This document shows positions 1-64,000 of a stretch of DNA of 64,000 bases, piece after piece. The position numbers and the translations under genes were made by a program. The stretch is taken from contig NZ_CP076135.1 in the NCBI RefSeq assembly GCF_018736105.1, forward strand, positions 1,362,001 through 1,426,000, in the 5' to 3' direction. Source of the stretch: Bradyrhizobium sediminis (GTDB taxonomy: Bacteria > Pseudomonadota > Alphaproteobacteria > Rhizobiales > Xanthobacteraceae). How positions within the stretch are numbered: position 1 is the first letter of the stretch; each line of letters begins with the position of its first letter. Under the pieces are notes generated by a model that saw nothing but the letters and a program-made list of their open reading frames with translations, did no database searches and was not told the DNA's origin.

Positions 1-1638
1 GATGAAGCTCGCGACGCTGGAATGGAACGGGAAGGCGCGGATCCTCAAGCGGTCAAGCTGATGCCCGTTCGCCTCCAGTAGCCCGATCGCCTCGTCCATG
101 GCCGGCGCGGTCGAGCCGAAATAGATCACGCCGTATTTGGTGGGCTTGGCGGCGTTGGCCTGCAGCGGCCGCGGCACCATGTCCTGGGCGGTCTCGAACT
201 TGCGCACCAGCCGCTGCATGTTGTCGGCATAGACCGAGCCTTCCTCGGAATAGCGCGCATAACGGTCGCGCGAGGTGCCGCGGGTGAAGAACGAGCCCTT
301 GGTCGGGTGGGTCCCGGGATAGGTGCGGTAGGGGATGCCGTCGCCATCGACGTCGAGGTAGCGGCCGAAGTCGCGGCCGTCGTCGAGCATTTCGGCGGTC
401 ATCACCTTGCCGCGGTCATACTGCCGGGCGTCGTCCCACTTCAGCGGGCGGCACAGCCGGTGGTTCATGCCGATGTCGAGATCGAGCATCACGAAGATCG
501 TGGTCTGCAGCCGCTCGGCGAGATCGAAGGCCTGCGCGGCGAATTCGAAGGCTTCGGCCGGGTCTTCCGGCAACAGCAGCACGTGCTTGGTGTCGCCGTG
601 CGAGGCATAGGCGCAGGCGATGATGTCGCATTGCTGGGTGCGCGTCGGCATGCCGGTCGATGGGCCGGCACGCTGCACGTTCATGATCACGGCCGGAATT
701 TCGGCGAAATAGGACAGGCCGATGAACTCCGTCATCAGCGAGATGCCGGGGCCGGAGGTGGCGGTGAAGGCGCGGGCGCCGTTCCAGGACGCGCCGATCA
801 CGATGCCGATCGAGGCCAGTTCGTCCTCGCCCTGCACGATGGCGTATTTCGCCTTGCCGGTTTCGGGATCGTGCCGCAGCTTCTTGCAGTAGCTGGTGAA
901 GGCGTCGGCAAGCGAAGACGACGGCGTGATCGGATACCAGGCGCAAACCGTGGCGCCGCCATAGACCGCGCCAAGGGCTGCTGCGTTGTTGCCTTCGATG
1001 AAGATGCGGTCGCCGACCTTGTCGGCCTTCTTGATGCGCAGGCCGAGCGGGCATTTCAGGTTCTGCAGCGCCCAGTCGCGGCCGAGATGCAGCGCGTGGA
1101 CGTTCGACGACAGGAGCTTTTCCTTGCCCTTGTACTGCTCGCCGATCAGTTGCTCGACCAGCTTCGGGTCCATGTCGAGCAGGGCGCACAGCGCGCCGAG
1201 ATAGATGATGTTCTTGAACAGCTGGCGCTGGCGCGGGTCGGTGTAGGTCGAGTTGGTGATGGCGGTCAGCGGTACGCCGATCACGGTGATGTCGGCGCGG
1301 AATTTCGACGCCGGCATCGGCTTGGTCGAATCGTAGAACAGGTAGCCGCCCGGCTCGATCGAGGCGAGGTCCTTGTCCCAGGTCTGCGGGTTCATCGCCA
1401 CCATCATGTCGACGCCGCCGCGGGCGCCGAGATGGCCGTCCTCGGTGACCCGCACCTCGTACCAGGTCGGCAGGCCCTGGATGTTGGAGGGAAAGATGTT
1501 GCGCGGCGACACCGGCACGCCGTGGCGCAGAATCGAGCGCGCGAACATTTCGTTGGCGCTCGCCGAGCCCGAGCCGTTAACGTTGGCGAAGCGGACGACG
1601 AAGTCGTTTACGCTGCTGATCGGGCTTTGGACGGGCAT
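1..1638 (-). CDS. korA: 2-oxoacid:ferredoxin oxidoreductase, fused gamma/alpha subunit (KorA-like), cut by the window edge
   Basis: Oxidatively decarboxylates a 2-oxoacid, most likely 2-oxoglutarate, to acyl-CoA with ferredoxin as electron acceptor. The 546 codons in the window stay open to the left edge, so the C-terminus is missing. Residues 1 to about 190 are the gamma domain (VRFANVNGSGSASANEMF near the start, GARGGVDMM around residue 70). The alpha pyrimidine-binding domain follows, with AWYPITPSSSLADAF, QGEDELASIGIVIGA and TSGPGISLMTE. The ATG at 1638 overlaps the end of the upstream flavoprotein gene by 31 nt and has only a weak AGG before it, which suggests translational coupling. A TPP-binding beta subunit (KorB) is expected just beyond position 1. 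Substrate choice is inferred from family resemblance. Confidence 0.9.
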   Translation of the reverse strand, partial: MPVQSPISSVNDFVVRFANVNGSGSASANEMFARSILRHGVPVSPRNIFPSNIQGLPTWYEVRVTEDGHLGARGGVDMMVAMNPQTWDKDLASIEPGGYLFYDSTKPMPASKFRADITVIGVPLTAITNSTYTDPRQRQLFKNIIYLGALCALLDMDPKLVEQLIGEQYKGKEKLLSSNVHALHLGRDWALQNLKCPLGLRIKKADKVGDRIFIEGNNAAALGAVYGGATVCAWYPITPSSSLADAFTSYCKKLRHDPETGKAKYAIVQGEDELASIGIVIGASWNGARAFTATSGPGISLMTEFIGLSYFAEIPAVIMNVQRAGPSTGMPTRTQQCDIIACAYASHGDTKHVLLLPEDPAEAFEFAAQAFDLAERLQTTIFVMLDLDIGMNHRLCRPLKWDDARQYDRGKVMTAEMLDDGRDFGRYLDVDGDGIPYRTYPGTHPTKGSFFTRGTSRDRYARYSEEGSVYADNMQRLVRKFETAQDMVPRPLQANAAKPTKYGVIYFGSTAPAMDEAIGLLEANGHQLDRLRIRAFPFHSSVASFI

Positions 1639-3407
1639 GATGAACCTGCGTGTGTCATATCGATGAGGTATTTCTGCATGTCCCAGGCACCGGTGGGACA
1701 GCGTTCGGCGCACAGCCCGCAATGCAGGCAGACGTCCTCGTCCTTCACCATCACGCGGCCGGTCTTGAGGCCGTCAGCAACGTAGAGGTCCTGGTCCGGA
1801 TGCAGCGAGGGCGCCTTCAACCGTGTCCGCAGATCGGCTTCCTCGCCGTTTTCCGTAAAGGTGATGCAGTCCATCGGACAGATATCGACGCAGGCGTCGC
1901 ATTCGATGCACAAGGGCGCCGCGAACACGGTCTGGACGTCGCAATTCAGGCAGCGGTGCGCCTCGCCGAGCGCCAGCTTGACGTCATAGCCGAGTTCGAC
2001 TTCGGCGCGGATGTCCTGCAGCGCGATGACCTTGTCGCGATGCGGCACCTTGTAGCGCTTGTCGGGGGAAATGTCGTTGTCGTAGCTCCACTCGTGGATG
2101 CCCATCTTCTGCGAGGAGACATGCACTTCCGGCAGCGGACGCTCGGTAATGTCCTCGCCCGAGAGCAGCCGGTGGATCGAGAGCGCGGCGTCGTGGCCAT
2201 GCGCCACCGCCCAGATGATGTTCTTGGGACCGAACGCGGCGTCGCCGCCGAAGAACACCTTCGGATTGGTCGAACCCATGGTCCTGGCGTCGACCTTGGG
2301 CATGTTCCACTTGTCGAATTCGACGCCGCAGTCGCGCTCGATCCAGGGGAAGGCGTTCTCCTGGCCGACCGCGACCAGGACGTCGTCGCAGGGAATGGTC
2401 TGGTTCGGCTCGCCCGACGGCACCAAGTTGCGGCGGCCATTAGTGTCGTATTCCGCCTTCACCTTCTGGAAGGTGACGCCGGTGAGCTTGCCGTTGTCGT
2501 GGGTGAAGGCGACCGGCACCATGAAGTTGAGGATCGGAATGTCCTCATGCAGGGCGTCTTCCTTCTCCCAGGGCGAGGCCTTCATTTCCTCGAAGCCGGA
2601 ACGCACGATCACCTTGACGTCTTCGCCGCCGAGACGGCGCGCGGTGCGGCAGCAGTCCATCGCCGTATTGCCGCCGCCGAGGACGATCACGCGCTTGCCG
2701 ATCGTGCTGGTGTGCTCGAACGAGACCGAAGCCAGCCATTCGATGCCGATATGGATATGGCTGGCGGCTTCCTTGCGGCCGGGAATGTCGAGTTCGCGGC
2801 CACGCGGCGCGCCGGAGCCGACGAAGATGGCGTCGTAGTTCTCACCGAGCAGCTTCTTCAGGCTGTCGATGCGCTGGCCACCCTTGAACTCGATGCCGAG
2901 GTTGAGGATGTAGTCGGTTTCCTCGTCGATCACCGAATCCGGCAGCCGGAACTTCGGAATCTGCGTCCGCATCATGCCGCCGGCCTTGGGGTCCTGGTCG
3001 AATACGGTACAGTGATAACCGAGCGGGGCGAGGTCGCGGGCCACCGTCAGCGAGGCGGGACCGCCGCCGACGATCGCGATGCGCTTGCCGTTCTTCGCCG
3101 ATGGCCGCGGCATGCGATGTTTGACATCGTCCTTGAAGTCGGCGGCGACGCGTTTCAGCCGGCAGATCGCCACCGGCGTCTCCTCGACGCGGCCGCGGCG
3201 GCAGGCTGGCTCGCACGGACGATCGCAGGTGCGCCCCAGAATTCCGGGAAACACATTCGATTTCCAATTGATCATGTAGGCGTCGCCGTAGCGGCCTTCA
3301 GCAATCAAGCGGATGTATTCTGGAACTGGCGTATGCGCGGGACAGGCCCATTGGCAGTCGACCACTTTGTGAAAGTAGTCCGGCGCCGAGATATCAGTCG
3401 GTTTCAT
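1608..3407 (-). CDS. GltD-like FAD/NAD(P)H oxidoreductase with C-terminal 2x[4Fe-4S] ferredoxin domain
   Basis: The 599-residue protein resembles the small subunit of glutamate synthase with an added ferredoxin module. The N-terminal Fer4_20 region has C18, C22, C61, C65 and C69. The FAD-binding motif GGGPAS is at 115-120 and the NAD(P)-binding motif GGGNTAMD at 244-251. The C-terminal clusters are CIECDACVDICP (500-511) and CLHCGLCAERCP (560-571). No glutamate synthase large subunit is adjacent. Because the gene overlaps korA, the likely role is to pass electrons between the oxoacid oxidoreductase or its ferredoxin and NAD(P)H; this is inference. The ATG at 3407 follows an AAGGTAGGA ribosome site. 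Confidence 0.88.
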   Translation of the reverse strand: MKPTDISAPDYFHKVVDCQWACPAHTPVPEYIRLIAEGRYGDAYMINWKSNVFPGILGRTCDRPCEPACRRGRVEETPVAICRLKRVAADFKDDVKHRMPRPSAKNGKRIAIVGGGPASLTVARDLAPLGYHCTVFDQDPKAGGMMRTQIPKFRLPDSVIDEETDYILNLGIEFKGGQRIDSLKKLLGENYDAIFVGSGAPRGRELDIPGRKEAASHIHIGIEWLASVSFEHTSTIGKRVIVLGGGNTAMDCCRTARRLGGEDVKVIVRSGFEEMKASPWEKEDALHEDIPILNFMVPVAFTHDNGKLTGVTFQKVKAEYDTNGRRNLVPSGEPNQTIPCDDVLVAVGQENAFPWIERDCGVEFDKWNMPKVDARTMGSTNPKVFFGGDAAFGPKNIIWAVAHGHDAALSIHRLLSGEDITERPLPEVHVSSQKMGIHEWSYDNDISPDKRYKVPHRDKVIALQDIRAEVELGYDVKLALGEAHRCLNCDVQTVFAAPLCIECDACVDICPMDCITFTENGEEADLRTRLKAPSLHPDQDLYVADGLKTGRVMVKDEDVCLHCGLCAERCPTGAWDMQKYLIDMTHAGSSCPSKARSAA

Positions 3408-3630
3408 TCCTACCTTGTCCGCGCGATTTCAAGGAAGGCGCGGCCTTATCTTTGCCCGCGAACGCTCAGCCGGCGTTCTTGTGGTTTTCGAATTGGATCA
3501 TAGGCTTATCTTATTAGAGCCATTCCAGAGCGTGCACAAAGCCAAATTTATCTCATCTCCAGCTTTCATAGCTGGGCCGCCATGAGCGCCATCGTGTGTT
3601 ATGTCGCGGTGCAGCATGTGCAGCGCAACG

Positions 3631-4290
3631 CTAAATGTCGCTTTTCGCGAGGTCCCACATCAAATTGTAGACGCTGTTCGTGATCACCAGCGGTTTGACC
3701 GCGGCATTGCCGGCGATGCGCGCGGCAGCCGGCGGGACCGCAATCACATCCGTGGCATCGATCAGCACGAACCAGTCGCTGGCGCCGGGATTGGGGGCCG
3801 AGGGATCATCGGTGATCGGCCGTGACAGCGTCGGATCGCTCTCGATCAGATGCATCGAGATGATGCCGTCGAGCGCTTGCGGATCAAGTTGCTCCCGTAA
3901 TGCGGTGCGCAGCTTTTCCAAATCGCCGGCCGGGCGGAGGCGGATGATGCCGAGCGCGGCGCCCCGGCCCTGGCCGCGGCTGATGGTGATACGCGCCACC
4001 GCGCGGATCATGTTCTTGAAACGCGCGATGTTGGCTTTCGACCAGTCGGTCTGATTGGCCAGCGCGGTGCGATAGGCCGGACTGTCGAGCACATCGAAGG
4101 TCGCGGTGGAATACAGGCTGAGATATTTCGGCTTGCCGTCATGCGCGACATAGCGCCGGGCCTCGAGGAAACCGGGAATCGCGACGCGCTCTTCGAGATG
4201 CTCGCGGTCGTACCAGCGGTTGAACTCTGCTTCATCGGACGGATTGATGTCCATCGATGTCAGCAGCATTCCCTTCCCGGCGAGCGGCAT
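3631..4290 (-). CDS. EthD/dimeric alpha-beta barrel-like protein, unknown function
   Basis: About 219 residues containing two similar alpha-beta segments, the first beginning GKGMLLTSMDINPSDEAEF and the second around LGIIRLRPAGDLEKL. Motifs such as FNRWYDREHLEERVAIPGF and ARRY resemble the EthD/DUF4286 type of dimeric ferredoxin-like barrels. No catalytic residues can be assigned. The chosen ATG at 4290 lies 13 nt after the stop of the upstream peptidase gene and has AGGG 11 nt before it. An upstream ATG at 4326 would overlap that gene. It is the last gene of the pqq-containing transcription unit, but no link to PQQ is known to me. Confidence 0.7.
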   Translation of the reverse strand: MPLAGKGMLLTSMDINPSDEAEFNRWYDREHLEERVAIPGFLEARRYVAHDGKPKYLSLYSTATFDVLDSPAYRTALANQTDWSKANIARFKNMIRAVARITISRGQGRGAALGIIRLRPAGDLEKLRTALREQLDPQALDGIISMHLIESDPTLSRPITDDPSAPNPGASDWFVLIDATDVIAVPPAAARIAGNAAVKPLVITNSVYNLMWDLAKSDI

Positions 4291-4303
4291 GTCTGGATTG
4301 TCC

Positions 4304-5293
4304 CTATCGAATGATTTTGGAAGCAAGGTCCGCGATCGCCTTCATCACGGCGTCCCTGACGCCGGGATCATACAGTGAGTGGCCGGCGCCTTCGACCAAA
4401 CGCACTTCGGCTTCGCGCCACGCCATGGCGAGTGCATGCGAGGTTGCCGGCGGGCACAGCAGATCATAGCGGCCTTGCACGATGATCCCGGGAATCCCCT
4501 TGAGCTTGCCGGCCTGATCGAGAAGCTGATCGGGCTGCATGAAGCAATCGTTGCGAAAATAATGCGCTTCCATGAACGGCGTCGCGGGCAGGGCGCGGGA
4601 CGAATTCAGCGACGCCGGATCGAGCCGGGCGCGATTTGCGGTGTGTTCGGAAAGGATGCGTTCGGTCTCGCCCCAGGCGCGGGCGGCGGGGCCGTGCACG
4701 GCCGGATCGGAATCGAGAATACGGCGGAAGTAGGCATCGAGCGGTTGGGCCCGTTCTTCCGGCGGCAGCACACTGAGGAAGTCTTCGCTGAGACCGGGAT
4801 GCAACCGTGGCAGCGCATCGAGGAAGGCGCCTTCGAGTTCGCCTCGGGTGCCGAGAAAGGTCGCGCGCAGCACGAGGCCCGTGACCCGCTGCGGGTGTGT
4901 CTGCGCATAGGCCAACGCCAGCGTCGCGCCCCAGGATCCGCCGACGATCATCCAGTGTTGAAAGCCGAATTTCTCGCGGATCGTTTCCATATCCGCAATC
5001 AGATGCGGCAGCGTGTTGTCGTCGCGGCGGCCCTTGGGACGGCTTCGCCCGGCGCCGCGCTGGTCGAACAGCACGGCGTGAAAGCGTTCCGGGTCGAACA
5101 GCCGGCGGTGGTCGGGCTGGCAGCCGCTGCCGGGCCCGCCATGAAGATAGACCGCCGGAATGCCATCGGCGCGGCCGACGGTCTCGACGTGGATCTCGTG
5201 GCCATCGCCGACCGGCACCAGCTCCGATGTCAGCGGTGCGAAGGGATCGGAGCGGTGGCCGCGTGCCTTGCCTGCGTCGGCGTCAGGCGCCAT
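4304..5293 (-). CDS. pip: Prolyl iminopeptidase-type alpha/beta hydrolase (peptidase family S33)
   Basis: Family members release N-terminal proline from peptides. The protein has 329 residues with the proline iminopeptidase oxyanion motif HGGPGSG (51-57), FDQRGAGRS (about 76-84) and the nucleophile elbow GGSWG with Ser120. The acid is probably Asp277 (GRYDLLC) and the base His305 (GAGHSLYD). There is no signal peptide, so it acts in the cytoplasm. Its start overlaps the pqqE stop by 11 nt, so it is translated as part of the pqq operon. No PqqF or PqqG protease is visible in the window. Whether this peptidase trims the PqqA peptide is an open inference; a general housekeeping role is equally possible. 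Confidence 0.88.
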   Translation of the reverse strand: MAPDADAGKARGHRSDPFAPLTSELVPVGDGHEIHVETVGRADGIPAVYLHGGPGSGCQPDHRRLFDPERFHAVLFDQRGAGRSRPKGRRDDNTLPHLIADMETIREKFGFQHWMIVGGSWGATLALAYAQTHPQRVTGLVLRATFLGTRGELEGAFLDALPRLHPGLSEDFLSVLPPEERAQPLDAYFRRILDSDPAVHGPAARAWGETERILSEHTANRARLDPASLNSSRALPATPFMEAHYFRNDCFMQPDQLLDQAGKLKGIPGIIVQGRYDLLCPPATSHALAMAWREAEVRLVEGAGHSLYDPGVRDAVMKAIADLASKIIR

Positions 5294-6491
5294 GGCCGCC
5301 GCCCGTCTCGGGCATTCCCCCGCCGAAATTTCGATAGATGAAGCGGTCGTTGCCGGCTGCGGCCTCGATCTCGGCCTGCTTGAAGATCTGTTCGTGCATC
5401 GGCGACAGCGTGCAGGCCGGATCGGTATTGCCGGCGTCGCCCGACAGAGCGAAAGCCTGGCAGCGGCAGCCGCCGAAATCGATCTCCCGGAACTCGCAGC
5501 TCTTGCACGGCTCCTTCATCCAGCCGGTGCCGCGATAGCGGTTGAAGGCTTCGGAATTCCGCCAGATCCAGGCGATCGAATGATTCGATCGTACCGACAG
5601 GAATTCCAGCCCGGTGATGGATTCGGCGGCATGGCAGGGCAGGATCTTGCCTGATGGAGAAATGTTGAAGAACTGCCGGCCCCAGCCGCCCATGCATTTC
5701 TTCGGCCGCAGCGCGTAATAGTCCGGCACGACATAGTCGATGGCGAGAATGCCCATCAGCCGCGTTTGAGCCTCTTCGACGATGCGGCTGGTCTCCTCGA
5801 TCTGCGCCAGCGTCGGCATCAGCGCCGCGCGGTTCTTCAGCGCCCAGCCGTAATACTGCACGTTGGCGACCTCGAGCCGGTCGGCATCGAGATCGACCGC
5901 CATCTGGATGATGTCGGACAACTGATGCAGGTTCTGCCGGTGCATCACCGCATTGACCGTCAGCGGCAAATCGAGTTCGCGCGTCCACTTCGCAACTTCG
6001 AGCTTCTTCTCATGGGCGTGTTTGAGGCCGGCCACCCGATCGGCGACCACAGGCTCGTTGCCCTGGAAACTGATCTGCACGTGGCACAGCCCGGCGTCCG
6101 CCAGCGCGGAAAGCCTTTCGCGCGTCAGCAGCACGGCCGAAGTGATGAGATTGGAGTACAGCCCGACATCGCTGGCGTGCTGCACCAGTTCGGCCAGGTC
6201 CTTGCGCGCGGTGGGTTCGCCGCCCGAAAAATGAACCTGCAGTACGCCGATTTGGGCGAGTTCGGTGAGAACCTTCTTCCATTCCTCGGTGGTCAGCTCG
6301 CTGCCGCCGCGGTCGAGTTCGACCGGGTTGGAGCAATAGGGGCACTGCAGCGGACAACGATGCGTCAGCTCGGCGAGCACTGCGAGCGGAATTCCAAAGG
6401 CCTCCGCCGTCGAGCCGCGCGCCTCCAGCACCGCGAGCCCGTCGGAGGGGTCGCTCGCGACCACATGGGCATCGGTCAGCGTCGGACTCAT
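5283..6491 (-). CDS. pqqE: PQQ biosynthesis radical SAM enzyme PqqE
   Basis: PqqE forms the carbon-carbon crosslink between the glutamate and tyrosine side chains of PqqA, the first step of pyrroloquinoline quinone synthesis. The 402-residue protein has the radical SAM cluster C46-x3-C50-x2-C53 in THRCPLQCPYCSNP, followed by HFSGGEPT (GGEP at 90-93). The C-terminal SPASM region carries auxiliary-cluster cysteines at 329, 332, 342, 344 and 360. The ATG at 6491 overlaps the pqqD stop as ATGA. A frame open further upstream is not used because it lies within pqqD. Complete and normal in length for the family. Confidence 0.97.
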   Translation of the reverse strand: MSPTLTDAHVVASDPSDGLAVLEARGSTAEAFGIPLAVLAELTHRCPLQCPYCSNPVELDRGGSELTTEEWKKVLTELAQIGVLQVHFSGGEPTARKDLAELVQHASDVGLYSNLITSAVLLTRERLSALADAGLCHVQISFQGNEPVVADRVAGLKHAHEKKLEVAKWTRELDLPLTVNAVMHRQNLHQLSDIIQMAVDLDADRLEVANVQYYGWALKNRAALMPTLAQIEETSRIVEEAQTRLMGILAIDYVVPDYYALRPKKCMGGWGRQFFNISPSGKILPCHAAESITGLEFLSVRSNHSIAWIWRNSEAFNRYRGTGWMKEPCKSCEFREIDFGGCRCQAFALSGDAGNTDPACTLSPMHEQIFKQAEIEAAAGNDRFIYRNFGGGMPETGGGHGA

Positions 6492-6802
6492 GACGTCTTC
6501 TCGCGCGCTTCGGTGAGGAACCCCTTGTCGGCGAGGTCTTGCAGCATGGCGATGACGTCGGCCGAGATCGCGGCGCGCTCGGCGGAGTATTTGGCCGCGA
6601 GTTGGTCGACCATGCCGGCAACGCTGCAAACGCCGTCGCAGAGCTGCAGCACTTCCACCGCGATCTCGTCCGGCGCCAGCACGCGCTCCGGTGCCAGGAT
6701 GACCCAGACCTGCCGCGTCTCATCGAATTTCAGCCTGGCATGCCGTGGCAATACCGGCCGGCTCGCCTCGCTGACACGGATGTTGCGGCTGCGGCCTGCC
6801 AT
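6488..6802 (-). CDS. pqqD: PqqA-binding chaperone PqqD
   Basis: This 104-residue winged-helix peptide chaperone (RRE fold) binds PqqA and presents it to PqqE. Typical features are the start region SRPVLPRHARLKFDETRQVWVIL, written here in two parts as SRPVLPRHARLKFDE and TRQVWVILAPE, then LQLCDGVCSVAGMVDQLAAKY and the end region DLADKGFL. The start lies 12 nt after the pqqC stop, and the stop overlaps the pqqE start by 4 nt, so pqqD and pqqE are almost certainly translationally coupled. In some species PqqC-PqqD or PqqD-PqqE are fused; here they are separate. Confidence 0.95.
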   Translation of the reverse strand: MAGRSRNIRVSEASRPVLPRHARLKFDETRQVWVILAPERVLAPDEIAVEVLQLCDGVCSVAGMVDQLAAKYSAERAAISADVIAMLQDLADKGFLTEAREKTS

Positions 6803-6814
6803 CGCTGATTGCCT

Positions 6815-7594
6815 CTATTTGTCATTCGGAACAAACGCGCCCGGCGGTATGTGACCGTCGACATAGGCATGATACAGCGCGTCGAGCTGAACCCATAGCA
6901 CATTGGTCTTGAAGATCAGCGCATTGCAGACCAACTCGCGTTCCGCCGGCGTGGCCGCATGCTGCTTGACGTAGGCGAGCGCGAAATTGGCATCGCGCGG
7001 CGCCTGTGTCAGGCGCCGGCTGAAATAACTCATGATATCAGGATTGACGAAATCGTAATGCGCCAGCATGCCTGCGATGCGTTCTTCATGCAGGTTCGGC
7101 GCGAACAGTTCCGTCAGCGAGGAGGCGATGGCCTCCAGCGGGCTCTTGTCGCGGACGAAATGCACATAGGCCTCTACCGCAAAGCGCGTCGCGGGAAGAA
7201 TGCCTTCGGTGGATTCGACATAGGCGTTGTCGAGTCCCAGTCCCTCGGTCAGCTTCAGCCAGCGTTCGATGCCGCCTTCGGTGCCGACGTCACCGTCATG
7301 GTCCTCGATCCGGTGCCTCCATTCCAGCCGGATGCCGCGGTCGCGAAAGCGCGAGATCACCACCGCGTCCTTGATGGGAATGGTGCTCTGGTAATAATAG
7401 CGGTTCAGCGCCCAGGCCTGCACCTGGCCCTTGGTCAGTTTGCCGCCGTGCAGCAGCCGGTGGAACGGATGCAGGTTGTGATAGCGGGTGGCTCCGATCC
7501 GGCGGAGCGTGGCTTCGAGTTCCTCGGCGCTGTTCAGCGGCGCGCTGCCGGCGAGCGAAAAGGCCGTCATCCCATTCAGGTTCATTGCGTTCAC
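6815..7594 (-). CDS. pqqC: Pyrroloquinoline-quinone synthase PqqC
   Basis: A cofactor-free oxidase that closes the ring and removes eight electrons from the biosynthetic intermediate (AHQQ) to give PQQ. The 259-residue helical protein shows the conserved blocks RYHNLHPFHRLLHGG, NRYYYQSTIPIKDA and RIEDHDG, and ends with WVQLDALYHAYV. The first codon at 7594 is a GTG that overlaps the pqqB stop, with GGAG 8 nt before it. An in-frame ATG at 7585 is the alternative. It lies between pqqB and pqqD in the usual order. Confidence 0.96.
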   Translation of the reverse strand: MNAMNLNGMTAFSLAGSAPLNSAEELEATLRRIGATRYHNLHPFHRLLHGGKLTKGQVQAWALNRYYYQSTIPIKDAVVISRFRDRGIRLEWRHRIEDHDGDVGTEGGIERWLKLTEGLGLDNAYVESTEGILPATRFAVEAYVHFVRDKSPLEAIASSLTELFAPNLHEERIAGMLAHYDFVNPDIMSYFSRRLTQAPRDANFALAYVKQHAATPAERELVCNALIFKTNVLWVQLDALYHAYVDGHIPPGAFVPNDK

Positions 7595-8520
7595 AGCGTA
7601 ATCTCCGTTCCATCGGCGGGGATCTGCCAGCCCGCGCGCTCGGCTTGCCGGCGCTCGGCGGAATCGTGCAGCAGCGCCGGGTTGGAGTTGTTGATATGCA
7701 GAAACACTTTCCTGCCGATATCGAGGCCGGACAAGGCTTCGATCGCGCCGCTATCGCCTGACATTGCAATATGTCCCATGGCTTGTCCGGTCTTGCTGCC
7801 CAGCCCCGCCGCGATCAACTCGTCGTCGCGCCACACCGTGCCATCGAAGAAGATCAGCGGCGCCCCGGCGAGCCGGGATTTGAGGTCATCGGTGACATCG
7901 GCGCAGGCGGCGAGAAAATAGAAGTATTTGCCCGAAACCTTGTCGGCGATGCGAAGCCCGAGCGTGTCGCCCGTACCGTCGTCTCCGCCGGGGTGAACCT
8001 TGCCTTCCAGATACCATGCGCCCTTGCCGGCCACGGCGAATGGCAAGATCTCGATGCCGGACGGCGCGCCGCCGGGCAAGACCGGTTCGAAGGCCTGGTC
8101 CGGTTCGATCGGCTGGCGCCGCACGTTGTTCTCGGCCAGCACGTTGAAGATGCTGTTGGACTTCAGGATCGCAAGCACCTTCTGGTGGGCATAGATTGTA
8201 AACGGCGAGCCTTCCCGCATCGACAGCAGGCCGGCGACCGCATCGATTTCGCCGTTGGTCAGGATCACGCCCGATATCGGGCTGTGACGAAGCTGTCCGG
8301 CCTTGGGATGCAGCTGCGGGGTCGCGATCAGTTGCTGGCGCAGGTCGGGCGATGCATTGACCAGAAACCAGTGCTCGCCGTCGGCGCTGATCGCAATCGA
8401 GGCCTGGGTGCTTTGAAGTTCGGGATTTTCGGTTCGGGCTCTTCGGCAAACCCGACATCCGCAATTCCACTGCGGAACGCCACCACCCGCCGCGGCGCCC
8501 AGGACGACGACGCGAAGCAT
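7591..8520 (-). CDS. pqqB: PQQ biosynthesis protein PqqB (metallo-beta-lactamase fold)
   Basis: PqqB is a beta-lactamase-fold hydroxylase that acts on the crosslinked Glu-Tyr product during PQQ synthesis. The 309-residue protein begins MLRVVVLGAAAGGGVPQWNC, with a CxC motif (CGCRVC) for a structural metal. The modified active-site motif ILTNGEIDAVAGLL replaces the usual HxHxDH. The region FLHINNSNP near the end is typical. The gene starts 131 nt downstream of pqqA, a gap that often holds a processing site or attenuator in pqq operons, and its stop overlaps pqqC. Confidence 0.96.
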   Translation of the reverse strand: MLRVVVLGAAAGGGVPQWNCGCRVCRRARTENPELQSTQASIAISADGEHWFLVNASPDLRQQLIATPQLHPKAGQLRHSPISGVILTNGEIDAVAGLLSMREGSPFTIYAHQKVLAILKSNSIFNVLAENNVRRQPIEPDQAFEPVLPGGAPSGIEILPFAVAGKGAWYLEGKVHPGGDDGTGDTLGLRIADKVSGKYFYFLAACADVTDDLKSRLAGAPLIFFDGTVWRDDELIAAGLGSKTGQAMGHIAMSGDSGAIEALSGLDIGRKVFLHINNSNPALLHDSAERRQAERAGWQIPADGTEITL

Positions 8521-8651
8521 GTTTCGTCTCCTGGCAATTCCAACGCTTCTACAAAGCTACGAAGGTGGACGCCGCGGCGTTCACGATCCCGCATCGGGAA
8601 CGTATCACGCCCGGAGGTCCACCTTACGTCAAACGAAACCGTCGCAGCCGC

Positions 8652-8732
8652 TTACTTCCGGACGGCGCACGCATACATGTTGATTTCCATGCCGACCGGC
8701 ACTTCGACGATCTTCGGGGCTTTCCAGGCCAT
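8652..8732 (-). CDS. pqqA: PQQ precursor peptide PqqA
   Basis: A ribosomal peptide of 26 residues that supplies the glutamate and tyrosine of PQQ. It begins MAWKAPKIVEVPVGMEI and has the invariant ExxxY pair as EINMY (Glu16 and Tyr20), preceded by the family motif EVPVGME. It ends CAVRK. The ATG at 8732 is preceded by the strong ribosome site AAGGAG, 7-8 nt upstream, as expected for a substrate peptide made in excess over its enzymes. It is too short for most gene callers. Confidence 0.96.
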   Translation of the reverse strand: MAWKAPKIVEVPVGMEINMYACAVRK

Positions 8733-9034
8733 TTGGTTCTCCTTGTCAGATCGGACGATTTCCGCCCTCATCGACAAGCCTACTGCGGAAAGAAAAGTTC
8801 GCCAGCGAAATCTTTTGCCGCACAACCGCGGCGCTAACTTTGTTGCAATGCAAAAGGAAATCACTGGATTGTGCAGGTCAGTGTCAAAACAATGTGGGAT
8901 CAACGGGTTCAAAGTCGCTCGCATCGGCTTTAGATGGGGGCTCGGCCTGCGGTCGCAGGCGGCCTTCGGATAAAGAACTTGTGAAATATCCCGGGTTTCG
9001 GCTGGAGCCCTCAACGGAAAGTGGTTTTGGCCCT
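8733..9034. other. 302-bp divergent intergenic region: upstream region of the pqq operon and of a DUF6894 gene
   Basis: It must hold the pqq promoter reading left and the promoter of the small gene at 9035 reading right. I see no clear sigma-54 element, no long palindrome and no convincing gene. A stretch around 8800-8850 is relatively AT-rich compared with its surroundings and is the likeliest place for the pqq promoter. Open frames across it on both strands look like non-coding read-through. Confidence 0.5.
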
Positions 9035-9292
9035 ATGCCCCGGTATTTTTTCAACACCCGTATCGGCGATGAACTGATCGAAGATCCCGAAGGTGAGGAA
9101 CTGCGCGATCCCGATCGCGCCTGGGAAATGGCGCGCACCATGATCCGGGAGTTGCTCAAGCTCGAAGGCGCGGAGGGCGGCCTGCTCAATGCGATCCTCG
9201 AAGTGACCGACGACCAGGGCGAGATCGTGCTGGAGTTTCCGTTCACCGAGGCGATCCTCGACGGGCCGGAAAGCGCTCCCACCAGACACTGA
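9035..9292 (+). CDS. Small DUF6894-type protein, unknown function
   Basis: 85 residues starting MPRYFFNTRIGDELIEDPEG, a pattern shared by many small rhizobial proteins whose function is unknown (DUF6894). The N-terminus PRYFFN...D..G.EL.D is the recognisable part. The remainder is acidic, with a helix around RAWEMARTMIRELL and no cysteine or membrane segment. An earlier ATG in the same frame at 8840 would add 65 residues of low-quality sequence, so the start at 9035 is chosen. It is transcribed divergently from pqqA. Confidence 0.75.
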   Translation: MPRYFFNTRIGDELIEDPEGEELRDPDRAWEMARTMIRELLKLEGAEGGLLNAILEVTDDQGEIVLEFPFTEAILDGPESAPTRH

Positions 9293-9407
9293 CATTGCCC
9301 GGCGTCATTCCCGTTTGCGCTGACACCCTCCTTGGAATGATGACCGTCGGCGGGTCGACAACCATTGCCGCGCAGCGCTACAAGCGATCGAGCAAATGGA
9401 GTTGGCA

Positions 9408-10808
9408 ATGGAAGATCTCTGGCGTCTGTCGGCCGCCGATGTCGCTGCCCTGGTAAAATCGAAGAAGATCTCGGCGAAGGAGGCGGCCTCGGCGGCACTT
9501 GCCCGGCTCGACGCGGTCAATCCCAGGATCAATGCCGTGGTCGACCATCGGCCGGCTGAGGTGCTGGCGCAGGCCGCCGCCATCGATGCGGCGATCGCGC
9601 GCAACGAAGACCCGGGTCCACTGGCGGGTGTGCCGGTCACCGTCAAGGTCAATATCGATCAGGAAGGGTTTGCCACCACCAACGGCCTCAAGCTGCAGCG
9701 CGATGCCATCGCGAAATCCAACAGCCCCGTGGTCGACAATCTGCGCCGGGCCGGCGCCGTCATTCTCGGGCGCACCAACTGCCCGGCATTCTCGTACCGC
9801 TGGTTCACCACCAACCTGATCCATGGCGACACCAAGAACCCGCGCGATCCCGGCATCACCCCCGGCGGCTCATCCGGCGGGGCAGGGGCGGCGGTCGCCG
9901 CCGGCATCGGCCATATCGCGCACGGCACCGATATCGCCGGATCGATCCGCTATCCGGCCTATGCCTGCGGCGTGCATGGCCTGCGCCCGACCGTCGGGCG
10001 CATCGCGGCCTTCAATGCGGCGCTGCCCGAGCGTCCGATCGGGCCGCAGATATCAGCGGTATCGGGTCCGCTTGCGCGTACCATCGGCGATGTCAGGATT
10101 GCGCTGGCGGCGATGTCGGCCAAGGATGCGCGCGACCCCTGGTGGGTGCCGGCGCCGCTGGAAGGCCCGGCGATGCCGAAGCGCGCCGCGCTGTGCCTCA
10201 ATCCCGATGGGCTTAATCCGGTGGCGGAAGTCAAAGCCGCCGTTGCGGATGCCGGCAAGCGGCTGGAGCGTGCGGGCTGGGTGGTCGAACAGATCGAGAC
10301 GCTGCCGCCGCTGCGCGAGGCCGCGGAACTTCAGACCAAGCTGTGGCTCGGCGACGGCTTTGAAGCACAACTGGCGGCGGCCGAGCGCGAAGGCGATCCC
10401 GGCGCGCTCGCCTGCCTGCGCGGCAACCGGACCAAGGTTTTTCCATTCGGCGTCGACACCTTGTCGAAAGTACTGACGCGGCGCGCGACGCTGATGCGCG
10501 AATGGCTGCAGTTCTTCGAGAAATTCGCCGTCCTGCTGATGCCGGTGTCCGGCGAATTGCCGTTTCCCGACGGGCTCGATATGCGCGATGACGCGTCTTT
10601 TGCCCGGGTCTGGCACGCGCAGCTGACGCAAATCGCCATTCCCTTCATGGGGCTGCCGGGGCTGACCGTGTCAACGGGGCTGGTGGGCCGCATTCCCGTC
10701 GGCGTGCAAGTCGTCTCCGGCCGTTATCGCGAGGATCTGTGCCTCGCTGCCGGCGAGGCGATCGAAGCCGGCGGAACCCCGTCGGCGGCGATCGATCCCG
10801 CGGGCTGA
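9408..10808 (+). CDS. Amidase (amidase signature family)
   Basis: Hydrolyses an amide bond with a Ser-cisSer-Lys triad. The 466-residue protein has the lysine in VPVTVKVNIDQEG, the glycine- and serine-rich signature TPGGSSGGAGAAVAAG and the nucleophile region HGTDIAGSIRYPA. All three triad residues are therefore present. There is no signal peptide. The ATG at 9408 is preceded by GGAG at a good distance; an ATG four codons upstream at 9396 is possible. The substrate cannot be read from the sequence: the family includes GatA, 6-aminohexanoate hydrolases and indoleacetamide hydrolases, and GatA itself is unlikely without gatB or gatC nearby. Confidence 0.9.
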   Translation: MEDLWRLSAADVAALVKSKKISAKEAASAALARLDAVNPRINAVVDHRPAEVLAQAAAIDAAIARNEDPGPLAGVPVTVKVNIDQEGFATTNGLKLQRDAIAKSNSPVVDNLRRAGAVILGRTNCPAFSYRWFTTNLIHGDTKNPRDPGITPGGSSGGAGAAVAAGIGHIAHGTDIAGSIRYPAYACGVHGLRPTVGRIAAFNAALPERPIGPQISAVSGPLARTIGDVRIALAAMSAKDARDPWWVPAPLEGPAMPKRAALCLNPDGLNPVAEVKAAVADAGKRLERAGWVVEQIETLPPLREAAELQTKLWLGDGFEAQLAAAEREGDPGALACLRGNRTKVFPFGVDTLSKVLTRRATLMREWLQFFEKFAVLLMPVSGELPFPDGLDMRDDASFARVWHAQLTQIAIPFMGLPGLTVSTGLVGRIPVGVQVVSGRYREDLCLAAGEAIEAGGTPSAAIDPAG

Positions 10809-10833
10809 TGGCTGTTTCAGACGAAAGAACCTG

Positions 10834-11310
10834 ATGGCTGGCGTTCACGATTTCACGGCAAAGTCGCTCGCAGGCGAGGACATCCCGCTCAAGCGGTTCG
10901 AGGGCCAGGTTCTCCTGATCGTCAATACCGCGAGCAAGTGCGGATTCACGCCGCAATACAGGGGTCTCGAGGCGCTGCAACAGTCGTTCGGTCCGCGCGG
11001 CTTTTCGGTGCTGGGCTTTCCGTGCAACCAGTTCGGCGGCCAGGAACCGGGCGACGCCGCGCAGATCGGAGAGTTCTGCACCGACAACTACGCCGTCACC
11101 TTTCCGATGTTTGCCAAGATCGACGTCAACGGCAATAACGCGCACCCGCTGTTCAACTATCTGAAGAGCGAGAAGTCCGGCCTGCTCGGCTCGTCGATCA
11201 AGTGGAATTTCACCAAATTCCTGGTCGATCGTTCCGGCAAGGTGGTCGCGCGGCATGCGCCGACGGCGACGCCGGAAGGATTGACGAAGGAAATCGAGGC
11301 GCTGCTATGA
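10834..11310 (+). CDS. Glutathione peroxidase family thiol peroxidase
   Basis: Reduces hydrogen peroxide and lipid hydroperoxides. The 158-residue protein carries the peroxidatic cysteine in NTASKCGFTPQY, the glutamine in FPCNQFGGQEPG and the tryptophan-asparagine pair in IKWNFTKFLVD, which together make up the glutathione peroxidase active site. The bacterial cysteine form usually uses thioredoxin; the second cysteine of FPCNQF fits a resolving role. No signal peptide. Its stop TGA overlaps the ATG of the next gene (ATGA), so the two are coupled. It starts 25 nt after the amidase. Confidence 0.94.
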   Translation: MAGVHDFTAKSLAGEDIPLKRFEGQVLLIVNTASKCGFTPQYRGLEALQQSFGPRGFSVLGFPCNQFGGQEPGDAAQIGEFCTDNYAVTFPMFAKIDVNGNNAHPLFNYLKSEKSGLLGSSIKWNFTKFLVDRSGKVVARHAPTATPEGLTKEIEALL

Positions 11311-11573
11311 ACGAGAAAGATCAAATGACCGATCAACTGCCCGACCGCCTGTCGACCGATCCGAGGAGCCCTTACTACAACGAGGAGGTGCTCGCGCGCG
11401 ACGTCGGCATCCGCTTCAAGGGCGTCGAGAAGACCAACGTCGAGGAATATTGCGTCAGCGAGGGCTGGGTGCGGGTGACCGCGGGCAACGCCAAGGATCG
11501 CTACGGCAATCCGCTGACGATCAAGGTCCACGGCCCGGTCGAGCCGTATTTCCGGGACAAGGCCCCGTCCTGA
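11307..11573 (+). CDS. DUF3297 family protein
   Basis: 88 residues with the family block PDRLSTDPRSPYYNEEVLAR, then DVGIRFKGVEKTNVEEYCV and GWVRVTAGNAKDRYGNPLTI. This matches the small alphaproteobacterial DUF3297 family, whose function is unknown. The ATG at 11307 overlaps the glutathione peroxidase stop. An internal ATG at 11325 would remove six residues and leave a start closer to the family consensus. Its coupling to the peroxidase suggests co-expression under oxidative stress, which is inference. Confidence 0.85.
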   Translation: MNEKDQMTDQLPDRLSTDPRSPYYNEEVLARDVGIRFKGVEKTNVEEYCVSEGWVRVTAGNAKDRYGNPLTIKVHGPVEPYFRDKAPS

Positions 11574-11604
11574 CGCCGGTTCGCATGCAGCCAACAGCAG
11601 ACGT

Positions 11605-11693
11605 CGTCATGGCCGGGCCTGTCCCGGCCATCCACGTCTTTCTCGCGACGACATGTTAAGACGTGGATGCCCGGCACAAGGCCGGGCATGACG
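11605..11693. repeat. Palindromic intergenic repeat, CGTCATGGCCGGG family
   Basis: An 89-bp imperfect inverted repeat. The left arm runs CGTCATGGCCGGGC..TGTCCCGGCCATCCACGTCTT and the right arm mirrors it as AAGACGTGGATGCCCGG..CCGGGCATGACG. It fills the gap between the DUF3297 gene and tarD and could form a long hairpin in RNA. Related elements occur at 26150, 48844 and 60449. Confidence 0.85.
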
Positions 11694-11714
11694 AAGAACC
11701 GAAAGCCAAACGCC

Positions 11715-12884
11715 ATGTCCGTCCGCATCACCGACATCAGAGAGATCACCAAGCCGATCTCCTCGCCCATTCGCAACGCCTATATCGACTTCACCAAGAT
11801 GACGACCAGCCTGGTCGCCGTCGTCACCGATGCGGTGCGCGACGGCAGGCCGGTGGTCGGTTACGGCTTCAATTCCAACGGCCGTTACGGGCAGGGCGGA
11901 TTGATTCGCGAGCGTTTTGCGCCGCGCCTGATGGAGGCCGATCCCAAGACCCTGCTTGACGAGACCGGCGACAATCTCGATCCGGACAGGGTCTGGGCGA
12001 CGCTGATGTCGAACGAGAAGCCGGGCGGCCACGGCGAGCGCTCGGTCGCGGTCGGCACCATCGACATGGCGGTGTGGGATGCGGTGGCGAAGATTGCCGG
12101 CAAGCCGCTGTTCCGGCTGCTTGCCGAGCGTCACGGCCGCAAGGCGAACCCGCGCGTGTTCGTCTATGCCGCCGGCGGCTATTACTATCCCGGCAAGGGT
12201 CTGTCGATGCTGCGCGGCGAGATGCGAAGCTATCTCGACCGCGGCTACAATGTCGTCAAGATGAAGATCGGCGGTGCGCCGATTGCGGAAGACCGCACGC
12301 GCATCGAGGCTGTGCTCGAAGAGATTGGCAACGAGGCGCAGCTCGCGGTCGACGCCAACGGCCGCTTCGAACTGGAGACCGCGATCGCCTACGCCAAAAT
12401 GCTGCGCGACTATCCGCTATTCTGGTACGAGGAGGCCGGCGATCCCCTCGATTTCCAGCTGCAGGCGGCGCTGGCGGAATTCTATCCGGGTTCGATGGCG
12501 ACCGGCGAGAATCTGTTCAGTCACCAGGACGCGCGCAATCTGCTTCGTTACGGCGGCATGCGGCCCGACCGCGACTGGCTGCAGTTCGACTGCGCACTGT
12601 CCTACGGGCTCTGCGAATATCAGCGCACGCTCAAGGTGCTGGAGACCTGCGGCTGGTCGGCGGGCCGCTGCATTCCCCACGGCGGCCACCAGATGTCGCT
12701 CAACATCGCCGCCGGCCTCGGCCTCGGCGGCAATGAGAGCTATCCTGACCTGTTCCAGCCCTATGGCGGCTTCCCCGACGGGGTCCTCGTCGAGAACGGC
12801 CACATCACCATGCCGGATTTGCCGGGCATCGGCTTCGAAGGAAAATCCGATCTCTACGCGGAGATGAAGGCGCTGGCGGCCTGA
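11715..12884 (+). CDS. tarD: D(-)-tartrate dehydratase TarD (enolase superfamily)
   Basis: Dehydrates D-tartrate to oxaloacetate with magnesium. The 389-residue protein agrees along its whole length with the characterised Bradyrhizobium enzyme as I recall it: MSVRITDIREITKPISSPIR at the start, the base lysine in VVKMKIGGAP, metal ligands in LAVDANGRF, YEEAGDP and ATGENLFSH, and the catalytic histidine in PHGGHQMSLNIAAG. The ATG at 11715 gives the family length; an earlier in-frame ATG at 11667 lies inside the palindromic repeat and is rejected. No tartrate transporter is adjacent. Confidence 0.95.
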   Translation: MSVRITDIREITKPISSPIRNAYIDFTKMTTSLVAVVTDAVRDGRPVVGYGFNSNGRYGQGGLIRERFAPRLMEADPKTLLDETGDNLDPDRVWATLMSNEKPGGHGERSVAVGTIDMAVWDAVAKIAGKPLFRLLAERHGRKANPRVFVYAAGGYYYPGKGLSMLRGEMRSYLDRGYNVVKMKIGGAPIAEDRTRIEAVLEEIGNEAQLAVDANGRFELETAIAYAKMLRDYPLFWYEEAGDPLDFQLQAALAEFYPGSMATGENLFSHQDARNLLRYGGMRPDRDWLQFDCALSYGLCEYQRTLKVLETCGWSAGRCIPHGGHQMSLNIAAGLGLGGNESYPDLFQPYGGFPDGVLVENGHITMPDLPGIGFEGKSDLYAEMKALAA

Positions 12885-12926
12885 TGTGTCAGTGAGGACC
12901 ACGACCAGGTGTGGAGTCCGACAAGA

Positions 12927-13358
12927 TCAAGTTTCGACTAAATGGCCTCGCTCAAGCGCGGACTCGCGATCTCTGAAGATTGCCATTGCTGTCTTCATCC
13001 TCAAAAATCCGAGCTTTGCATAGAACGGCTCGCGGCCTGGGACTGAATAGAGGATTATCTTTGCGTGTGATTGCGACTGCGCGACGAGCCTGGCGACAAT
13101 CTCTTTTCCTAGCCCAAGTCCCTGATGACTCGGCAAGACCGCGATGTCGCAGAGGTAGGCGCAATCACGACCATCCGCCAGGACCCGGCCCGCACCAACA
13201 AGCCGGTTTCCGTCAGAGACAAAGCAACAGAACCTACTGTTGCTGAAGACGATCTCCAGGTCGGCTGCGTTCTTGTCTCCGAGCGGCGCCGCGCGGTAGA
13301 CCGCCGCAAGCTCCTGCCAATCGACGCCGACTCGACTGTTGCTCCAGGTGATTGTCAT
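12927..13358 (-). CDS. GNAT-family N-acetyltransferase
   Basis: 143 residues with the acetyl-CoA binding motif A as AVLPSHQGLGLGKEIVARLV and motif B around LYSVPGREPFYAKLGF. The acceptor substrate is unknown. The start lies 9 nt after the stop of the SelW-like gene, so it is the last gene of the TetR-dehalogenase operon. It converges on tarD with a 42-bp gap. Adjacency to a dehalogenase could mean a detoxification role, but that is inference. Confidence 0.88.
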   Translation of the reverse strand: MTITWSNSRVGVDWQELAAVYRAAPLGDKNAADLEIVFSNSRFCCFVSDGNRLVGAGRVLADGRDCAYLCDIAVLPSHQGLGLGKEIVARLVAQSQSHAKIILYSVPGREPFYAKLGFLRMKTAMAIFRDRESALERGHLVET

Positions 13359-13367
13359 CGCATGACC

Positions 13368-13598
13368 TCATCTTGCGCCCTGCGCGCGGACCGCTGCGAC
13401 GATCTCGGCGGCGTCCGGAAAATGGCCCTTCAGGCGCCGGGCCACGGGCTTGCCGCCGACCGACACTTCGAACACGCCACCCTTGCCGGGCACGAGGTCT
13501 GCAACAATTCCAAGCTGCCGCTGCAGCGCCATCGCAACCTCCTTGGCGCGCTTCTCATAGCCGCAGGGACGACAATAGATGATGGATACGTCCGTCAT
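13368..13598 (-). CDS. SelT/SelW/SelH-like thioredoxin-fold protein (Rdx family, cysteine form)
   Basis: 76 residues with the redox motif CxxC in IIYCRPCGYEKRA near the N-terminus and GVFEVSVGGKPVARR with the family G-F/V-E-V block. Bacterial members have cysteine where the animal selenoproteins have selenocysteine, as here. The role is probably glutathione- or thioredoxin-linked redox buffering. The ATG has a strong AGGAGGT ribosome site. It lies 28 nt after the dehalogenase stop and 9 nt before the acetyltransferase start. Confidence 0.88.
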   Translation of the reverse strand: MTDVSIIYCRPCGYEKRAKEVAMALQRQLGIVADLVPGKGGVFEVSVGGKPVARRLKGHFPDAAEIVAAVRAQGAR

Positions 13599-13626
13599 GA
13601 TGACCTCCTCCTACTGGCTTCAGCGT

Positions 13627-14544
13627 TCACGCCGCGGCAGGCAATACAGAAATCGCTCGGGTGGCTTCGATTCCCGCGATCCATCCTGCAAGCGCGCGAC
13701 CTATTGCATCAGGATGATCCTCCTGCAGGTAGTGCAGTCCGGATCCGAGATTCATCACGCTGCAATGCCGCAGCGAAGCGGCAAATTCGCGTCCGAACGC
13801 CGGCGAGACGAGTGCCCCGGGCTCGCCGGTGAACAACAGCTTCGGATATTGCGCGGTCTTTAGCGCTGCGTGAGCAGTCTCAAGCATTGCGTGAACGTCC
13901 GAAGGCTCACCCGCTATCGGGAGTTCGCGCGGCAGAGCAAGAACTGGCTTGCGGCTTTCTGCTGTGGGGAATGGCGCACGATAGGCGGCAAGTTCGTCAT
14001 CGGCGAGCTTTCGAACGATCGAGCCCGGCAGCACGCGTTCGACGAATGCGTTGGCCTCGAGCACCATCTGCTCGCCGACGCCCGGCGTCCGGAATTTCCT
14101 GAACGTCTCCCGTGCAACCGCTGTCTGATGGAAGTCCTCCCATGAGGCCATTGGGCGGATGAACTCCATGAAGGCGAGGCCACGCACGAAATTCGGCCTG
14201 CGTGCGGCTAGATGGAAGGCGAGCGCGGTGCCCCAGTCTTGCGCCACCAGATAGGCAGATTGAACGCCGAGGCTGTCGATGAATGCGTCGAGGTAGCGCA
14301 CGTGGTCGGCAAAACGGTAATCCAGGTCTGGGCGTCCTGATTGTCCGAATCCGACAAGGTCCGGGGCAATGCAATGCCCCACGGATTCGACAAGCGGGAT
14401 AATGTTTCGCCAGATGTAGGAGGAAGTTGGGTTGCCGTGCAGGAACAGCACGACAGGCGCGTTAGCCGCACCGGCTTCACGAAACGCCATCGTGGTGCCG
14501 AGCACCTCGCGCGTGCTCACTTCGATCTCCAAACGGTTAGTCAT
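13627..14544 (-). CDS. Haloalkane dehalogenase-type alpha/beta hydrolase
   Basis: Cleaves carbon-halogen bonds to give an alcohol and halide. The 305-residue protein has the dehalogenase nucleophile Asp103 in VAQDWGTALAFH, the acid Glu127 in MEFIRP after strand 6 (the HLD-II arrangement) and the base His271 in GSGLHYLQEDHP. The halide-stabilising pair is Asn38 (LHGNPTSSYIWRN) and Trp104 (QDWG). All catalytic residues are therefore intact, as in rhizobial DbjA-type enzymes. The ATG at 14544 overlaps the TetR stop (ATGA) and has a good GGAGGTGGAG site. The substrate is unknown. Confidence 0.9.
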   Translation of the reverse strand: MTNRLEIEVSTREVLGTTMAFREAGAANAPVVLFLHGNPTSSYIWRNIIPLVESVGHCIAPDLVGFGQSGRPDLDYRFADHVRYLDAFIDSLGVQSAYLVAQDWGTALAFHLAARRPNFVRGLAFMEFIRPMASWEDFHQTAVARETFRKFRTPGVGEQMVLEANAFVERVLPGSIVRKLADDELAAYRAPFPTAESRKPVLALPRELPIAGEPSDVHAMLETAHAALKTAQYPKLLFTGEPGALVSPAFGREFAASLRHCSVMNLGSGLHYLQEDHPDAIGRALAGWIAGIEATRAISVLPAAA

Positions 14545-15143
14545 TGCTCCACCTCCTTCAGGACAGTTGAAAAAACGATCGACTTGAAGCGCTCGAGTGA
14601 GGCCGGGCTGCGCTCGACCTTCATGCGCAGGATGGCCCCCTGCCAGGACGTGAGCAGAAACTCGGCCAGGTCGTTGGGATTGAACGCGTCGTCGATTTCG
14701 CGCCCTGCTTGGGCCTCGGCAATGCAGGCGGCAAACGGGGCGCGCCACTCCTGAAAAATCTCGTCCAGCCGCGCACGGAGCGCCTCGCTGCTGCTCGAGG
14801 TCTCAAGGCTCAGGTCGCCGATCAGGCAGCCGCGGCTCCAATTGTCGCCTTCCAGCCTGCCGGTGATGATGTCGAGATAGCGCCTTAGGCGCTGGCGTGG
14901 CGTCAGCGACTTGTCATTCAGCGCCTGGGCCACGCATCCTTTGACATGTGCGAAATAGCGGTCGAGCACCTCGCGCGCGAACGCCTCCTTGCTGCGGAAG
15001 TGGTTGGTGAATGAGCCCTGGGGCGCGCCCGCCGCGGCGGCAATGTCGCGCACGCTTGTGCCGTTGTAGCCGGTGCGGAACATCGTCTTCAGGCCGGCAT
15101 CGAGAATTGTGTCTTTGAGCGATGGTTTTGGCATGGAAGGCAT
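14541..15143 (-). CDS. TetR/AcrR family transcriptional regulator
   Basis: 200 residues with the N-terminal helix-turn-helix at about residues 10-55 (ILDAGLKTMFRTGYNGTSVR, then DIAAAAGAPQGSFTNHF) and a C-terminal ligand domain containing NWSRGCLIGDLSLE, as in the TetR_C_16 or YxaF/LmrA type. It is the first gene of the operon with the haloalkane dehalogenase and probably represses it. The first ATG at 15143 lies inside a 22-bp perfect palindrome. A second ATG at 15134 is possible. Neither has a clear Shine-Dalgarno sequence. Confidence 0.92.
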   Translation of the reverse strand: MPSMPKPSLKDTILDAGLKTMFRTGYNGTSVRDIAAAAGAPQGSFTNHFRSKEAFAREVLDRYFAHVKGCVAQALNDKSLTPRQRLRRYLDIITGRLEGDNWSRGCLIGDLSLETSSSSEALRARLDEIFQEWRAPFAACIAEAQAGREIDDAFNPNDLAEFLLTSWQGAILRMKVERSPASLERFKSIVFSTVLKEVEQ

Positions 15144-15163
15144 AATACGTACGTACGTATTAT
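15142..15163. promoter_or_regulatory. 22-bp perfect palindrome, probable TetR operator
   Basis: The core TAATACGTACGTACGTATTA is extended by one more matching base pair at each end (A and T). It is built on three tandem ACGT units. It sits exactly at the start codon of the TetR gene, where a bound repressor would block both transcription and initiation. Size and symmetry fit a TetR-dimer operator. Binding by this TetR is inferred from position. Confidence 0.8.
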
Positions 15164-15230
15164 AGTCAAGCGCAGATTTTCACTCGGTATAAGCACCCCA
15201 CCATTTGCTCGGCCGCGCAGGCCGCCATGA

Positions 15231-16208
15231 TCACGATCCGGTAGCGCTCTTGCCGGACTGGATCCGCTGCATCGCCCAGCGCGCATTCTTGCGCACCTCC
15301 GGATCGGCATCCTCCATGATCGGCGCCAGGAATTTTTCGCCGGCGGGATCGGCGATCTCGCCTAGCGCGGCGGCGCTTTCCTTTCGCAGGTTGGCCTGCG
15401 GATGGACGACGCAGCCGCCGATCGCATTCACCGCACGGGCGACCTTCATCTTGCCGAGGCTGCGCACCGCTTTCAGCCGCACCTGCCAGAATTCGTCGTT
15501 CAGGCAATTGATCAGCGAGTCGGCCGCCTGCAGGCCGTGGACGTTGGTGCCGAGCGTCTCGGCGGCGATTTCCCGCACCATCCAGTCACCGTCGGCCAGC
15601 GCGCGGGTAATGGAATCGGTGGCGGATTTCATCTGCGAGAACGCCAGCGCACTCACCGCGGCGCGGCGGACATGCGGGTCCGGATCCGAAGTCGCAGCGG
15701 TCAGAGCAGGGATCGATTCTTCCATCTTGAGAAAGCCGATGACGCCGACCGCCTGTACCCGGACCGAGGCGTCGACATCGCGTAGCGCATCGAGTGCGGG
15801 TTTGAGCGAATCCTTGCGCCGCAGCTCCTTCAGCGCGCGCAGTGCGGCCATCCTGACGAAGGCGTGGGAATGATTGACCAGCGGCAGGATCGGATCGGCG
15901 CTGTCGGGATCCTTGAGTTCCGCCATGGCAGTGGCCGCGGCGGTCGCCACCGCCTGTTCGGGATCGACCACGAGCTTGGCGAGCGCCGCCGCAGTATCGG
16001 CCCCGTCGAACTCGCCGAGCGCGAGGCCGACCTGCTGGCGCACGCCGGGATCCGGGTCGGCCGTCATTCGATCGAGATGCGCCACCGCCCCGGGGTCACC
16101 GGAATTGGCCAGCGCGATGATCGCCACGCGGCGTTCGCCGGCGTCGGCGGCGTGCAGGCGGTCGTCGATGTCGTCGAGATCGTCATAGGCTTCGAACGGG
16201 TCTGCCAT
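15231..16208 (-). CDS. HEAT-repeat protein
   Basis: 325 residues of alpha-helical HEAT/PBS-lyase-type repeats. Recurrent motifs such as DPDPGVRQQVGLALGEF, DVDASVRVQAVGVIGFL, DPDPHVRRAAVSALAF and DADPEVRKNARWAMQR occur at roughly 30-residue spacing. Such proteins act as scaffolds or as lyase/chaperone partners in cofactor assembly. There is no catalytic motif. The gene starts 3 nt after the AprB-like ferredoxin stop, so it belongs to the same operon and may help assemble or hold the flavoprotein-ferredoxin complex. That role is inference. Confidence 0.9.
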   Translation of the reverse strand: MADPFEAYDDLDDIDDRLHAADAGERRVAIIALANSGDPGAVAHLDRMTADPDPGVRQQVGLALGEFDGADTAAALAKLVVDPEQAVATAAATAMAELKDPDSADPILPLVNHSHAFVRMAALRALKELRRKDSLKPALDALRDVDASVRVQAVGVIGFLKMEESIPALTAATSDPDPHVRRAAVSALAFSQMKSATDSITRALADGDWMVREIAAETLGTNVHGLQAADSLINCLNDEFWQVRLKAVRSLGKMKVARAVNAIGGCVVHPQANLRKESAAALGEIADPAGEKFLAPIMEDADPEVRKNARWAMQRIQSGKSATGS

Positions 16209-16211
16209 AGA

Positions 16212-16445
16212 TCACCTCAACAGATAGGGAATGTTGACCTTGACCGCGTCGGTCGGGCAATCGGCCTCGCACGGCATGCAATACCAGCATTCGTCGTAGG
16301 CCATGTAGGCCTTGCCGGTCATGTCGCTGATGCGCAGCACGTCGAGCGGGCACACATCGACGCAGACCGTGCAGCCCTTGTCGGCAATGCATTTGGCCTC
16401 GTCGACCACGACGGGAACGGAGGTTTGGTAACTGGCTAGCGGCAT
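16212..16445 (-). CDS. AprB-like 2x[4Fe-4S] ferredoxin
   Basis: 77 residues carrying two cluster motifs: C19-x5-C25-x2-C28-x3-C32-P and C53-x2-C56-x2-C59-x3-C63-P. The wide first spacing and the sequence KAYMAYDECWYCMPCEADCP are close to the beta subunit of adenylylsulfate reductase (AprB, DMCWECYSCVKMCP). The C-terminal tail by which true AprB wraps around AprA is absent; the protein stops soon after the second cluster. It lies 34 nt after the AprA-like flavoprotein and 3 nt before the HEAT gene. It should carry electrons to or from the flavoprotein. Confidence 0.88.
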   Translation of the reverse strand: MPLASYQTSVPVVVDEAKCIADKGCTVCVDVCPLDVLRISDMTGKAYMAYDECWYCMPCEADCPTDAVKVNIPYLLR

Positions 16446-16479
16446 CGGTCGGCTCCAGGATGCGAATTAGAGGTGAATG

Positions 16480-18222
16480 TCAGGCGGAAGCGCGCACGCG
16501 CTGCTTGTCGTACAGGTCCTTTTCCTCGTCGGCGATCGGAACGATGTAGGGCTCGACCGCGCGCTTTTCGCTGGTCATCTTGCCGTCCTTCTTGCTCAAC
16601 AGCGTGTGGCAGAACCAGTTCTCGTTGTCCTTTTCGGGATAGTCGGTGCGCAGGTGATAGAGGCCCCAGCGGCTTTCGGTGCGGTACAGCGAGGCATGCG
16701 CCGCCATATCGGCGCAGTCGACGATCGACTGGGTCTCGAGCGCGCGCAGCAGTTCGTGCGAATTGCGCGCGATCATCCGGTTTTCCATGTCGTCGCGAAC
16801 TTCGGCGAGGCGGCGCTGTCCGAGCTCGAACTTGCGCGTCACCTTCGGCGGCTGCAGATAGTCGTTGACCAGACGGCGCGCCTTGTACTCGACCTGGTTC
16901 GGCGGGATGCCGTCCTCACGTTTGGTCGGCGCCATCACGCGTTCGCGTTCCCGCTCGACGTCGCCGGCGTCGAATTTCGCAAAGTCGGTGCTGTCGGCGT
17001 ATTCCATCGCATGTTCGCCGGCCGCCGATCCGTTGGTGAAGGCGCCGAGCATGTAGTTGTGGGGTACGCTGGCCATATCGCCGGCGGCATAGAGACCGGG
17101 GATCGTGGTTCGGGCGAAATCATCGACGAACACGCCGGAAGCGCTGTGCCCGGAGCAGAAGCCGATTTCGGAGATGTGCATCTCGATCGGTTCCTCGCGA
17201 TAGTCGGTGCCGCGGCCCTCGTGAAACAGCCCGCGCGTCGGACGCTCGACCTTGTGCAACGTGGTCTCGATCTCGCTGATGGTATCTTCATGAAGATGGT
17301 TGAGCTTGAGGAAGACCGGTCCCTTGCCGGACTGCAGCTCGTTGTAGAATTCGAGCATCATCTGGCCGGACCAGTAATCGCATTCGATAAAGCGGGCGCC
17401 CTCGTTGTTGGCGGTGTAGGCGCCGAACGGGCCGGCGACATAGGCGCAGGCGGGGCCGTTATAGTCCTTGATCAGCGGGTTGATCTGGAAGCATTCGAGG
17501 TTCGCGAGCGCGGCGCCCGCGTGATAGGCCATGGCGTAGCCGTCGCCGGAATTGGCGGCGTTCTCGTAGGTGCCGAACATGTAGCCTGAGGTCGGCAATC
17601 CGAGCCGGCCGGCGGCTCCCATGCACAGGATCACGGATTTCGCCTTGATCACCAGGATCTCCGCGGTCCTTGTGTTGACGCCGATCGCCCCGGCGATGCG
17701 GCCGTCGTTGCCGGTCAACAGGCGGGTCGCCATGTAGCGGTTGGAAATCAGGATGCGGGCGCGCCGCAATTGGCGGTAGAGCGCCTTCTTGACGGTCTCG
17801 CCATTCGGCATCGGCAGCACATAGGTTCCGATGTGGTGGACCTTCTTGACGGCGAAGTCGCCGTTCTCGTTCTTGAGAAAGCGAATGCCGAAACTGTCGA
17901 GTTCCTCGATGATCGAGTAGCAGCGCTCGGCATATTTGTAGACCGCCTTCTGATCGACGATGCCGTCATTGGCGATGGTGATTTCCTTGGTGTACTGCTC
18001 GGGCGTGGCGTAGCCCGGAATGACGGCATTGTTGAGCCCGTCCATGCCCATGGAGATCGCGCCGGAGCGCTTCACATTGGCCTTCTCGAGCAGGACCACA
18101 TTGGCCTTGGGATTTTTCAGCTTGGCCTTCAGCGCGGCCATCGGCCCCGCGGTGCCGCCGCCGATCACCAAGACATCGCACGACACTTCCGAGAGGCCGT
18201 CGAGAATTTCGTCCATCGCCAT
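16480..18222 (-). CDS. AprA-like flavoprotein of the fumarate reductase/succinate dehydrogenase family
   Basis: 580 residues. The FAD-binding motif GGGTAGP is at 21-27. The segment VKRSGAISMGMDGLNN at about 50-65 matches the AprA form (ERSGA..QG...IN) rather than the histidyl-FAD motif of succinate dehydrogenase, so FAD is probably not covalently bound. A second FAD block is TIPGLYAAGDMASVPHNYML. The helical C-terminus is complete. In true adenylylsulfate reductase AMP and sulfite give APS, but no sat or apt gene is nearby, so the substrate is uncertain. Ribosome site AAGGA, 8 nt before the ATG. The neighbouring ferredoxin and ferredoxin-NADP reductase would provide an electron path. Confidence 0.88.
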   Translation of the reverse strand: MAMDEILDGLSEVSCDVLVIGGGTAGPMAALKAKLKNPKANVVLLEKANVKRSGAISMGMDGLNNAVIPGYATPEQYTKEITIANDGIVDQKAVYKYAERCYSIIEELDSFGIRFLKNENGDFAVKKVHHIGTYVLPMPNGETVKKALYRQLRRARILISNRYMATRLLTGNDGRIAGAIGVNTRTAEILVIKAKSVILCMGAAGRLGLPTSGYMFGTYENAANSGDGYAMAYHAGAALANLECFQINPLIKDYNGPACAYVAGPFGAYTANNEGARFIECDYWSGQMMLEFYNELQSGKGPVFLKLNHLHEDTISEIETTLHKVERPTRGLFHEGRGTDYREEPIEMHISEIGFCSGHSASGVFVDDFARTTIPGLYAAGDMASVPHNYMLGAFTNGSAAGEHAMEYADSTDFAKFDAGDVERERERVMAPTKREDGIPPNQVEYKARRLVNDYLQPPKVTRKFELGQRRLAEVRDDMENRMIARNSHELLRALETQSIVDCADMAAHASLYRTESRWGLYHLRTDYPEKDNENWFCHTLLSKKDGKMTSEKRAVEPYIVPIADEEKDLYDKQRVRASA

Positions 18223-18434
18223 CGCTTTTTCCTTCGCCTTGATCGAAGCAATTTCCGTTCCATGGAGTTTGAAACGGGTCTTTTTGCCAGAATAGGCGGG
18301 CGAGCCGTCGGCGATAGCAATTAGTTGTCAGCGCGATGAAAGGTTGCGAGATTCTGATTTCCGACGTGGCGACAACGCAAAGCGGCACTCGGCCTCCGTT
18401 GCCGGAAGCGGCGCGGCGGGTCAGGGGCGCCGGC

Positions 18435-19208
18435 CTAGCGTTCGACGAAAGCCTTTTCGATCACGAAATGGCCGGGCTCGGCGTGGTTGCCTTCCGAAAG
18501 ACCTTGCTGCTCGAAGCTGCGCCGCAGGTCTTCCAGCATGCCGGGGCTGCCGCACAGCATGATGCGGTCGGTCGCGATGTTCAGCGGCGGCAGGCCGATG
18601 TCGTGGAACAACTGCTCCGAAGCGATCAGGTCGGTGATGCGGCCGCGATTGCGGAACGGTTCGCGCGTCACCGTCGGATAATAGATGAATTGCCGGCGCA
18701 TCAGCGGGCCGAAGAACTCGTCATTATCGAGACTAGCGACCAGTTGCTCGCCATAGGCCAGTTCGGAGACCTGCCGGCAGCCGTGGACCAGAACGATGGT
18801 CTCGAACCGGTCGTAGATATCCGGGTCCTTGATCAGGCTGGCGAAGGGCGCGAGGCCGGTTCCGGTTGACAGCAGCAGCAGCCGTTTGCCGGGAAGCAGG
18901 TTGTCGGTCACCAGCGTGCCGGTGGCCTTGCGGCCAACCAGGATGGTATCGCCTTCCTCGATCTTCTGCAGCCGCGAGGTGAGCGGACCGTCCGCGACCT
19001 TGATACTGAAGAACTCCAGAGCTTCCTCGTGATTGGCGCTCGCCATGCTGTAGGCGCGCAACAGCGGCCGGCCGTCGACCTCGAGCCCGATCATCGCAAA
19101 CTGTCCGTTCTGGAACCGGAACCCGGAATTGCGGGTGGCGGTGAAGCTGAACAGGGTGTCGGTCCAGTGCCGGACGGAAAGAACTTTTTCTCGGTGGAAG
19201 GCGCTCAT
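18435..19208 (-). CDS. fpr: Ferredoxin--NADP reductase
   Basis: 257 residues of the bacterial subclass I Fpr type. The FAD-binding block is RPLLRAYSMASANHEE and the NADP-binding block STGTGLAPFASLIKDP. The C-terminal region includes MLCGSPGMLEDLRR and ends FVIEKAFVER, where an aromatic-poor tail follows the family. It exchanges electrons between NADPH and ferredoxin or flavodoxin. The ATG at 19208 begins MSAFHREKVLSVRHWTDTLF, typical of the family; an upstream ATG at 19307 adds basic sequence of no family resemblance. It is separated from the AprA-like gene by 212 bp, so it may be transcribed alone. Confidence 0.92.
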   Translation of the reverse strand: MSAFHREKVLSVRHWTDTLFSFTATRNSGFRFQNGQFAMIGLEVDGRPLLRAYSMASANHEEALEFFSIKVADGPLTSRLQKIEEGDTILVGRKATGTLVTDNLLPGKRLLLLSTGTGLAPFASLIKDPDIYDRFETIVLVHGCRQVSELAYGEQLVASLDNDEFFGPLMRRQFIYYPTVTREPFRNRGRITDLIASEQLFHDIGLPPLNIATDRIMLCGSPGMLEDLRRSFEQQGLSEGNHAEPGHFVIEKAFVER

Positions 19209-19421
19209 TGGGTTCGGTCCGATGTCGATGGTCGCGGTTCGCGTCACGCTGCGGTCGCGAAACCGGTTTCTGAAGCGACTGATCGGTGAGGGAACGAGAT
19301 CGCGCAATCTCGGTGAAGCAATCGCGGTTGATTAATTTCGGAAATAGTTGGCGTGGTCTGGCAACAAATTGCTCTCGCCCCGGCGGCATTGCTGGTCGAA
19401 TGCCGGCATGGAGAATTGGCC

Positions 19422-19733
19422 ATGTCCGCCTTGCTTGCTTCGCCCGCATCGGCCCCTGCGCACGTCGCCGTCAGCGACAATCTCGATTTTCTGGAACTGA
19501 CGACGGCGCAGGGGGAAGAGATCCGGCTACAGGCCGGGAGCCTTCGCGCCGCCTGCAAATGTGCTCACTGCGTCAGGGCGCGGATCGACGGCAGGTTCCC
19601 GGACCGGTTCGACGGCATCGCCATCACGCAAGTTTCTCCGATCGGCGATTACGCGATCAACATTGCATTCTCGGACGGTCACGCGCGCGGAATCTATCCG
19701 TGGAGCTATTTGTCCGAGTTGCAGGCCGGTTAG
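19422..19733 (+). CDS. DUF971 (GBBH-like N-terminal domain) protein
   Basis: 103 residues with the DUF971 pattern: LELTTAQGEEIRLQAGSLRA, then the CxxC site in CKCAHCVRARIDG, and SDGHARGIYPWSYLSEL at the end. In gamma-butyrobetaine hydroxylases the same domain binds zinc through three Cys and one His; the C-K-C-A-H-C cluster here could do so. Stand-alone DUF971 proteins are often found near iron-sulfur or Mrp genes. The ATG at 19422 has GGAG 8 nt upstream. It is divergent from fpr. Confidence 0.87.
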   Translation: MSALLASPASAPAHVAVSDNLDFLELTTAQGEEIRLQAGSLRAACKCAHCVRARIDGRFPDRFDGIAITQVSPIGDYAINIAFSDGHARGIYPWSYLSELQAG

Positions 19734-19802
19734 TCCGCTTACCGTTACGAGCGCTATTTGAGGCTGCGTCTCCCGATGGAGGTACCGCCGGGGCTGCCAA
19801 CT

Positions 19803-19818
19803 TGGCATAAGGCTTGCT
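19803..19818 (+). promoter_or_regulatory. Sigma-54 (RpoN)-type promoter of the Crp/Fnr gene
   Basis: TGGCAT-AAGGC-TTGCT matches the -24/-12 consensus TGGCAC-N5-TTGCW with one mismatch; the invariant GG and GC are 10 nt apart. Transcription would start near 19829, giving a leader of about 27 nt before the ATG at 19856. The match overlaps an upstream TTG that would otherwise be a possible start codon. No enhancer-binding protein gene is nearby. Confidence 0.6.
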
Positions 19819-19855
19819 GCGCTTTCAGAATTATAATTCCGATCTGGAGCGCAGA

Positions 19856-20641
19856 ATGCAGATCTATGCGGCTACTAACGCGGCAATGGGACCTGCGGCA
19901 GGGCGCCCGCGGGCAGCGGCTTCGAAGGGTGGAGAGTCGCTGCTCCTGACCGAAAGTGCGCGGTCGCTCGGCGGCGCACCATCGCTGTTCGAGGCGCTGT
20001 CGCAGGGCGAACGCGCGACCGTCCTCAAACACGGCCGCCGCAAGGTGTTCTACCGTGGCCAGACCCTGTTCAATCAGGGCACCAAGCATGACGGCATCTA
20101 TCTCATCGAGACCGGTCGGATAAGGGTTTTCTACACGGCTCCCTCCGGACGCGAAATTACGCTCGCCTACTGGCATCCCGGCAATTTCGTCGGCGGCCCG
20201 GAAGTGTTCGGCGCCGGCGTTCACCAATGGTCTGGCGTCGCCACCAGCAATTCAAGCGTCGTTCAGCTTCCCGGCAAGGAACTGCGGTCGCTCGTCGTGG
20301 AGGTGCCGAACCTCGCGATCGGGCTGATCGAAGGGCTGACCTTCAAGGGCAAGTGCTACTCGGCGCTGGCCCAGATGCTGGGGACGCGATCGATCACGGA
20401 GCGGCTGGCGCATCTGTTGCTGCACCTGACGGAACTTTACGGCGTCGACGATCCCGAAGGTATTCTGATTGGGGCGGCGTTCACCCATGCCGATCTCGCG
20501 CACATGGTGGGCGCCACGCGCCAATGGGTCACGATCAGCCTCAAGCGCCTGCAGGAAAAAGGCATCGTGGCGTCCCGGAAGTCGCAAATCATCGTTCGCC
20601 GGCCCGACCTGCTGCAGGGGATGAAAGGCCTGGGTGACTGA
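19856..20641 (+). CDS. Crp/Fnr family transcriptional regulator
   Basis: 261 residues. The cyclic-nucleotide-binding-like beta barrel runs from about residue 45 to 160 (VFYRGQTLFNQGTKHDGIYL, then GREITLAYWHPGNFVGG). The C-terminal helix-turn-helix is FTHADLAHMVGATRQWVTIS with recognition helix TRQWVTISLKRLQ. It has no N-terminal cysteine cluster like FNR, so oxygen sensing through iron-sulfur is unlikely. The ATG at 19856 has GGAG six bases upstream and sits just after the sigma-54-type promoter. It is the likely regulator of the ABC transporter genes that follow and perhaps of the divergent AprAB-like arm. Confidence 0.9.
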   Translation: MQIYAATNAAMGPAAGRPRAAASKGGESLLLTESARSLGGAPSLFEALSQGERATVLKHGRRKVFYRGQTLFNQGTKHDGIYLIETGRIRVFYTAPSGREITLAYWHPGNFVGGPEVFGAGVHQWSGVATSNSSVVQLPGKELRSLVVEVPNLAIGLIEGLTFKGKCYSALAQMLGTRSITERLAHLLLHLTELYGVDDPEGILIGAAFTHADLAHMVGATRQWVTISLKRLQEKGIVASRKSQIIVRRPDLLQGMKGLGD

Positions 20642-20822
20642 GCCGGTGCCCATTGCTTTGGCTTTGAGCGGATAAACTGCCCAAGGAGTAAGCACCCGGT
20701 CTTTCACGGCAACTAATCGACCGCCGGCACCAGACGACGTTTGCCGCATCGACCGGATCGACAAAGGATGGCGAAAAACAGGGAGCAATAACCCGAGGCG
20801 CATCAACCACCGAGAGGCTTTC

Positions 20823-22241
20823 ATGGATTGCAAATTGGGATATCGCAGCTTTTCCGTCCTCGTCGCAGCAGCAGCATTCGCCCTTGCCAGTCCGGCAGGC
20901 GCGCAGACCAAAGTCACGATCGGCATCGGAACCCAGGATACCACCACGAATACGGCCACCGTCGGCACCATCATCCGCCAGCTCAATTTGATGGAGAAGT
21001 ACCTCCCCAAGGACGGCAAATACGCCAACATCAAATTCGAGTTCGAGTGGCAGAACTTCACCTCCGGTCCGCCCGTCACCAATGGCATGATGGCGAACAA
21101 ATTGCAGTTCGGCATGATGGGCGACTATCCCTTGGTGGTGAATGGCTTCACCTTCGAGAGCAATCCCGAGAGCAAGAGCCGGCTGATCGCGGTTGCGGCC
21201 TACAGCCTCGAAGGTTCCGGCAACGGCCTCGTCGTCCACAAGGACTCGCCCTATTACGAACTGTCCGACCTCAAGGGCAAACTGGTCAGCGTTCCCTTCG
21301 GTTCCGCCGCGCACGGCATGATGCTGAAGGCGATGCAGGACAGGAAGTGGCCGTCCGACTATTTCCAACTGATCAGCCAGAGCCCTGAAGTCGGCTCCAC
21401 CAACCTGCAGGAAAAGAAGATCGACGCCCACGCCGATTTCGTTCCGTTCGCCGAACTGCTCCCGTTCCGCGGCTTCGCGCGCAAGATCTTCGACGGTGTC
21501 GAAACCAACCTGCCGACCTGGCATGGCGTCGTGGTTCGTACCGATTTCGCCGAAAAATATCCGGAAGTGGTGGTCGGCTACATCAAAGCGATCATCGCCG
21601 CCAACGCCTGGGTGCGCGCCGATCCGAAACTCGCCGCCGAAAAGATCCAGGAGTGGACCGGCATCAACAAGGAAGTGGTCTACATCTTCCTCGGTCCCGG
21701 CGGCAATATGACCACCGACCCCACCATCAAGCCGGCACTGATCGAGGCCGCGGCCACCGACGTCAAGGTGCTGCAGAATCTCGGCCGCATGAAGGAGTTC
21801 GATCCGAAGAAGTGGGTCGACGACAGCTATGTCCGCAAGGCCTATGCCGAACTGAAGCTGGACTATGACGCCGAGCTCAAGAGCACCCGGAACTACGAAG
21901 TCGCCGGCGAGGACAAGTTCTGCAAGAAGCCGATCGGCGATCCGCGCAAGGCCGGCGAGGTCTGGGTCGACGGCGAGGGCATTGCGCCCTACAGCAGCGC
22001 CGCCTGCACGCTCGGCGCCTATGCCGACATCAAGGCCAAGGGCAAGAAGATCAACGTCGCCTACGTCTTCGATACCTCGCGCGGCATCAAGCTGTTCGCC
22101 GACCAGGCCTACTACGCCGCCGGCAAGAGCGAAATCGCGCCGTTCCTGCTGAAGAAGGACGCCGAAGCCTATGCGGCGAAGATCGGCGGCAAGGTGCTGA
22201 GTTTCGACGATGCGCTGAAGACCGCAGTCAGCGGAGGTTAG
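20823..22241 (+). CDS. ABC transporter substrate-binding protein (SsuA/TauA/NrtA type) with NosL-like C-terminal domain
   Basis: 472 residues. A signal peptide ends near residue 27 (ASPAGA-Q), so the protein is periplasmic. Residues 30 to about 345 form the type II binding fold of the nitrate/sulfonate/taurine group (NFTSGPPVTNGMMANKLQFG, MGDYPLVVNG). From about residue 357 an extra domain follows: IAPYSSAACTLGAYADI, then NVAYVFDTSRGIKLFADQAY, and DAEAYAAKIGGKVLSFDDAL. This is the pattern of the second half of the copper chaperone NosL. The CGM copper motif of NosL is absent. It is followed by its permease and ATPase. The substrate is not known. Confidence 0.88.
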   Translation: MDCKLGYRSFSVLVAAAAFALASPAGAQTKVTIGIGTQDTTTNTATVGTIIRQLNLMEKYLPKDGKYANIKFEFEWQNFTSGPPVTNGMMANKLQFGMMGDYPLVVNGFTFESNPESKSRLIAVAAYSLEGSGNGLVVHKDSPYYELSDLKGKLVSVPFGSAAHGMMLKAMQDRKWPSDYFQLISQSPEVGSTNLQEKKIDAHADFVPFAELLPFRGFARKIFDGVETNLPTWHGVVVRTDFAEKYPEVVVGYIKAIIAANAWVRADPKLAAEKIQEWTGINKEVVYIFLGPGGNMTTDPTIKPALIEAAATDVKVLQNLGRMKEFDPKKWVDDSYVRKAYAELKLDYDAELKSTRNYEVAGEDKFCKKPIGDPRKAGEVWVDGEGIAPYSSAACTLGAYADIKAKGKKINVAYVFDTSRGIKLFADQAYYAAGKSEIAPFLLKKDAEAYAAKIGGKVLSFDDALKTAVSGG

Positions 22242-22243
22242 AC

Positions 22244-23146
22244 GTGGAAAGCTTGGCCATCAGGCGCGACCTGCAGGAACCTGCCGTGCCGCCGCCAACC
22301 CGGGAGATGCCGGCGGGGGAAACAACGCCCGTCGGCAGGCCGACGCTGACGACCTACGTGAAACGATGGCTGCAGCTCAACCGTCGCGGCCTGCGGGCCG
22401 CGGCGATCGGCGCGATCTCGCTGGCGCTGTTCCTGCTCGCCTGGCATCTGCTGACGACCTACAAGGTGGTTTTCTTCGTCCGCTTCACCAACGTGCCGTC
22501 GCCGGCGGCGGTCTATGAGAGCCTGGCCCGCGCCAGCCACGACTCGAAATTCTTCTTGCATGTGATGCTGAGCTGCCGCCGCATTCTGCTCGGCTTCTCG
22601 CTCGCCGCCGTCGTCGCAGTCCCGCTCGGGCTGGTGATGGGACGCTTCAGGCTCGCCCACGAGATCGTGTTTCCGGTCACCGAAATCCTGCGTCCGATCC
22701 CCGCCATTGCATGGGTGCCGATGGCGATCATGCTGTGGCCGACCAACGAGCAGAGCATCGTCTACATCACCTTCCTCGGATCCTTCTTTCCGATCCTGGT
22801 CAACACGCTGCACGGCATGTCGCTGGTCGATCCGGTCCTGGTGCGGGCGGCGCAGTGCCTTGGCGCCCGCGAGCTGTCGATTTTCCGCGAGGTCTACTTC
22901 CCGGGATCGCTGCCGCACATCTTCACCGGCCTTACCGTCGGAATGGGCGTGGCCTGGGTCTCGCTGATCGCAGCCGAGATGATCTCCGGCCAGTACGGCA
23001 TCGGCTATTTCACCTGGGAAGCCTACTCGCTGGTGCAGTACGCCGACATCGCGCTCGGGATGATCTGCATCGGCGTACTCGGCCTCGGATCGAGCGCGCT
23101 GATCCGCGGACTGGGCCGCCTCGTCATGCCATGGAGCCGATCATGA
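22244..23146 (+). CDS. ABC transporter permease (SsuC/TauC/NrtB type)
   Basis: 300 residues with a hydrophilic N-terminus of about 50 residues and then about six membrane segments (first at AAIGAISLALFLLAWHLL). The cytoplasmic EAA loop that contacts the ATPase is VRAAQCLGARELSIFREVYF followed by PGSLPHIFTG. The start codon is GTG at 22244, two bases after the stop of the binding protein, with GGAGG six bases upstream. The stop overlaps the ATPase start as ATGA. Confidence 0.93.
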   Translation: MESLAIRRDLQEPAVPPPTREMPAGETTPVGRPTLTTYVKRWLQLNRRGLRAAAIGAISLALFLLAWHLLTTYKVVFFVRFTNVPSPAAVYESLARASHDSKFFLHVMLSCRRILLGFSLAAVVAVPLGLVMGRFRLAHEIVFPVTEILRPIPAIAWVPMAIMLWPTNEQSIVYITFLGSFFPILVNTLHGMSLVDPVLVRAAQCLGARELSIFREVYFPGSLPHIFTGLTVGMGVAWVSLIAAEMISGQYGIGYFTWEAYSLVQYADIALGMICIGVLGLGSSALIRGLGRLVMPWSRS

Positions 23147-24018
23147 GCCAGACCGTCGCGAGCCAGCCTCCCAGGGGCCGCATCGACGTCAGAAACTTCG
23201 CCTTGAGCTATCCGACCCTGGATGGCCCGGTGGAGGCGGTCAGCGACGCCACGATCCACGTCAACCCAGGCGAGTTCGTCTCGATCGTCGGGCCGTCCGG
23301 CTGCGGCAAATCCACTTTGCTCAACGCGGTCGCGGGCTTTCTCAAGCCGACCGGGGGCGACGTCACGGTCGACGATGAAGTGGTGGACGGTCCCGGCGCC
23401 GATCGCGGAATGGTGTTCCAGCAATATTCGCTGTTCCCGTGGAAGACGGTCAAGGGCAACGTCGAATTCGGCCTCAAGATGAAGCATCTCGATAAGTCGA
23501 GCCGGGACCGCGCCGCGCGCACGCTGCTCGGCCTCGCCGGGCTCACCGCTTTCGAGAACAAGTATCCGGACAGCCTGTCGGGAGGCATGAAGCAGCGCGT
23601 CGGCATCGTTCGTGCGCTCGCCACCGGGCCGAAGGTCCTGCTGCTCGACGAGCCGTTCGGCGCGCTTGATGCCCAGACCCGGATCATCATGCAGCAAATT
23701 CTCACCAACATGTGGCAGCGCCTGAAGATATCGGTGCTGTTCGTCACCCACGATATCGACGAGGCGATCTTCCTGTCGGACCGGGTCTATTGCATGACGG
23801 CACGCCCGGGGACGATCAAGGCCGAGATCGCCATTCCGCTCGAGCGTCCCCGGCATCAGTCGATGATGATGTCGTCGGAATTCCTGGCGCTGCGCCGCGG
23901 CCTGATGTCGTTGATCCGCGAGGAGAGCATCAAGGCGATGGGCGGTGAGGTCAGCGATCTCGCGCTGGATGGCCTGAGCATCGACCTGCACGGCCAGACG
24001 CTCGCCGACCTGGTCTGA
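23143..24018 (+). CDS. ABC transporter ATP-binding protein (SsuB/TauB/NrtD type)
   Basis: 291 residues. Walker A is GPSGCGKST (50-58), the Q-loop FQQYSLFPWKTVKGN, the signature LSGGMKQRVGIVRAL, Walker B KVLLLDEPFGALD and the switch histidine LFVTHDIDEAIF, all intact. The C-terminal extension of about 50 residues is of the usual kind for nitrate/sulfonate/taurine importers. It powers uptake through the permease encoded just upstream, with which it overlaps by 4 nt. It ends 13 bp before the convergent malonyl-CoA decarboxylase gene. Confidence 0.95.
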   Translation: MSQTVASQPPRGRIDVRNFALSYPTLDGPVEAVSDATIHVNPGEFVSIVGPSGCGKSTLLNAVAGFLKPTGGDVTVDDEVVDGPGADRGMVFQQYSLFPWKTVKGNVEFGLKMKHLDKSSRDRAARTLLGLAGLTAFENKYPDSLSGGMKQRVGIVRALATGPKVLLLDEPFGALDAQTRIIMQQILTNMWQRLKISVLFVTHDIDEAIFLSDRVYCMTARPGTIKAEIAIPLERPRHQSMMMSSEFLALRRGLMSLIREESIKAMGGEVSDLALDGLSIDLHGQTLADLV

Positions 24019-24031
24019 CCGCCCGACCCGG

Positions 24032-25387
24032 CTACGACAGCCGCATGTCCAGCAGCCGCCGGCCTTCGGTCTTCAGCAATTTCTTCACCGCGCTGGAAGC
24101 GGCGACCTCGCCCTGGTTGGCGTAGGCCTCGTGGTTCTTTTCGATATCCTCGAGGCGATAGAGATAGTTGACCATGATCCCGGCGGACTCGCGCATACCC
24201 TTCGGCGAGAGATCGCCGAGCCAGTCGATCCGCTCCAGCCGCGCGCCGTTGCCGAGATGGAATCGCGCCACCGAATCGATCAGCCGGCCCTTCGGCGTGC
24301 GCGCCTTCAGGAAGTAGTAGGCCGCGAGCGGCTCCAGCACCGCGCGCAGTTTTGACGCCAGTTCCGCATCCTCGAACCAGTCGGGCCTGTCGAGATTTTC
24401 CAGCAGCGCCCGCTCCTCGTCGGTGACCGGAACGTCGTTTCCCTGCTTCAGCCACGTGACAAGACCCGGCACCGGCGACAGCGTCACGAAGTTCTCCAAC
24501 TTCGGCAGTTCGCGCCGCAATTCCTCGACCACCTGCTTGATCAGGAAGCTGCCGAACGAGATGCCGCCGAGCCCGCGCTGGGTGTTGGAGATCGAATAGA
24601 ACACCGCGGTGCGGGCGCGCTCGACCGGCACCAGGGTGCGGTCTTCGGCGAGCAGCGGCGCGATCGCGGCGGGAATCGCTTCGGTCAGCGCCACCTCGAC
24701 GAAGATCAGGGGCTCGTCGACCAAGGCGGGATGGAAGAAGGCGTAGCAGCGCCGGTCGACGGGATCGATGCGGCGGCGCAGATCGTCCCAGTCGCGGATC
24801 TCATGCACCGCCTCGTAGCGGATGATCTGTTCCAGAATGTTCGCTGGCGTCTGCCAATCGATTCTGCGCAGCACGAGAAATCCCCTGTTGAACCAAGAAG
24901 ACAAAAGATGCACGGCGTCGCGGTCGACCGCGGCGAGATCCTCGTGCCCATTCATGAGGCGGAGCAGATCGGCGCGCAGCGCCACCAGTTCGCTGGTGCC
25001 ACCGGGCGCGCGGTTCAGCCGCCGGATCAGTTCCTGCCGCCGCGGCTCCGACGCAAAGTGCAGGTCGCTGGCGTCCTCGTCGGAGGGTTGGCTGCGCCAA
25101 GCCTCGATTGCCTGCGCAAGCCGTTCCCGGTCCGGGCCGTAATCGCGGGCCAGGGTTTCGAAGAACGCAAGCCGGCCGGCCTCGTCGAGATTGCGATAGC
25201 GGTCGAGAACCTCGCGCGCCATCGCGGTGCCGGAAGCTTCGCCGCGGCCCGACAGCAGCGCCTCGCACAGTTGGATCAACTCGCTGACGTCCTGTTTCGC
25301 GTCCGTCGACCCCGCGCGCCGCAGCAGGGTGCGGCCGCGCTCGGAAATCGAGGCGAGGAGGTCGGTAAAGAAGGCGTTGCTGCTCAT
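24032..25387 (-). CDS. Malonyl-CoA decarboxylase
   Basis: Converts malonyl-CoA to acetyl-CoA and CO2. The 451-residue protein has an N-terminal helical domain and a C-terminal GNAT-like catalytic domain with YSISNTQRGLGGISFGSFLI (catalytic serine region), FVTLSPVPGLVTWL, FHLGNGARLERIDWL and MVNYLYRLEDIEKNHEAY. This is the MatA/MLYCD family. In rhizobia matA usually lies with matB (malonyl-CoA synthetase) and matR; neither is seen here. No signal or targeting peptide. It is convergent with the ABC transporter and preceded by a 261-bp gap. Confidence 0.95.
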   Translation of the reverse strand: MSSNAFFTDLLASISERGRTLLRRAGSTDAKQDVSELIQLCEALLSGRGEASGTAMAREVLDRYRNLDEAGRLAFFETLARDYGPDRERLAQAIEAWRSQPSDEDASDLHFASEPRRQELIRRLNRAPGGTSELVALRADLLRLMNGHEDLAAVDRDAVHLLSSWFNRGFLVLRRIDWQTPANILEQIIRYEAVHEIRDWDDLRRRIDPVDRRCYAFFHPALVDEPLIFVEVALTEAIPAAIAPLLAEDRTLVPVERARTAVFYSISNTQRGLGGISFGSFLIKQVVEELRRELPKLENFVTLSPVPGLVTWLKQGNDVPVTDEERALLENLDRPDWFEDAELASKLRAVLEPLAAYYFLKARTPKGRLIDSVARFHLGNGARLERIDWLGDLSPKGMRESAGIMVNYLYRLEDIEKNHEAYANQGEVAASSAVKKLLKTEGRRLLDMRLS

Positions 25388-25648
25388 GCCGGGCGGTCGA
25401 ATCCTGATCAGGTGGAATGCTACATGAGAATTAGGGCAGAGTGTGTCACAATCAAGCGGGCAGGGATGAGCAAAAAGGCGTCATGTGCGTGCCCGCCGGG
25501 TTGTCTCGCGTGTTTCCGAAGGGGGTAGCGGTCCCAAACCAAAATATCGAAAACAACCCCATGCAAAGTAAGCGGTAGCGCCGGCAGAGGCCAAACGTGA
25601 TATCTTCAATGGCAGTTCCTGGCGTATTGACTTAAAGGGAGTCCGAGC

Positions 25649-26131
25649 TTGAGCGTTGCCTTCACCAAGGAAGACAGTGCCGAAACGGCATCGGAAACGC
25701 TGTTGCCCGACCGGCCCGTTTCACCGCATCCGAACCTCGTTACGGAAGCCGGATTGAAGGCTCTGGAATTTCAACTCCACGAGGCCCGTGAGGCCTATGA
25801 GACCGCGCAGAAGATCGAAGACGTCAACGAAAGGCGGCGGCAAGCCGCGGTCCCGTTGCGCGATGCGCGCTACTTCGCGGCGAGAGTTCGGACGGCCCAG
25901 GTCATCGCCGACCCTGCGTCAACCGACATTGTCGCCTTTGGGAGCACGGTGGTTTTCAGGCGTGACGATGGGCGCATCCAGAAATATCGGATCGTGGGAG
26001 AGGACGAAGCCGACCCCAAGGCCGGGTCCATTTCCTTTGTATCTCCGGTGGCGAAGTCCCTGATGGGCAAGGCTGTCGGGGATGTCGTCGGCGCATCCGG
26101 TCAGGAGCTCGAGATCATTGCGATCTCGTAG
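25649..26131 (+). CDS. GreA/GreB-family elongation factor
   Basis: 160 residues. The N-terminal coiled coil is LVTEAGLKALEFQLHEAREA followed by YETAQKIEDVNERRRQA. The C-terminal FKBP-like domain has DIVAFGSTVVFRRDDGRIQK and a region around PVAKSLMGKAVGDVV with the Gre signature S/P-x2-K-x-L-x-G-K-x-x-G-D. It would stimulate transcript cleavage by stalled RNA polymerase. It is not the main GreA, whose coiled coil begins at the very N-terminus; here about 30 extra residues precede it. The start codon is TTG with AAAGGGAG about 8 nt upstream. Confidence 0.88.
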   Translation: MSVAFTKEDSAETASETLLPDRPVSPHPNLVTEAGLKALEFQLHEAREAYETAQKIEDVNERRRQAAVPLRDARYFAARVRTAQVIADPASTDIVAFGSTVVFRRDDGRIQKYRIVGEDEADPKAGSISFVSPVAKSLMGKAVGDVVGASGQELEIIAIS

Positions 26132-26149
26132 CGCGCCCGCATCTGGTGC

Positions 26150-26241
26150 CGTCATTGCCGGGCTTGACCCGGTATTCCATCCACTTCGAAACGACTCTTG
26201 ATGAAGAATGATGGATACGCGGGTCAAGCCTGCATATGACG
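26150..26241. repeat. Palindromic intergenic repeat, CGTCATTGCCGGG family
   Basis: A 92-bp imperfect inverted repeat. The left arm CGTCATTGCCGGGCTTGACC is mirrored by GGGTCAAGCCTGCATATGACG, and the inner arms are TCCATC and GATGGA. It lies downstream of the Gre gene and may act as a terminator-like hairpin. It belongs to the same family as the elements at 11605, 48844 and 60449. Confidence 0.8.
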
Positions 26242-26260
26242 ATCTCATTTGGAGCGGCGT

Positions 26261-26298
26261 TGGTCATCCCTCACCTCATTGGTCATCCCTCACCTCAT
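26261..26298. repeat. 19-bp tandem duplication at the 3' end of the AraC gene
   Basis: TGGTCATCCCTCACCTCAT occurs twice head to tail (26261-26279 and 26280-26298). The second copy contains the stop codon and last codons of the AraC-type gene; the first lies just outside it. It looks like a recent slippage duplication without effect on the protein. Confidence 0.85.
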
Positions 26299-27099
26299 CT
26301 CCGCAAACTCCGTCGGCGTCTTGCCGGTCACCTGCCGGAACGCGTGCGAAAAGGCCGGCACGCTGGCGTAGCCGAGATCGGATGCGAGTTGCTTGACCGA
26401 GACGTTGGCGTCGACGGAAAGTTTTTCGATCGCAGCCGCGATGCGCGCGCGCTGGCACCAGCTTTTGAAGCTCAACTGCGTCTCCGACGAGAACAGCCGC
26501 GACAGCGTCCGCGCCGAGGTTCCGACCTCGCGCGCCAGCGTCTCGATCTCGTGGCTGCCCGTGGGGTCGGCGAGCACGATGTCGGCGGCGCGGCGGCAGC
26601 GCGGTTCGTGCGGCAGGGGAATGAAGGTGGCGGAATTCTCGGCCTGATGCAGTTCGAGCATGGCGAGCTTGACCAGCAGTCCGGTACGACCAGGATCGTC
26701 GCGGCCGTCGAACAGCGCCAGGATCGCCTGGTGCAGCAAGGGCGAGACCCGCACCACGAATTCGGCATCGAGACTCGCGCTGCGGACTTCCCGATCGAGC
26801 CAGGCGAGGTCGAAATACAGCGTCCGCATGTCCGTATCCGCCAGCATGTCGATGGCGTGTTCAAGCCGCGCCGGCACCCACACGGCGCGGTCCGGCGGCA
26901 CCAGCCAGCGTCCCTTCGGCGTGGTGACCTGCATGGTGCCGCGGGCTGCGTACACCAGTTGCGCCTCGCGGTGCATATGGGTGTCGAGCCGGACGCCCTT
27001 CCTGTAGTGGTTCGCAATCATGTGGACGCCGTCGCCGGTCGAGATACGGCGCCCCTTGATCCCTGCAATTGGCTTTTCGGCGATATTCATTGGCCGCAT
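26290..27099 (-). CDS. AraC family transcriptional regulator with N-terminal cupin domain
   Basis: 269 residues. The N-terminal AraC-type cupin includes RKGVRLDTHMHREAQLVYAA and GRWLVPPDRAVWVPARLEHA. The C-terminal double helix-turn-helix includes EIETLAREVGTSARTLSRLF and VKQLASDLGYASVPAFSHAF followed by RQVTGKTPTEF. It resembles regulators that control a divergent transporter gene, such as NimR. Its start is 52 bp from the MFS gene, so one shared operator region can control both. Confidence 0.92.
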   Translation of the reverse strand: MRPMNIAEKPIAGIKGRRISTGDGVHMIANHYRKGVRLDTHMHREAQLVYAARGTMQVTTPKGRWLVPPDRAVWVPARLEHAIDMLADTDMRTLYFDLAWLDREVRSASLDAEFVVRVSPLLHQAILALFDGRDDPGRTGLLVKLAMLELHQAENSATFIPLPHEPRCRRAADIVLADPTGSHEIETLAREVGTSARTLSRLFSSETQLSFKSWCQRARIAAAIEKLSVDANVSVKQLASDLGYASVPAFSHAFRQVTGKTPTEFAEMR

Positions 27100-27151
27100 C
27101 CCGTCAGCTCAACAACGTATAACCTATTTCAGGAAACAGCGGGATTCGCCA

Positions 27152-28330
27152 ATGAACAGCCCGAGCCGGGTGATCGGCTTTGTCAACGCCGCCCACTTCA
27201 TCGACCATTATTCGATGCTGATCTTTGCCGCCGCTGTCATCGTGATGGGGCCGGCGCTCGGCATGGCCTATTCGGAGCTGTTGCCTCACGCGACGCCGGG
27301 CTTCGTCGCCTTCGGCGCCGGCTCGCTGTTGACCGGCTGGCTCGGCGACCGCTGGAGCCGCCGCCACATGATGGTGATCTTCTTTGCCGGGATCGGCCTG
27401 TCGATGATCGCGGTCGGCCTGGTGCAGAGCCCGCTGCAGCTCGGCGCGGCGCTGTTGTCGATCGGCCTGTTCGCGTCGATCTACCATCCGGTCGGCACCG
27501 CCATGATCGTGTCCTATGCCGACCGGCTCGGCCGCGAGATGGGGCTGAACGGCGTCTGGGGCAATCTCGGCGTGGCGTCGTCGGCGCTGGTTACCGGCGT
27601 GATCGGCCAGTATCTCGGCTGGCGCTGGGCTTTTGTCATTCCCGGCATCGTCACGATCCTGATCGGCGTCGCGTTTGCGCGGATGGTGGTCCACGAGGAC
27701 CGCTCCGGCTTCAAGCAGGCGGCGGCACAGGCGCGGGTGGCGAAGAAGGACATGTGGCGGGTGATCCTGGCGCTGTTCATCGTGGTGATCGCGATATCCA
27801 CCACCTTCAACGCGGTGACGGTGGCGCTGCCGAAGCTGTTCGCGGAACGGCTCGTCGACATGACCAGGAGCCCGGCGCTGCTCGGGGTGATCGCGGCCTG
27901 CGTCTATGTGTTCGGCGCGATGACGCAATATACCATCGGCAGGCTGATCGACCGCTACTCGCTGAAGGCCATCTCCCTGCCGCTGTCCCTGCTGCTGGCG
28001 CCATTCCTGTATCTGGCGGCGACGCTGTCGAACCTGCCGCTGATCCTGGCTTCGATCGGCATCGTGATGGGCGCGTTCGGACAGGTGACCGTCAACGACG
28101 CCATGGTCGGCAAATACACCAGTGAGGAATGGCGCAGCAGAGCCTATTCGGTGCGCTATTTCCTCGGCTTCACCGCGGCCGGCGCTTCGGTCGGCCTGGT
28201 GGCGTGGCTTTACGAGCAGGGCGGTTTCGTCACCATGCTGCAGGCCTTCGGCGGGCTGTGTTTGCTGGTGATCGCCGCCGCCATCATCCTGCCGACGGAG
28301 ATCAAGGTGCCGGCGACCAGCGCGAATTGA
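27152..28330 (+). CDS. MFS transporter
   Basis: 392 residues with about 12 membrane segments. The loop 2-3 MFS motif is GSLLTGWLGDRWSRRHMMV. The protein begins MNSPSRVIGFVNAAHFIDHY, a start typical of the fosmidomycin-resistance/CynX-like group. The ATG at 27152 is preceded by AGGAAACAG. Its last 29 bp overlap the convergent VanZ-like gene. It is probably regulated by the divergent AraC protein and exports or imports a small organic compound that cannot be named from sequence. Confidence 0.92.
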   Translation: MNSPSRVIGFVNAAHFIDHYSMLIFAAAVIVMGPALGMAYSELLPHATPGFVAFGAGSLLTGWLGDRWSRRHMMVIFFAGIGLSMIAVGLVQSPLQLGAALLSIGLFASIYHPVGTAMIVSYADRLGREMGLNGVWGNLGVASSALVTGVIGQYLGWRWAFVIPGIVTILIGVAFARMVVHEDRSGFKQAAAQARVAKKDMWRVILALFIVVIAISTTFNAVTVALPKLFAERLVDMTRSPALLGVIAACVYVFGAMTQYTIGRLIDRYSLKAISLPLSLLLAPFLYLAATLSNLPLILASIGIVMGAFGQVTVNDAMVGKYTSEEWRSRAYSVRYFLGFTAAGASVGLVAWLYEQGGFVTMLQAFGGLCLLVIAAAIILPTEIKVPATSAN

Positions 28331-28670
28331 TGGCGCCTGCCGCGAAGGCGATCACGTAGCCGACGGCAGCGCCGATCGCGGCGCCCAGCGATTTGAGCTC
28401 CACATCGCGCAGGCTCGGATGACGGCCGGCGGCGATGAACTGCAGCGGCTCGAATAGCGCCGCCGCCAGCGACAGCGCCAGCACGATCAGCCAGAGTTTC
28501 CTGGGATAGGCTGCGGCAAACAGCGCGCCCACGCTAGCCATCGCGCAGAAGCGCTCGATGTTTGGCGACAACCCCGTGGTGGGGCGGAAACCGATCGGTA
28601 CGATCGTGACCAGGAGAACGATCGCAATCGAGAGCCAGGCCGCGCCCCTGATAACCCGCCGCATATTCAT
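28302..28670 (-). CDS. VanZ-like small membrane protein
   Basis: 122 residues with four hydrophobic segments (AAWLSIAIVLLVTIVPIGF, CAMASVGALFAAAYP, LWLIVLALSLAAALFEPLQF, LGAAIGAAVGYVIAF). The pattern P.GFRP....NIERF and LFEPLQFI..GRHPS..D is the VanZ-like family seen next to exopolysaccharide genes in Bradyrhizobium. Function unknown. The ATG at 28670 follows AAGGA; a GTG at 28688 is an alternative. It overlaps the convergent MFS gene at its 3' end. Confidence 0.8.
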   Translation of the reverse strand: MNMRRVIRGAAWLSIAIVLLVTIVPIGFRPTTGLSPNIERFCAMASVGALFAAAYPRKLWLIVLALSLAAALFEPLQFIAAGRHPSLRDVELKSLGAAIGAAVGYVIAFAAGAINSRWSPAP

Positions 28671-28694
28671 CACGCTGCAGTCCTTCACATCGGC

Positions 28695-29678
28695 TCAATG
28701 CCTGAAAAGCTTTCGGAAAAGCTTTTGCGACTTGGGAAACCGGTTGTTGTCGATCTGGGTCGGCCATAATCCGTCGACGTCGAAATAGGCCGCATAGGCG
28801 ATGCTGTTCTGGTTCTTCCGGAACCAGTCATGCATCTGCTGGATGAAGAAGGGGTTGTCGCCGAACTGGCCGACGCCCCATTCCGGGTAACTCATGCGCT
28901 TGCCGTGTCGGGCGGCAAAGTCGCGCTGCCATTGCAGGCCGAACGGCGCTTTCAGATAATAAGTGTCCCAGCGTTCCTGCGGCGATCCCTCATACTTGAA
29001 ATCGTAGACATCGAGACCGATGTAATCGACCACGTCGTCGCCGGGATAAGCGAGGTCGGCCGCGAGTTCCTGCGGGCCCCATCCCGGGCACCAGTCGTAT
29101 TTGAAGCCGTCCGAATGCCGCCTGAAAATTCCGACAACGCGCCGGAAGGCGGCGATGTAGTCGGCCTCTTGGCCCTTGGCGAACCAAGGGGAGTCGACGA
29201 GATTCATCTCCCAGCCGAGCCGGATGATCGCCTTCGGCTGGGCCTCGGCAATCGCTCTTGCCGCGGCCTCGAACTCGGCGTCGCGCAGGCCGTTGGCGAT
29301 CTCCGCGAGCGGCGTTCCCTTCACCGTCAGCGGAACCGACCAGACCACGTTTCGCGCCGGGTTGAGCTTGTTCCACATCCCCGGCACCCAGCTCAATTTG
29401 AAGAAATCCTCCCAGGTCGATTGGGCGTAGAAATCGACGCCGAGCACCGACGACGGCGTCTGGTTCAGCCATTTTTCCCAGGCCTGAAGCATGCGTTCGC
29501 GGCCATCGGGCCCCCAGTTGACGAAGGCGCCGGCAAATTTGGCGGAGTCCGAACCGATGCGCGATATGCTCTTGACTTCGCCATGGGCCGGAGGGATGCC
29601 GCCGAGCGCCAAAACCGCCACAACGATCGCCGGGCCGAGAAGCGCCCACGCCGTGCGCGCGCGCTCAGTTCGAAACAT
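28695..29678 (-). CDS. Secreted GH26-like glycoside hydrolase
   Basis: 327 residues with an N-terminal signal segment (ALLGPAIVVAVLALGGIPPA followed by HGE), so it acts in the periplasm or outside. The fold resembles the GH26 beta-mannanase clan: the probable acid/base is Glu in IIRLGWEMNLV and the probable nucleophile Glu in MSYPEWGVGQFGDN. Aromatic residues such as YDWCPGWGPQE could line a sugar cleft. Its start overlaps the acyltransferase stop by 14 nt, so it belongs to the same polysaccharide operon. It could trim or degrade the exopolysaccharide made there. The substrate is unknown. Confidence 0.8.
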   Translation of the reverse strand: MFRTERARTAWALLGPAIVVAVLALGGIPPAHGEVKSISRIGSDSAKFAGAFVNWGPDGRERMLQAWEKWLNQTPSSVLGVDFYAQSTWEDFFKLSWVPGMWNKLNPARNVVWSVPLTVKGTPLAEIANGLRDAEFEAAARAIAEAQPKAIIRLGWEMNLVDSPWFAKGQEADYIAAFRRVVGIFRRHSDGFKYDWCPGWGPQELAADLAYPGDDVVDYIGLDVYDFKYEGSPQERWDTYYLKAPFGLQWQRDFAARHGKRMSYPEWGVGQFGDNPFFIQQMHDWFRKNQNSIAYAAYFDVDGLWPTQIDNNRFPKSQKLFRKLFRH

Positions 29679-31566
29679 CGTCGGCCCTCGCCAGTTTGCC
29701 GATAAAGGCGGTTGAGAGCCTTCGCCCCACGACCACCGAACCCTTCGCCGTGAGGTGGCCCGCGTCGAACTGCAGGGGAATGTCGGCTTCGGCGAATTCA
29801 TCGCAGACGCCGTTGCGGCACACGGAATCATAGACCGAAACGTAAGCCGCGCCCTCGGCCGCGACGACCCGCCGCATCGCCCGGTCGCGCTCCAGAACCC
29901 CGGCCTTGCGCATGGTCCCGGCGACCGCCGGATTGTTTTGCAGGATTTCATCAGCAAGCAGCCGCGGCAGCGCGCTGTCATATTCGACGATCGGCCCGAG
30001 TACGGTGACGTCGAACCCCCTCGATTTCAGTATCCTGAGCGTGGCCGACAGGATCGGCAGATCCTCGTCCTTCCATGACGCGGCGAGCAGAATCTTGTCG
30101 ACCTTGTTGTTGACGAGGAAGTTGCCAAAGACAAAGTCCATCAGCCTCCGGCAAAATGGCGTGTCATGCCGCGAGCCGGGCTGTACGGCCGGCCGGCACA
30201 GGCTGGCAGTGGCCTGCAATACGTTGACTTCCGGCATCGATGAAGACAGACCGAACCAGAGATGGGCGGCGTGGCTGTCGCCGACCAGAAGGTAATTCGG
30301 CCGCTTGGCGTCCAGCTTCAAGCAGGCCGGCGTATCGAGCTGTTGGCGGCTCGAGGCCAGATAGCATTGCCCGGACCGGAACGCGGCCGAGGGATCGTAG
30401 GCGAGATAGGAGGCGATCGACACCACACGCTCGGGAAAGCGGAACGGCGCGCCGCCGACGAACAGCACGAGGCCACACATTGCCAGCGCCGAAGCCATCG
30501 CGGCGGAGGACATGGCGAAGACCGTCGCCTTGGAGGTTTCGCGAGCCTTCGAGCGGAACGGCGTCTCGACGAATTTCCACGACAGGAAGGCGATGCCGGT
30601 CGAGGCCGCGATCAGCGCAAGCTTGGTGACGATGCCGGATGAGTTGGCAAGCAGCAGCCCGTCGGTGCGTTGAAATACCATCAGCGGCCAATGCCACAGA
30701 TACAGCGAGTAGGAGATCAGGCCGATGAAGGCGACCGGCCGCAGCGATAACAGCCGTCCAACCGTCGAAACGCCGCTTTCGCTGGAGGCAATCACCAGCG
30801 TGGCGCCGACGCTGGCGAGCGCCGTCATCAAGAGCAACGGAGCCGAGGGCGAACCAACGAGTATCGCGACGAGCAGAAGCAGGATCCCCATCGCGCCGCA
30901 GGCAGTTTTCCAGAATGCGGTCCTGGGCGCCGGAATGAATCCAATCGACAGCAGCGCACCGAGCGCCAGCTCCCAGGCCCGAAACGGCGTGAGATAGAAC
31001 ACGAAGGTGGTGTTGCGATAGCTGATCGCGAGCGCCGCCGCAAAGGAAAGTACTGCGGCCACGGCGAACAACAGCCCGGCCCGTTTCGGTGCGACGCGCC
31101 AGGCGAGCAGCATCGCCAAGGGAACGATGAGGTAGAACTGCTCTTCGACGCCGAGCGACCAGGTATGCAACAGCGGCTTGGTTTCGGCCGGAGCGTCGAA
31201 ATAGCCGGCGGTGCCCGCGAAATAGACGTTGGAAATCGAGCCGGCCGCGCTGGCGAGGCTCCGGGCATAATCTTCGAGCTCGACCGGCAGGCAGTAGACA
31301 TAGGCCAGAACGCTGGTGACCAGGAACATGACGAACAGCGCGGGCAGGATGCGCAGCGCCCGGCGCTTGTAGAAACTCCCGAGCGAGAACGTTTCCTTGC
31401 GGATGTCCGCATCGATCATGCCGCAGATCAGATAGCCGGAGATCACGAAGAAGATATCGACGCCGACGAAGCCGCCGGGAAAACCGGGAACGCCGGCGTG
31501 GTAGAGAACGACTGGAACGACGGCAAGCGCCCGCAGGCCGTCGATATCGGCGCGATATTTCATCAT
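29665..31566 (-). CDS. OafA/YrhL-type membrane acyltransferase with C-terminal SGNH domain
   Basis: 633 residues. The N-terminal part (about 1-350) is an acyltransferase-3 domain of about ten membrane segments, with YRADIDGLRALAVVPVVLYH, FFVISGYLI and LLHTWSLGVEEQFYL. The C-terminal part (about 400-620) is an SGNH domain with the catalytic serine in YLLVGDSHAAHLW and the Asp-x-x-His base in QFDAGHLTAKG. Such fusions O-acetylate lipopolysaccharide or exopolysaccharide. The gene is preceded by a small frame with an ATGA overlap and followed by the GH26-like gene. Confidence 0.94.
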   Translation of the reverse strand: MMKYRADIDGLRALAVVPVVLYHAGVPGFPGGFVGVDIFFVISGYLICGMIDADIRKETFSLGSFYKRRALRILPALFVMFLVTSVLAYVYCLPVELEDYARSLASAAGSISNVYFAGTAGYFDAPAETKPLLHTWSLGVEEQFYLIVPLAMLLAWRVAPKRAGLLFAVAAVLSFAAALAISYRNTTFVFYLTPFRAWELALGALLSIGFIPAPRTAFWKTACGAMGILLLLVAILVGSPSAPLLLMTALASVGATLVIASSESGVSTVGRLLSLRPVAFIGLISYSLYLWHWPLMVFQRTDGLLLANSSGIVTKLALIAASTGIAFLSWKFVETPFRSKARETSKATVFAMSSAAMASALAMCGLVLFVGGAPFRFPERVVSIASYLAYDPSAAFRSGQCYLASSRQQLDTPACLKLDAKRPNYLLVGDSHAAHLWFGLSSSMPEVNVLQATASLCRPAVQPGSRHDTPFCRRLMDFVFGNFLVNNKVDKILLAASWKDEDLPILSATLRILKSRGFDVTVLGPIVEYDSALPRLLADEILQNNPAVAGTMRKAGVLERDRAMRRVVAAEGAAYVSVYDSVCRNGVCDEFAEADIPLQFDAGHLTAKGSVVVGRRLSTAFIGKLARADDVSN

Positions 31567-31778
31567 TCACGCCTCAAGGCGGCGAGCACGAGAGGAACCG
31601 GTTCCGTGGCGGAGGCGCGCAAGGCGTTAACGATCCGGCCGGAGCGGTCGCCGCAGACGGCCTTCGCCGTCGCAAAACCGGACACCCCGGACAGTCCGGC
31701 TGTGCCGAAAAGAGTTGGTGCCGCGGCCTTCACGCCATCAGCGCGAACAAACCGCGCGAAATATGTTCCGATCGTCAT
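31563..31778 (-). CDS. Possible small protein upstream of the acyltransferase
   Basis: 71 residues from the ATG at 31778 (MTIGTYFARFVRADG...), preceded by GAAGG. Its stop overlaps the acyltransferase ATG as ATGA, which suggests coupled translation. I recognise no family. There are no membrane segments, and the composition (Ala, Arg, Val) is near background, so a non-coding leader remains possible. The frame stays open upstream to 31865, but that part lies in an 18-bp tandem repeat and is unlikely to be translated. Confidence 0.35.
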   Translation of the reverse strand: MTIGTYFARFVRADGVKAAAPTLFGTAGLSGVSGFATAKAVCGDRSGRIVNALRASATEPVPLVLAALRRE

Positions 31779-31825
31779 GCGTTCACACCTTCGCCGAGGG
31801 AGTCGGCGATGTGGGCTAGCCTTCT

Positions 31826-31878
31826 GCAATATCCGGTCCAGCCGCAATATCCGGTCCAGCCGCAATATCCGGTCCAGC
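31826..31878. repeat. 18-bp tandem repeat, nearly three copies
   Basis: GCAATATCCGGTCCAGCC is repeated at 31826, 31844 and 31862, the last copy one base short. It lies between the divergent acyltransferase and O-antigen-ligase-like genes, where their control region should be. The copies are identical, so the expansion is recent. Iterons for a regulator or simple slippage are both possible. Confidence 0.9.
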
Positions 31879-32057
31879 GCGCCGCAGCGTTCGGCAAGTG
31901 TGGCCGCATGGTTAAAGCGAGTTCATTAACCGACACGGGAAGATTGCGGCGCCAATGCGCGCATGCTGCTCTATAATTTAGGTTTGGAGTATTGGCTTTA
32001 GCACGCCGCTCGGGACGAAGCGTTCCGGACGATCCACCACAGCCGACGAGTCTTGCC

Positions 32058-33374
32058 GTGAACAGGTTGTCTGCCCTCTGGATCGAGTCGCCGATTGGTC
32101 TTTATGTCGGCCGGATCGAGATCGCGCACATCCTGCGCTTCGCGCTGTTCATCGCCATCTTCCTGCTGCCCTGGATTTCCTTGCAGCCGTTCGCCAATCT
32201 CGGCGACGCCACGATCGGCGATGCCGCCGAGGGACGCGGCCTCACCTACGCGTCGTTCGGATTTCTCGCCGTGCTCTCGCTGGTGCTGGTGATGCGAAGG
32301 CACGCGGAAGCGCTTCGTTCGTTCGTATCGACGCCCTATATTCTGTTCGGCAGCTGGATCTGCATCAATCTCGTGATGTCCCGCGACCCCGGCGCCTCCA
32401 CGCAACGATTTGTCCTCACCGCCTGCGTGTTCGTAGTCGCGGCAACGGTGCTGCTGCTGCCGGCGACCGCGCGCGAATTGAACCGGTGGCTCGGCGCCGC
32501 GGTGCTGTCGTTTCTGGCCGTCTGCTATCTCGGGGTCATGGTGGCACCCGGATTTTCCATTCACCAGGCCACCGACGTCGCGGAGTATCATCTGGCCGGC
32601 GACTGGCGCGGCGTCTTCGATCACAAGAACACGGCGTCCGCCGTGATGGCGATGCTGGTCTTCGTCGGGATCTACCTGATGCGATCGGGGGCCGTTCTGG
32701 TCGGGCCGCTCGTGACTGCTCTCGCGGTCGTCTTTCTGTTCTTCACCCGGGGCAAGAGTGCGACCGCGCTTGTCATATTGATCCTCGTGCTTGCCGAACT
32801 GGTGGCGGCGGCAAGGACGTTTCGGGTCCGGGCGGTGCTGTGCTATGCGCCGCTTATCGTTCTCAATCTCCTGAGCATCGGCACCGTCGTCAGCCCGACC
32901 CTGTCGGCCATCGGCAGATCGCTGCCGTTCGACACCAGCTTCACCGGACGTGACGAAGTCTGGAAGTTTGCCTTCGCGTCGATCGCCCAGCGCCCGATTT
33001 TCGGTTACGGCTATTTTGCGTTCTGGGGTAGCGACTTCGTACGCGACGCCGATCCCGGCGAGAGCATCCACGAATGGGTGGTGATCGCCTCGCACAGCCA
33101 CAACGGCTATCTGGATTCCGCGCTGACGCTCGGGATTCCCGGACTGCTGTTCATGATGGCGATTCTGGTCGTTGCGCCGCTGAGGGATTATGATCTCGCC
33201 GAGGCGCGCGGGCAGGGGACGCCGCTTGGCAAGATGTTCCTGCGGATCTGGCTGTTCGGGATCTACCTCGCCTCACTTGAAAGCTTCTTCCTCGATCGTG
33301 CCGATCCGGTGTGGTTCACCTTCCTGGTGTCGGTGATCGGCCTGCATTACGTGTCGCGGTTTCGAACCGCCTGA
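32058..33374 (+). CDS. O-antigen ligase/polymerase-like membrane protein (Wzy/ExoQ type)
   Basis: About 438 residues with some ten to twelve membrane segments. The large periplasmic loop contains SFTGRDEVWKFAFASIAQRP followed by IFGYGYFAFWG and ASHSHNGYLDSALTLGIPG. The GR.E.W...F..I..RP.FGYG and HNGYLD patterns are the hallmark of the Wzy_C/WaaL family. DWRGVFDHKNTASAVMA is the second conserved block. It ligates or polymerises polysaccharide repeat units at the periplasmic face. The start is uncertain: GTG at 32058 gives a sensible N-terminus, while TTG at 31992 has GGAG too close to it. Confidence 0.88.
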   Translation: MNRLSALWIESPIGLYVGRIEIAHILRFALFIAIFLLPWISLQPFANLGDATIGDAAEGRGLTYASFGFLAVLSLVLVMRRHAEALRSFVSTPYILFGSWICINLVMSRDPGASTQRFVLTACVFVVAATVLLLPATARELNRWLGAAVLSFLAVCYLGVMVAPGFSIHQATDVAEYHLAGDWRGVFDHKNTASAVMAMLVFVGIYLMRSGAVLVGPLVTALAVVFLFFTRGKSATALVILILVLAELVAAARTFRVRAVLCYAPLIVLNLLSIGTVVSPTLSAIGRSLPFDTSFTGRDEVWKFAFASIAQRPIFGYGYFAFWGSDFVRDADPGESIHEWVVIASHSHNGYLDSALTLGIPGLLFMMAILVVAPLRDYDLAEARGQGTPLGKMFLRIWLFGIYLASLESFFLDRADPVWFTFLVSVIGLHYVSRFRTA

Positions 33375-33545
33375 CAGGCGCCGTTCGACGGCCCCGCCTC
33401 GCCTGGGAAAGCGGTCGTGCCCTGAAGTCCGTATTTGTACGGGCGCGCGGGACACCCGGCGCCCGAGTTTAAAGACCATTTACGCTGTTTGGTAACCCGG
33501 TCTTTTGCTGATCCCTGTCAGAGTCGTCGCTGAATAGGGGGGGCT

Positions 33546-34337
33546 ATGAGCCAGGTCGCGGGCAATTTTCCTAAAGTGAAATTCATTCAACTCGTTCTCG
33601 CAGCGATCGTCGCCGGCGCGGCGGGCATTGGCACGGCCCATTCCGGCGATGTGGTTCTGCAGGGGTCGACGACCTTTGCGAGCGGAATAGCGCAACCCTT
33701 CGCGAGTTCGGTCGAAGCTCAAACCGGCCACCACCTCGAGATCATCCCGAACAAATCGAGTCTCGGGCTGCTCGCCCTGCTGGCGCAGAACGCGGAGCTG
33801 GCGATGATTTCAACCACCCTTGACCGGGAGGTGGAGATCCTGCGCCGGTCCGATGCAAGTCTTCCGTTCCAGAGATTGAAGGCGTTCGAGATCGCCCGGA
33901 CCCGCGCCGCACTGGTCATTCATCCGGACAATCCGGTTCGCGCGGCGCGTCTTCAGGACATTGGAAAAATACTGACCGGCGAGATCTCCAACTGGAAGCA
34001 ACTGGGCGGGCCGGATCTGCCGATCCGCGTCGTGGCGGTTCGCGAAGGCGGCGGCGTGCTGGCCTCCGTCGAAGCAAGGCTGCTCGGCGCGGCGCATATT
34101 TCGGCTCCCGATGCGATCCGGGTTCAGGTCGGTACACAGATCGTCAAGGTGGTGGCGCAGGAGCCCGGAGCCATCGGCATCACCCAGCTGGCCATCGTCA
34201 AGTCGAGTTCCGCGGTGGAGTTGGTGACGGACGAGCCGATCGAGCAGATCCTGAGCCTGGTCAGCCTCGACGATCCATCGCCTGCCGCCAGCGCGGTCAT
34301 CGAAGCGTTTCGACGCGTCGCCCGCCAAGGCAGTTGA
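33546..34337 (+). CDS. PstS-like periplasmic substrate-binding protein
   Basis: 263 residues with a signal peptide ending near residue 33 (AGAAGIGTAHS). The mature part is a PBP-like domain of the phosphate-binding type: VLQGSTTFASGIAQPFASSV, RAALVIHPDNPV, DIGKILTGEISNWKQLGG and EPGAIGITQLA. The GSTT and GGGV serine and glycine loops resemble those that contact phosphate. There is no permease or ATPase next to it. It sits 10 bp before a GGDEF-EAL gene, so it is more likely a sensory ligand protein than part of an importer. Confidence 0.88.
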   Translation: MSQVAGNFPKVKFIQLVLAAIVAGAAGIGTAHSGDVVLQGSTTFASGIAQPFASSVEAQTGHHLEIIPNKSSLGLLALLAQNAELAMISTTLDREVEILRRSDASLPFQRLKAFEIARTRAALVIHPDNPVRAARLQDIGKILTGEISNWKQLGGPDLPIRVVAVREGGGVLASVEARLLGAAHISAPDAIRVQVGTQIVKVVAQEPGAIGITQLAIVKSSSAVELVTDEPIEQILSLVSLDDPSPAASAVIEAFRRVARQGS

Positions 34338-34347
34338 GGAGCGCGCC

Positions 34348-36825
34348 ATGCTGTCCCGGCTTTGGAGGTCGATCCGCTACGGCATCGCCGCCAAGTTCTA
34401 TCTTCTTACCGCCATCGCGCTTGCGGCGCTGATGGTGCTGGCCGCCGCGTCCACCCACTTCGCCAGCCAGACCAGAACCGCCGCCGAGCGGCTCTACGGC
34501 GAAGGGGTTGTGGGGATCCAGACCGTCACCGAGCTCGAGGTCTTGTTCGAGCAGCATCGCGCACTGATAACGGCCGCGCCGGCGCTGCTCGACCGAAGCC
34601 GCATTCGAGCCAGCCGGCTGGCGGTGGCGGCGCTCAATGCGCGGATCGAGGAGAGCGTCCGGACGCAATTGTCGCGGAGCGATGCAACCAGGGAAATACT
34701 GCTGCAGCAGATCGCCGCCCATGTTCCCACATTGAGTCAGGCTGGCGATCGGGTCTTGATGCTCGCCCACAATTTCGCTCAGGAGCAGGCGCTCGCGGTC
34801 AGCGAGGGCGAGTATGCGCAGGCGGCCAACGTCATCCAGGGCGCCATGGAGGGACGGTATCAGGAGCAAATCCGCCAGGTCGATCGCGAGGTCCACCGGC
34901 TTTCGGAGGCCTCCAGCGGGCTGATGCTGTGGGTGGTTGCATCCGCTTTGGTCGCCTTCGTGCTGATCGGCCCGGTAACCTTGTGGGCCAAGCATCGCAT
35001 CCTCAGCCGGCTCGGCAAGATCACCGCGGTCATGCACCGGCTATGCAACAACGAACTCGGCGTCGATGTGCCCTATACGAAAGCCCTCGACGAAATGGGC
35101 GACATTGCCAGGACCATCGACGTCTTCAAGCGCAACGCGATCGCGCTCGGCCTGACTCATCTGCAGCTGGATGCGGCCCTCAACAACATGGTGCAGGGCC
35201 TCTGCATGCTGGATGCGCAGCATCGGCTGGTGCTGTGCAATGACCGCTTCCTGGAAATATTCAGGCTGTCTCGCCAGGACGTCACGCCCGGCGTCGGCCT
35301 GTCCGGACTGATACAATCCATTGCCTCCGCCAATGGCTTCCCGGAGGGCTCGGCGGTGCAATTCCACAAAGCCTACATCGGGCGCGCTTTCGTCGACGGA
35401 TCGGACTCCTATCAGCAGGAGTATCCCGATGGCCGGGTCATTGCGGTTTCGAGGCGCGAATTGCCCGGCGGAGGCTGGGTCGATACGCACGAGGATATTA
35501 CCGAGCGGAGGCGGGCCGAAAAGCAGATCGCCTACCTCGCGGAATACGACACTCTCACCGACCTGCCGAACCGGAACCTGTTCCAGCGCAAGCTGACCGA
35601 AGCGCTTGAAGTCACAGCTACCGATCAACTCGCAATCTTCGGCCTGGACCTCGACGGCTTCAAGACCGTCAACGACATGTTCGGCCATTCGATCGGGGAT
35701 GAGCTGCTGAGGCAAGTCGCCAGGCGACTGCAGCACTGTGTCGGCGAACAGGGAATGGTGGCCCGGCTGGGCGGCGACGAATTTGCAATCCTGCAAGGCG
35801 GGCAGCCGCAGCCTCATGGCGCGGCTGCGCTGGCGCTGGCCGTGACCGAAGCCCTGAACGCGCCGTATGACCTCGCTGGAAATCAGGCGGTGCTGGGAGC
35901 GAGCATCGGAATTGCGATTTTCCCGGGCGACGCCTCCTTGTCGGAGGACCTGCTGAAATGCGCCGACATGGCCCTGTACAGCGCCAAAGCCGACGGGCGG
36001 GGGATCTGCCGTTTCTTCGAGCCGGAAATGAACGCCAGGGCCAAGGCACGGCGCCAGCTCGAGGTCGATTTGCGGGCGGCCATCGCCGGCAAGCAGTTCG
36101 AGATGTTCTATCAGCCGGTGGTTTCGGTCGGCAGCAACGAGGTGATCGCGTTCGAGGCGCTCATCCGCTGGCGCCATCCCGATCGCGGGATGGTATCGCC
36201 GGCCGAGTTCATTCCCGTGGCAGAGGAAACCGGCCTGATCATTCCGCTCGGTGAATGGATATTGCGGCAGGTTTGCACCGATGCGCTGGGCTGGCCCCGG
36301 AATATCCGGGTCGCGGTCAATCTCTCGCCGGTTCAGTTCAGGAGTCCCAACCTCGTTCAAACCGTGTTCACGGCCCTGGCCGTCAGCCATCTCGAGCCCG
36401 GCAGACTCGAGCTGGAAATCACCGAAACGACCCTGCTTCAGGACAGCGAGGTCATTCTCGAAAGACTGCATCAGCTCAAGAGCTACGGCGTTCAGATTTC
36501 GATGGACGATTTCGGCACGGGTTATTCGAGCCTGAGCTATCTCAGAAGTTTCCCCTTCGACAAGATCAAGATCGACCAGAGCTTCGTTCGCGGGCTCGGC
36601 AAACTGCAGGATTCGCTGGCGATCATCCGCGCGGTGATCAGTCTGGGAAGAAATCTCGGAATGACCACCAACGCCGAAGGTGTGGAGACCGCCGATCAGC
36701 TCCGCATCCTCAAGGAGGAGCTTTGCGACGAGGTGCAGGGATTCCTGTTCAGTCCGGCCGTCCCCCTGACGGAAACGCACCGGCTATTGGGGGTGCATCA
36801 ATCGCCGGTCGGCATCGTCGCGTAG
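34348..36825 (+). CDS. Membrane-bound PAS-GGDEF-EAL cyclic-di-GMP enzyme
   Basis: 825 residues. Two membrane segments (about 15-36 and 193-214) enclose a helical periplasmic sensor domain, followed by a HAMP region, a PAS domain (about 270-390), GGDEF at 475-479 and EAL at 603-605. GGDEF is intact, but no RxxD inhibitory site lies five residues before it. In the EAL domain EALIRW, NLSPVQF, ELEITETTLL, MDDFGTGYSSL, KIKIDQSF and AEGVET are all present, so phosphodiesterase activity is likely. It is probably controlled by the PstS-like protein encoded 10 bp upstream. Confidence 0.95.
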   Translation: MLSRLWRSIRYGIAAKFYLLTAIALAALMVLAAASTHFASQTRTAAERLYGEGVVGIQTVTELEVLFEQHRALITAAPALLDRSRIRASRLAVAALNARIEESVRTQLSRSDATREILLQQIAAHVPTLSQAGDRVLMLAHNFAQEQALAVSEGEYAQAANVIQGAMEGRYQEQIRQVDREVHRLSEASSGLMLWVVASALVAFVLIGPVTLWAKHRILSRLGKITAVMHRLCNNELGVDVPYTKALDEMGDIARTIDVFKRNAIALGLTHLQLDAALNNMVQGLCMLDAQHRLVLCNDRFLEIFRLSRQDVTPGVGLSGLIQSIASANGFPEGSAVQFHKAYIGRAFVDGSDSYQQEYPDGRVIAVSRRELPGGGWVDTHEDITERRRAEKQIAYLAEYDTLTDLPNRNLFQRKLTEALEVTATDQLAIFGLDLDGFKTVNDMFGHSIGDELLRQVARRLQHCVGEQGMVARLGGDEFAILQGGQPQPHGAAALALAVTEALNAPYDLAGNQAVLGASIGIAIFPGDASLSEDLLKCADMALYSAKADGRGICRFFEPEMNARAKARRQLEVDLRAAIAGKQFEMFYQPVVSVGSNEVIAFEALIRWRHPDRGMVSPAEFIPVAEETGLIIPLGEWILRQVCTDALGWPRNIRVAVNLSPVQFRSPNLVQTVFTALAVSHLEPGRLELEITETTLLQDSEVILERLHQLKSYGVQISMDDFGTGYSSLSYLRSFPFDKIKIDQSFVRGLGKLQDSLAIIRAVISLGRNLGMTTNAEGVETADQLRILKEELCDEVQGFLFSPAVPLTETHRLLGVHQSPVGIVA

Positions 36826-36832
36826 ATTTTAT

Positions 36833-36895
36833 CGTTGCCGTCGAAGCGACGAAGTATGACCGGACTGCTCCGTCGCTTTCGCTCGTCGCGATGAC
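36833..36895. repeat. Degenerate palindromic repeat, GCGAAGCAAT family
   Basis: An imperfect inverted repeat just after the GGDEF-EAL stop: CGTTGCCGTCGAAGCGACGA on the left and CGTCGCTTTCGCTCGTCGCG on the right, ending ATGACG. It resembles a decayed copy of the element at 45711. It lies between two convergent genes. Confidence 0.5.
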
Positions 36896-36918
36896 GCCTG
36901 AACGAGGTTACCGTCAGT

Positions 36919-38142
36919 TCACGAATTGACGTGCACGAAATCCCGCAGCAGCGGATAGATCTCGTTGTTCCAGCGCTTGCCCGAGAACACGCCGTAATGG
37001 CCGACGCCGGCCTGCATGTGATGCACCTTGCGATAGGCGCGCACGCCGGTGCAGAGGTCCTGCGCCGCCAAGGTCTGGCCGATCGAGCAGATGTCGTCCT
37101 TCTCGCCCTCGACGGTCATCAGCCCCATGCGCTTGATCGAGGCGGGGTTCACCGGGCGGCCGCGATGCATCAGCTTGCCTTGCGGCAGCAGATGTTCCTG
37201 AAACACATCGCGCACCGTTTCGATGTAAAATTCGGCCGGCAGGTCCATGACGGCGAAATATTCGTCGTAGAAGGTCTTGATGACCTCGGCCTTCTCCTTC
37301 TCGCCCTTGGCCAGATGCTGCGCCAGATCGATGTGCGACTTGATGTGGCGCTCGAGGTTCATCGACACGAAGGCGGTGAGCTGCACGAAGCCGGGATAGA
37401 CCTGCCGGAACGCGCCCTTGCATTGAATGGGGACGTAATTGATCAGGTTCTCCTCGAACCATTTGATCGGCTTGCTCTTGGCGAATTCGTTGACCTTGGT
37501 CGGCTGGATGCGGGTGTCGATCGGGCCGGCCATCAGCGTCAGCGTCGCCGGGCGGGCAGGGTGATTGTCCTCCGACATGATCGCAGCGGCCGCGAGCGCC
37601 GACACCGAGGGCTGGCAGATCGCCACCATGTGCGAGCGCGGACCTAGCTGCTCCATGAACGCGATCAGATGCTCGGTGTAATCCTCCAGGCCGAACCGGC
37701 CATGGTCGAGCGGAATGTCGCGGGGGTTATGCCAGTCGGTGATGTAGACGTCGTGATCCTGCAACAGCGTTTTCACGGTGCCGCGCAACAGCGTCGCGAA
37801 GTGGCCGGACATCGGCGCCACCAGCAGCAGGCGCGGCTGCTCCGGCGAATTTTCCTTCTTGAAATGCAGCAGCGATCCGAACGGCGTCGCGTACACGACT
37901 TCCTCGGTCACCTCGAGTTCCTGATTGCCCATCATCACCCTGTCGATGCCGTAAGGCGGGCGGCTATAGGTGAGGGTGGTGCGCGAGATCAGTTCCAGCG
38001 CCGCGGCGAGCCGCCCGAACAGTCTGTCGGAGACGCCTTGCGGCGCGAGGTTGAGATATTTCAGCGCATGGGCCGCCCCCGTCCGCCATGGCGCCGTCAG
38101 GTCCATGTGGTTCTGGTAGGCTTGATACATCATCGACTTCAT
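36919..38142 (-). CDS. phaZ: Intracellular polyhydroxyalkanoate depolymerase
   Basis: Degrades stored poly-3-hydroxybutyrate inside the cell. The 407-residue protein matches the PhaZ family of rhizobia and Cupriavidus: MMYQAYQNHMDLTAPWR at the start and the nucleophile Cys176 in MVAICQPSVSALAA, where a cysteine replaces the serine of the lipase box. DVYITDWHNPRDIPLDHGRF and the end region HHMQAGVGHYGVFSGKRW with the catalytic histidine complete the active site. There is no signal peptide, as expected for the intracellular type. Confidence 0.95.
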   Translation of the reverse strand: MKSMMYQAYQNHMDLTAPWRTGAAHALKYLNLAPQGVSDRLFGRLAAALELISRTTLTYSRPPYGIDRVMMGNQELEVTEEVVYATPFGSLLHFKKENSPEQPRLLLVAPMSGHFATLLRGTVKTLLQDHDVYITDWHNPRDIPLDHGRFGLEDYTEHLIAFMEQLGPRSHMVAICQPSVSALAAAAIMSEDNHPARPATLTLMAGPIDTRIQPTKVNEFAKSKPIKWFEENLINYVPIQCKGAFRQVYPGFVQLTAFVSMNLERHIKSHIDLAQHLAKGEKEKAEVIKTFYDEYFAVMDLPAEFYIETVRDVFQEHLLPQGKLMHRGRPVNPASIKRMGLMTVEGEKDDICSIGQTLAAQDLCTGVRAYRKVHHMQAGVGHYGVFSGKRWNNEIYPLLRDFVHVNS

Positions 38143-38211
38143 CCGGATCCGTCCCTGCCCACGGTGTCATGCAATATCGGAGCCAAGGCCGGGGCAGACA
38201 GCCCTGCAAAC

Positions 38212-38227
38212 TGGCACGTCGCTTGCT
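38212..38227 (+). promoter_or_regulatory. Sigma-54 (RpoN)-type promoter upstream of the GST gene
   Basis: TGGCAC-GTCGC-TTGCT is an exact match to the -24/-12 consensus TGGCAC-N5-TTGCW. It points to the right. The transcript would begin near 38239 and have a leader of about 90 nt before the ATG at 38329. No enhancer-binding protein gene is adjacent. Confidence 0.6.
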
Positions 38228-38328
38228 GCGCAAAATGCACGGAGCATGGACAATGGGCACTTTGCGGAGGGGCGCTTTGGCAGAGCGGTGTCCGCATGGC
38301 CTTTGGCAGGCGTTGAGGGAAAAGCCAT

Positions 38329-38982
38329 ATGGCGAAGGCGACACTGACCATCAGCAGCAAGAACTATTCGTCCTGGTCGCTGCGCGGCTGGCTGCTGACG
38401 AAGTTTTCCGGGTTGGAGTTCGACGAAATCATCACCGCGCCGGACGATGCGTCGGCGCGGGCGGAAATCCTGCTGCTGTCGTCTTCGATCCTGGTGCCGT
38501 GCCTGCGGCATGAGGGCGCCACCGTGTGGGATACGCTGGCGATCGCCGAGTATCTCAACGAGGTCAGGCCGGATGCCGGCCTGTTGCCGGATGACCGCAT
38601 TTTACGGGCGCATTGCCGGTCGATCTGCGGTGAAATCCATTCGGGCTTCACCACGTTGCGCGCCTCGCTGCCGGTCAACCTGAAGGGCCATTTTCCGGGG
38701 TTCAAGATCTGGTCGCGCGCGCAGGCCGATATCGACCGGGTCTGCACGATCTGGCGCGGGTGCCTCGCCGAATCGGGCGGGCCGTTCCTGTTCGGCGAAC
38801 GCACCATGGCGGATGCGATGTATGCGCCGGTCGTGACCCGCTTCATGACCTATGACGTGAAGCTGGAGCCGCGGCTGAAGGCCTATGCCGACCTGATCAT
38901 GGCGACGCCGGAGATGCAGGAGTGGATCGAGGCCGCCAGGGCCGAGCCCGCCGACATCGAGGAGCTCGAGGTCGAATATTAG
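38329..38982 (+). CDS. Glutathione S-transferase
   Basis: 217 residues. The N-terminal thioredoxin-like domain begins ATLTISSKNYSSWSLRGWLL, where the Ser-rich SSWSLR motif probably holds the residue that activates the glutathione thiol. VPCLRHEGATVWDTLAIAEY is the cis-proline and glutathione-binding block. The C-terminal helical domain contains FLFGERTMADAMYAPVVTRF with the conserved N-capping region. It conjugates or reduces small electrophiles. It is divergent from phaZ and preceded by a sigma-54-type promoter. Confidence 0.93.
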   Translation: MAKATLTISSKNYSSWSLRGWLLTKFSGLEFDEIITAPDDASARAEILLLSSSILVPCLRHEGATVWDTLAIAEYLNEVRPDAGLLPDDRILRAHCRSICGEIHSGFTTLRASLPVNLKGHFPGFKIWSRAQADIDRVCTIWRGCLAESGGPFLFGERTMADAMYAPVVTRFMTYDVKLEPRLKAYADLIMATPEMQEWIEAARAEPADIEELEVEY

Positions 38983-39305
38983 GCAGCGCCCGGGCCGCGT
39001 TGCCTGTTTGAAGGGCTGGGGCCGGAGGCAGGCTTTGCTCAACTTGATGCCACGCCGGGCGTCGCGCGGTCGCGGCCGCCGAACCGGCGGTGCCGGGCGA
39101 GAAAATCGCTCAACTCCAATTCCGCACCTGGTCCAACGGCTTCAGCGCGCTGGCGGCCGCAGCCATCGAACTTTTCGCGGTGCAGCGCGGCTGGCGCGAT
39201 TTTCGCATGGCTTCCTGAAGCTGTGAACGCAACGATGCGGCGCTGCCGAAAATCTGGACGCCTCGCCTGGTTGCGATCTCACGAACCAGAACCGTGGAGG
39301 CTTCG
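38983..39305 (+). other. 323-bp intergenic region without a convincing gene
   Basis: One frame, open from 39048 to 39218, reads ...EKIAQLQFRTWSNGFSALAA and ends GWRDFRMAS before a stop. It looks protein-like but lacks an ATG with a ribosome site; a GTG near 39087 is the only possible start. It could be the 3' remnant of a lost gene. Frames on the other strand show nothing recognisable. The right end carries the ribosome site of the cupin gene. Confidence 0.4.
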
Positions 39306-39740
39306 ATGAATCAGCACGCCGTCGTCAGCAAGTTTTCTCACGTCAAACCAGACGATACCGAATTCACGGGAGGGGGCCTGCGCGACTTCTTCCTGTACCG
39401 CGATCTCGGCATTGCGGCCGCCACCGGCGGACAGGTGATCTGCCATCTGGTCAAGGCCAATCCCGACATGCCGCCGGAAGACGGCACCGGCTGGCACCGC
39501 CACGATTGCGATTTCCAGATCGTCATCATGACCAAGGGCTGGGCGCGCTTCATGTATGAGGACAAGCCGACGCTGGTGCAGGCCGGCGACGTCGTGCATC
39601 AGCGGCCGGGGATCGTGCACTACCTCTACGATTACTCGCCGGACATGGAGTATCTCGAAATCGTCAGCCCGGCGGACTTCAAGACCGTCGACATGCCGCC
39701 GGCCACCGACAAGGTGCCGCCGGTGACACCCTGGAAGTGA
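39306..39740 (+). CDS. Cupin-domain protein
   Basis: 144 residues of a single-domain cupin. The first metal motif is GTGWHRHDCDFQIVIMTKGW and the second GDVVHQRPGIVHYLYDYSPD; His residues in WHRH and VHQRPGIVH with Glu/Asp could bind a metal. DTEFTGGGLRDFFLYRDLGI at the N-terminus is shared with rhizobial homologues of unknown role. The ATG at 39306 has GGAGG five bases before it, which decides against the ATG four codons earlier. Confidence 0.88.
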   Translation: MNQHAVVSKFSHVKPDDTEFTGGGLRDFFLYRDLGIAAATGGQVICHLVKANPDMPPEDGTGWHRHDCDFQIVIMTKGWARFMYEDKPTLVQAGDVVHQRPGIVHYLYDYSPDMEYLEIVSPADFKTVDMPPATDKVPPVTPWK

Positions 39741-39964
39741 CTGATATGTCTTCCCCGGAGGAATTAACCTTTGTCGTCGGCCGCTGGCTGCGGCCGATCG
39801 TGGCTGTTCTGCATGTGGTGCGCTGGATCATGCCGGCGCCGATATCTAGCCGTGAACAGGGGAGTACGGAGCCCAACCACTGATTCGGGCGCGATTCGTT
39901 CCGCCCGCGTTCCGAATCTTAAGATGCCGCCTGTTCCCGTCGCATTCTGGCACAAAGACGGGCC
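39741..39964 (+). other. 224-bp intergenic stretch with two weak small open frames
   Basis: A 45-residue frame (39746-39883, MSSPEELTFVVGRWLRPIVA..) has a hydrophobic middle but a poor ribosome site. A second frame begins at TTG 39771 behind a strong GGAGGA and runs to 39968. Neither matches anything I know, and they overlap each other. I do not call a gene here. Confidence 0.35.
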
Positions 39965-40189
39965 TTAAGGCCGGGTGCGAGCGCCGGAAGCCGGCAGGCG
40001 CCAGCCGACCACCGTCGCCTCGACGGTGCCGCCGGATTCGTTATTCTTCCATTCGCCACCGATGAAGCGGCAGGCGAACGGCAGTTGGTACGTGCCGCTG
40101 TGATCCTCGCAAAGTACCTGAACCGGCTGATCCGGCGGCGGTTCACCGTTGCCATTGAATTCGGCCAGCCGTCGTTCGCGCGTCGCCAT
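39965..40189 (-). CDS. Conserved small hypothetical protein
   Basis: 74 residues beginning MATRERRLAEFNGNGEPPPD, with the central part QVLCEDHSGTYQLPFACRFI and GGEWKNNESGGTVEATVVGW. I recognise close relatives in Bradyrhizobium without an assigned function. It has two cysteines (VLCED and FACRF) that could pair or bind a metal. No signal or membrane segment. A strong AAGGAGAG lies about 6-8 nt before the ATG at 40189. Confidence 0.8.
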   Translation of the reverse strand: MATRERRLAEFNGNGEPPPDQPVQVLCEDHSGTYQLPFACRFIGGEWKNNESGGTVEATVVGWRLPASGARTRP

Positions 40190-40382
40190 TTCGTATCTCT
40201 CCTTCAGCGCGGCGCGAGGTGCCGCGGTTTGGGTTCCCGCGCCCTGAGCGCCGTTCCCTGATCCAGGCTTTTAACGCCGCAAACCTCAACGCGCGAATGA
40301 GGTTTCAGTATGATAGCGTCGGCGCCTTGCGCCGCCTCGCAACAAATTGACCGCGACGGGCGTCTTTTGAATGGGGATTTTG

Positions 40383-40739
40383 ATGATCGGCCGCATCGTT
40401 CTCGTCGCGTCGGTGATTTTGGCGTCCGGTCTCGTGATGCGCGGGAACGCGCAAGCCCAGGACGTTCCCGGCATCGAAATCTGCACCGTCGAAAAGACCA
40501 TGGAGCGGCGCACCAGCTGCCTGCAGAGCAACGTCGATTTCCTGATGAAGACGATCACGAAACTCGGCGCCGATCATCGGCAGAAGCTCGACGCCGCCAG
40601 CCGCCAGATCGAGGCGCTGAAAAGCGCGGTCGCCGCCTTGCAGAAGACCGTCGACGATCTGCAGGCGGCGCAGCAGAAGGCGGCCGAGGATTCGAAGAAG
40701 AAGGCCGACGCGCCGGCGGGCAAGGAGGGCGCGAAGTAA
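40383..40739 (+). CDS. Secreted coiled-coil protein, unknown function
   Basis: About 118 residues with a signal peptide (MIGRIVLVASVILASGLVMR to ..AQAQ). The mature part has two cysteines (EICTVEKTMERRTSCLQ) and then a long helix with heptad repeats (LDAASRQIEALKSAVAALQK and TVDDLQAAQQKAAEDSKKKA). It ends in a lysine-rich tail. It could be a periplasmic spacer or lipoprotein-like coiled coil. An ATG four codons earlier at 40371 has no ribosome site. Confidence 0.75.
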   Translation: MIGRIVLVASVILASGLVMRGNAQAQDVPGIEICTVEKTMERRTSCLQSNVDFLMKTITKLGADHRQKLDAASRQIEALKSAVAALQKTVDDLQAAQQKAAEDSKKKADAPAGKEGAK

Positions 40740-40881
40740 TTTCGGCGCACCTGATGTTTCCGCAATGCGGAACAAGCCGGTCCTCCCGTTTCGCGGGGCA
40801 AGCGACCGAGAGCAAGGACTGTCAAATGCAGCGCCTGCAAATCGATCATGATGCGGGCGCTTCGAATGAGGGCCGTACTTC

Positions 40882-41715
40882 ATGAATCCCGCCCAGAAGG
40901 CGCTGTGGTTTATCGAAAGCCATCTTGCCGGCGAGCTCACGCTCGACGGGATCGCCGCGATCGGCGGCATCTCGCGCTTCCATATGGTCCGCGCGTTTGG
41001 CGCCGCGACGGGGCTGTCGGTCATGCGCTATGTGCGCGCGCGACGGCTCACGGAGGCGGCGCGGGCGCTCGCAGATGGCGCGCCCGATATCCTCAACCTG
41101 GCGCTGGAGGCGGACTACGGCTCTCACGAAGCATTCACCCGCGCGTTCCGCGACCATTTCGGGGTCACGCCCGAAACGGTCCGCGGCTCGACGTGCCTTG
41201 ACCGCCTCACGCTGCAGGAGCCGATCGTCATGGATTCGACCGTCATCGACAACCTTCAAGCGCCGCGCTTCGAAACCGGCAAGCCGTTCCTCGTCGCCGG
41301 CATCGGCGAGCGCTACTCTTGCGAAAGCGGCGCCGCGATTCCCGGCCAGTGGCAGCGCTTTCACCAGTCCGTCGACCGCATTCCCGGCCGGATCGGCAAG
41401 GTGGCCTACGGCGTCTGCTGCAACGCCGACGACGCCGGCAATTTCGACTACATCGCCGGCGTCGAGGTCTCCGACTTTTCCGACCTGCCGCACGAATTCG
41501 CAAGGCTCCGCATCCCCGAACAAAGATATGCGGTGTTTTCCCACCGTGAGCATATCTCGACCATTCGCCGCACCGTCAACACGATCTGGAATCAGTGGCT
41601 GCCGTCGTCCGGCCTGAAGGCCGCCGATGCGCCCAACTTCGAGCGCTATGACGAAAACTTCGATCCGCTGACCGGCAATGGCGGGCTGGAGATATGGATA
41701 CCAATCAGGGAATAG
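40882..41715 (+). CDS. AraC family regulator with C-terminal GyrI-like effector domain
   Basis: 277 residues. The N-terminal double helix-turn-helix includes LTLDGIAAIGGISRFHMVRA and ILNLALEADYGSHEAFTRAF, ending RDHFGVTPETVRG. The C-terminal half (about 125-277) is an effector-binding domain of the GyrI/Rob type, with VYGVCCNADDAGNFDYIAGV-like strands, here written from KVAYGVCCNADDAG, and the end GGLEIWIPI. This architecture is typical of regulators that sense hydrophobic drugs or bile-like compounds, as in Rob. No target gene is evident nearby. Confidence 0.92.
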   Translation: MNPAQKALWFIESHLAGELTLDGIAAIGGISRFHMVRAFGAATGLSVMRYVRARRLTEAARALADGAPDILNLALEADYGSHEAFTRAFRDHFGVTPETVRGSTCLDRLTLQEPIVMDSTVIDNLQAPRFETGKPFLVAGIGERYSCESGAAIPGQWQRFHQSVDRIPGRIGKVAYGVCCNADDAGNFDYIAGVEVSDFSDLPHEFARLRIPEQRYAVFSHREHISTIRRTVNTIWNQWLPSSGLKAADAPNFERYDENFDPLTGNGGLEIWIPIRE

Positions 41716-41727
41716 GCTCCGCGCCGC

Positions 41728-42003
41728 TCAGCCGAAAGAGCGACCATTGCGGTCAAGTACGTCCCGGGGTCTGTGCCATCTGAGAAACGCAAAGACGTAT
41801 GTGAGCAGAACTAAGAGCGGACCGAGCATGATCACAACGGCCGGCGTGCGCAGGCCTGCCGGGCCAATCAAGAAATGCCCAAACCCGCGGACGAGGCAGC
41901 TGGGAGAGAGTTCACATGCGCAGAAGAGCAGGAATGCCGGGACAACGCTGAGCACGGTCAGCAACGCGAGGATGAAGCAGATCGCGCCGGAGATTCGTCC
42001 CAT
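41728..42003 (-). CDS. Small membrane protein, unknown function
   Basis: 91 residues with two hydrophobic segments: ISGAICFILALLTVLSVVPA plus FLLFCAC, and VVIMLGPLLVLLTYVFAFL. Both ends are basic. The ATG at 42003 has GAGGG about 4-8 nt upstream; an earlier ATG at 42024 is possible. No family recognised. It is convergent with the AraC-GyrI gene. Confidence 0.55.
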   Translation of the reverse strand: MGRISGAICFILALLTVLSVVPAFLLFCACELSPSCLVRGFGHFLIGPAGLRTPAVVIMLGPLLVLLTYVFAFLRWHRPRDVLDRNGRSFG

Positions 42004-42369
42004 CTTTCCCTCACAGAAGCGCAAGGCTGGTTGCAGCGGGTTGCGATTTCAGCCGCCCGCCGATCGGCCGTGGCCGTCTCGGCAGGTTGTTCGCTGACGA
42101 TGCGCCGCCGGTTGGCAGCGCCTGTGCGCGGCATGGTCAGGATTTGCGTATTCTTGTGCAGATATCGCGCAGACGAGGGACCGAGCCGGCGGTCTCGAAT
42201 GGGCTACTGGCTGGGCAGTTGGCCGCACGCAACGCTGCCCTGCGCTGCCGCAGGTCGGGTGATTGCTTGGCAAGCGATATCGACTTTGCCATAACATGAC
42301 GCAACGAAATCGTTGCGCGTGCGGAAGAAGCCTGGAATCCGCCTGCAGCCAAAAAAAGCGGGGGATTTC
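42004..42369. other. 366-bp region between the small membrane protein and the SMP-30 gene, no gene seen
   Basis: The frames open through this stretch on both strands have arginine- and alanine-rich translations typical of non-coding GC-rich DNA. The segment 42270-42310 is more AT-rich and probably holds the promoter of the SMP-30-type gene at 42370. I see no repeat or RNA gene here. Confidence 0.5.
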
Positions 42370-43296
42370 ATGTCCAATGTTCGCGTTCTCGCCACCGGCC
42401 TCGAATTTCCCGAAGGGCCGGTCGTGATGCCGGACGGCTCGGTGGTGCTGGTCGAAATCCGCGGCCGGCGGCTGACCCGGGTCTGGCCCGACGGCCGCAA
42501 GGAGGTGGTCGCCGAGATCCCGGGCGGGCCCAATGGCGCAGCGCTCGGCCCCGACGGCAAGATGTATGTCTGCAACAATGGCGGATTCAGCTGGATCCCG
42601 ACGCGCAACCTGATCATGCCGGGGCCGCAGCCCGATGACTATCTCGGCGGCTCGATCCAGCGCGTCGATATGCAAAGCGGCAAGGTCGAGACGGTCGTCG
42701 ATAAATGCGGCGAGCATCCGTTACGGGGGCCGAACGACCTGGTGTTCGACAGGCAGGGCGGGCTCTGGTTCTCCGATCTCGGCAAGCGACGCGCCCGCGA
42801 CATGGATGTCGGCGCGTTCTACTACATCAAGCCCGGCATGAAGGAGATCGTCGAGGTCGTGCACGGCGTGCTGCCGGCCAACGGCATCGGCCTGTCGCCG
42901 GACGAGAACACCGTCTATATCGCCGAAACTCCCACCGCGCGGCTGTGGGCCTACGATCTTTCCGCGCCCGGCACGCTGAAGCCGCGCGACGTGATCTATC
43001 GCGGCGAGCGCGGCAAGCCGATCGCGGGCCTCGGCGGCTACCAGATGTTCGATTCGCTGGCGGTGGAGGCTTCCGGCAATGTCTGTGTCGCCACCCTCAT
43101 CTCCGGCTGCATCTCGGTGATCGCGCCCGACGGCACCCTGGTCGAGCAGGTGCCGACCGGCGACCGCGTCACCACCAACATCGCCTTCGGCGGCCCCGAA
43201 CTGAAGACCGCCTACATCACGCTGTCCGGCAAGGGCGAACTGATCGCGATGGACTGGGCGCGGCCCGGCCTGCCGCTGAATTTTCTCAATAAGTAA
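42370..43296 (+). CDS. SMP-30/gluconolactonase family protein
   Basis: 308 residues forming a six-bladed beta propeller. Metal-site blocks are LEFPEGPVVMPDGSVVLVEI (Glu ligand), RGPNDLVFDRQGGLWFSDLG (Asn and Asp ligands) and LPANGIGLSPDENTVYIAET. FDSLAVEASGNVCVATLISG supplies the Asp that acts as base. Members hydrolyse sugar lactones or organophosphates. No signal peptide. The ATG at 42370 follows GGGGGAT. The substrate is unknown. Confidence 0.92.
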   Translation: MSNVRVLATGLEFPEGPVVMPDGSVVLVEIRGRRLTRVWPDGRKEVVAEIPGGPNGAALGPDGKMYVCNNGGFSWIPTRNLIMPGPQPDDYLGGSIQRVDMQSGKVETVVDKCGEHPLRGPNDLVFDRQGGLWFSDLGKRRARDMDVGAFYYIKPGMKEIVEVVHGVLPANGIGLSPDENTVYIAETPTARLWAYDLSAPGTLKPRDVIYRGERGKPIAGLGGYQMFDSLAVEASGNVCVATLISGCISVIAPDGTLVEQVPTGDRVTTNIAFGGPELKTAYITLSGKGELIAMDWARPGLPLNFLNK

Positions 43297-43315
43297 TGGT
43301 GCCGCTTGCGATAAC

Positions 43316-43424
43316 CCTCATGGTGAGGAGCGTCGCGCTTGCGACGCGTCTCGAACCATGAGCGAATTTTGGTGGCCTCATCCTTCGAGACGCGCTTCAA
43401 GCGAAGCGCTCCTCAGGATGAGGG
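43316..43424. repeat. Palindromic intergenic repeat, CTCATGGTGAGGAG family
   Basis: A 109-bp element with two hairpins: CTCATGGTGAGGAGCG..CG with TCTCGAACCATGAG, and CTCATCCTTCGAGACGCG with CGCTCCTCAGGATGAG. The same architecture occurs at 57862. It lies between the SMP-30 and GNAT genes. Confidence 0.85.
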
Positions 43425-43443
43425 GAGAGAAACGGAGTACTGA

Positions 43444-44037
43444 ATGCCCTGGCTTGAACCGATAACCCTGCGCGGCCAATATGCGCGGCTGGAGCCGCTG
43501 TCGCCGGATCATTGCGACGGGCTGACCGAGGCGGTTAAGGACGGCGAGCTGTGGAAGCTCTGGTACACCTTCGTCCCCAAGGCCGAAGACATGCGCAAGG
43601 AGATCGACCGCCGGCTTTCGCTGCAGGCGGCGGGGTCGATGCTGCCATGGACGGTGTTCGATGCCGACGGCAAGATCGCGGGCATGACGACCTATATGAA
43701 CGTCGACGCGCCGAACCGGCGGGTCGAGATCGGCTCGACCTGGTACGCCAAGCGGGTGCAGCGCAGCGCGCTCAACACCCAGTGCAAATTGCTGCTGCTC
43801 ACCCACGGATTCGAACAGCGCGATTGCATCGCAGTTGAATTCCGCACCCATTTCTTCAATCATCAGAGCCGGCGCGGCATCGAACGGCTGGGCGCCAAAC
43901 AGGACGGCATCCTGCGCAACCACCAGATTGCCTCGAACGGCACGCTGCGCGATACCGTGGTCTACAGCATCATCGCCAGCGAATGGCCGACGGTGAAGGT
44001 GCATCTGACCTATCAACTGCATGAAAAGGCGCGGTAG
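43444..44037 (+). CDS. GNAT N-acetyltransferase, RimJ/RimL type
   Basis: 197 residues beginning LEPITLRGQYARLEPLSPDH, the typical start of the RimJ/RimL subgroup. DADGKIAGMTTYMNVDAPNR is the middle strand pair, and VEIGSTWYAKRVQRSALNTQ followed by CKLLLLTHGFE is the acetyl-CoA-binding region. RAIERLGAKQ-like sequence is present as RRGIERLGAKQDGILRNH. The acceptor is unknown. It lies 18 bp before the GMC oxidoreductase gene and may be co-transcribed. Confidence 0.9.
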   Translation: MPWLEPITLRGQYARLEPLSPDHCDGLTEAVKDGELWKLWYTFVPKAEDMRKEIDRRLSLQAAGSMLPWTVFDADGKIAGMTTYMNVDAPNRRVEIGSTWYAKRVQRSALNTQCKLLLLTHGFEQRDCIAVEFRTHFFNHQSRRGIERLGAKQDGILRNHQIASNGTLRDTVVYSIIASEWPTVKVHLTYQLHEKAR

Positions 44038-44055
44038 CGTACCGCCGGAGCCAAG

Positions 44056-45690
44056 ATGACCGATACATTCGACTACGTGATCATAGGCGCGGGCTCGGCC
44101 GGCTCGGTGCTCGCCAATCGGCTGAGCGAGGATGCCGGCACCAGCCTCTGCGTGCTCGAGGCAGGCCCCAGCGACTGGCATCCGTATATTCACTTGCCGG
44201 CTGGCTTCATCAAGACCTTCCATATGAAGAGCATCAACTGGGCCTACCAGCAGGAACCCGGGCCGTGGACCGGCGGCCGCAGCATCTACGCGCCGCGCGG
44301 CAAGACCCTCGGCGGCTCCTCCTCGATCAACGGCCACATCTACAACCGCGGCCAGCGCCAGGATTTCGATACCTGGGCTCAACTCGGCAATCGCGGCTGG
44401 GGCTATCCGGACGTGCTGCCTTACTTCAAGCGGCTGGAGCGGCGGGTCGGCGAGGGCGACGATACCTATCGCGGGCGCGACGGCGCGCTCACCGTCACCA
44501 CCATGGACTGGCGCGATCCGCTCTGCGAGGCGTTCATGGCCGGCGCGATGAGCCTCGGCATTCCCAGAAATCCCGATTACAACGGCGCGATCCAGGAGGG
44601 CGTCTCCTACGCCCAGCGCACCATCCAGAACGGCCTGCGCGTCAGCGCGGCGACCGCGTTCCTGCACCCGGCGCGGAAACGGCCGAACGTCCACGTGCGG
44701 ACGCACGCGCACGCCACCAACATCATCTTCGAGGGCAAGCGCGCGGTCGGCGTGCGCTACCTCAAGGGCGGCAGCAACGGCACCCCGGTCGAAGTGCGCG
44801 CCAACAAGGAAGTCATCCTCGCCGGCGGCACCTATAATTCGCCGCAACTGCTGCAGTTGTCCGGCGTCGGTTCGCCGGAACTCCTGGGCTCGCTCGGCAT
44901 CGAGGTGCGCCACGCGCTGCCCGGTGTCGGCGAGGGATTGCAGGATCATTACGCGCCGCGTTCGGTCGCCCGCGTCAAGAACATCAAGACCATCAACGAG
45001 CTGAGAAGGGGCCTGAGCCTGTGGGTGGAGGCGCTGAAATGGGCGACCACGCGGCGCGGCCTGCTGTCGCTGTCGCCGACCATGGTCTACTGCTTCTGGC
45101 ACTCCGGCGAGAGCACCGAGAGCTCCGACCTGCAACTGACCTTCACGCCCGCGAGCTACAAGGAGGGCGTGCAGGGCCAGCTCGAGGACGAGCCCGGCAT
45201 GACGGTGGCCTCCTGGCAGCAGCGGCCGGAAAGCCGCGGCTATGTTCGCGCCCGTTCGGCCGATCCTTTTCAGCCGCCGATCATCCAGACCAATTACCTG
45301 GTCGAGGAACTCGACCGCCGCACCGTGGTTGCCGGCATGAAGCTGGCGCGGCGGCTGCTGTCGTCGGCGCCGCTGGCGCCGTACTTCGCCTACGAAGATT
45401 TCCCGGGACCCAACGTGCAGTCCGACGATGAGTTTCTGGCGGCGGCCACGGAGCGCGGCACCACCACGTTCCACCCCGGCTGCACCTGCCGGATGGGACC
45501 TGCCGACGCCAAATGGGCAGTGGTCGACGATCAGCTGCGCGTGCACGGGCTGCAGGGCCTGCGCGTGGTCGACGCCTCGATCATGCCGCGGATGATCTCG
45601 GCCAACCTCAACGCCTCGACCCTGATGATCGCCGACAAGGCCTCGGACATGATCCGCGGCAAGGCCGCGCCGGAAGCGGCGGTCGTCTAG
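44056..45690 (+). CDS. GMC family oxidoreductase (choline dehydrogenase-like)
   Basis: 544 residues. The FAD-binding motif DYVIIGAGSAGSVLANRLSE (GAGSAG at 11-16), GMC signature 1 in APRGKTLGGSSSINGHIYNR, signature 2 in LAGGTYNSPQLLQLSGVGSP and the catalytic His in TTFHPGCTCRMGP are all present. It ends with NLNASTLMIADKASDMI. It oxidises an alcohol with FAD, and the electrons probably enter the respiratory chain. It is not clearly BetA, since no betB or betI gene is adjacent. The start has CCGGAG upstream. Confidence 0.94.
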   Translation: MTDTFDYVIIGAGSAGSVLANRLSEDAGTSLCVLEAGPSDWHPYIHLPAGFIKTFHMKSINWAYQQEPGPWTGGRSIYAPRGKTLGGSSSINGHIYNRGQRQDFDTWAQLGNRGWGYPDVLPYFKRLERRVGEGDDTYRGRDGALTVTTMDWRDPLCEAFMAGAMSLGIPRNPDYNGAIQEGVSYAQRTIQNGLRVSAATAFLHPARKRPNVHVRTHAHATNIIFEGKRAVGVRYLKGGSNGTPVEVRANKEVILAGGTYNSPQLLQLSGVGSPELLGSLGIEVRHALPGVGEGLQDHYAPRSVARVKNIKTINELRRGLSLWVEALKWATTRRGLLSLSPTMVYCFWHSGESTESSDLQLTFTPASYKEGVQGQLEDEPGMTVASWQQRPESRGYVRARSADPFQPPIIQTNYLVEELDRRTVVAGMKLARRLLSSAPLAPYFAYEDFPGPNVQSDDEFLAAATERGTTTFHPGCTCRMGPADAKWAVVDDQLRVHGLQGLRVVDASIMPRMISANLNASTLMIADKASDMIRGKAAPEAAVV

Positions 45691-45710
45691 TCAGCCGGCA
45701 GCTGGTTTAC

Positions 45711-45791
45711 CGTCATTGCGAGCGAAGCGAAGCAATCCATAGCCGCGATGAAAGTGTGAATTGCTTCGTCGCATTGCTCCTCGCAATGACG
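45711..45791. repeat. Palindromic intergenic repeat, GCGAGCGAAGCGAAGCAAT family
   Basis: An 81-bp inverted repeat with outer arms CGTCATTGCGAG and CTCGCAATGACG and inner arms GCGAAGCAAT and ATTGCTTCGTC. It lies between the convergent GMC and MoxR genes and could end transcription of both. Confidence 0.88.
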
Positions 45792-45808
45792 GGGCTTAGA
45801 GCTCCCGC

Positions 45809-46651
45809 CTAAACCTCGCGCCGGCTCAAGAACGCCAGCCGCTCGAACAGATGCACGTCCTGCTCGTTCTTCAACAGCGCGCCGTGCAGCGGCGGGATCA
45901 GCTTGCGCGGGTCGCGTTCCCTGAGCATTTCCGGCGTCATGTCCTCGTTGAGCAGCAGCTTGAGCCAGTCCAACAGCTCCGAGGTCGACGGCTTCTTCTT
46001 CAGCCCGGGCACCTCGCGCACCTCGAAGAAGATCCGCAACGCTTCTTCAACCAGGCGCTTCTTGATGCCGGGGAAATGCACGTCGACGATCCGCTCCATG
46101 GTGTCGGCATCGGGGAACTTGATGTAGTGGAAGAAGCAGCGACGCAGGAACGCGTCGGGCAATTCCTTCTCGTTGTTCGAGGTGATCATCACGATCGGGC
46201 GTAGTGACGCCTTGATGTTCTCGCCGGTCTCGTAGACGAAGAATTCCATGCGATCGAGTTCGAGCAGGAGATCGTTGGGGAATTCGATGTCGGCCTTGTC
46301 GATTTCGTCGATCAGGAGCACCGGACGCTTCTCGTGGGTGAAGGCTTCCCACAATTTGCCGCGCTTGATGTAATTGCTGATGTCGGAAACTTTGGAGTCG
46401 CCGAGCTGGCTGTCGCGCAGGCGCGACACCGCGTCGTATTCATAGAGGCCCTGCTGCGCCTTGGTGGTCGACTTGATGTGCCAGGTCAGGAGCGGGGCGC
46501 CGAGCGCCTTGGCGACTTCCTCGGCCAGCACGGTCTTGCCGGTGCCGGGCTCGCCCTTCACCAGCAGCGGGCGCTCGAGCACGATCGAGGCGTTGACCGC
46601 GACCTTGAGGTCATCGGTGGCGACGTAGTCCTTGGTACCGGTAAATTTCAT
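45809..46651 (-). CDS. MoxR-type AAA+ ATPase
   Basis: 280 residues. Walker A is GEPGTGKT (33-40), Walker B VLLIDEID (111-118) and sensor 1 PIVMITSNNEKELPDAFLRR; the arginine finger pair is in FLRRCFFHYIKFP. MoxR ATPases work with VWA-domain partners to activate metal enzymes; the CoxD-like subgroup acts with CoxE. A VWA protein of CoxE type is encoded divergently at 47122, which supports such a pair. No carbon monoxide dehydrogenase genes lie in the window. Confidence 0.94.
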   Translation of the reverse strand: MKFTGTKDYVATDDLKVAVNASIVLERPLLVKGEPGTGKTVLAEEVAKALGAPLLTWHIKSTTKAQQGLYEYDAVSRLRDSQLGDSKVSDISNYIKRGKLWEAFTHEKRPVLLIDEIDKADIEFPNDLLLELDRMEFFVYETGENIKASLRPIVMITSNNEKELPDAFLRRCFFHYIKFPDADTMERIVDVHFPGIKKRLVEEALRIFFEVREVPGLKKKPSTSELLDWLKLLLNEDMTPEMLRERDPRKLIPPLHGALLKNEQDVHLFERLAFLSRREV

Positions 46652-46754
46652 CGAACACTTGCCTTGTTGTTTGTTCTTGAGCGCACCAGCGCGCCACGGT
46701 CTGAACGGATAACGACCGCCGGTCCGGCGGTCGTCATCGGGGTGAGGGGATGTG

Positions 46755-47000
46755 TCAGGCGCGTCTGACCAGCGACAGGATGACGAGCACGATCACCGCG
46801 CCGATGGTGGCGTTGACGATATCGCGAAACGCGCTGCCGCCGAGGCTGACGCCGAGTTGCGGCAATATCCAGCTTGCGACGAACGCGCCGATGATGCCGA
46901 TCACGATGTTGCCGATCAGCCCGAAGCCGGCGCCGCGCACGATCAGGCCGGCGAGCCAGCCGGCGATCGCGCCGATCACGAGTACCGCCAAAATGGTCAT
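46755..47000 (-). CDS. GlsB/YeaQ/YmgE family membrane protein
   Basis: 81 residues with three hydrophobic, glycine-rich segments: LAVLVIGAIAGWLAGLIVRG, LIGNIVIGIIGAFVASWILP and IVNATIGAVIVLVILSLV. The motif GAIAGWLAG..V.G.G.G..GNI..G..GA is diagnostic of the transglycosylase-associated/GlsB family, linked to stress responses. It sits between the divergent MoxR and VWA genes, on the MoxR strand. Confidence 0.92.
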   Translation of the reverse strand: MTILAVLVIGAIAGWLAGLIVRGAGFGLIGNIVIGIIGAFVASWILPQLGVSLGGSAFRDIVNATIGAVIVLVILSLVRRA

Positions 47001-47121
47001 TTATGATGCCCCGTTGAAAGCCCTGTTGATGTAATTCTAGTTGAAAAACCCGGCAGGTCCAGACCTCTTCCATGCACGGAAGCCCCTTGACGTCCACGGT
47101 CCGGCGGGCAATCTGTGGCCC

Positions 47122-48297
47122 ATGTTTTTGCAGTTCTTCACATCGCTGCGCGATGCCCAGGTTCCGGTGACCTTGCGTGAATATCTGACGCTGATGGAGG
47201 CGCTCGACGCCGACCTCGCCGGTCAGACGGTGGAGAATTTCTACTATCTGTCGCGCGCCGCGCTGGTGAAGGACGAGCGCAATCTCGACAAGTTCGACCG
47301 CGTGTTCGGCACCGTGTTCAAGGGGCTGGAAAGCCTGCTCGACGCCATGGAGAAGGCGGACATTCCCGCCGAATGGCTGAAGAAGCTGGCGGAAAAATAC
47401 CTCACCGAGGAAGAGAAGAAGCAGATCGAGGCGATGGGCTGGGACAAGCTCATGGAGACGTTGCGCCAGCGCCTCAAGGAGCAGCAGGGCCGGCACCAGG
47501 GCGGCAACAAGTGGATCGGCACCGCCGGGACCTCGCCGTTCGGCGCCCATGGCTACAATCCGGAAGGCGTGCGGATCGGCCAGGAAAAGAACCGCAACAA
47601 CCGCGCGGTCAAGGTGTGGGACAAGCGCGAATTCAGGGATCTCGACGGCAACGTCGAACTCGGCATCCGCAACATCAAGATCGCGCTGCGGCGGTTGCGT
47701 AAATTCGCCCGCACCGGCGCGCCCGACGAACTCGACCTCGACACCACCATCAAGGAGACCGCCAACCACGGCTATCTCGACGTCCACATGCGCCCCGAAC
47801 GGCGCAACGCGGTCAAGGTGCTGGTATTCTTCGACATCGGCGGGTCGATGGATTCGCATATCGAGCAGGTCGAGGAGCTGTTCTCGGCGGCGAAGAGCGA
47901 ATTCAAGCACATGGAATATTTCTACTTCCACAACTGCCTCTATGAAGGCGTCTGGAAGCAGAACAAGCGGCGGTTCACCGACCGCACCCCGACCTGGGAC
48001 GTGCTGCATAAATATCCGCACGACTACAAGGTGGTGTTCGTCGGCGACGCCTCGATGTCGCCTTACGAGATCATGGTCCCCGGCGGCTCGGTCGAGCATG
48101 TCAACGAAGAGGCCGGATCGGTCTGGCTCGATCGCATCACCCGCACCTATCCGCACGCGGTGTGGCTCAATCCGGTGGCGCAGAAGCACTGGGACTATTC
48201 GGAATCCACCACCATCATCCGCCGGCTGTTTTCGGAGCGCATGTTCCCGATCACGATCGAGGGCCTCGAAGGCGCGATGAAGGAACTGGTGCGCTAG
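47122..48297 (+). CDS. VWA-domain protein, CoxE type
   Basis: 391 residues. The N-terminal helical part (FFTSLRDAQVPVTLREYLTL, ALDADLAGQTVENFYYLSR) is typical of CoxE-like proteins. The VWA domain begins about residue 233 with FFDIGGSMDSHIEQVEELF; the MIDAS motif DxSxS is altered to D-I-G-G-S, with Asp238 and Ser242 kept. It probably partners the MoxR ATPase encoded divergently 470 bp away. The ATG at 47122 is chosen over a TTG at 47041 whose added residues look non-coding. Confidence 0.93.
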   Translation: MFLQFFTSLRDAQVPVTLREYLTLMEALDADLAGQTVENFYYLSRAALVKDERNLDKFDRVFGTVFKGLESLLDAMEKADIPAEWLKKLAEKYLTEEEKKQIEAMGWDKLMETLRQRLKEQQGRHQGGNKWIGTAGTSPFGAHGYNPEGVRIGQEKNRNNRAVKVWDKREFRDLDGNVELGIRNIKIALRRLRKFARTGAPDELDLDTTIKETANHGYLDVHMRPERRNAVKVLVFFDIGGSMDSHIEQVEELFSAAKSEFKHMEYFYFHNCLYEGVWKQNKRRFTDRTPTWDVLHKYPHDYKVVFVGDASMSPYEIMVPGGSVEHVNEEAGSVWLDRITRTYPHAVWLNPVAQKHWDYSESTTIIRRLFSERMFPITIEGLEGAMKELVR

Positions 48298-48307
48298 ACG
48301 CCAGCAT

Positions 48308-48400
48308 CGTCATTCCGGACAGCTCCGGAATCTCGATGCAATTTGGAAATGAACCGATCGGGATTCCGGGTTCGCCCGTTGCGGGCGCCCCGGAATGACG
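48308..48400. repeat. Palindromic intergenic repeat, CGTCATTCCGG family
   Basis: A 93-bp imperfect inverted repeat with outer arms CGTCATTCCGG and CCGGAATGACG and inner GGAATCTCGAT against ATCGGGATTCC. It lies between the VWA gene and the rhodanese gene. Confidence 0.85.
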
Positions 48401-48421
48401 GAATTGAGAGAGGGACCATCA

Positions 48422-48838
48422 ATGCCCCAGGACATCCACACCGGCATCAAGGCGCTGATCGACGAGGCCAATGCCGAGATCGAGACCCTGAGTGCCGCGG
48501 AGGCGATCCAGGCCGCGCAGGACGACGGCGTCGTGATCGTCGATATCCGCGACCCCCGCGAGATCGAGCGCGACGGCCGGATCCCGGGCGCATTCTCCTG
48601 CACCCGCGGCATGCTGGAATTCTGGATCGATCCGGCGAGCCCCTATGCCAAGGCGATCTTCCAGGAAGACAAGAAGTTCATCTTCCATTGCGCCGGCGGC
48701 CTGCGTTCGGCGTTGGCGGCCAAGACCGCGCAGGACATGGGACTGAAGCCGGTCGCGCATGTCGCCGGCGGTTTCGCCGCCTGGCGCGACGCCGGCGGCC
48801 CGGTCGAGAAGTACGAGCCGAAGAAGCCAAAGGGCTAA
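48422..48838 (+). CDS. Single-domain rhodanese-like sulfurtransferase
   Basis: 138 residues. A helical N-terminus is followed by a rhodanese domain with VVIVDIRDPREIERDGRIPG and the active-site loop FIFHCAGGLRSALAAKTAQD, where Cys90 would carry the persulfide. The loop CAGGLRS has the six-residue length of rhodaneses rather than phosphatases. The end HVAGGFAAWRDAGGPVEKY is typical. It transfers sulfane sulfur to a thiol or cyanide acceptor that cannot be named. The ATG at 48422 follows GAGAGGGAC. Confidence 0.92.
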   Translation: MPQDIHTGIKALIDEANAEIETLSAAEAIQAAQDDGVVIVDIRDPREIERDGRIPGAFSCTRGMLEFWIDPASPYAKAIFQEDKKFIFHCAGGLRSALAAKTAQDMGLKPVAHVAGGFAAWRDAGGPVEKYEPKKPKG

Positions 48839-48843
48839 AAGGT

Positions 48844-48917
48844 CGTCACCCGCGGGCTTGACCCGCGGGTCCATCTTCTTCGAGTGATGGATTGCCGGGT
48901 CAAGCCCGGCAATGACG
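48844..48917. repeat. Palindromic intergenic repeat, GGGCTTGACCC family
   Basis: A 74-bp double-hairpin element: CGTCACCCGCGGGCTTGACC on the left and GGGTCAAGCCCGGCAATGACG on the right, plus a self-complementary CCCGCGGG..CCCGCGGG. It separates two sulfurtransferase genes and belongs to the family of the elements at 11605 and 26150. Confidence 0.85.
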
Positions 48918-48940
48918 CTCATAAGGATGCCGGGAAACAC

Positions 48941-49798
48941 ATGACATCGCCACACGATCCGCTCGTCTCCACCGACTGGCTCGCCGCGCATCTCGGGGAT
49001 CCCAAGGTCAGGGTCATCGACGCGTCGTTCAAGATGCCGGGCGTCGTGCCGCTGCCGATCGACGATTACCTCGCCTCGCATATCCCGGGCGCCGCGTTTT
49101 TCGACGTGGACGCGGTGTCGGATCATTCGAATCCGCTGCCGCACATGTTTCCGGACGCCGACCAGTTCGGCCGCGATGTCGGAGCGCTCGGGATCGGCAA
49201 TGACGACACGGTCGTGGTCTACGACGCAGGCGGCTGGGTTGCGGCCCCGCGCGCGTGGTGGATGTTGCTCTCCTTCGGCCATCGCAAGGTCCGCGTGCTC
49301 GATGGCGGTCTGAAGAAATGGGCCGCGGAAGGCCGCAAGGTCGAGAGCGGCCCGGTGACACCGAAGCCTTCGACCTTCAAGGCGTCATTCGATGCGCGGC
49401 GCGTGCGCAGCATGCAGCAGCTGGTCGCCAATCTTTCGAGCCGGGCCGAGCAGGTGATCGATGCCCGCGCCAATGAGCGCTATCAGGGCAAGGTCGCCGA
49501 GCCGCGGCCAGGCCTGCGCTCGGGCCATATCCCCGGCAGCCTCAGCCTGCCCTACAACAACCTGTTCAATGCGGCGACTGGCGAGATGAAATCGCTGGAC
49601 GAGTTGCGTTCCGTGTTTCTCGGGGCCGGCGTCAAGCTCGATGCGCCGATCGTGACGAGCTGCGGCTCCGGCGTCAGCGCTGCGGTGCTGACGCTCGCGC
49701 TTTACCGCCTCGGCGTCGAGAACCCGGCGCTCTATGACGGCTCGTGGACGGAATGGGGTGCTGCGGACGGCCCGCCGGTCGCCACCGGTCCGGCATAA
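48941..49798 (+). CDS. sseA: 3-mercaptopyruvate sulfurtransferase
   Basis: 285 residues with two rhodanese domains. The N-terminal, inactive domain includes STDWLAAHLGDPKVRVIDAS and DTVVVYDAGGWVAAPRAWWM. The C-terminal, active domain has the loop TSCGSGVSAAVLTLAL with Cys241; the CGSGVSA form marks mercaptopyruvate rather than thiosulfate sulfurtransferases. RSGHIPGSLSLPYNNLF and YDGSWTEWGA are also typical. It follows the single-domain rhodanese with one palindromic repeat between them. The ATG at 48941 follows GGGAAACAC; an ATG in the repeat at 48884 is rejected. Confidence 0.95.
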   Translation: MTSPHDPLVSTDWLAAHLGDPKVRVIDASFKMPGVVPLPIDDYLASHIPGAAFFDVDAVSDHSNPLPHMFPDADQFGRDVGALGIGNDDTVVVYDAGGWVAAPRAWWMLLSFGHRKVRVLDGGLKKWAAEGRKVESGPVTPKPSTFKASFDARRVRSMQQLVANLSSRAEQVIDARANERYQGKVAEPRPGLRSGHIPGSLSLPYNNLFNAATGEMKSLDELRSVFLGAGVKLDAPIVTSCGSGVSAAVLTLALYRLGVENPALYDGSWTEWGAADGPPVATGPA

Positions 49799-49808
49799 TC
49801 AAGGAGCC

Positions 49809-50543
49809 TCAGCGGCTGCGAATATTCGTTGCGGGCTGCGCGAACGGATCGGCGGCCTGCTGTTGAGCCGCGAGCTGTCGCGCCAGCCGCGCGCGCTGCG
49901 CGGCCCGGCGGCGCTGGGCCGCCCGCCGCGCCTGCTGCCTTTTCTTGACGACGCTGGAGTCCGGCTTGGCGCTGGCGGCCTTCGCCTCGGCCTCGATGGC
50001 GACGGGCGGATCGCCCAACGTGGCGATTTTCGTCGCGGCGACATCGGTTTCCGCCGCGGCTGCCCGTTCAGGTGCCGGAGTTTCATCGGTTGGCGGCAAG
50101 GCCCGCGCTAGGGCTGCGATCCTGGTCTCGTCGGCGGAGGCGGGCGCTTCGGCCGGCGCGGATGCGCCTTGCGCCGGGGGTTCCGCCGCCGGGATTTCCG
50201 GCTTCGCCGCCTGCGGCGGACTGGAATTCTGCGGGTTCAGCGCGGCGACCTTCTCAGGCTCAGTGGCGACGGCGGCAATCGCCGGAGGCTCGGCCGGTCC
50301 TGCCACCGTAGCGCCGTCCGATGGCTTCTGCTCGAACGGGTCCGGCTCGAGGCGCAGCATCGCCAGTACCGGGACGGGCGCCTCGTCCTGCTGGGCAAAC
50401 CTTGGTTCGGGCACGCGCCATGAGGGGTTGGCGGCAAATTCCTCGTGGGCGGTGCGGAGCAGGGCCGCGGCTCCGAGCCCGAACACCAGTATCGACATCG
50501 TCAGCACGATCGCGGCGAACAGAAAACGAAAGCCGGGGAGCAT
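49809..50543 (-). CDS. Membrane-anchored Ala/Pro-rich protein, unknown function
   Basis: 244 residues with one N-terminal membrane segment (FLFAAIVLTMSILVFGLGAA) and a long low-complexity part rich in Ala, Pro and Glu. The C-terminus is strongly basic (VKKRQQARRAAQRRRAAQRA). PSWRVPEPRFAQQDE after the anchor is shared with rhizobial proteins of unknown role. The topology suggests a periplasmic proline-rich spacer, or a cytoplasmic basic tail if inverted. The ATG at 50543 is chosen; the frame is open to a TTG at 50678. Confidence 0.7.
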   Translation of the reverse strand: MLPGFRFLFAAIVLTMSILVFGLGAAALLRTAHEEFAANPSWRVPEPRFAQQDEAPVPVLAMLRLEPDPFEQKPSDGATVAGPAEPPAIAAVATEPEKVAALNPQNSSPPQAAKPEIPAAEPPAQGASAPAEAPASADETRIAALARALPPTDETPAPERAAAAETDVAATKIATLGDPPVAIEAEAKAASAKPDSSVVKKRQQARRAAQRRRAAQRARLARQLAAQQQAADPFAQPATNIRSR

Positions 50544-50888
50544 GGAAGCAATCCGCCTTCGCAGGGGTCTGGAAGGCTCTTGAGCCAGCGGGAACGCGGT
50601 GACCACAGCTATGGCCGGGTTCGCGGCGCAAAATACCGCCAACACGCAGCGAATCAGGCTGATATGAGGATATCGCAACCGCCCCGTTCACGTTTGTTAC
50701 AAATCAGCGACCCGGGCACCGCCGGATGGCGTTTTCCGCGGGGGTGAGGCATCGTTGCCACGACGCTCGCGGCTCATCACAAAATGCCGGAATCGGGCCT
50801 GATTTCGCGGATTTGTCTTGAATGCGCCGCTATCTTCGGCCATCTGCCGTTAACGGTCCGGTGTCGGCTTGGGGACTATACAAGAACG
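50544..50888. other. 345-bp divergent intergenic region
   Basis: It separates the membrane-anchored protein and the L,D-transpeptidase gene and must contain both promoters. The segment 50840-50888 is relatively AT-rich and precedes the transpeptidase start. I see no palindrome, no sigma-54 element and no gene. Confidence 0.45.
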
Positions 50889-52079
50889 ATGATGATCAAA
50901 CGCACTCTGACGATTTGTGCTGCCTTGGCGGCGGGCGCAGCGGGAACCTCGCTCGGATCCTCGCTTGCCTTGGCGCAGGGCTATTCGCAGACCCCCGGCC
51001 AGGTCTATTCGGCGTCGCCGGCACCCTATCCGCCCGGCGGTTATGTGGTCGATGAGCGCCGCCTCCCGGGCGCGCCGGATTTCGACGCGCTGGAGGACGA
51101 TGATGGGCCGAACGCGCAGGGTTCGACGGCGCTCTTGCCCCCCGGTCCGGTGCTTTCGCCCGCCGATCCGCGCTATGGCCGCCCCGATCCTGCCCGGCCG
51201 CTTTATTCCGACCGTGGCGCGCCCACCGGCCCGGTCCTGTCGCCTGACGATCCGCGCTACGGCCGGCCGGCCGGACCGCCGCCGGTGATCTATTCGGACC
51301 GCCCCGCCGGTCCGCCGCAGCAGACTTATTCGGACCGCGGTAACGACACGCTGCGCCCGCCCGAAGCGGTCGGCGCCCCGGCCGGCGTCACCGGAGCGGT
51401 ACAGCCTCAGCAGAGCCAGGGGGCCGACGGCAAGCCGCTGGTGCTGTCCGCGCTGCCGCCGGAAGAACAGCCTGAAGTCGCGCCCGCGCAATTGCCGCCG
51501 AACCTGCGCCGCCAGGAAGTCCATTTCGTCACCAAGGAGCCGCCGGGCACGCTGGTCGTCGACACCCCGAACACCTACCTCTACTACGTGCTGGGTGGCG
51601 GCCGCGCGGTCCGCTACGGCGTCCGCGTCGGCCGCGACGGCTTTACCTGGACCGGCGTGCAGAAAATCACCCGCAAGGCCGAGTGGCCGGACTGGCATCC
51701 GCCGACCGAGATGATCGAGCGCCAGCCTTATCTGCCGCGCTTCATGGCGGGCGGACCGGGCAATCCGCTCGGTGCGCGCGCGATGTATCTCGGCTCCACC
51801 GTCTATCGCATCCACGGCACCAACCAGCCCTCGACGATCGGCAAGTTCGTCTCCTCGGGCTGCATCGGCATGCTGAACGAGGACGTCTCCGACCTGTTCG
51901 AGCGCGTCAAGGTCGGCACCCGCGTGGTGGTGCTCCCGGGCGGCCCGCCGCCGGGAACCGCAACCGCCTCGGCGCAGCCGGCGCCCGCGCCGGGCTCGGC
52001 GCAAGCGTCGAACGCTCCCGTTCCAGGCATGGCGCCCACCGTGGTGCCGCCGCTGCCGGCGCCGGTGACGGTGCGGTAA
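50889..52079 (+). CDS. L,D-transpeptidase (YkuD domain), secreted, proline-rich
   Basis: 396 residues. A signal peptide (TICAALAAGAAGTSLGSSLA to LAQ) is followed by a proline-rich linker of about 180 residues containing a partial repeat, GPVLSPADPRYGRP and GPVLSPDDPRYGRP. The YkuD domain (about 230-365) has His309 in RIHGTNQPSTIG and Cys325 in VSSGCIGMLNEDV, the catalytic pair. It forms 3-3 peptidoglycan crosslinks or attaches outer-membrane proteins. A short Ala/Pro tail follows. The start is one of two adjacent ATG codons. Confidence 0.94.
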   Translation: MMIKRTLTICAALAAGAAGTSLGSSLALAQGYSQTPGQVYSASPAPYPPGGYVVDERRLPGAPDFDALEDDDGPNAQGSTALLPPGPVLSPADPRYGRPDPARPLYSDRGAPTGPVLSPDDPRYGRPAGPPPVIYSDRPAGPPQQTYSDRGNDTLRPPEAVGAPAGVTGAVQPQQSQGADGKPLVLSALPPEEQPEVAPAQLPPNLRRQEVHFVTKEPPGTLVVDTPNTYLYYVLGGGRAVRYGVRVGRDGFTWTGVQKITRKAEWPDWHPPTEMIERQPYLPRFMAGGPGNPLGARAMYLGSTVYRIHGTNQPSTIGKFVSSGCIGMLNEDVSDLFERVKVGTRVVVLPGGPPPGTATASAQPAPAPGSAQASNAPVPGMAPTVVPPLPAPVTVR

Positions 52080-52106
52080 AGTCAGGGATCGAAAACCGCT
52101 ATCAAG

Positions 52107-52132
52107 AAAGGCCCGCCGAAGCGGGCCTTTTT
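52107..52132 (+). terminator. Intrinsic terminator after the L,D-transpeptidase gene
   Basis: A perfect 10-bp stem, AAAGGCCCGC and GCGGGCCTTT, with loop CGAA and a following TT. It starts 27 bp after the stop. The symmetry A3/T3 makes it usable from both sides, so it may also end the convergent dehydrogenase transcript. Confidence 0.9.
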
Positions 52133-52189
52133 CATTTCGTCCTCGCAACCCGTTTCTCGCCGTGACGGCAAGGGCTCATCACCGGATGG

Positions 52190-53149
52190 CTACGCCAGCC
52201 GTCGCACCGGCTCGCCCTTGAACCAGGCGTCGATGCCCTCGACCATCTGGCTGTAATGGGCGCGAAAGGTCTCCTCGGTGACGTAGCCGAGATGCGGCGT
52301 CAGCACGAGGTTGTCGAGCTTGCGGAAGGGGTGGTCGACCGGCAGCGGCTCGACCGAAAACACGTCGATCGCGGCACCCGCGATCTTTTTCTGCTGCAGG
52401 GTTTGCAGCAATGCGGCCTCGTCGATGATCGGCCCGCGCGCGGTGTTGACGATGAAGGCGGTCGGCTTCATACGCGCCAGATCGGCCGATCCCACCAGCC
52501 CGCGCGAGCGCTGGCTCAGCACCACATGGATGGTGACGATGTCGGCGCTGGCGAACAATTCCTCCTTGCTGGCGTAGCCGACGCCGACTTCCTTGCATCG
52601 CTCCGGCGTCAGGTTCGGGCTCCAGGCGATCACGTTCATGCCGAACGCCTGTGCGAGTTTCGACACCTTGGCCCCTAATTTGCCGAGGCCGACGACGCCG
52701 AGCGTCTTGCCCTCGATCTCGAGGCCGACGAATTTCTGCAAGGGTTCGCCGGCGTGCATGCGGGCGTTCTCGCGGCCGATTTTGCGGGTCAATTCCAGGA
52801 TCAGCCCCATGGTCAGGGGGGCGGTGGGGTCGCGGCCCCATTGCGTCCCGCACAGCACCACATTGTGGTCCTTGGCGGCCTCCAGATCGAGCGCGGCATT
52901 TCGCATGCCCGAGGTGATCATGAGTTTCAGCTTGGGCAGGCTCGCGAACAGGGCCCGCGGAAACGGCGTGCGTTCGCGCATCGCGCAGATGATCTCGAAA
53001 TCCTTCAGCGCGGCGGCGGCGGCCTCCTGCGAGGCGAAGGGCTGGTTGAATACGGTGACGTCGACGCGATCTGTGACCTTCGACCAGTCCGCGATATCAA
53101 GGGCCAGATTGAGATAGTCGTCGAGAATTGCACAGCGCAGCCGCGTCAT
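52190..53149 (-). CDS. D-2-hydroxyacid dehydrogenase family protein
   Basis: 319 residues. The NAD-binding motif is LGVVGLGKLGAKVSKLAQAF. The catalytic Arg is in FIVNTARGPIIDEAAL, the Glu in DVFSVEPLP and the His in LVLTPHLGYVTEETF. It reduces 2-oxoacids to D-2-hydroxyacids or the reverse. The segment ITSGMRNAALDLEAAKDHNV is seen in a subgroup distinct from SerA and LdhA. The substrate is unknown. The start begins MTRLRCAILDDYLNLALDIA; an ATG five codons upstream at 53164 is also open. Confidence 0.93.
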   Translation of the reverse strand: MTRLRCAILDDYLNLALDIADWSKVTDRVDVTVFNQPFASQEAAAAALKDFEIICAMRERTPFPRALFASLPKLKLMITSGMRNAALDLEAAKDHNVVLCGTQWGRDPTAPLTMGLILELTRKIGRENARMHAGEPLQKFVGLEIEGKTLGVVGLGKLGAKVSKLAQAFGMNVIAWSPNLTPERCKEVGVGYASKEELFASADIVTIHVVLSQRSRGLVGSADLARMKPTAFIVNTARGPIIDEAALLQTLQQKKIAGAAIDVFSVEPLPVDHPFRKLDNLVLTPHLGYVTEETFRAHYSQMVEGIDAWFKGEPVRRLA

Positions 53150-53317
53150 GGGAGGTCCGTTCATGGCGATGATGACGGGGCGGAAACGCGCCGTCCGGGA
53201 GCTGCCATGGTCGCGCGCAATCTTTCAGCGTGCAAGCGCCGGCGGCCGCAAAAGCGCCCGCAGCCGCAAGAGCGCTCGCAGCCCGATCGGCGCCGCCGTG
53301 TCAGCGGTCGGGGATGG

Positions 53318-53524
53318 TCAGCTGGAGTGGCGGTTCGACGAGGCCTTCTGCTTGGCGCGGCAGGCCGGGCCGGGGCCACGCATATAATGCAGTTCCGGCC
53401 GGTAGGGGTTGAAGGCCCGGGCGAAGAACTGGCGCCAGAAGTCACGGATTTCGGCGAGAGCGCTTGCCTGCTCGTGGCGGCTGGCTGCCGGGGAGGACAG
53501 GGAGGCTGAGTTGCTGGTTGCCAT
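53318..53524 (-). CDS. Small hypothetical protein
   Basis: 68 residues: a Ser/Ala-rich start (MATSNSASLSSPAASRHEQA), a helical middle (EIRDFWRQFFARAFNPYRPE) and a basic tail (CRAKQKASSNRHSS). The aromatic-rich middle is more protein-like than the competing frames, and a related small protein seems familiar from Bradyrhizobium, but I cannot name a family. The ribosome site is weak. Confidence 0.45.
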   Translation of the reverse strand: MATSNSASLSSPAASRHEQASALAEIRDFWRQFFARAFNPYRPELHYMRGPGPACRAKQKASSNRHSS

Positions 53525-53781
53525 GACGCGGGCCCCGCCGTTTTTCGTGCGCGGCTTTTGCCGCGAGAGAGCCCCTTTTGGGGCGCCGAAAACCAGTTTT
53601 CGCCCGATTTGTTAAAAGAAGGTTTCAATTGTCCGGATCAGGCGCCCCATGGTGTCGATCCCGTAATGATCCATGGTGAACGGATGGAAAAGGCCGGGCG
53701 CGCGGTTGCCCTTTGCGGGCTGCGCCGCTACATCAGCGGCAGCAAATTTCCGACAAATGCAACGGTTTCCAAGGGATCACG

Positions 53782-55431
<1,650 letters not shown>

Positions 55432-55503
55432 GCTGGCGTTTGATGTCGCCGAACTTGTCGAGAAAGTTGCGGGCTCGCGGCAACGCGTCGTTGGCAGGCG
55501 TTA

Positions 55504-55764
55504 TTATCCCACCTTCTCCGCCCGCCACATCTTGATCAGCGATTGATACGGCACGTCGCGCTTGTTGGCGGCGATCTTGATCTGCTCCAGCAGGCTCACA
55601 GGCAGTCGCAATGAGATGGCTGTGGTCGATGGCATCAGGTTTGGGAAGCGCACCCGCACGGCCTTGCTCAGGTCAAAATAGTCCGCAGTATCGTGCGACT
55701 CCCAAAAAGAACGTTCCTGGGATTCGTTGGCAAATTTGGGGACTTGTTTAAGTTTCTTCGGCAT
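55504..55764 (-). CDS. brnA: BrnA-type antitoxin (CopG/ribbon-helix-helix)
   Basis: 86 residues. The N-terminal part KKLKQVPKFANESQERSFWE followed by SHDTADYFDLSKAV and the C-terminal DNA-binding part TTAISLRLPVSLLEQIKIAA with VPYQSLIKMW are the pattern of the BrnA/CopG antitoxins. It would neutralise BrnT and repress its own operon. Only a stub of brnT is left upstream. The ATG at 55764 has AAGGAG 10 nt before it, inside the toxin remnant; a GTG at 55773 is an alternative. Confidence 0.9.
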   Translation of the reverse strand: MPKKLKQVPKFANESQERSFWESHDTADYFDLSKAVRVRFPNLMPSTTAISLRLPVSLLEQIKIAANKRDVPYQSLIKMWRAEKVG

Positions 55765-55813
55765 AGCGTGCACGCTCCTTCGCGCTCACCGGACGTACTG
55801 AAATAATCCGCAA
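55748..55813 (-). pseudogene. C-terminal remnant of a BrnT toxin gene
   Basis: The last 21 codons read LRIISVRPVSAKERARYAEE-T, which is the conserved end of BrnT toxins (RIISAR.AS..ER..YEE). They overlap the brnA start by 17 nt, exactly as in intact brnTA operons. Upstream, none of the three frames shows the rest of the toxin (no FEWD..K...N...H.V.F block), and the frame turns to arginine-rich noise. The toxin is therefore lost while the antitoxin remains. Confidence 0.75.
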
Positions 55814-55986
55814 CAGAGCTGCGCATCGATGCAATATGGGCTTCAAAGAAGCGCTACCCTGACCTGCGCTCACACCCCGCCTGCGCCAAATGGCCGCTCG
55901 GCCCCGGCCGTCCGGAATGTGCCATATCCGGATGCTAGAATGACCGCGATTGCCACACTGATTCCCGCACGGAAAGACCCCGCCCC

Positions 55987-56577
55987 ATGTCCATGACGCC
56001 GGAAACGCCCCTGCCGCCCAAAGGCAAGGGGATCGAGTTACGTCCGATCCCGATGCTGATCTTCGGCTCCCGCTGGCTGCAATTGCCGCTTTATGTCGGC
56101 CTGATCGTCGCGCAGGGCGTCTATGTGGTGCTGTTTCTGAAGGAGTTGTGGCACCTGTTCGCCCACTCATTCGATTTCAGCGAGCAGCAGATCATGCTGG
56201 CGGTGCTCGGCCTGATCGACGTGGTGATGATTTCCAACCTGCTGGTGATGGTGATCGTCGGCGGCTACGAGACGTTCGTTTCCCGTCTCAACCTGCAGGG
56301 TCATCCCGACGAGCCGGAATGGCTCAGCCATGTCAACGCCAGCGTGCTCAAGATCAAGCTCGCGATGGCGATCATCGGCATCTCGTCGATCCACCTGCTG
56401 CGAACCTTCATCGAGGCCGGCGGACTGGCGTCGGGGAAGACCGGTTACACCGAAACCGGCGTGATGTGGCAGACCATCATTCACACGATTTTCATCCTGT
56501 CTGCGATCGGCATCGCCTTTGTCGACCGGCTGTCGAATATTGCCTCCGAAGAGGCGAAGCACTCCGCTTCGCACTGA
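55987..56577 (+). CDS. UPF0114 (YqhA) family membrane protein
   Basis: 196 residues with about four membrane segments ([77 protein letters not shown]). The sequence [18 protein letters not shown] followed by [16 protein letters not shown] is the signature of this family, whose function is unknown. Its stop overlaps the ATG of the transglycosylase gene (TGATG), so the two are translationally coupled. Confidence 0.93.
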
Positions 56578-57848
56578 TGGGCGACATGGCATTCGATCGG
56601 GTTCCGGTTCTGCGCAACGGCGTACTCGCCACGCTTGTTCTGACGGTGGCCACGGTGATGATCGGCGTGCCGCATTCCGCTCGCGCCGCCGATGCCGGAT
56701 TCACCCGGTTCATCGCTTCGCTTTGGCCGGAAGCGCAGGCGCAAGGCGTGCCGCGCGCGACCTTCGACGCCGAAACCCGCGGCCTTGCGCCGGATTACAA
56801 ACTGCCGGATCTGATCCTGCCGGGACGGCCCGCCACCGGCGCGCCGTCGCAGGCTGAGTTCGTGCAGGTGCCGGCCGACTATGTAAAGGAATCGAGCATC
56901 GCGCGGCTGGCGGCGGAGGGGCAGAAGCTGATGGCGAAGCATCGCTCGGCGCTCGGCGCGATCGAAACGCGCTTCGGCGTGCCCGGCGCCATCGTGCTGG
57001 CGATCTGGGGCCGCGAAACCGATTACGGCCGCTACGCGCTGCCCTATGACGGTTTGCGCGTGCTGGCGACGCAGGCCTATGTCGGCCGGCGCAAGGATCA
57101 GTATCGCAGCGAGTTCATCCTGGCGCTGAAGCTGATCGGCGAGGGCGTGGTGACGCGCAAGGATCTGCGCTCGTCCTGGGCCGGCGCCACCGGGCTGACG
57201 CAATTCCTTCCCTCCGAGCTCTACAAGCACGGCGTCGATCTCGATGGCGACGGCCGGGTCGACATCTGGCATTCGGTCCCGGACGCGCTCGCCTCCGCCG
57301 CCCGGCAGCTCGTCAACAAGGGCTGGCAGCCGGGTGTCCGCTGGGCCTACGAAGTGCGGGCGCCGGCCGGCGCCGATTGCACCATCGGCGTGCCCGAGGT
57401 GACGAAGCCGATCCGCGAATGGCAGCGCGAAGGCTTCGTGCCGGTGCGCGGACAAAAGCTCAGTGCCGCCGAGCAGGCGCAGCCGGCCTCGCTGCTGCAG
57501 CCCGAAGGCATCTACGGCCCGGCGTTCCTGACCACGAAAAACTACTTCGTCATCAAGGAATACAATTTTTCGGATCTCTACGTGCTGTTCGTCGGCCATC
57601 TCGCCGATCGCATGCTGAGCCCGCAGCCGTTCGCGACGCCGTGGTCGGCCTCGACCCAACTGCGCACATCAGCGGTCGAGGCGATGCAGCGTCACCTCAC
57701 GCGCATCGGCCTCTACGGCGACAAGGTGGACGGCAAGGCGGGCATGAAAACCCGCGCGGCGCTCGGTGCCTACCAGAAATCGGCCGGGCTCAAGGTGGAC
57801 TGCTGGCCGAGCGAAGCCGTGCTGCGTTCGATCGGCACGGTGCGCTAG
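56577..57848 (+). CDS. Lytic murein transglycosylase (MltB/SltB type) with peptidoglycan-binding domain
   Basis: 423 residues with an N-terminal signal segment (NGVLATLVLTVATVMIGVPH to ARAAD). The SLT_2 domain has the catalytic Glu147 in AIWGRETDYGRY and AGATGLTQFLPSEL. DLDGDGRVDIWHSVPDALAS is the EF-hand-like metal loop of MltB. The C-terminal PG_binding_1 domain is AMQRHLTRIGLYGDKVDGKA followed by MKTRAALGAYQKSAGL. It cleaves glycan strands to 1,6-anhydro products in the periplasm. The ATG overlaps the UPF0114 stop by one base. Confidence 0.95.
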   Translation: MGDMAFDRVPVLRNGVLATLVLTVATVMIGVPHSARAADAGFTRFIASLWPEAQAQGVPRATFDAETRGLAPDYKLPDLILPGRPATGAPSQAEFVQVPADYVKESSIARLAAEGQKLMAKHRSALGAIETRFGVPGAIVLAIWGRETDYGRYALPYDGLRVLATQAYVGRRKDQYRSEFILALKLIGEGVVTRKDLRSSWAGATGLTQFLPSELYKHGVDLDGDGRVDIWHSVPDALASAARQLVNKGWQPGVRWAYEVRAPAGADCTIGVPEVTKPIREWQREGFVPVRGQKLSAAEQAQPASLLQPEGIYGPAFLTTKNYFVIKEYNFSDLYVLFVGHLADRMLSPQPFATPWSASTQLRTSAVEAMQRHLTRIGLYGDKVDGKAGMKTRAALGAYQKSAGLKVDCWPSEAVLRSIGTVR

Positions 57849-57861
57849 GCGCAACTATCTC

Positions 57862-57961
57862 CCCTCATGGTGAGGAGCCGTGCGCTTGCGCGGCGTCTCG
57901 AACCATGAGGTCGCTCATCCTTCGAGACGCGGCCAAGAGGCCGCTCCTCCAGCGATGAGCG
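57862..57961. repeat. Palindromic intergenic repeat, CTCATGGTGAGGAG family
   Basis: A second copy of the element at 43316: CTCATGGTGAGGAGC..GCG with TCTCGAACCATGAG, then CTCATCCTTCGAGACGCGG with CCGCTCCTCCAGCGATGAG. About 70-80 percent of its positions appear the same by eye. It lies after the transglycosylase gene. Confidence 0.85.
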
Positions 57962-57989
57962 CAAGTGCGCTCACGCGGGGATGAGGATC

Positions 57990-58024
57990 GAGAAAAGAAA
58001 AACCCGGCCGCAGGGGCCGGGTTT
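57990..58024 (-). terminator. Intrinsic terminator of the glycine-zipper gene at 58061
   Basis: A 10-bp stem, AAACCCGGCC and GGCCGGGTTT, with a 5-nt loop. On the minus strand it is followed by TTCTTTTCT, a proper U-rich tail. It begins 36 bp after the stop of the small gene at 58061. Confidence 0.9.
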
Positions 58025-58060
58025 CAAAATCACAATGCGGTAATCGAAGTGCCGGTCAGC

Positions 58061-58333
58061 TCAGTCGCAGACCTCGACGCGGCGATAGCGCCAGCCGTAA
58101 CCGTCCCAGAAGCGCTCGCGCACCATACGGCAGGCCGGGTAGTCGTCCACATACACCGGGGCCGGGGCGGCGTATGCCGGGCGGCTGGAGGCGATGGCGC
58201 CGCCGATGATCGCGCCGCCGATCAGGCCGGCCGCCACGCCTGCGGCCACGCCGCGCTGCGCGCTGGCGGGCGTCGCGGCGAGCGAGCCTGCGATCGTTGC
58301 GACCGCGACGAAGGCAGCAAATGTCTTCTTCAT
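58061..58333 (-). CDS. Small secreted glycine-zipper protein, paralogue A
   Basis: 90 residues. A signal peptide (KKTFAAFVAVATIAGSLAAT to ASAQ) is followed by a glycine-zipper hydrophobic stretch (RGVAAGVAAGLIGGAIIGGA) and a C-terminal part with two cysteines (YPACRMVRERFWDGYGWRYR..VEVCD). It shares the zipper and the RFWDGYGWR...VCD end with the gene at 58566. The role is unknown; an envelope structural protein is plausible. Good AGGAGAG site before the ATG. Confidence 0.88.
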   Translation of the reverse strand: MKKTFAAFVAVATIAGSLAATPASAQRGVAAGVAAGLIGGAIIGGAIASSRPAYAAPAPVYVDDYPACRMVRERFWDGYGWRYRRVEVCD

Positions 58334-58499
58334 GTCCTGGACTCTCCTGGAGATGGCGCCTTGCGCCGGCGCCGGGTTTAGATTGACTCACACGCCGCGT
58401 TCGAAACTGTCCGTCTCGCTAGAGAGCGCACAACAGTCAATCGAAGGTAAACGCTGGCGAAGCAGTGGCCGGGAAAAACGGTTTTTTCAGGCCATCAAC

Positions 58500-58535
58500 G
58501 AAAATCGCCCCGGAAAACGCCGTGTTTCCGGGGCG
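58500..58535 (-). terminator. Intrinsic terminator of the glycine-zipper gene at 58566
   Basis: An 11-bp stem, CGCCCCGGAAA and TTTCCGGGGCG, with an 8-nt loop. On the minus strand it is followed by ATTTT. It begins 31 bp after the stop of the small gene at 58566. Confidence 0.85.
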
Positions 58536-58565
58536 TCGCAGATGCTCTTGATGAAGATGAACGGC

Positions 58566-58874
58566 TTAATCGCAGATCCGAACGTTGCGAACCCGCCAGC
58601 CATAACCGTCCCAGAACCGCTGGCGTTGCCAGAAGCAGCTTGGCTCGGCGACATAGGCCGGACCGCCGTAATAGCCGTATCCCGGGCCATAATAGCCCGG
58701 CCCGTAATAGCCGTTCTGGGACGCAATCGCGCCGCCGACAATGGCGCCGCCGATCAGTCCGGCTGCCACGCCCGCGGCAATCCGGCCATTGCGAGCCTCG
58801 GCGGCCTGCGGCGCGGCAACGGCCGAAACAGCCAGGGTGGCGGCGGCAGCGAGCGCCATCAATGTCTTCCTCAT
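58566..58874 (-). CDS. Small secreted glycine-zipper protein, paralogue B
   Basis: 102 residues. Signal peptide (MRKTLMALAAAATLAVSAVA to ..AEA), glycine zipper (RIAAGVAAGLIGGAIVGGAI), then a tyrosine- and glycine-rich insert (YYGPGYYGPGYGYYGG) absent from paralogue A, and the shared end SCFWQRQRFWDGYGWR..NVRICD with two cysteines. It lies 232 bp upstream of paralogue A on the same strand with its own terminator. The ATG at 58874 follows AAGGTGAAGG; an ATG at 58892 is possible. Confidence 0.87.
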   Translation of the reverse strand: MRKTLMALAAAATLAVSAVAAPQAAEARNGRIAAGVAAGLIGGAIVGGAIASQNGYYGPGYYGPGYGYYGGPAYVAEPSCFWQRQRFWDGYGWRVRNVRICD

Positions 58875-59043
58875 GGCCTTCACCTTTCTCATTGAACGGG
58901 ACCGTCAAATCGTCTGTCCGGACAAAAGTTCCACATTTTGCTTGAATGATCAATGAACGGACATGCCCGAACAGGCGACGAAATCGGGGCTGACGCGGTG
59001 TTTTTGCGGCGCAAAGGCCGGTTTTTTGCAGGAAGGGAACCCA

Positions 59044-59322
59044 ATGACAAACGCAATGGCGGCATTCGGAATTGCGGCCGGCGGCACCTCCCTGATCTGC
59101 TACCTGCTGATGACGCGAAAGCCGAAACGCCGGGCCGTCGGCGGCTCGTCCGACGCCAGTTCGGGCACTGATGGCGGCATGGCCGGGGGTGACGGCTGGA
59201 GCCTTGCGGGCTGGTTCGGCGGCGACAGTTCCACGTCCGACAGTTCGGGCAATCCAGGCGGCGGCGATAGCGGCGGCGATGGCGGGGGAGGCGATGGCGG
59301 GGGAGGCGGCGGTGGCGATTGA
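59044..59322 (+). CDS. Small membrane-anchored Gly/Asp/Ser-rich protein
   Basis: 92 residues. The N-terminal hydrophobic segment (MAAFGIAAGGTSLICYLLMT) is followed by a basic RKPKRR stop-transfer signal and a low-complexity tail of Ser, Asp and Gly ending in repeated GGGDGG units. It resembles small cytosol-facing or surface tails of no known function. The ATG at 59044 follows GGAAGGGAACCC, which settles the start. Confidence 0.7.
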   Translation: MTNAMAAFGIAAGGTSLICYLLMTRKPKRRAVGGSSDASSGTDGGMAGGDGWSLAGWFGGDSSTSDSSGNPGGGDSGGDGGGGDGGGGGGGD

Positions 59323-59374
59323 GCCTGCAAAGCCCGCAAGAATGGCGCCATTTGATCTGGCGCAACCGCATCTC

Positions 59375-59391
59375 TTTAGATCGGTTCTAGC
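59375..59391 (+). promoter_or_regulatory. Irr-type iron control box upstream of bfd
   Basis: TTTAGAT-CGG-TTCTAGC fits the rhizobial Irr-box TTTAGAA-N3-TTCTAAA at 11 of 14 arm positions. It lies 112 bp before the bfd start. Irr controls iron genes according to haem status in Bradyrhizobium, so the match agrees with the gene it precedes. Confidence 0.6.
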
Positions 59392-59502
59392 TGCATGTGC
59401 GATCACTTTGGAATCGCTTGAAAAGACGGTTTTTCTTTTTGCATCCCGCCGCGCCGTTACATATCGATAGGCTTACGCATCACCGATGAGCCCTGCCGTT
59501 TC

Positions 59503-59766
59503 ATGATTGTTTGTTCCTGCAACGTCATCAGCGACCACGATGTCCGTAACGCCGTCAACGCCGCGGACGATCTTCCACGCAGTCCCAAGCAGGTCTATGA
59601 CTGCCTCGGCTGCAGCGCCGAATGCGGCCGGTGCGCGCGCACCATCAAGACCATCATCGACGATGCCCTGGGCGCCTGCGCCAAGTCCTGCGGCGCCGGA
59701 TGCCCGCACAGCGTGGCCGCCGCCGAGCCGCATGCCCATGCCGAGTTCGCGCTCGCGGCCTCCTGA
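59503..59766 (+). CDS. bfd: Bacterioferritin-associated ferredoxin
   Basis: 87 residues. It begins MIVCSCNVISDHDVRNAVNA and has the CxC (Cys4, Cys6) and CxxC (Cys41, Cys44 in AECGRCART) ligands of a [2Fe-2S] cluster with the spacing of E. coli Bfd. Bfd docks on bacterioferritin and gives electrons for the release of stored iron. A C-terminal extension with more Cys and His (ACAKSCGAGCPHS...HAHAE) is unusual beside the 64-residue E. coli protein. bfr lies 159 bp downstream on the same strand. Confidence 0.93.
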   Translation: MIVCSCNVISDHDVRNAVNAADDLPRSPKQVYDCLGCSAECGRCARTIKTIIDDALGACAKSCGAGCPHSVAAAEPHAHAEFALAAS

Positions 59767-59878
59767 AACCTGCAAAGATTCTCCCGCCTGCACCATCCGG
59801 GCCCGTTCGGCACGGGCAGTTGCCGCTTAATAGCGCATGATCTTGTCGCCAAACCGCTTACACTATAGCGGATCTTGC

Positions 59879-59895
59879 GCTAGTAGGCTTCTAAA
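59879..59895 (+). promoter_or_regulatory. Possible degenerate Irr-type box upstream of bfr
   Basis: GCTAGTA-GGC-TTCTAAA has a perfect right half of the Irr box TTTAGAA-N3-TTCTAAA and 4 of 7 matches in the left half. It lies 30 bp before the bfr start. Irr in Bradyrhizobium is known to bind some imperfect boxes. Confidence 0.4.
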
Positions 59896-59925
59896 TCCAC
59901 CTTACCTCGGCAGCGGGAGTGCATC

Positions 59926-60411
59926 ATGCAGGGCGACGCAAAGGTCATCGAATATCTCAACAAGGGTCTGCGCAGCGAACTCACCGCCATCAACCAGTAC
60001 TGGCTGCATTACCGGTTGCTCGCCAACTGGGGCCTGCTGGAAATGGCCAAGGTCTGGCGCAAGGAATCCATCGAGGAGATGGAGCACGCCGACAAGTTCA
60101 CCGACCGGATCCTGTTCCTCGACGGCTTTCCCAACATGCAGGTGCTCGATCCCTTGCGGATCGGCCAGAACGTCAAGGAGATCATCGAGTGCGATCTCGC
60201 CGCCGAGATCAGCGCCCGCACGCTCTATCAGGAAGCGGCGACCTATTGCCATGGCGTCAAGGATTACGTCTCGCGCGACCTGTTCGAGAGCCTGATGAAG
60301 GACGAGGAACACCACATCGATTTCCTCGAAACCCAGCTTGATCTGATCAATCGCATCGGGCTCGAGCTCTACACCCAGAAGCATGTCGGCGGGCTCGAGA
60401 GCGGCGGCTAG
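59926..60411 (+). CDS. bfr: Bacterioferritin
   Basis: 161 residues, full length. The haem ligand Met52 is in [10 protein letters not shown] and the ferroxidase ligands Glu18, Glu51, His54, Glu94, Glu127 and His130 fit the sequence ([40 protein letters not shown]). It forms a 24-subunit haem-containing shell that oxidises and stores iron. Encoded just after bfd, its reductant partner. The ATG at 59926 follows GCGGGAG. Confidence 0.97.
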
Positions 60412-60448
60412 GGCAACGCTCTTGTTCCCGTCAGACTTTGTTTGCGCT

Positions 60449-60505
60449 CGTCATGCCCGGCAAAAAGCGCGAAGACGTGCTTCGCACTTTTGTCCGGCCA
60501 TGACG
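60449..60505. repeat. Short palindromic intergenic repeat, CGTCATGCCCGG family
   Basis: A 57-bp inverted repeat: CGTCATGCCCGGCAAAAAGC, then GCGAAGACGTGCTTCGC as inner hairpin, and the right arm CCGGCCATGACG. It lies between the convergent bfr gene and the PNPOx-like gene. Confidence 0.8.
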
Positions 60506-60523
60506 TAGGTTAGTTCGATTGTC

Positions 60524-61129
60524 TTACAGCTGCGTCTTGTAGCGCGCCTCGACCATGTCCTGCGGCTCCGGTTCGCCCAGCCTGGTCTGGTCGTGGATCA
60601 CCTCGCTGATGCTGGGCATGACCGCGCGTTCGACCCGGGTGTCCGGCGACCACAGCTTCGATCGCATCAGCGCCTTGCCGCAATGGAAATAGGCCTCGTG
60701 CACGTCGATGCTCAGCACCGCGCGCGGCGGCTTGCCGAATTCCACCATCGACGCCATCAGCTCCGGATCCATCGACACCTTGCCCCTGCCGCCGACGCGC
60801 AGCGTCTCGTCGATGCCGGGCACGAAGAAGATCAGCTGCACGAAGCCCGAGCCCTCGACGATGTTCCTGAGACTGTCGATCCGGTTGTTGCCGGAGCGGT
60901 CGGGCATCAACAGCCGGTTCGGCCCGGCAACGTGGACGAATCCGGGATTGCCGCCGCGCGGCGAGGCATCGACGCTGCCGTCGCAGCCGGAGGTGGCAAG
61001 CACGCAGAACGGCGACATCGCGATGAATTTTTCCGAATGCGCGTCGATTTCCGGACGCGCTTTCGCGATCACGCGCGGCGATGGATCTGGATAGATCGTC
61101 TTGAGGTCGCTGGCGGCAAGCTCGGTCAC
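60524..61129 (-). CDS. Pyridoxamine 5'-phosphate oxidase-like FMN-binding protein (MSMEG_1061 type)
   Basis: 201 residues of the split beta-barrel fold. AMSPFCVLATSGCDGSVDAS then PRGGNPGFVH, and GNNRIDSLRNIVEGSGFVQL are the FMN-contact blocks; FHCGKALMRSKLW is the C-terminal signature of this subgroup. It is a likely flavin-dependent reductase or oxidase of unknown substrate. The start is a GTG at 61129 with GGAG seven bases before it. ATG codons further upstream (61168, 61186) lack ribosome sites. Confidence 0.85.
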   Translation of the reverse strand: MTELAASDLKTIYPDPSPRVIAKARPEIDAHSEKFIAMSPFCVLATSGCDGSVDASPRGGNPGFVHVAGPNRLLMPDRSGNNRIDSLRNIVEGSGFVQLIFFVPGIDETLRVGGRGKVSMDPELMASMVEFGKPPRAVLSIDVHEAYFHCGKALMRSKLWSPDTRVERAVMPSISEVIHDQTRLGEPEPQDMVEARYKTQL

Positions 61130-61276
61130 GGTATTTCTCCGGCTGGAAGTGCGTTCGAAAAGTATCATGATGAAGCGCGTCCGCAAAGCGAGCGCGGCCT
61201 CATTCGAACGGCATCCGCGGGAAAGAAGCAGCTGATCACGATGCTGCCGCGATGATGCATGTTATGCGGCGCGGAA

Positions 61277-61624
61277 TTAGGACTTCGCCGTTGGTTGCAG
61301 TTTGAGCAGCGTCTTCGGCGCGACGTTGCGCCACGCCATCGTGAGGGCGCTCCTGAGCGTCGTTTGGTCGGCTTTGGCGAGCCGCACATTGGTGTAGCCT
61401 TGCTTGCCCCATGCTCCGGGGACGGGACGGAAGATTTCGGGCTCTGCTTCGACCAGAACCGACTGCTGCTCGGGCGTGAGCTTCACCATGCCCCATTTGT
61501 CGTCGGGATAGCCGAGCGTCGCGAAGATGCGCTTGCCGGCGCGGAAGTCCGTGCGCCCCTGATGCGATCCCTCAATCGCTGCAGGCAGCGAAAGCGCGAC
61601 ACGGCGAAATCGGCTCGACGGCAT
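61277..61624 (-). CDS. MmcQ/YjbR family protein
   Basis: 115 residues. The pattern FRRVALSLPAAIEGSHQGRT, DFRAGKRIFATLGY and GMVKLTPEQQSVLVEAEPEI is the MmcQ/YjbR fold, a CyaY-like alpha/beta domain sometimes called DNA-binding. No catalytic residues are known. The ATG at 61624 gives the family start; the frame is open far upstream, but that part overlaps the next gene in another frame. Confidence 0.87.
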   Translation of the reverse strand: MPSSRFRRVALSLPAAIEGSHQGRTDFRAGKRIFATLGYPDDKWGMVKLTPEQQSVLVEAEPEIFRPVPGAWGKQGYTNVRLAKADQTTLRSALTMAWRNVAPKTLLKLQPTAKS

Positions 61625-61677
61625 CTGTGCTCTCTCCCGAAATACGGCCGCTTGGCAGCGGGCCTGGCATATGGCGG

Positions 61678-62286
61678 CTATTGCGTCGTCATGAGATCGC
61701 CGAACAGCGTGTAGTTGGCTTTCGGTCCCTGCATCACCAGCGTCCAGTGCGAAAAATCGTTGGCGCTGGTGCAGCTGTTGCCGGCGCCTTGCAGAATCAG
61801 CGTCAGCAGCTGGCGCGGCGCGATGCCGGGCCGGAACACGCCGCTGCCCGCGGCCGGCGCGGTGAGCTTCCATTCCTTGTAAAGCGCGGGCCCGTGCCCG
61901 CGGTCGGGGCGGTCGCGCGGGTCGACCTCGAACACCGACACCGTGTTGGGACGGGCCAGCGCCAAGGTGCCGGTGTGACCGGTATTGTCGCGGAACGACA
62001 GCACCAGCCGGTCGTCCAGCCATTTGGCCGTGACTTCGTAACTTCCCGAAGGCGTGGCGATGCCTTCGATCCCCTCGACGTCGCCTTCGCCGGTGAACAG
62101 CGTCGCCTTGCCGGAAAAGCGCAGGCTCTCGATCTCCTGGCGCTTGCCGGAATCCAGCGCCACCGTCGCGACGTTGCGCTGGCCTGCATTGGTGCAGCAG
62201 GCACAGGCGAAGGCGGACGAGGCGGCGCCGACCAGGACAAGCAAAGCTGCGGCAAGGCGAAGGCCATGGCGGATCAATTCGGTCAT
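61678..62286 (-). CDS. Secreted hypothetical protein
   Basis: 202 residues with a signal peptide (RLAAALLVLVGAASSAFA) followed directly by CACCTNAGQR, a cysteine cluster at the mature N-terminus that could bind metal or haem. The mature part is beta-rich (YEVTAKWLDDRLVLSFRDNT), with SCTSANDFSHWTLVMQGPKA and YTLFGDL at the end. I do not recognise the family with certainty. The start lies 81 bp after the DUF2188 stop. Confidence 0.8.
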   Translation of the reverse strand: MTELIRHGLRLAAALLVLVGAASSAFACACCTNAGQRNVATVALDSGKRQEIESLRFSGKATLFTGEGDVEGIEGIATPSGSYEVTAKWLDDRLVLSFRDNTGHTGTLALARPNTVSVFEVDPRDRPDRGHGPALYKEWKLTAPAAGSGVFRPGIAPRQLLTLILQGAGNSCTSANDFSHWTLVMQGPKANYTLFGDLMTTQ

Positions 62287-62367
62287 CGGCTGTTCCTTCG
62301 CCGCGTCATCGGATGATCGACGTGGCGGCTGACGCGTTCCACGGGAGGGCCGGGGCGTTCGCGCAAG

Positions 62368-62613
62368 CTAGGCCTTGTCCTCGACATCGGTGTTGGGACG
62401 GTCGATGCCGGCGGCGGTTTCGGTGTGCCAGATGCCGTCGGGGGTCTCGTATTCGATCACCTCGGTGCGCCCGGGCACGCGCTGTTCGGCGGCGGCGCGC
62501 TTGGCGGCGGCAAGCGCTGCGGCATGGGTCCTGAAGGCTTCCGAAAACACGCCATTGACGGTGTAGGCCCAGCCGTCGTCGTGCTGAACGATCCGGTAGA
62601 TGACGTGGCTCAT
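62368..62613 (-). CDS. DUF2188 family protein
   Basis: 81 residues with the pattern YRIVQHDDGWAYTVNGVFSE, SFRTHAAALAAAKRAA-like helix (here AFRTHAAALAAAKRAA) and EVIEYETPDGIWHTE. This is the small DUF2188 domain, found mostly in alpha- and gammaproteobacteria; function unknown. No signal peptide. Confidence 0.88.
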   Translation of the reverse strand: MSHVIYRIVQHDDGWAYTVNGVFSEAFRTHAAALAAAKRAAAEQRVPGRTEVIEYETPDGIWHTETAAGIDRPNTDVEDKA

Positions 62614-62770
62614 CGGGAACTCGCTGTTTTGCTGGCGCGGGCACGGTGACCCGGGGGGTGAACGACCGGCCTATTCTATGACAAAATGGGGCGCGATGTA
62701 GGGGTTGCTTCCGGCCGTTCGTCCTTGCCGGGGACGCGGGATCAGGGCCGGCGGGCAAGGGAGAAGACAA

Positions 62771-63037
62771 ATGTGCCGTAACATCAAGACGCTGTTCAAT
62801 TTTGAGCCGCCGGCGACCGAGGAGGAGATCGAGGCCTCCGCGCTGCAATTCGTGCGGAAGCTGTCGGGTTTCAACAAGCCGTCACAGGCCAACGCGGAGG
62901 CCTTCGACCGCGCCGTCGCCGAGGTCGCGGCCTCGGCCCGGCGGCTATTGACGTCGCTGCATACCCATGCCCCGGCGCGCGACCGCGAGACCGAGGCCGA
63001 GAAGGCGAAGGAGCGGTCGCGGCTGCGGTTTGGCTGA
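62771..63037 (+). CDS. DUF2277 family protein
   Basis: 88 residues beginning MCRNIKTLFNFEPPATEEEI, the diagnostic start of DUF2277, then SALQFVRKLSGFNKPSQANA. The Cys2 is conserved in the family. Function unknown. The ATG at 62771 follows GGGAGAAGACAA. It lies divergent from the DUF2188 gene with a 157-bp gap. Confidence 0.92.
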   Translation: MCRNIKTLFNFEPPATEEEIEASALQFVRKLSGFNKPSQANAEAFDRAVAEVAASARRLLTSLHTHAPARDRETEAEKAKERSRLRFG

Positions 63038-63130
63038 ACGGCGGTTCGGCGGTTACGTGATCCGCCTCACGGTGCGGCGGGACGGCGGCGCTCATGATGG
63101 CCTAAAGCCATTCAGCCGTCGGAGAGAACC

Positions 63131-63358
63131 ATGAACCCGGTAACCTCGTTGAAACTCAGCGCCATTGCTTTCACGGTTCTATGGACCGGCTGGATGCTGT
63201 GGTGGGGTGGATCGTTCGAGCGCGCCAACGTCATCCTGCTTACGATCTGCGGTATCGTGGCCGGTTATGTGTGGTACCGCGCCATGCGCTGGCAATTCCA
63301 GCGCATCGGCATGCTGCCACGACGCGAAGGTCCGGCCGATCCGACGGCGAAGCGGTGA
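63131..63358 (+). CDS. Small membrane protein
   Basis: 75 residues with two hydrophobic segments (LSAIAFTVLWTGWMLWWGG and NVILLTICGIVAGYVWYRAM) and a basic C-terminus. The tryptophan-rich first segment and the end RWQFQRIGMLPRREG are typical of small inner-membrane proteins of unknown function. The ATG follows GGAGAGAACC. Confidence 0.8.
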   Translation: MNPVTSLKLSAIAFTVLWTGWMLWWGGSFERANVILLTICGIVAGYVWYRAMRWQFQRIGMLPRREGPADPTAKR

Positions 63359-63365
63359 GCGGTTC

Positions 63366-63572
63366 CTACTGCACGGCGAGTTGAATATTCGACGTCATCA
63401 TCACGGGCTGGCCGGCCTTGACGACACGGACATGTTCGCCCTGGGCGATGCCGTTGCTGCCGCTGGTATGGGCGGCGATGCTGATGCCGGCGACGGCAAT
63501 CGCGCCGATCAGCGCCACGGTCACGACCTTCAAATGTGTGGTTCTGTCGATGCTGTAAAATGAGTGATTCAT
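63366..63572 (-). CDS. Small membrane-anchored hypothetical protein
   Basis: 68 residues beginning MNHSFYSIDRTTHLKVVTVA, followed by a hydrophobic segment (VVTVALIGAIAVAGISIAA) and a short polar tail ending in SNIQLAVQ. I recognise this start from several Bradyrhizobium proteins of unknown function. It converges with the small membrane protein gene with a 7-bp gap. Confidence 0.8.
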   Translation of the reverse strand: MNHSFYSIDRTTHLKVVTVALIGAIAVAGISIAAHTSGSNGIAQGEHVRVVKAGQPVMMTSNIQLAVQ

Positions 63573-63734
63573 TCCAAGCCTCCGCCCTTCGGCCGATGCA
63601 GAACTGCCCGTATGCTCCTTATGATGCTTGGTAACCGCTGACGCCGGAGACCGCCATTTCGCTCGATGCCTTAAGGCGAGTTACCTACGTAGTTTGCCGG
63701 AGGCGGCCTGCTGCTGGCCGGCTCAACCGGCTGG

Positions 63735-64000
63735 CTAGCCCGCGTCCCACGCGACCGGCAGATTGAACAGCCCGCGAAATGCCCAGCCGCCGATCCGTAC
63801 CGCCTCGCTTTCGTCGAGCCGCAGGCCTTTCAGCCGCGCAAACACGCTCGGCAGCGCGACGTCGGCGACCATCGCGCGGGAGGCGAAGGCGCCGGCGCAA
63901 TAATGCGGGCCGGCGCCGAAGGCGATGCTCTTCTGGGTATCGCGGGTGAGGTCGAATCGGTCGGGGTCTTCAAAGCAGGCCTCGTCGCGATTGGCCGAAC
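63735..64000 (-). CDS. Cytochrome P450, C-terminal part, cut by the window edge
   Basis: About 88 residues of the C-terminus lie in the window, and the frame stays open to the right edge. ANRDEACFEDPDRFDLTRDT is the region before the haem loop, and IAFGAGPHYCAGAFASRAMV is the haem-binding motif FGxGxHxCxG with the cysteine ligand. It ends RGLFNLPVAWDAG. The form belongs to the soluble bacterial P450s. The substrate cannot be inferred from this part. Confidence 0.93.
   Translation of the reverse strand, partial: SANRDEACFEDPDRFDLTRDTQKSIAFGAGPHYCAGAFASRAMVADVALPSVFARLKGLRLDESEAVRIGGWAFRGLFNLPVAWDAG

Follow-up and report, generated by a model that had tools for sequence, protein, structure and literature searches.

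A conserved bacterial gene module combining an AprA-like flavoprotein with an ABC importer

A nine-gene locus of Bradyrhizobium sediminis, contained in a 64,000-nucleotide stretch of DNA (the window), sets genes for an AprA-like flavoprotein and a ferredoxin beside divergent genes for an ABC importer; it raises the questions of whether the two arms belong together and of what compound such a system would act on. The nine genes are open frames at the positions proposed in an earlier note on this DNA, and they match the families named there. The redox arm, on the minus strand, encodes a 325-residue HEAT-repeat protein (15231-16208; PF13646, 168 bits), a 77-residue 2[4Fe-4S] ferredoxin with an AprB-like core lacking the C-terminal tail (16212-16445; Fer4_7), a 580-residue FAD flavoprotein, the AprA-like catalytic subunit (16480-18222; NCBIfam PRK08275, 1072 bits), and a 257-residue ferredoxin-NADP+ reductase, the probable point of electron entry (18435-19208; PF00175/PF00970). 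The plus-strand arm encodes a DUF971 (GBBH-like_N) protein, probably concerned with Fe-S maturation (19353-19733; PF06155, 66 bits), and a Crp/Fnr-family regulator (19814-20641; PF00027 and PF13545), the start codons of both being uncertain, together with a 472-residue periplasmic binding protein that has SsuA/TauA-type lobes and a NosL-like C-terminal domain (20823-22241), and an ABC permease (22244-23146; PF00528, 85 bits) and ATPase (23140-24018; PF00005, 112 bits) of the nitrate/taurine/sulfonate type. No AprM or Qmo membrane partner was found among the nine genes.

Conservation and association of the two arms

The neighbourhood was compared across 61 full-length loci, taken from the best 80 (of 592, ranked by how closely they resemble the query set) after exclusion of 19 loci shorter than 21.6 kb; the set leans to Bradyrhizobium, which accounts for 28 of the 61. 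Control regions came from a separate set of module-carrying genomes, not from that of the best-80 loci, 40 stretches having been drawn and five that overlapped others removed, leaving 35. Among the full-length loci from the best 80, the ferredoxin and the HEAT gene were each present in all 61, and DUF971 and the complete set of three importer genes each in 58; the binding protein was found in at least one locus for 24 of 26 genus labels. The ferredoxin-NADP reductase occurred in 41 of the 61 loci and under 15 of the 26 labels, and a Crp/Fnr (51 loci) or GntR/UTRA (12 loci) regulator, or both, in 59. The controls lacked module genes except for four ATPases and two permeases, with the binding protein in none of the 35. 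Flavoprotein and binding protein also occurred together in the same 15 of 299 Pseudomonadota genomes, a set that shares genomes with the locus set (G373, for example, corresponds to L033) and is thus not independent of it; in one of the 15 (G211) the two genes are separated by 2.9 Mb of the contig. Because of the co-occurrence and the control counts, the association is considered to go beyond chance: the nine genes are a conserved kit, and the two arms belong together. The earlier note had suggested from adjacency that the arms act as a unit, and had named arms that never occur together as the contrary outcome; the search across genomes found them together.

The arrangement of the kit varies. 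In several Burkholderiales, as in Acinetobacter and Cupriavidus, all of it lies in a single gene run, and in Tsukamurella the GntR regulator, ferredoxin, importer and a fused flavoprotein-HEAT protein are encoded in a row in one operon; the same fusion is present in Nonomuraea and in NCBIfam PRK13800. Both cyanobacterial modules examined include a DUF59-Mrp protein, and in Pseudanabaena the LysR regulator encoded between the arms itself includes the domain of the binding protein, in a copy with 32% identity across 297 residues. The module is found, often on plasmids as well as on chromosomes, in Pseudomonadota, Cyanobacteriota and Actinomycetota; three stretches of viral contigs matched a pattern, and none of them encoded relatives. 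A weak test with three box patterns revealed no shared regulator site across loci: TTGA-N6-TCAA occurred in one of 51 FNR-DUF971 stretches and none of 45 Crp-SBP stretches, TGTGA-N6-TCACA in neither kind of stretch, and GTGA-N6-TCAC in seven of the 51 FNR-DUF971 stretches, all of Methylobacterium type, where the stretch comprises kilobases of genes.

Clade, fold and active site of the flavoprotein

The flavoprotein exceeds the cut-off of PRK08275 (NF006131; 1072.2 versus 587 bits), a label without a substrate, of which PRK13800 (NF010374) represents the same enzyme fused to HEAT, whereas it falls far below those of both AprA models (TIGR02061, 156.9 versus 641.75 bits; PRK06854, 286.1 versus 557 bits). 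The eight AprA sequences in our tree pass the former AprA model (918 to 1097 bits), but not the latter (376-410 bits). They represent eight of the 19 loci of APS-reductase type that were retrieved (L169 to L187), the others comprising nine that either had no suitable open frame or were unused by the scan, L170 (wrong frame) and L172 (found, unused); two actinobacterial fused proteins entered the tree with their first 600 residues and the alignment with 620. In this tree the 13 module sequences and the eight AprA sequences lie on opposite sides of 100/100 branches. The flavoprotein is therefore AprA-like without being a true AprA, the tree placing it outside AprA in a separate clade; a position inside true AprA, with sat nearby in relatives, was the outcome that the earlier note had named as contrary to its reading.

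Amongst solved structures the nearest relative is MtPAPSR from Methanothermococcus thermolithotrophicus (PDB 8a8o; E value 1e-57 with the single sequence and 1e-78 with the profile), followed by AprA (1jnr), with a TM score to query length of 0.84 for both the PAPS and the APS reductase. Like the module, MtPAPSR combines a fumarate-reductase-family alpha subunit, in which the catalytic Asn and His are kept, with a two-cluster ferredoxin-like beta subunit; in the tree it groups with AprA on a long branch. PMC2211403 describes Asn74 and His398 of AprA as touching the sulfate group, and these correspond to Asn64 and His359 in all 13 module sequences. By contrast, Arg265 and Trp234, also at the sulfate, are replaced in all 13 by Leu250 and Tyr219, the arginine being retained in MtPAPSR. 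The CLRNH segment, which we presume to carry Arg317, the clamp at the adenine, has no counterpart in the alignment for the three module sequences printed and is apparently missing. The module enzymes have an invariant loop of their own: where MtPAPSR has the loop proposed to determine its substrate, they carry a five-residue insertion with the invariant residue His129 and the motif YVLPMP. MtPAPSR differs from the module further in that the latter has a HEAT partner, often a ferredoxin-NADP reductase, and its own importer. The comparison with AprA that the earlier note had proposed thus reveals an AprA-type fold which keeps the Asn/His pair, but in which APS-binding residues are replaced.

These observations make it scarcely credible that the enzyme is an ordinary dissimilatory or assimilatory APS or PAPS reductase, despite the AprA fold and domain order and the two-cluster ferredoxin partner, features which such an assignment would explain. 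Against it stand the model scores, the separate clade, the replacement of Arg265 and the lack of ATP sulfurylase (Sat): as the earlier note had stated for the locus, and now throughout the 5.45 Mb genome, no match to PF01747 was found, whereas the same search was positive in five of 14 control genomes. Nor did the APS reductase model match a second time in any of the 15 module genomes, where four candidates per genome were scored and E values of up to 1e-60 considered.

A further alternative, unlikely though to be taken seriously, is a hydride-transferring enzyme of the fumarate reductase type, which would saturate a C=C bond, or reduce some other group free of sulfur, in an organic anion taken up by the importer. 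The flavoprotein is a member of the FAD_binding_2/Succ_DH_flav_C superfamily, and databases name it as a fumarate reductase/succinate dehydrogenase flavoprotein subunit, but this name is contradicted by the residues aligned at the active site. Of the positions which we take to form the SdhA substrate site (His242, Thr254, Glu255, Arg286, His354 and Arg399, SdhA numbering), the first four align in the profile alignment with Asn248, Ala260, Tyr261 and Gly286, while the loop with Arg399 is absent; only His354 has a counterpart, a histidine in the module profile that corresponds to His349 of the B. sediminis protein. In both sequence and fold the flavoprotein is closer to PAPS/APS reductase than to SdhA/FrdA.

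The redox partner likewise argues against hydride transfer of this type, being a small two-cluster ferredoxin rather than an SdhB/FrdB-type subunit. With eight cysteines, a CWYC motif and a C terminus 14 residues past the last cysteine, the window ferredoxin conforms to the earlier note's description of a 77-residue AprB-like protein without a tail. It scores 30.1 bits against the aprB model (cut-off 135.65), and its matches to AprB (3gyx_B, 166 residues) and the MtPAPSR beta subunit (8a8o_C, 104 residues) are weak, ranking below polyferredoxins such as FwdF. The CW(Y/F)C tryptophan, the counterpart of AprB Trp48, is present in all nine aligned ferredoxins and is shared with AprAB. The ferredoxin-NADP reductase scores 149 bits against PRK10926 (cut-off 390), and the HEAT protein is probably a scaffold of the flavoprotein complex.

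The importer and its NosL-like domain

The lobes of the binding protein have the fold of sulfonate-binding proteins, SsuA and TauA being nearest, although its scores lie below the cut-offs for both (SsuA_fam, 113.4 versus 163.5 bits; TauA, 62.7 versus 304 bits). Fold matches also include PqqT, Thi5-like, nitrate and bicarbonate types, which serve sulfur-free ligands and would thus suit hydride transfer to a sulfur-free group. The permease is below the cut-offs of the NtrB, SaoP, TauC and SsuC models, as is the ATPase for SaoA (262 bits), ntrCD (235 bits) and TauB (235 bits). The module importer differs from SsuABC and TauABC not only in these scores, but in having an AprA-like enzyme as its partner in place of SsuD or TauD, and in an added NosL-like domain of about 110 residues. 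This domain, which was missed by the earlier note, matches PF05573 marginally at residues 376-464 (25.9 bits, cut-off 24); no such match was reported for the binding proteins of loci L066 and L111. From residue 360 on, 29 aligned binding proteins have four invariant residues (Trp381, Tyr414, Gly421 and Ala447), and at none of their positions is Cys, Met or His found in as many as half of the sequences. No structural match to the NosL-like part was found, the matched rows spanning mainly residues 27-355, such that this is not evidence against the fold.

The NosL-like domain, together with the ranking of SaoA as the best NCBIfam score of the ATPase and of SaoP as the level-best of the permease, would be consistent with copper or organometal acquisition, in which a metal complex would enter through the importer and release its metal on reduction by the flavoprotein. 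Genes for SCO1 (nine), PCuAC (seven), cytochrome c (eight) and a CC-motif membrane protein (eight) among the 61 full-length loci, and such genes also in the shorter loci L062 and L088, point the same way; the CC-motif protein, of 238 residues, had no Pfam match, and tblastn against the plasmid collection gave none either. We nonetheless regard a copper substrate as very unlikely, and set it back because the NosL-like domain lacks a conserved metal ligand such as those of the NosL copper chaperone. Moreover, every Sao score is below its cut-off, the families reported include no further Sao component, and the binding lobes are of sulfonate type. Within the 61 loci the copper genes are confined to Rhodobacterales-type loci and Filomicrobium, plus one SCO-like match in Zoogloea; they were found in none of the 28 Bradyrhizobium loci and in none from Methylobacterium or Paraburkholderia, and none is annotated in the cyanobacterial and Tsukamurella modules.

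Sulfur context and proposed reaction

The putative sulfate exporter YeiH is encoded in 26 of the 61 full-length loci (21 of them Bradyrhizobium) and LLM flavin-dependent oxidoreductases in five, compared with none of the 35 controls in either case. LLM oxidoreductases also occur in the plasmid loci of Mesorhizobium, Cupriavidus and Sinorhizobium, those of the last two including NtaA/DmoA types. A panel of sulfur proteins applied to the 64 module loci measuring 19 kb or more, to 15 stretches drawn from 14 module genomes and to the 35 controls gave counts, respectively, of 25, 4 and 0 for YeiH, 5, 0 and 0 for LLM proteins, 1, 0 and 0 for acyl-CoA dehydrogenase, and 0, 0 and 1 for each of metX and M20; SsuD, MsnO8, arylsulfatase, metY, TSUP and SulP yielded no counted match in any of the three sets. 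The panel matches to SsuA (38, 4 and 0) were dropped, since they were taken for the module's own binding protein, all but one of those in modules having 25-29% identity. In Nostoc, metX, metY and a YeeE/YedE protein are encoded within about 6 kb of the Mrp gene. Sister importers, one with a binding protein that is 58% identical, adjoin an arylsulfatase and its maturase. In the B. sediminis genome, PF01077 (nitrite/sulfite reductase) has five matches at three places, none within the window. The sulfur-related neighbours are thus real but uneven across lineages, and their presence in several lineages counts against a sulfur-free substrate. Of the earlier note's proposal of a small anion, perhaps sulfur-containing, the sulfur part is favoured by these neighbours and by the SsuA/TauA-like binding protein; we infer the substrate itself and the direction of the reaction.

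Overall, we see about an even chance that the module is one functional unit which takes up a small sulfo-compound other than APS or PAPS and cleaves it reductively. The importer would bring the anion into the cytoplasm, and electrons from NADPH would travel by way of the ferredoxin-NADP reductase (joined, where present, by a 7Fe FdxA) to the 2[4Fe-4S] ferredoxin, whose conserved tryptophan would relay them to the FAD in the AprA-like subunit. N5 of the reduced flavin would attack the sulfur atom of a sulfo group that Asn64 and His359 hold in place; the remainder of the substrate would leave, and the FAD-sulfite adduct would decay to sulfite, destined for sulfite reductase or, in some lineages, for export by YeiH. 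The HEAT protein would act as a scaffold for the complex, maturation of its Fe-S clusters may fall to DUF971 (in cyanobacteria, to Mrp), and the regulator may sense the imported compound, the Pseudanabaena LysR protein with its binding-protein domain being a candidate cytoplasmic sensor.

An oxidative direction, which we consider quite unlikely, would have the flavoprotein oxidise a sulfur compound, whether imported or intracellular, with electrons leaving via the ferredoxin and the reductase to NADP+ or, in the group with copper genes, to the cytochrome c encoded in eight of the 61 loci. Ferredoxin-NADP reductases can work in both directions. However, the conserved gene set has no membrane electron acceptor, and the AMP-binding features for making APS from sulfite are replaced, with no Sat present. 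AprAB is stated in PMC2211403 to run both ways in nature, whereas PMC10322725 reports no measurable reverse reaction for the related MtPAPSR.

Within the reductive reading, a sulfate ester is our best guess at the substrate, albeit a tentative one. Reductive desulfation of such an imported ester, or a similar compound, with a low-potential flavin taking the sulfo group as an N5 adduct, is a possibility that we hold with low confidence. If it occurs, sulfur would be released directly as sulfite, by-passing ATP-dependent sulfate activation, and the enzyme would represent a third route besides hydrolytic sulfatases and oxygen-dependent alkylsulfatases. More generally, if the sulfite comes from an organic sulfo-compound, soil, plant-associated and marine bacteria would have in this module a new branch of sulfur assimilation. 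A literature search of open-licence PMC papers found no published description of the module, and one may exist elsewhere. The interest of the module lies in a cohesive, often plasmid-borne gene set from three phyla, in which the APS site of an APS-reductase-type enzyme appears to have been rebuilt for another substrate.

An amidase gene is also located near the window's module (9396-10808); amidases occur near six of the 61 full-length modules and none of the 35 controls, a difference judged too weak to count.

Conservation of the two arms

The nine genes described in an earlier note are all present in the window, which lies on a single 5.45-Mb contig of the B. sediminis genome. In reading order, the minus-strand arm encodes the ferredoxin-NADP reductase (FNR), the AprA-like flavoprotein, the 77-residue ferredoxin and the HEAT protein, and the plus-strand arm encodes the DUF971 protein, the Crp/Fnr regulator and the binding protein, permease and ATPase of the importer; the binding protein also has a NosL-like C-terminal domain, which had been overlooked. 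A malonyl-CoA decarboxylase gene (24032-25387) adjoins the ATPase gene convergently, and genes for a TetR regulator and an alpha/beta hydrolase adjoin the HEAT gene. A few genes beyond the HEAT end lies a small protein with a CRPC motif (13368-13598, minus strand) of the Rdx family (PF10262), the SelT/SelW/SelH-like family.

Searches with the flavoprotein returned named close relatives chiefly in Rhodopseudomonas and Bradyrhizobium; Methylobacterium radiotolerans JCM 2831 likewise carries the module. Of 592 relative loci, we examined the 80 best ones that came from named genomes; among these, 61 were full-length (at least 21.6 kb), carrying 26 genus labels and including 28 labelled Bradyrhizobium, and in them the module genes were counted with tblastn, each family being represented by several queries. 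The ferredoxin and HEAT genes were found in all 61, a regulator (Crp/Fnr or GntR/UTRA) in 59, and DUF971 in 58, as was the complete importer, i.e. binding protein, permease and ATPase; no importer was found within 10 kb in L081 (Xanthobacter), L084 (Beijerinckiaceae) and L102 (Paraburkholderia). An identical search of 35 control regions of 20 kb, drawn at random from module-carrying genomes, gave no module-type ferredoxin, HEAT, DUF971, binding protein or regulator gene; an ATPase was found in four regions, a permease in two and an FNR in one. The gene order is variable: where both genes are present, those for binding protein and flavoprotein lie on opposite strands in 29 of 58 loci and share a strand in 22, and in seven of the 58 the binding-protein gene lies between the ferredoxin and HEAT genes.

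A count independent of adjacency gives the same picture. The flavoprotein (E ≤1e-150) occurs in 15 of 299 Pseudomonadota genomes and the binding protein (E ≤1e-40) in the identical 15, including one (G211) in which the two genes are 2.9 Mb apart on one contig, each with its own neighbours. The proposal that the two arms act together, previously drawn from adjacency, is supported by the loci and the genome survey alike, and we are highly confident that the module is one unit.

The flavoprotein and its electron supply

The solved structures closest to the flavoprotein by sequence are the PAPS reductase of Methanothermococcus thermolithotrophicus (MtPAPSR; 8a8o) and then AprA (1jnr), and the same two were again closest (TM 0.84) on fold comparison with a predicted model (mean pLDDT 74.8, with several loops poor). 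The flavoprotein family is the more conserved, with a mean column identity of 77% (33 rows) versus 55% for the binding protein (29 rows). In a tree of 13 module sequences, eight AprA sequences (all above the TIGR02061 cut-off), MtPAPSR, SdhA and NadB, a 100/100 branch sets the 13 module rows apart; MtPAPSR groups with AprA on a long branch, its placement being uncertain. The alignment speaks against the SDH/FRD function implied by the database name, the SdhA substrate residues being mostly missing.

In AprA, the sulfate group is held by Asn74, Trp234, Arg265 and His398 and the adenine is clamped by Arg317 (PMC2211403). At the first four positions each of the 13 module rows has Asn, Tyr, Leu and His, and the segment taken as that of Arg317, whose numbering there is assumed, is gapped in those module rows that were printed. 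Of the AMP-channel residues, Gly274 is replaced by Cys, Val273 by Ala (by Ser in one row) and Phe277 by Val, and AprA Trp144 aligns with the invariant Tyr134 of the module. At the loop (residues 104-123) proposed to determine substrate choice in MtPAPSR (PMC10322725), the module sequences differ from MtPAPSR in a five-residue insertion with an invariant His129; Cys244, Cys259 and Cys356 are likewise invariant among the 13 module rows. Since the Asn and His are retained and the AMP-side residues replaced, AprA-type chemistry may have been kept and the nucleotide pocket rebuilt, as judged from the alignment. The parts of the module belong to known families; its enzyme, a variant of AprA type, is almost certainly not AprAB. 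We found no publications describing the module in the open-licence PMC literature.

The tryptophan of the ferredoxin CW(Y/F)C motif is retained in all nine ferredoxin rows. In AprAB this residue relays electrons to FAD (PMC2211403), and an equivalent relay has been proposed for MtPAPSR (PMC10322725). The family of the ferredoxin itself is ambiguous, with polyferredoxins outscoring AprB and the aprB model reaching 30 bits (cut-off 136). FNR genes in 41 of the 61 full-length loci (15 of the 26 genus labels) and FdxA genes in 17, from the best 80 of 592, fit NADPH as electron donor. FNRs in such bacteria mostly reduce ferredoxin. No FNR gene was found nearby in the Burkholderiales loci, so there the donor would have to come from elsewhere. 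Proteobacterial modules carry DUF971 where the two cyanobacterial modules checked carry a DUF59-Mrp protein; both are parts of the plant Fe-S carrier HCF101, which suggests a role in cluster maturation.

Possible substrate and neighbouring genes

The most likely reading is that the unit would import a small sulfo-anion and cleave it reductively to sulfite, which would pass to the genome's candidate sulfite reductases (PF01077 matches at three places, sulfite or nitrite reductase). That the substrate is a sulfur compound and the product sulfite we consider an even proposition; a sulfate ester in particular, although the best guess, is rather less likely than not. Less energy is stored in a sulfate-ester bond than in APS, by which argument a low-potential ferredoxin supply would be sensible.

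Several neighbours favour a link to sulfur. Among the 61 full-length loci (best 80 of 592), YeiH, a putative sulfate exporter, is near 26 modules (21 Bradyrhizobium and one each of Actibacterium, Thalassococcus, Labrenzia, Aquabacter and Methylobacterium) and LLM oxidoreductases are near five, versus none of the 35 controls in either case; against such a link, in 15 stretches from a second set of module genomes YeiH occurs in only four and no LLM gene was found. YeiH is also present in the Pseudanabaena module neighbourhood, and metX, metY and a YeeE/YedE protein (below the YeeE/YedE model cut-offs) lie downstream of the Nostoc module. LLM genes are also in Mesorhizobium, Cupriavidus and Sinorhizobium plasmid loci, those of the latter two including NtaA/DmoA types; in Sinorhizobium (L112:15097-19240) the genes after the module encode MsnO8 and NtaA/DmoA oxidoreductases, an M20 deacylase and a GNAT protein, a set reminiscent of N-acetylation routes for S-substituted cysteines. 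Sister importers accompany an arylsulfatase, formylglycine-generating enzyme and SulP in Paraburkholderia largidicola (L111:8842-16046; binding protein 58% identical to that of the window) and, less tightly, an arylsulfatase and maturase in Gordonia (L109:578-12340; 34% identical), with no flavoprotein annotated in either stretch. On the other side, no arylsulfatase was found in the best 80 of 592 loci, and no sulfur-related neighbours of these kinds lie within 15231..24018 of the window.

Also counting against a sulfur substrate, eight of the 61 loci (best 80 of 592), of Rhodobacterales type plus Filomicrobium, contain SCO1, cytochrome c and a membrane protein, with PCuAC in seven, which points to a link to copper or respiration. 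The added genes (L066:13798-20534; also L062, L065, L068-L070, L072, L073, L077 and L088) lie between permease and ATPase and encode SCO1/SenC, usually PCuAC, cytochrome c and a 220-240-residue membrane protein with a CCATP motif, the L066 copy of which has no Pfam match; L066 (Labrenzia) additionally has a TlpA-like thioredoxin.

Versions on plasmids and outside the Pseudomonadota

For Cyanobacteriota and Actinomycetota, plasmid records were covered. Leptolyngbya and Pseudanabaena plasmids carry importer, LysR regulator, flavoprotein, ferredoxin, HEAT and Mrp genes in one row. On the Nostoc plasmid the genes are less tightly grouped: a shorter binding protein of sulfonate type precedes the flavoprotein, five other genes separate the latter from ferredoxin, HEAT and Mrp, and the annotation of the stretch shows neither permease nor ATPase. 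The Tsukamurella module comprises GntR, ferredoxin, binding protein, permease, ATPase and a flavoprotein–HEAT-repeat fusion (NCBIfam PRK13800, 1568 bits); given this fusion, the HEAT protein is probably a scaffold.

The flavoprotein was found at E ≤1e-100 in 50 plasmid records, some of them chromosome-sized; the PLSDB 'plasmids' NZ_LT559118.1 and NZ_CP104448.1, at 11.85 and 4.09 Mb, are chromosome-like, so module plasmid counts are upper bounds. CM018764.1, listed as a 44-kb plasmid of Acinetobacter, may be part of a chromosome. The Gordonia (L109:578-8514) and Mycobacterium (L130:5344-11170) plasmids share arylsulfatase, maturase, GntR, a gyrB-type gene and two DUF202 genes. In two loci (L107:12349-14385 and L108:12251-14266) a LysR-type regulator carries a C-terminal domain that is homologous to the periplasmic binding protein of the module itself (32% identity over 297 residues for L108), apparently a cytoplasmic sensor derived from that protein. 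Degenerate modules occur on Mesorhizobium pMLa (L020:11704-16873), where a short Crp gene lies beside an IS110 element and the module binding protein is absent from the stretch, and on Acidithiobacillus caldus pTcM1 (L026:16065-20324), where a shortened binding protein gene lies beside ISAtc1.
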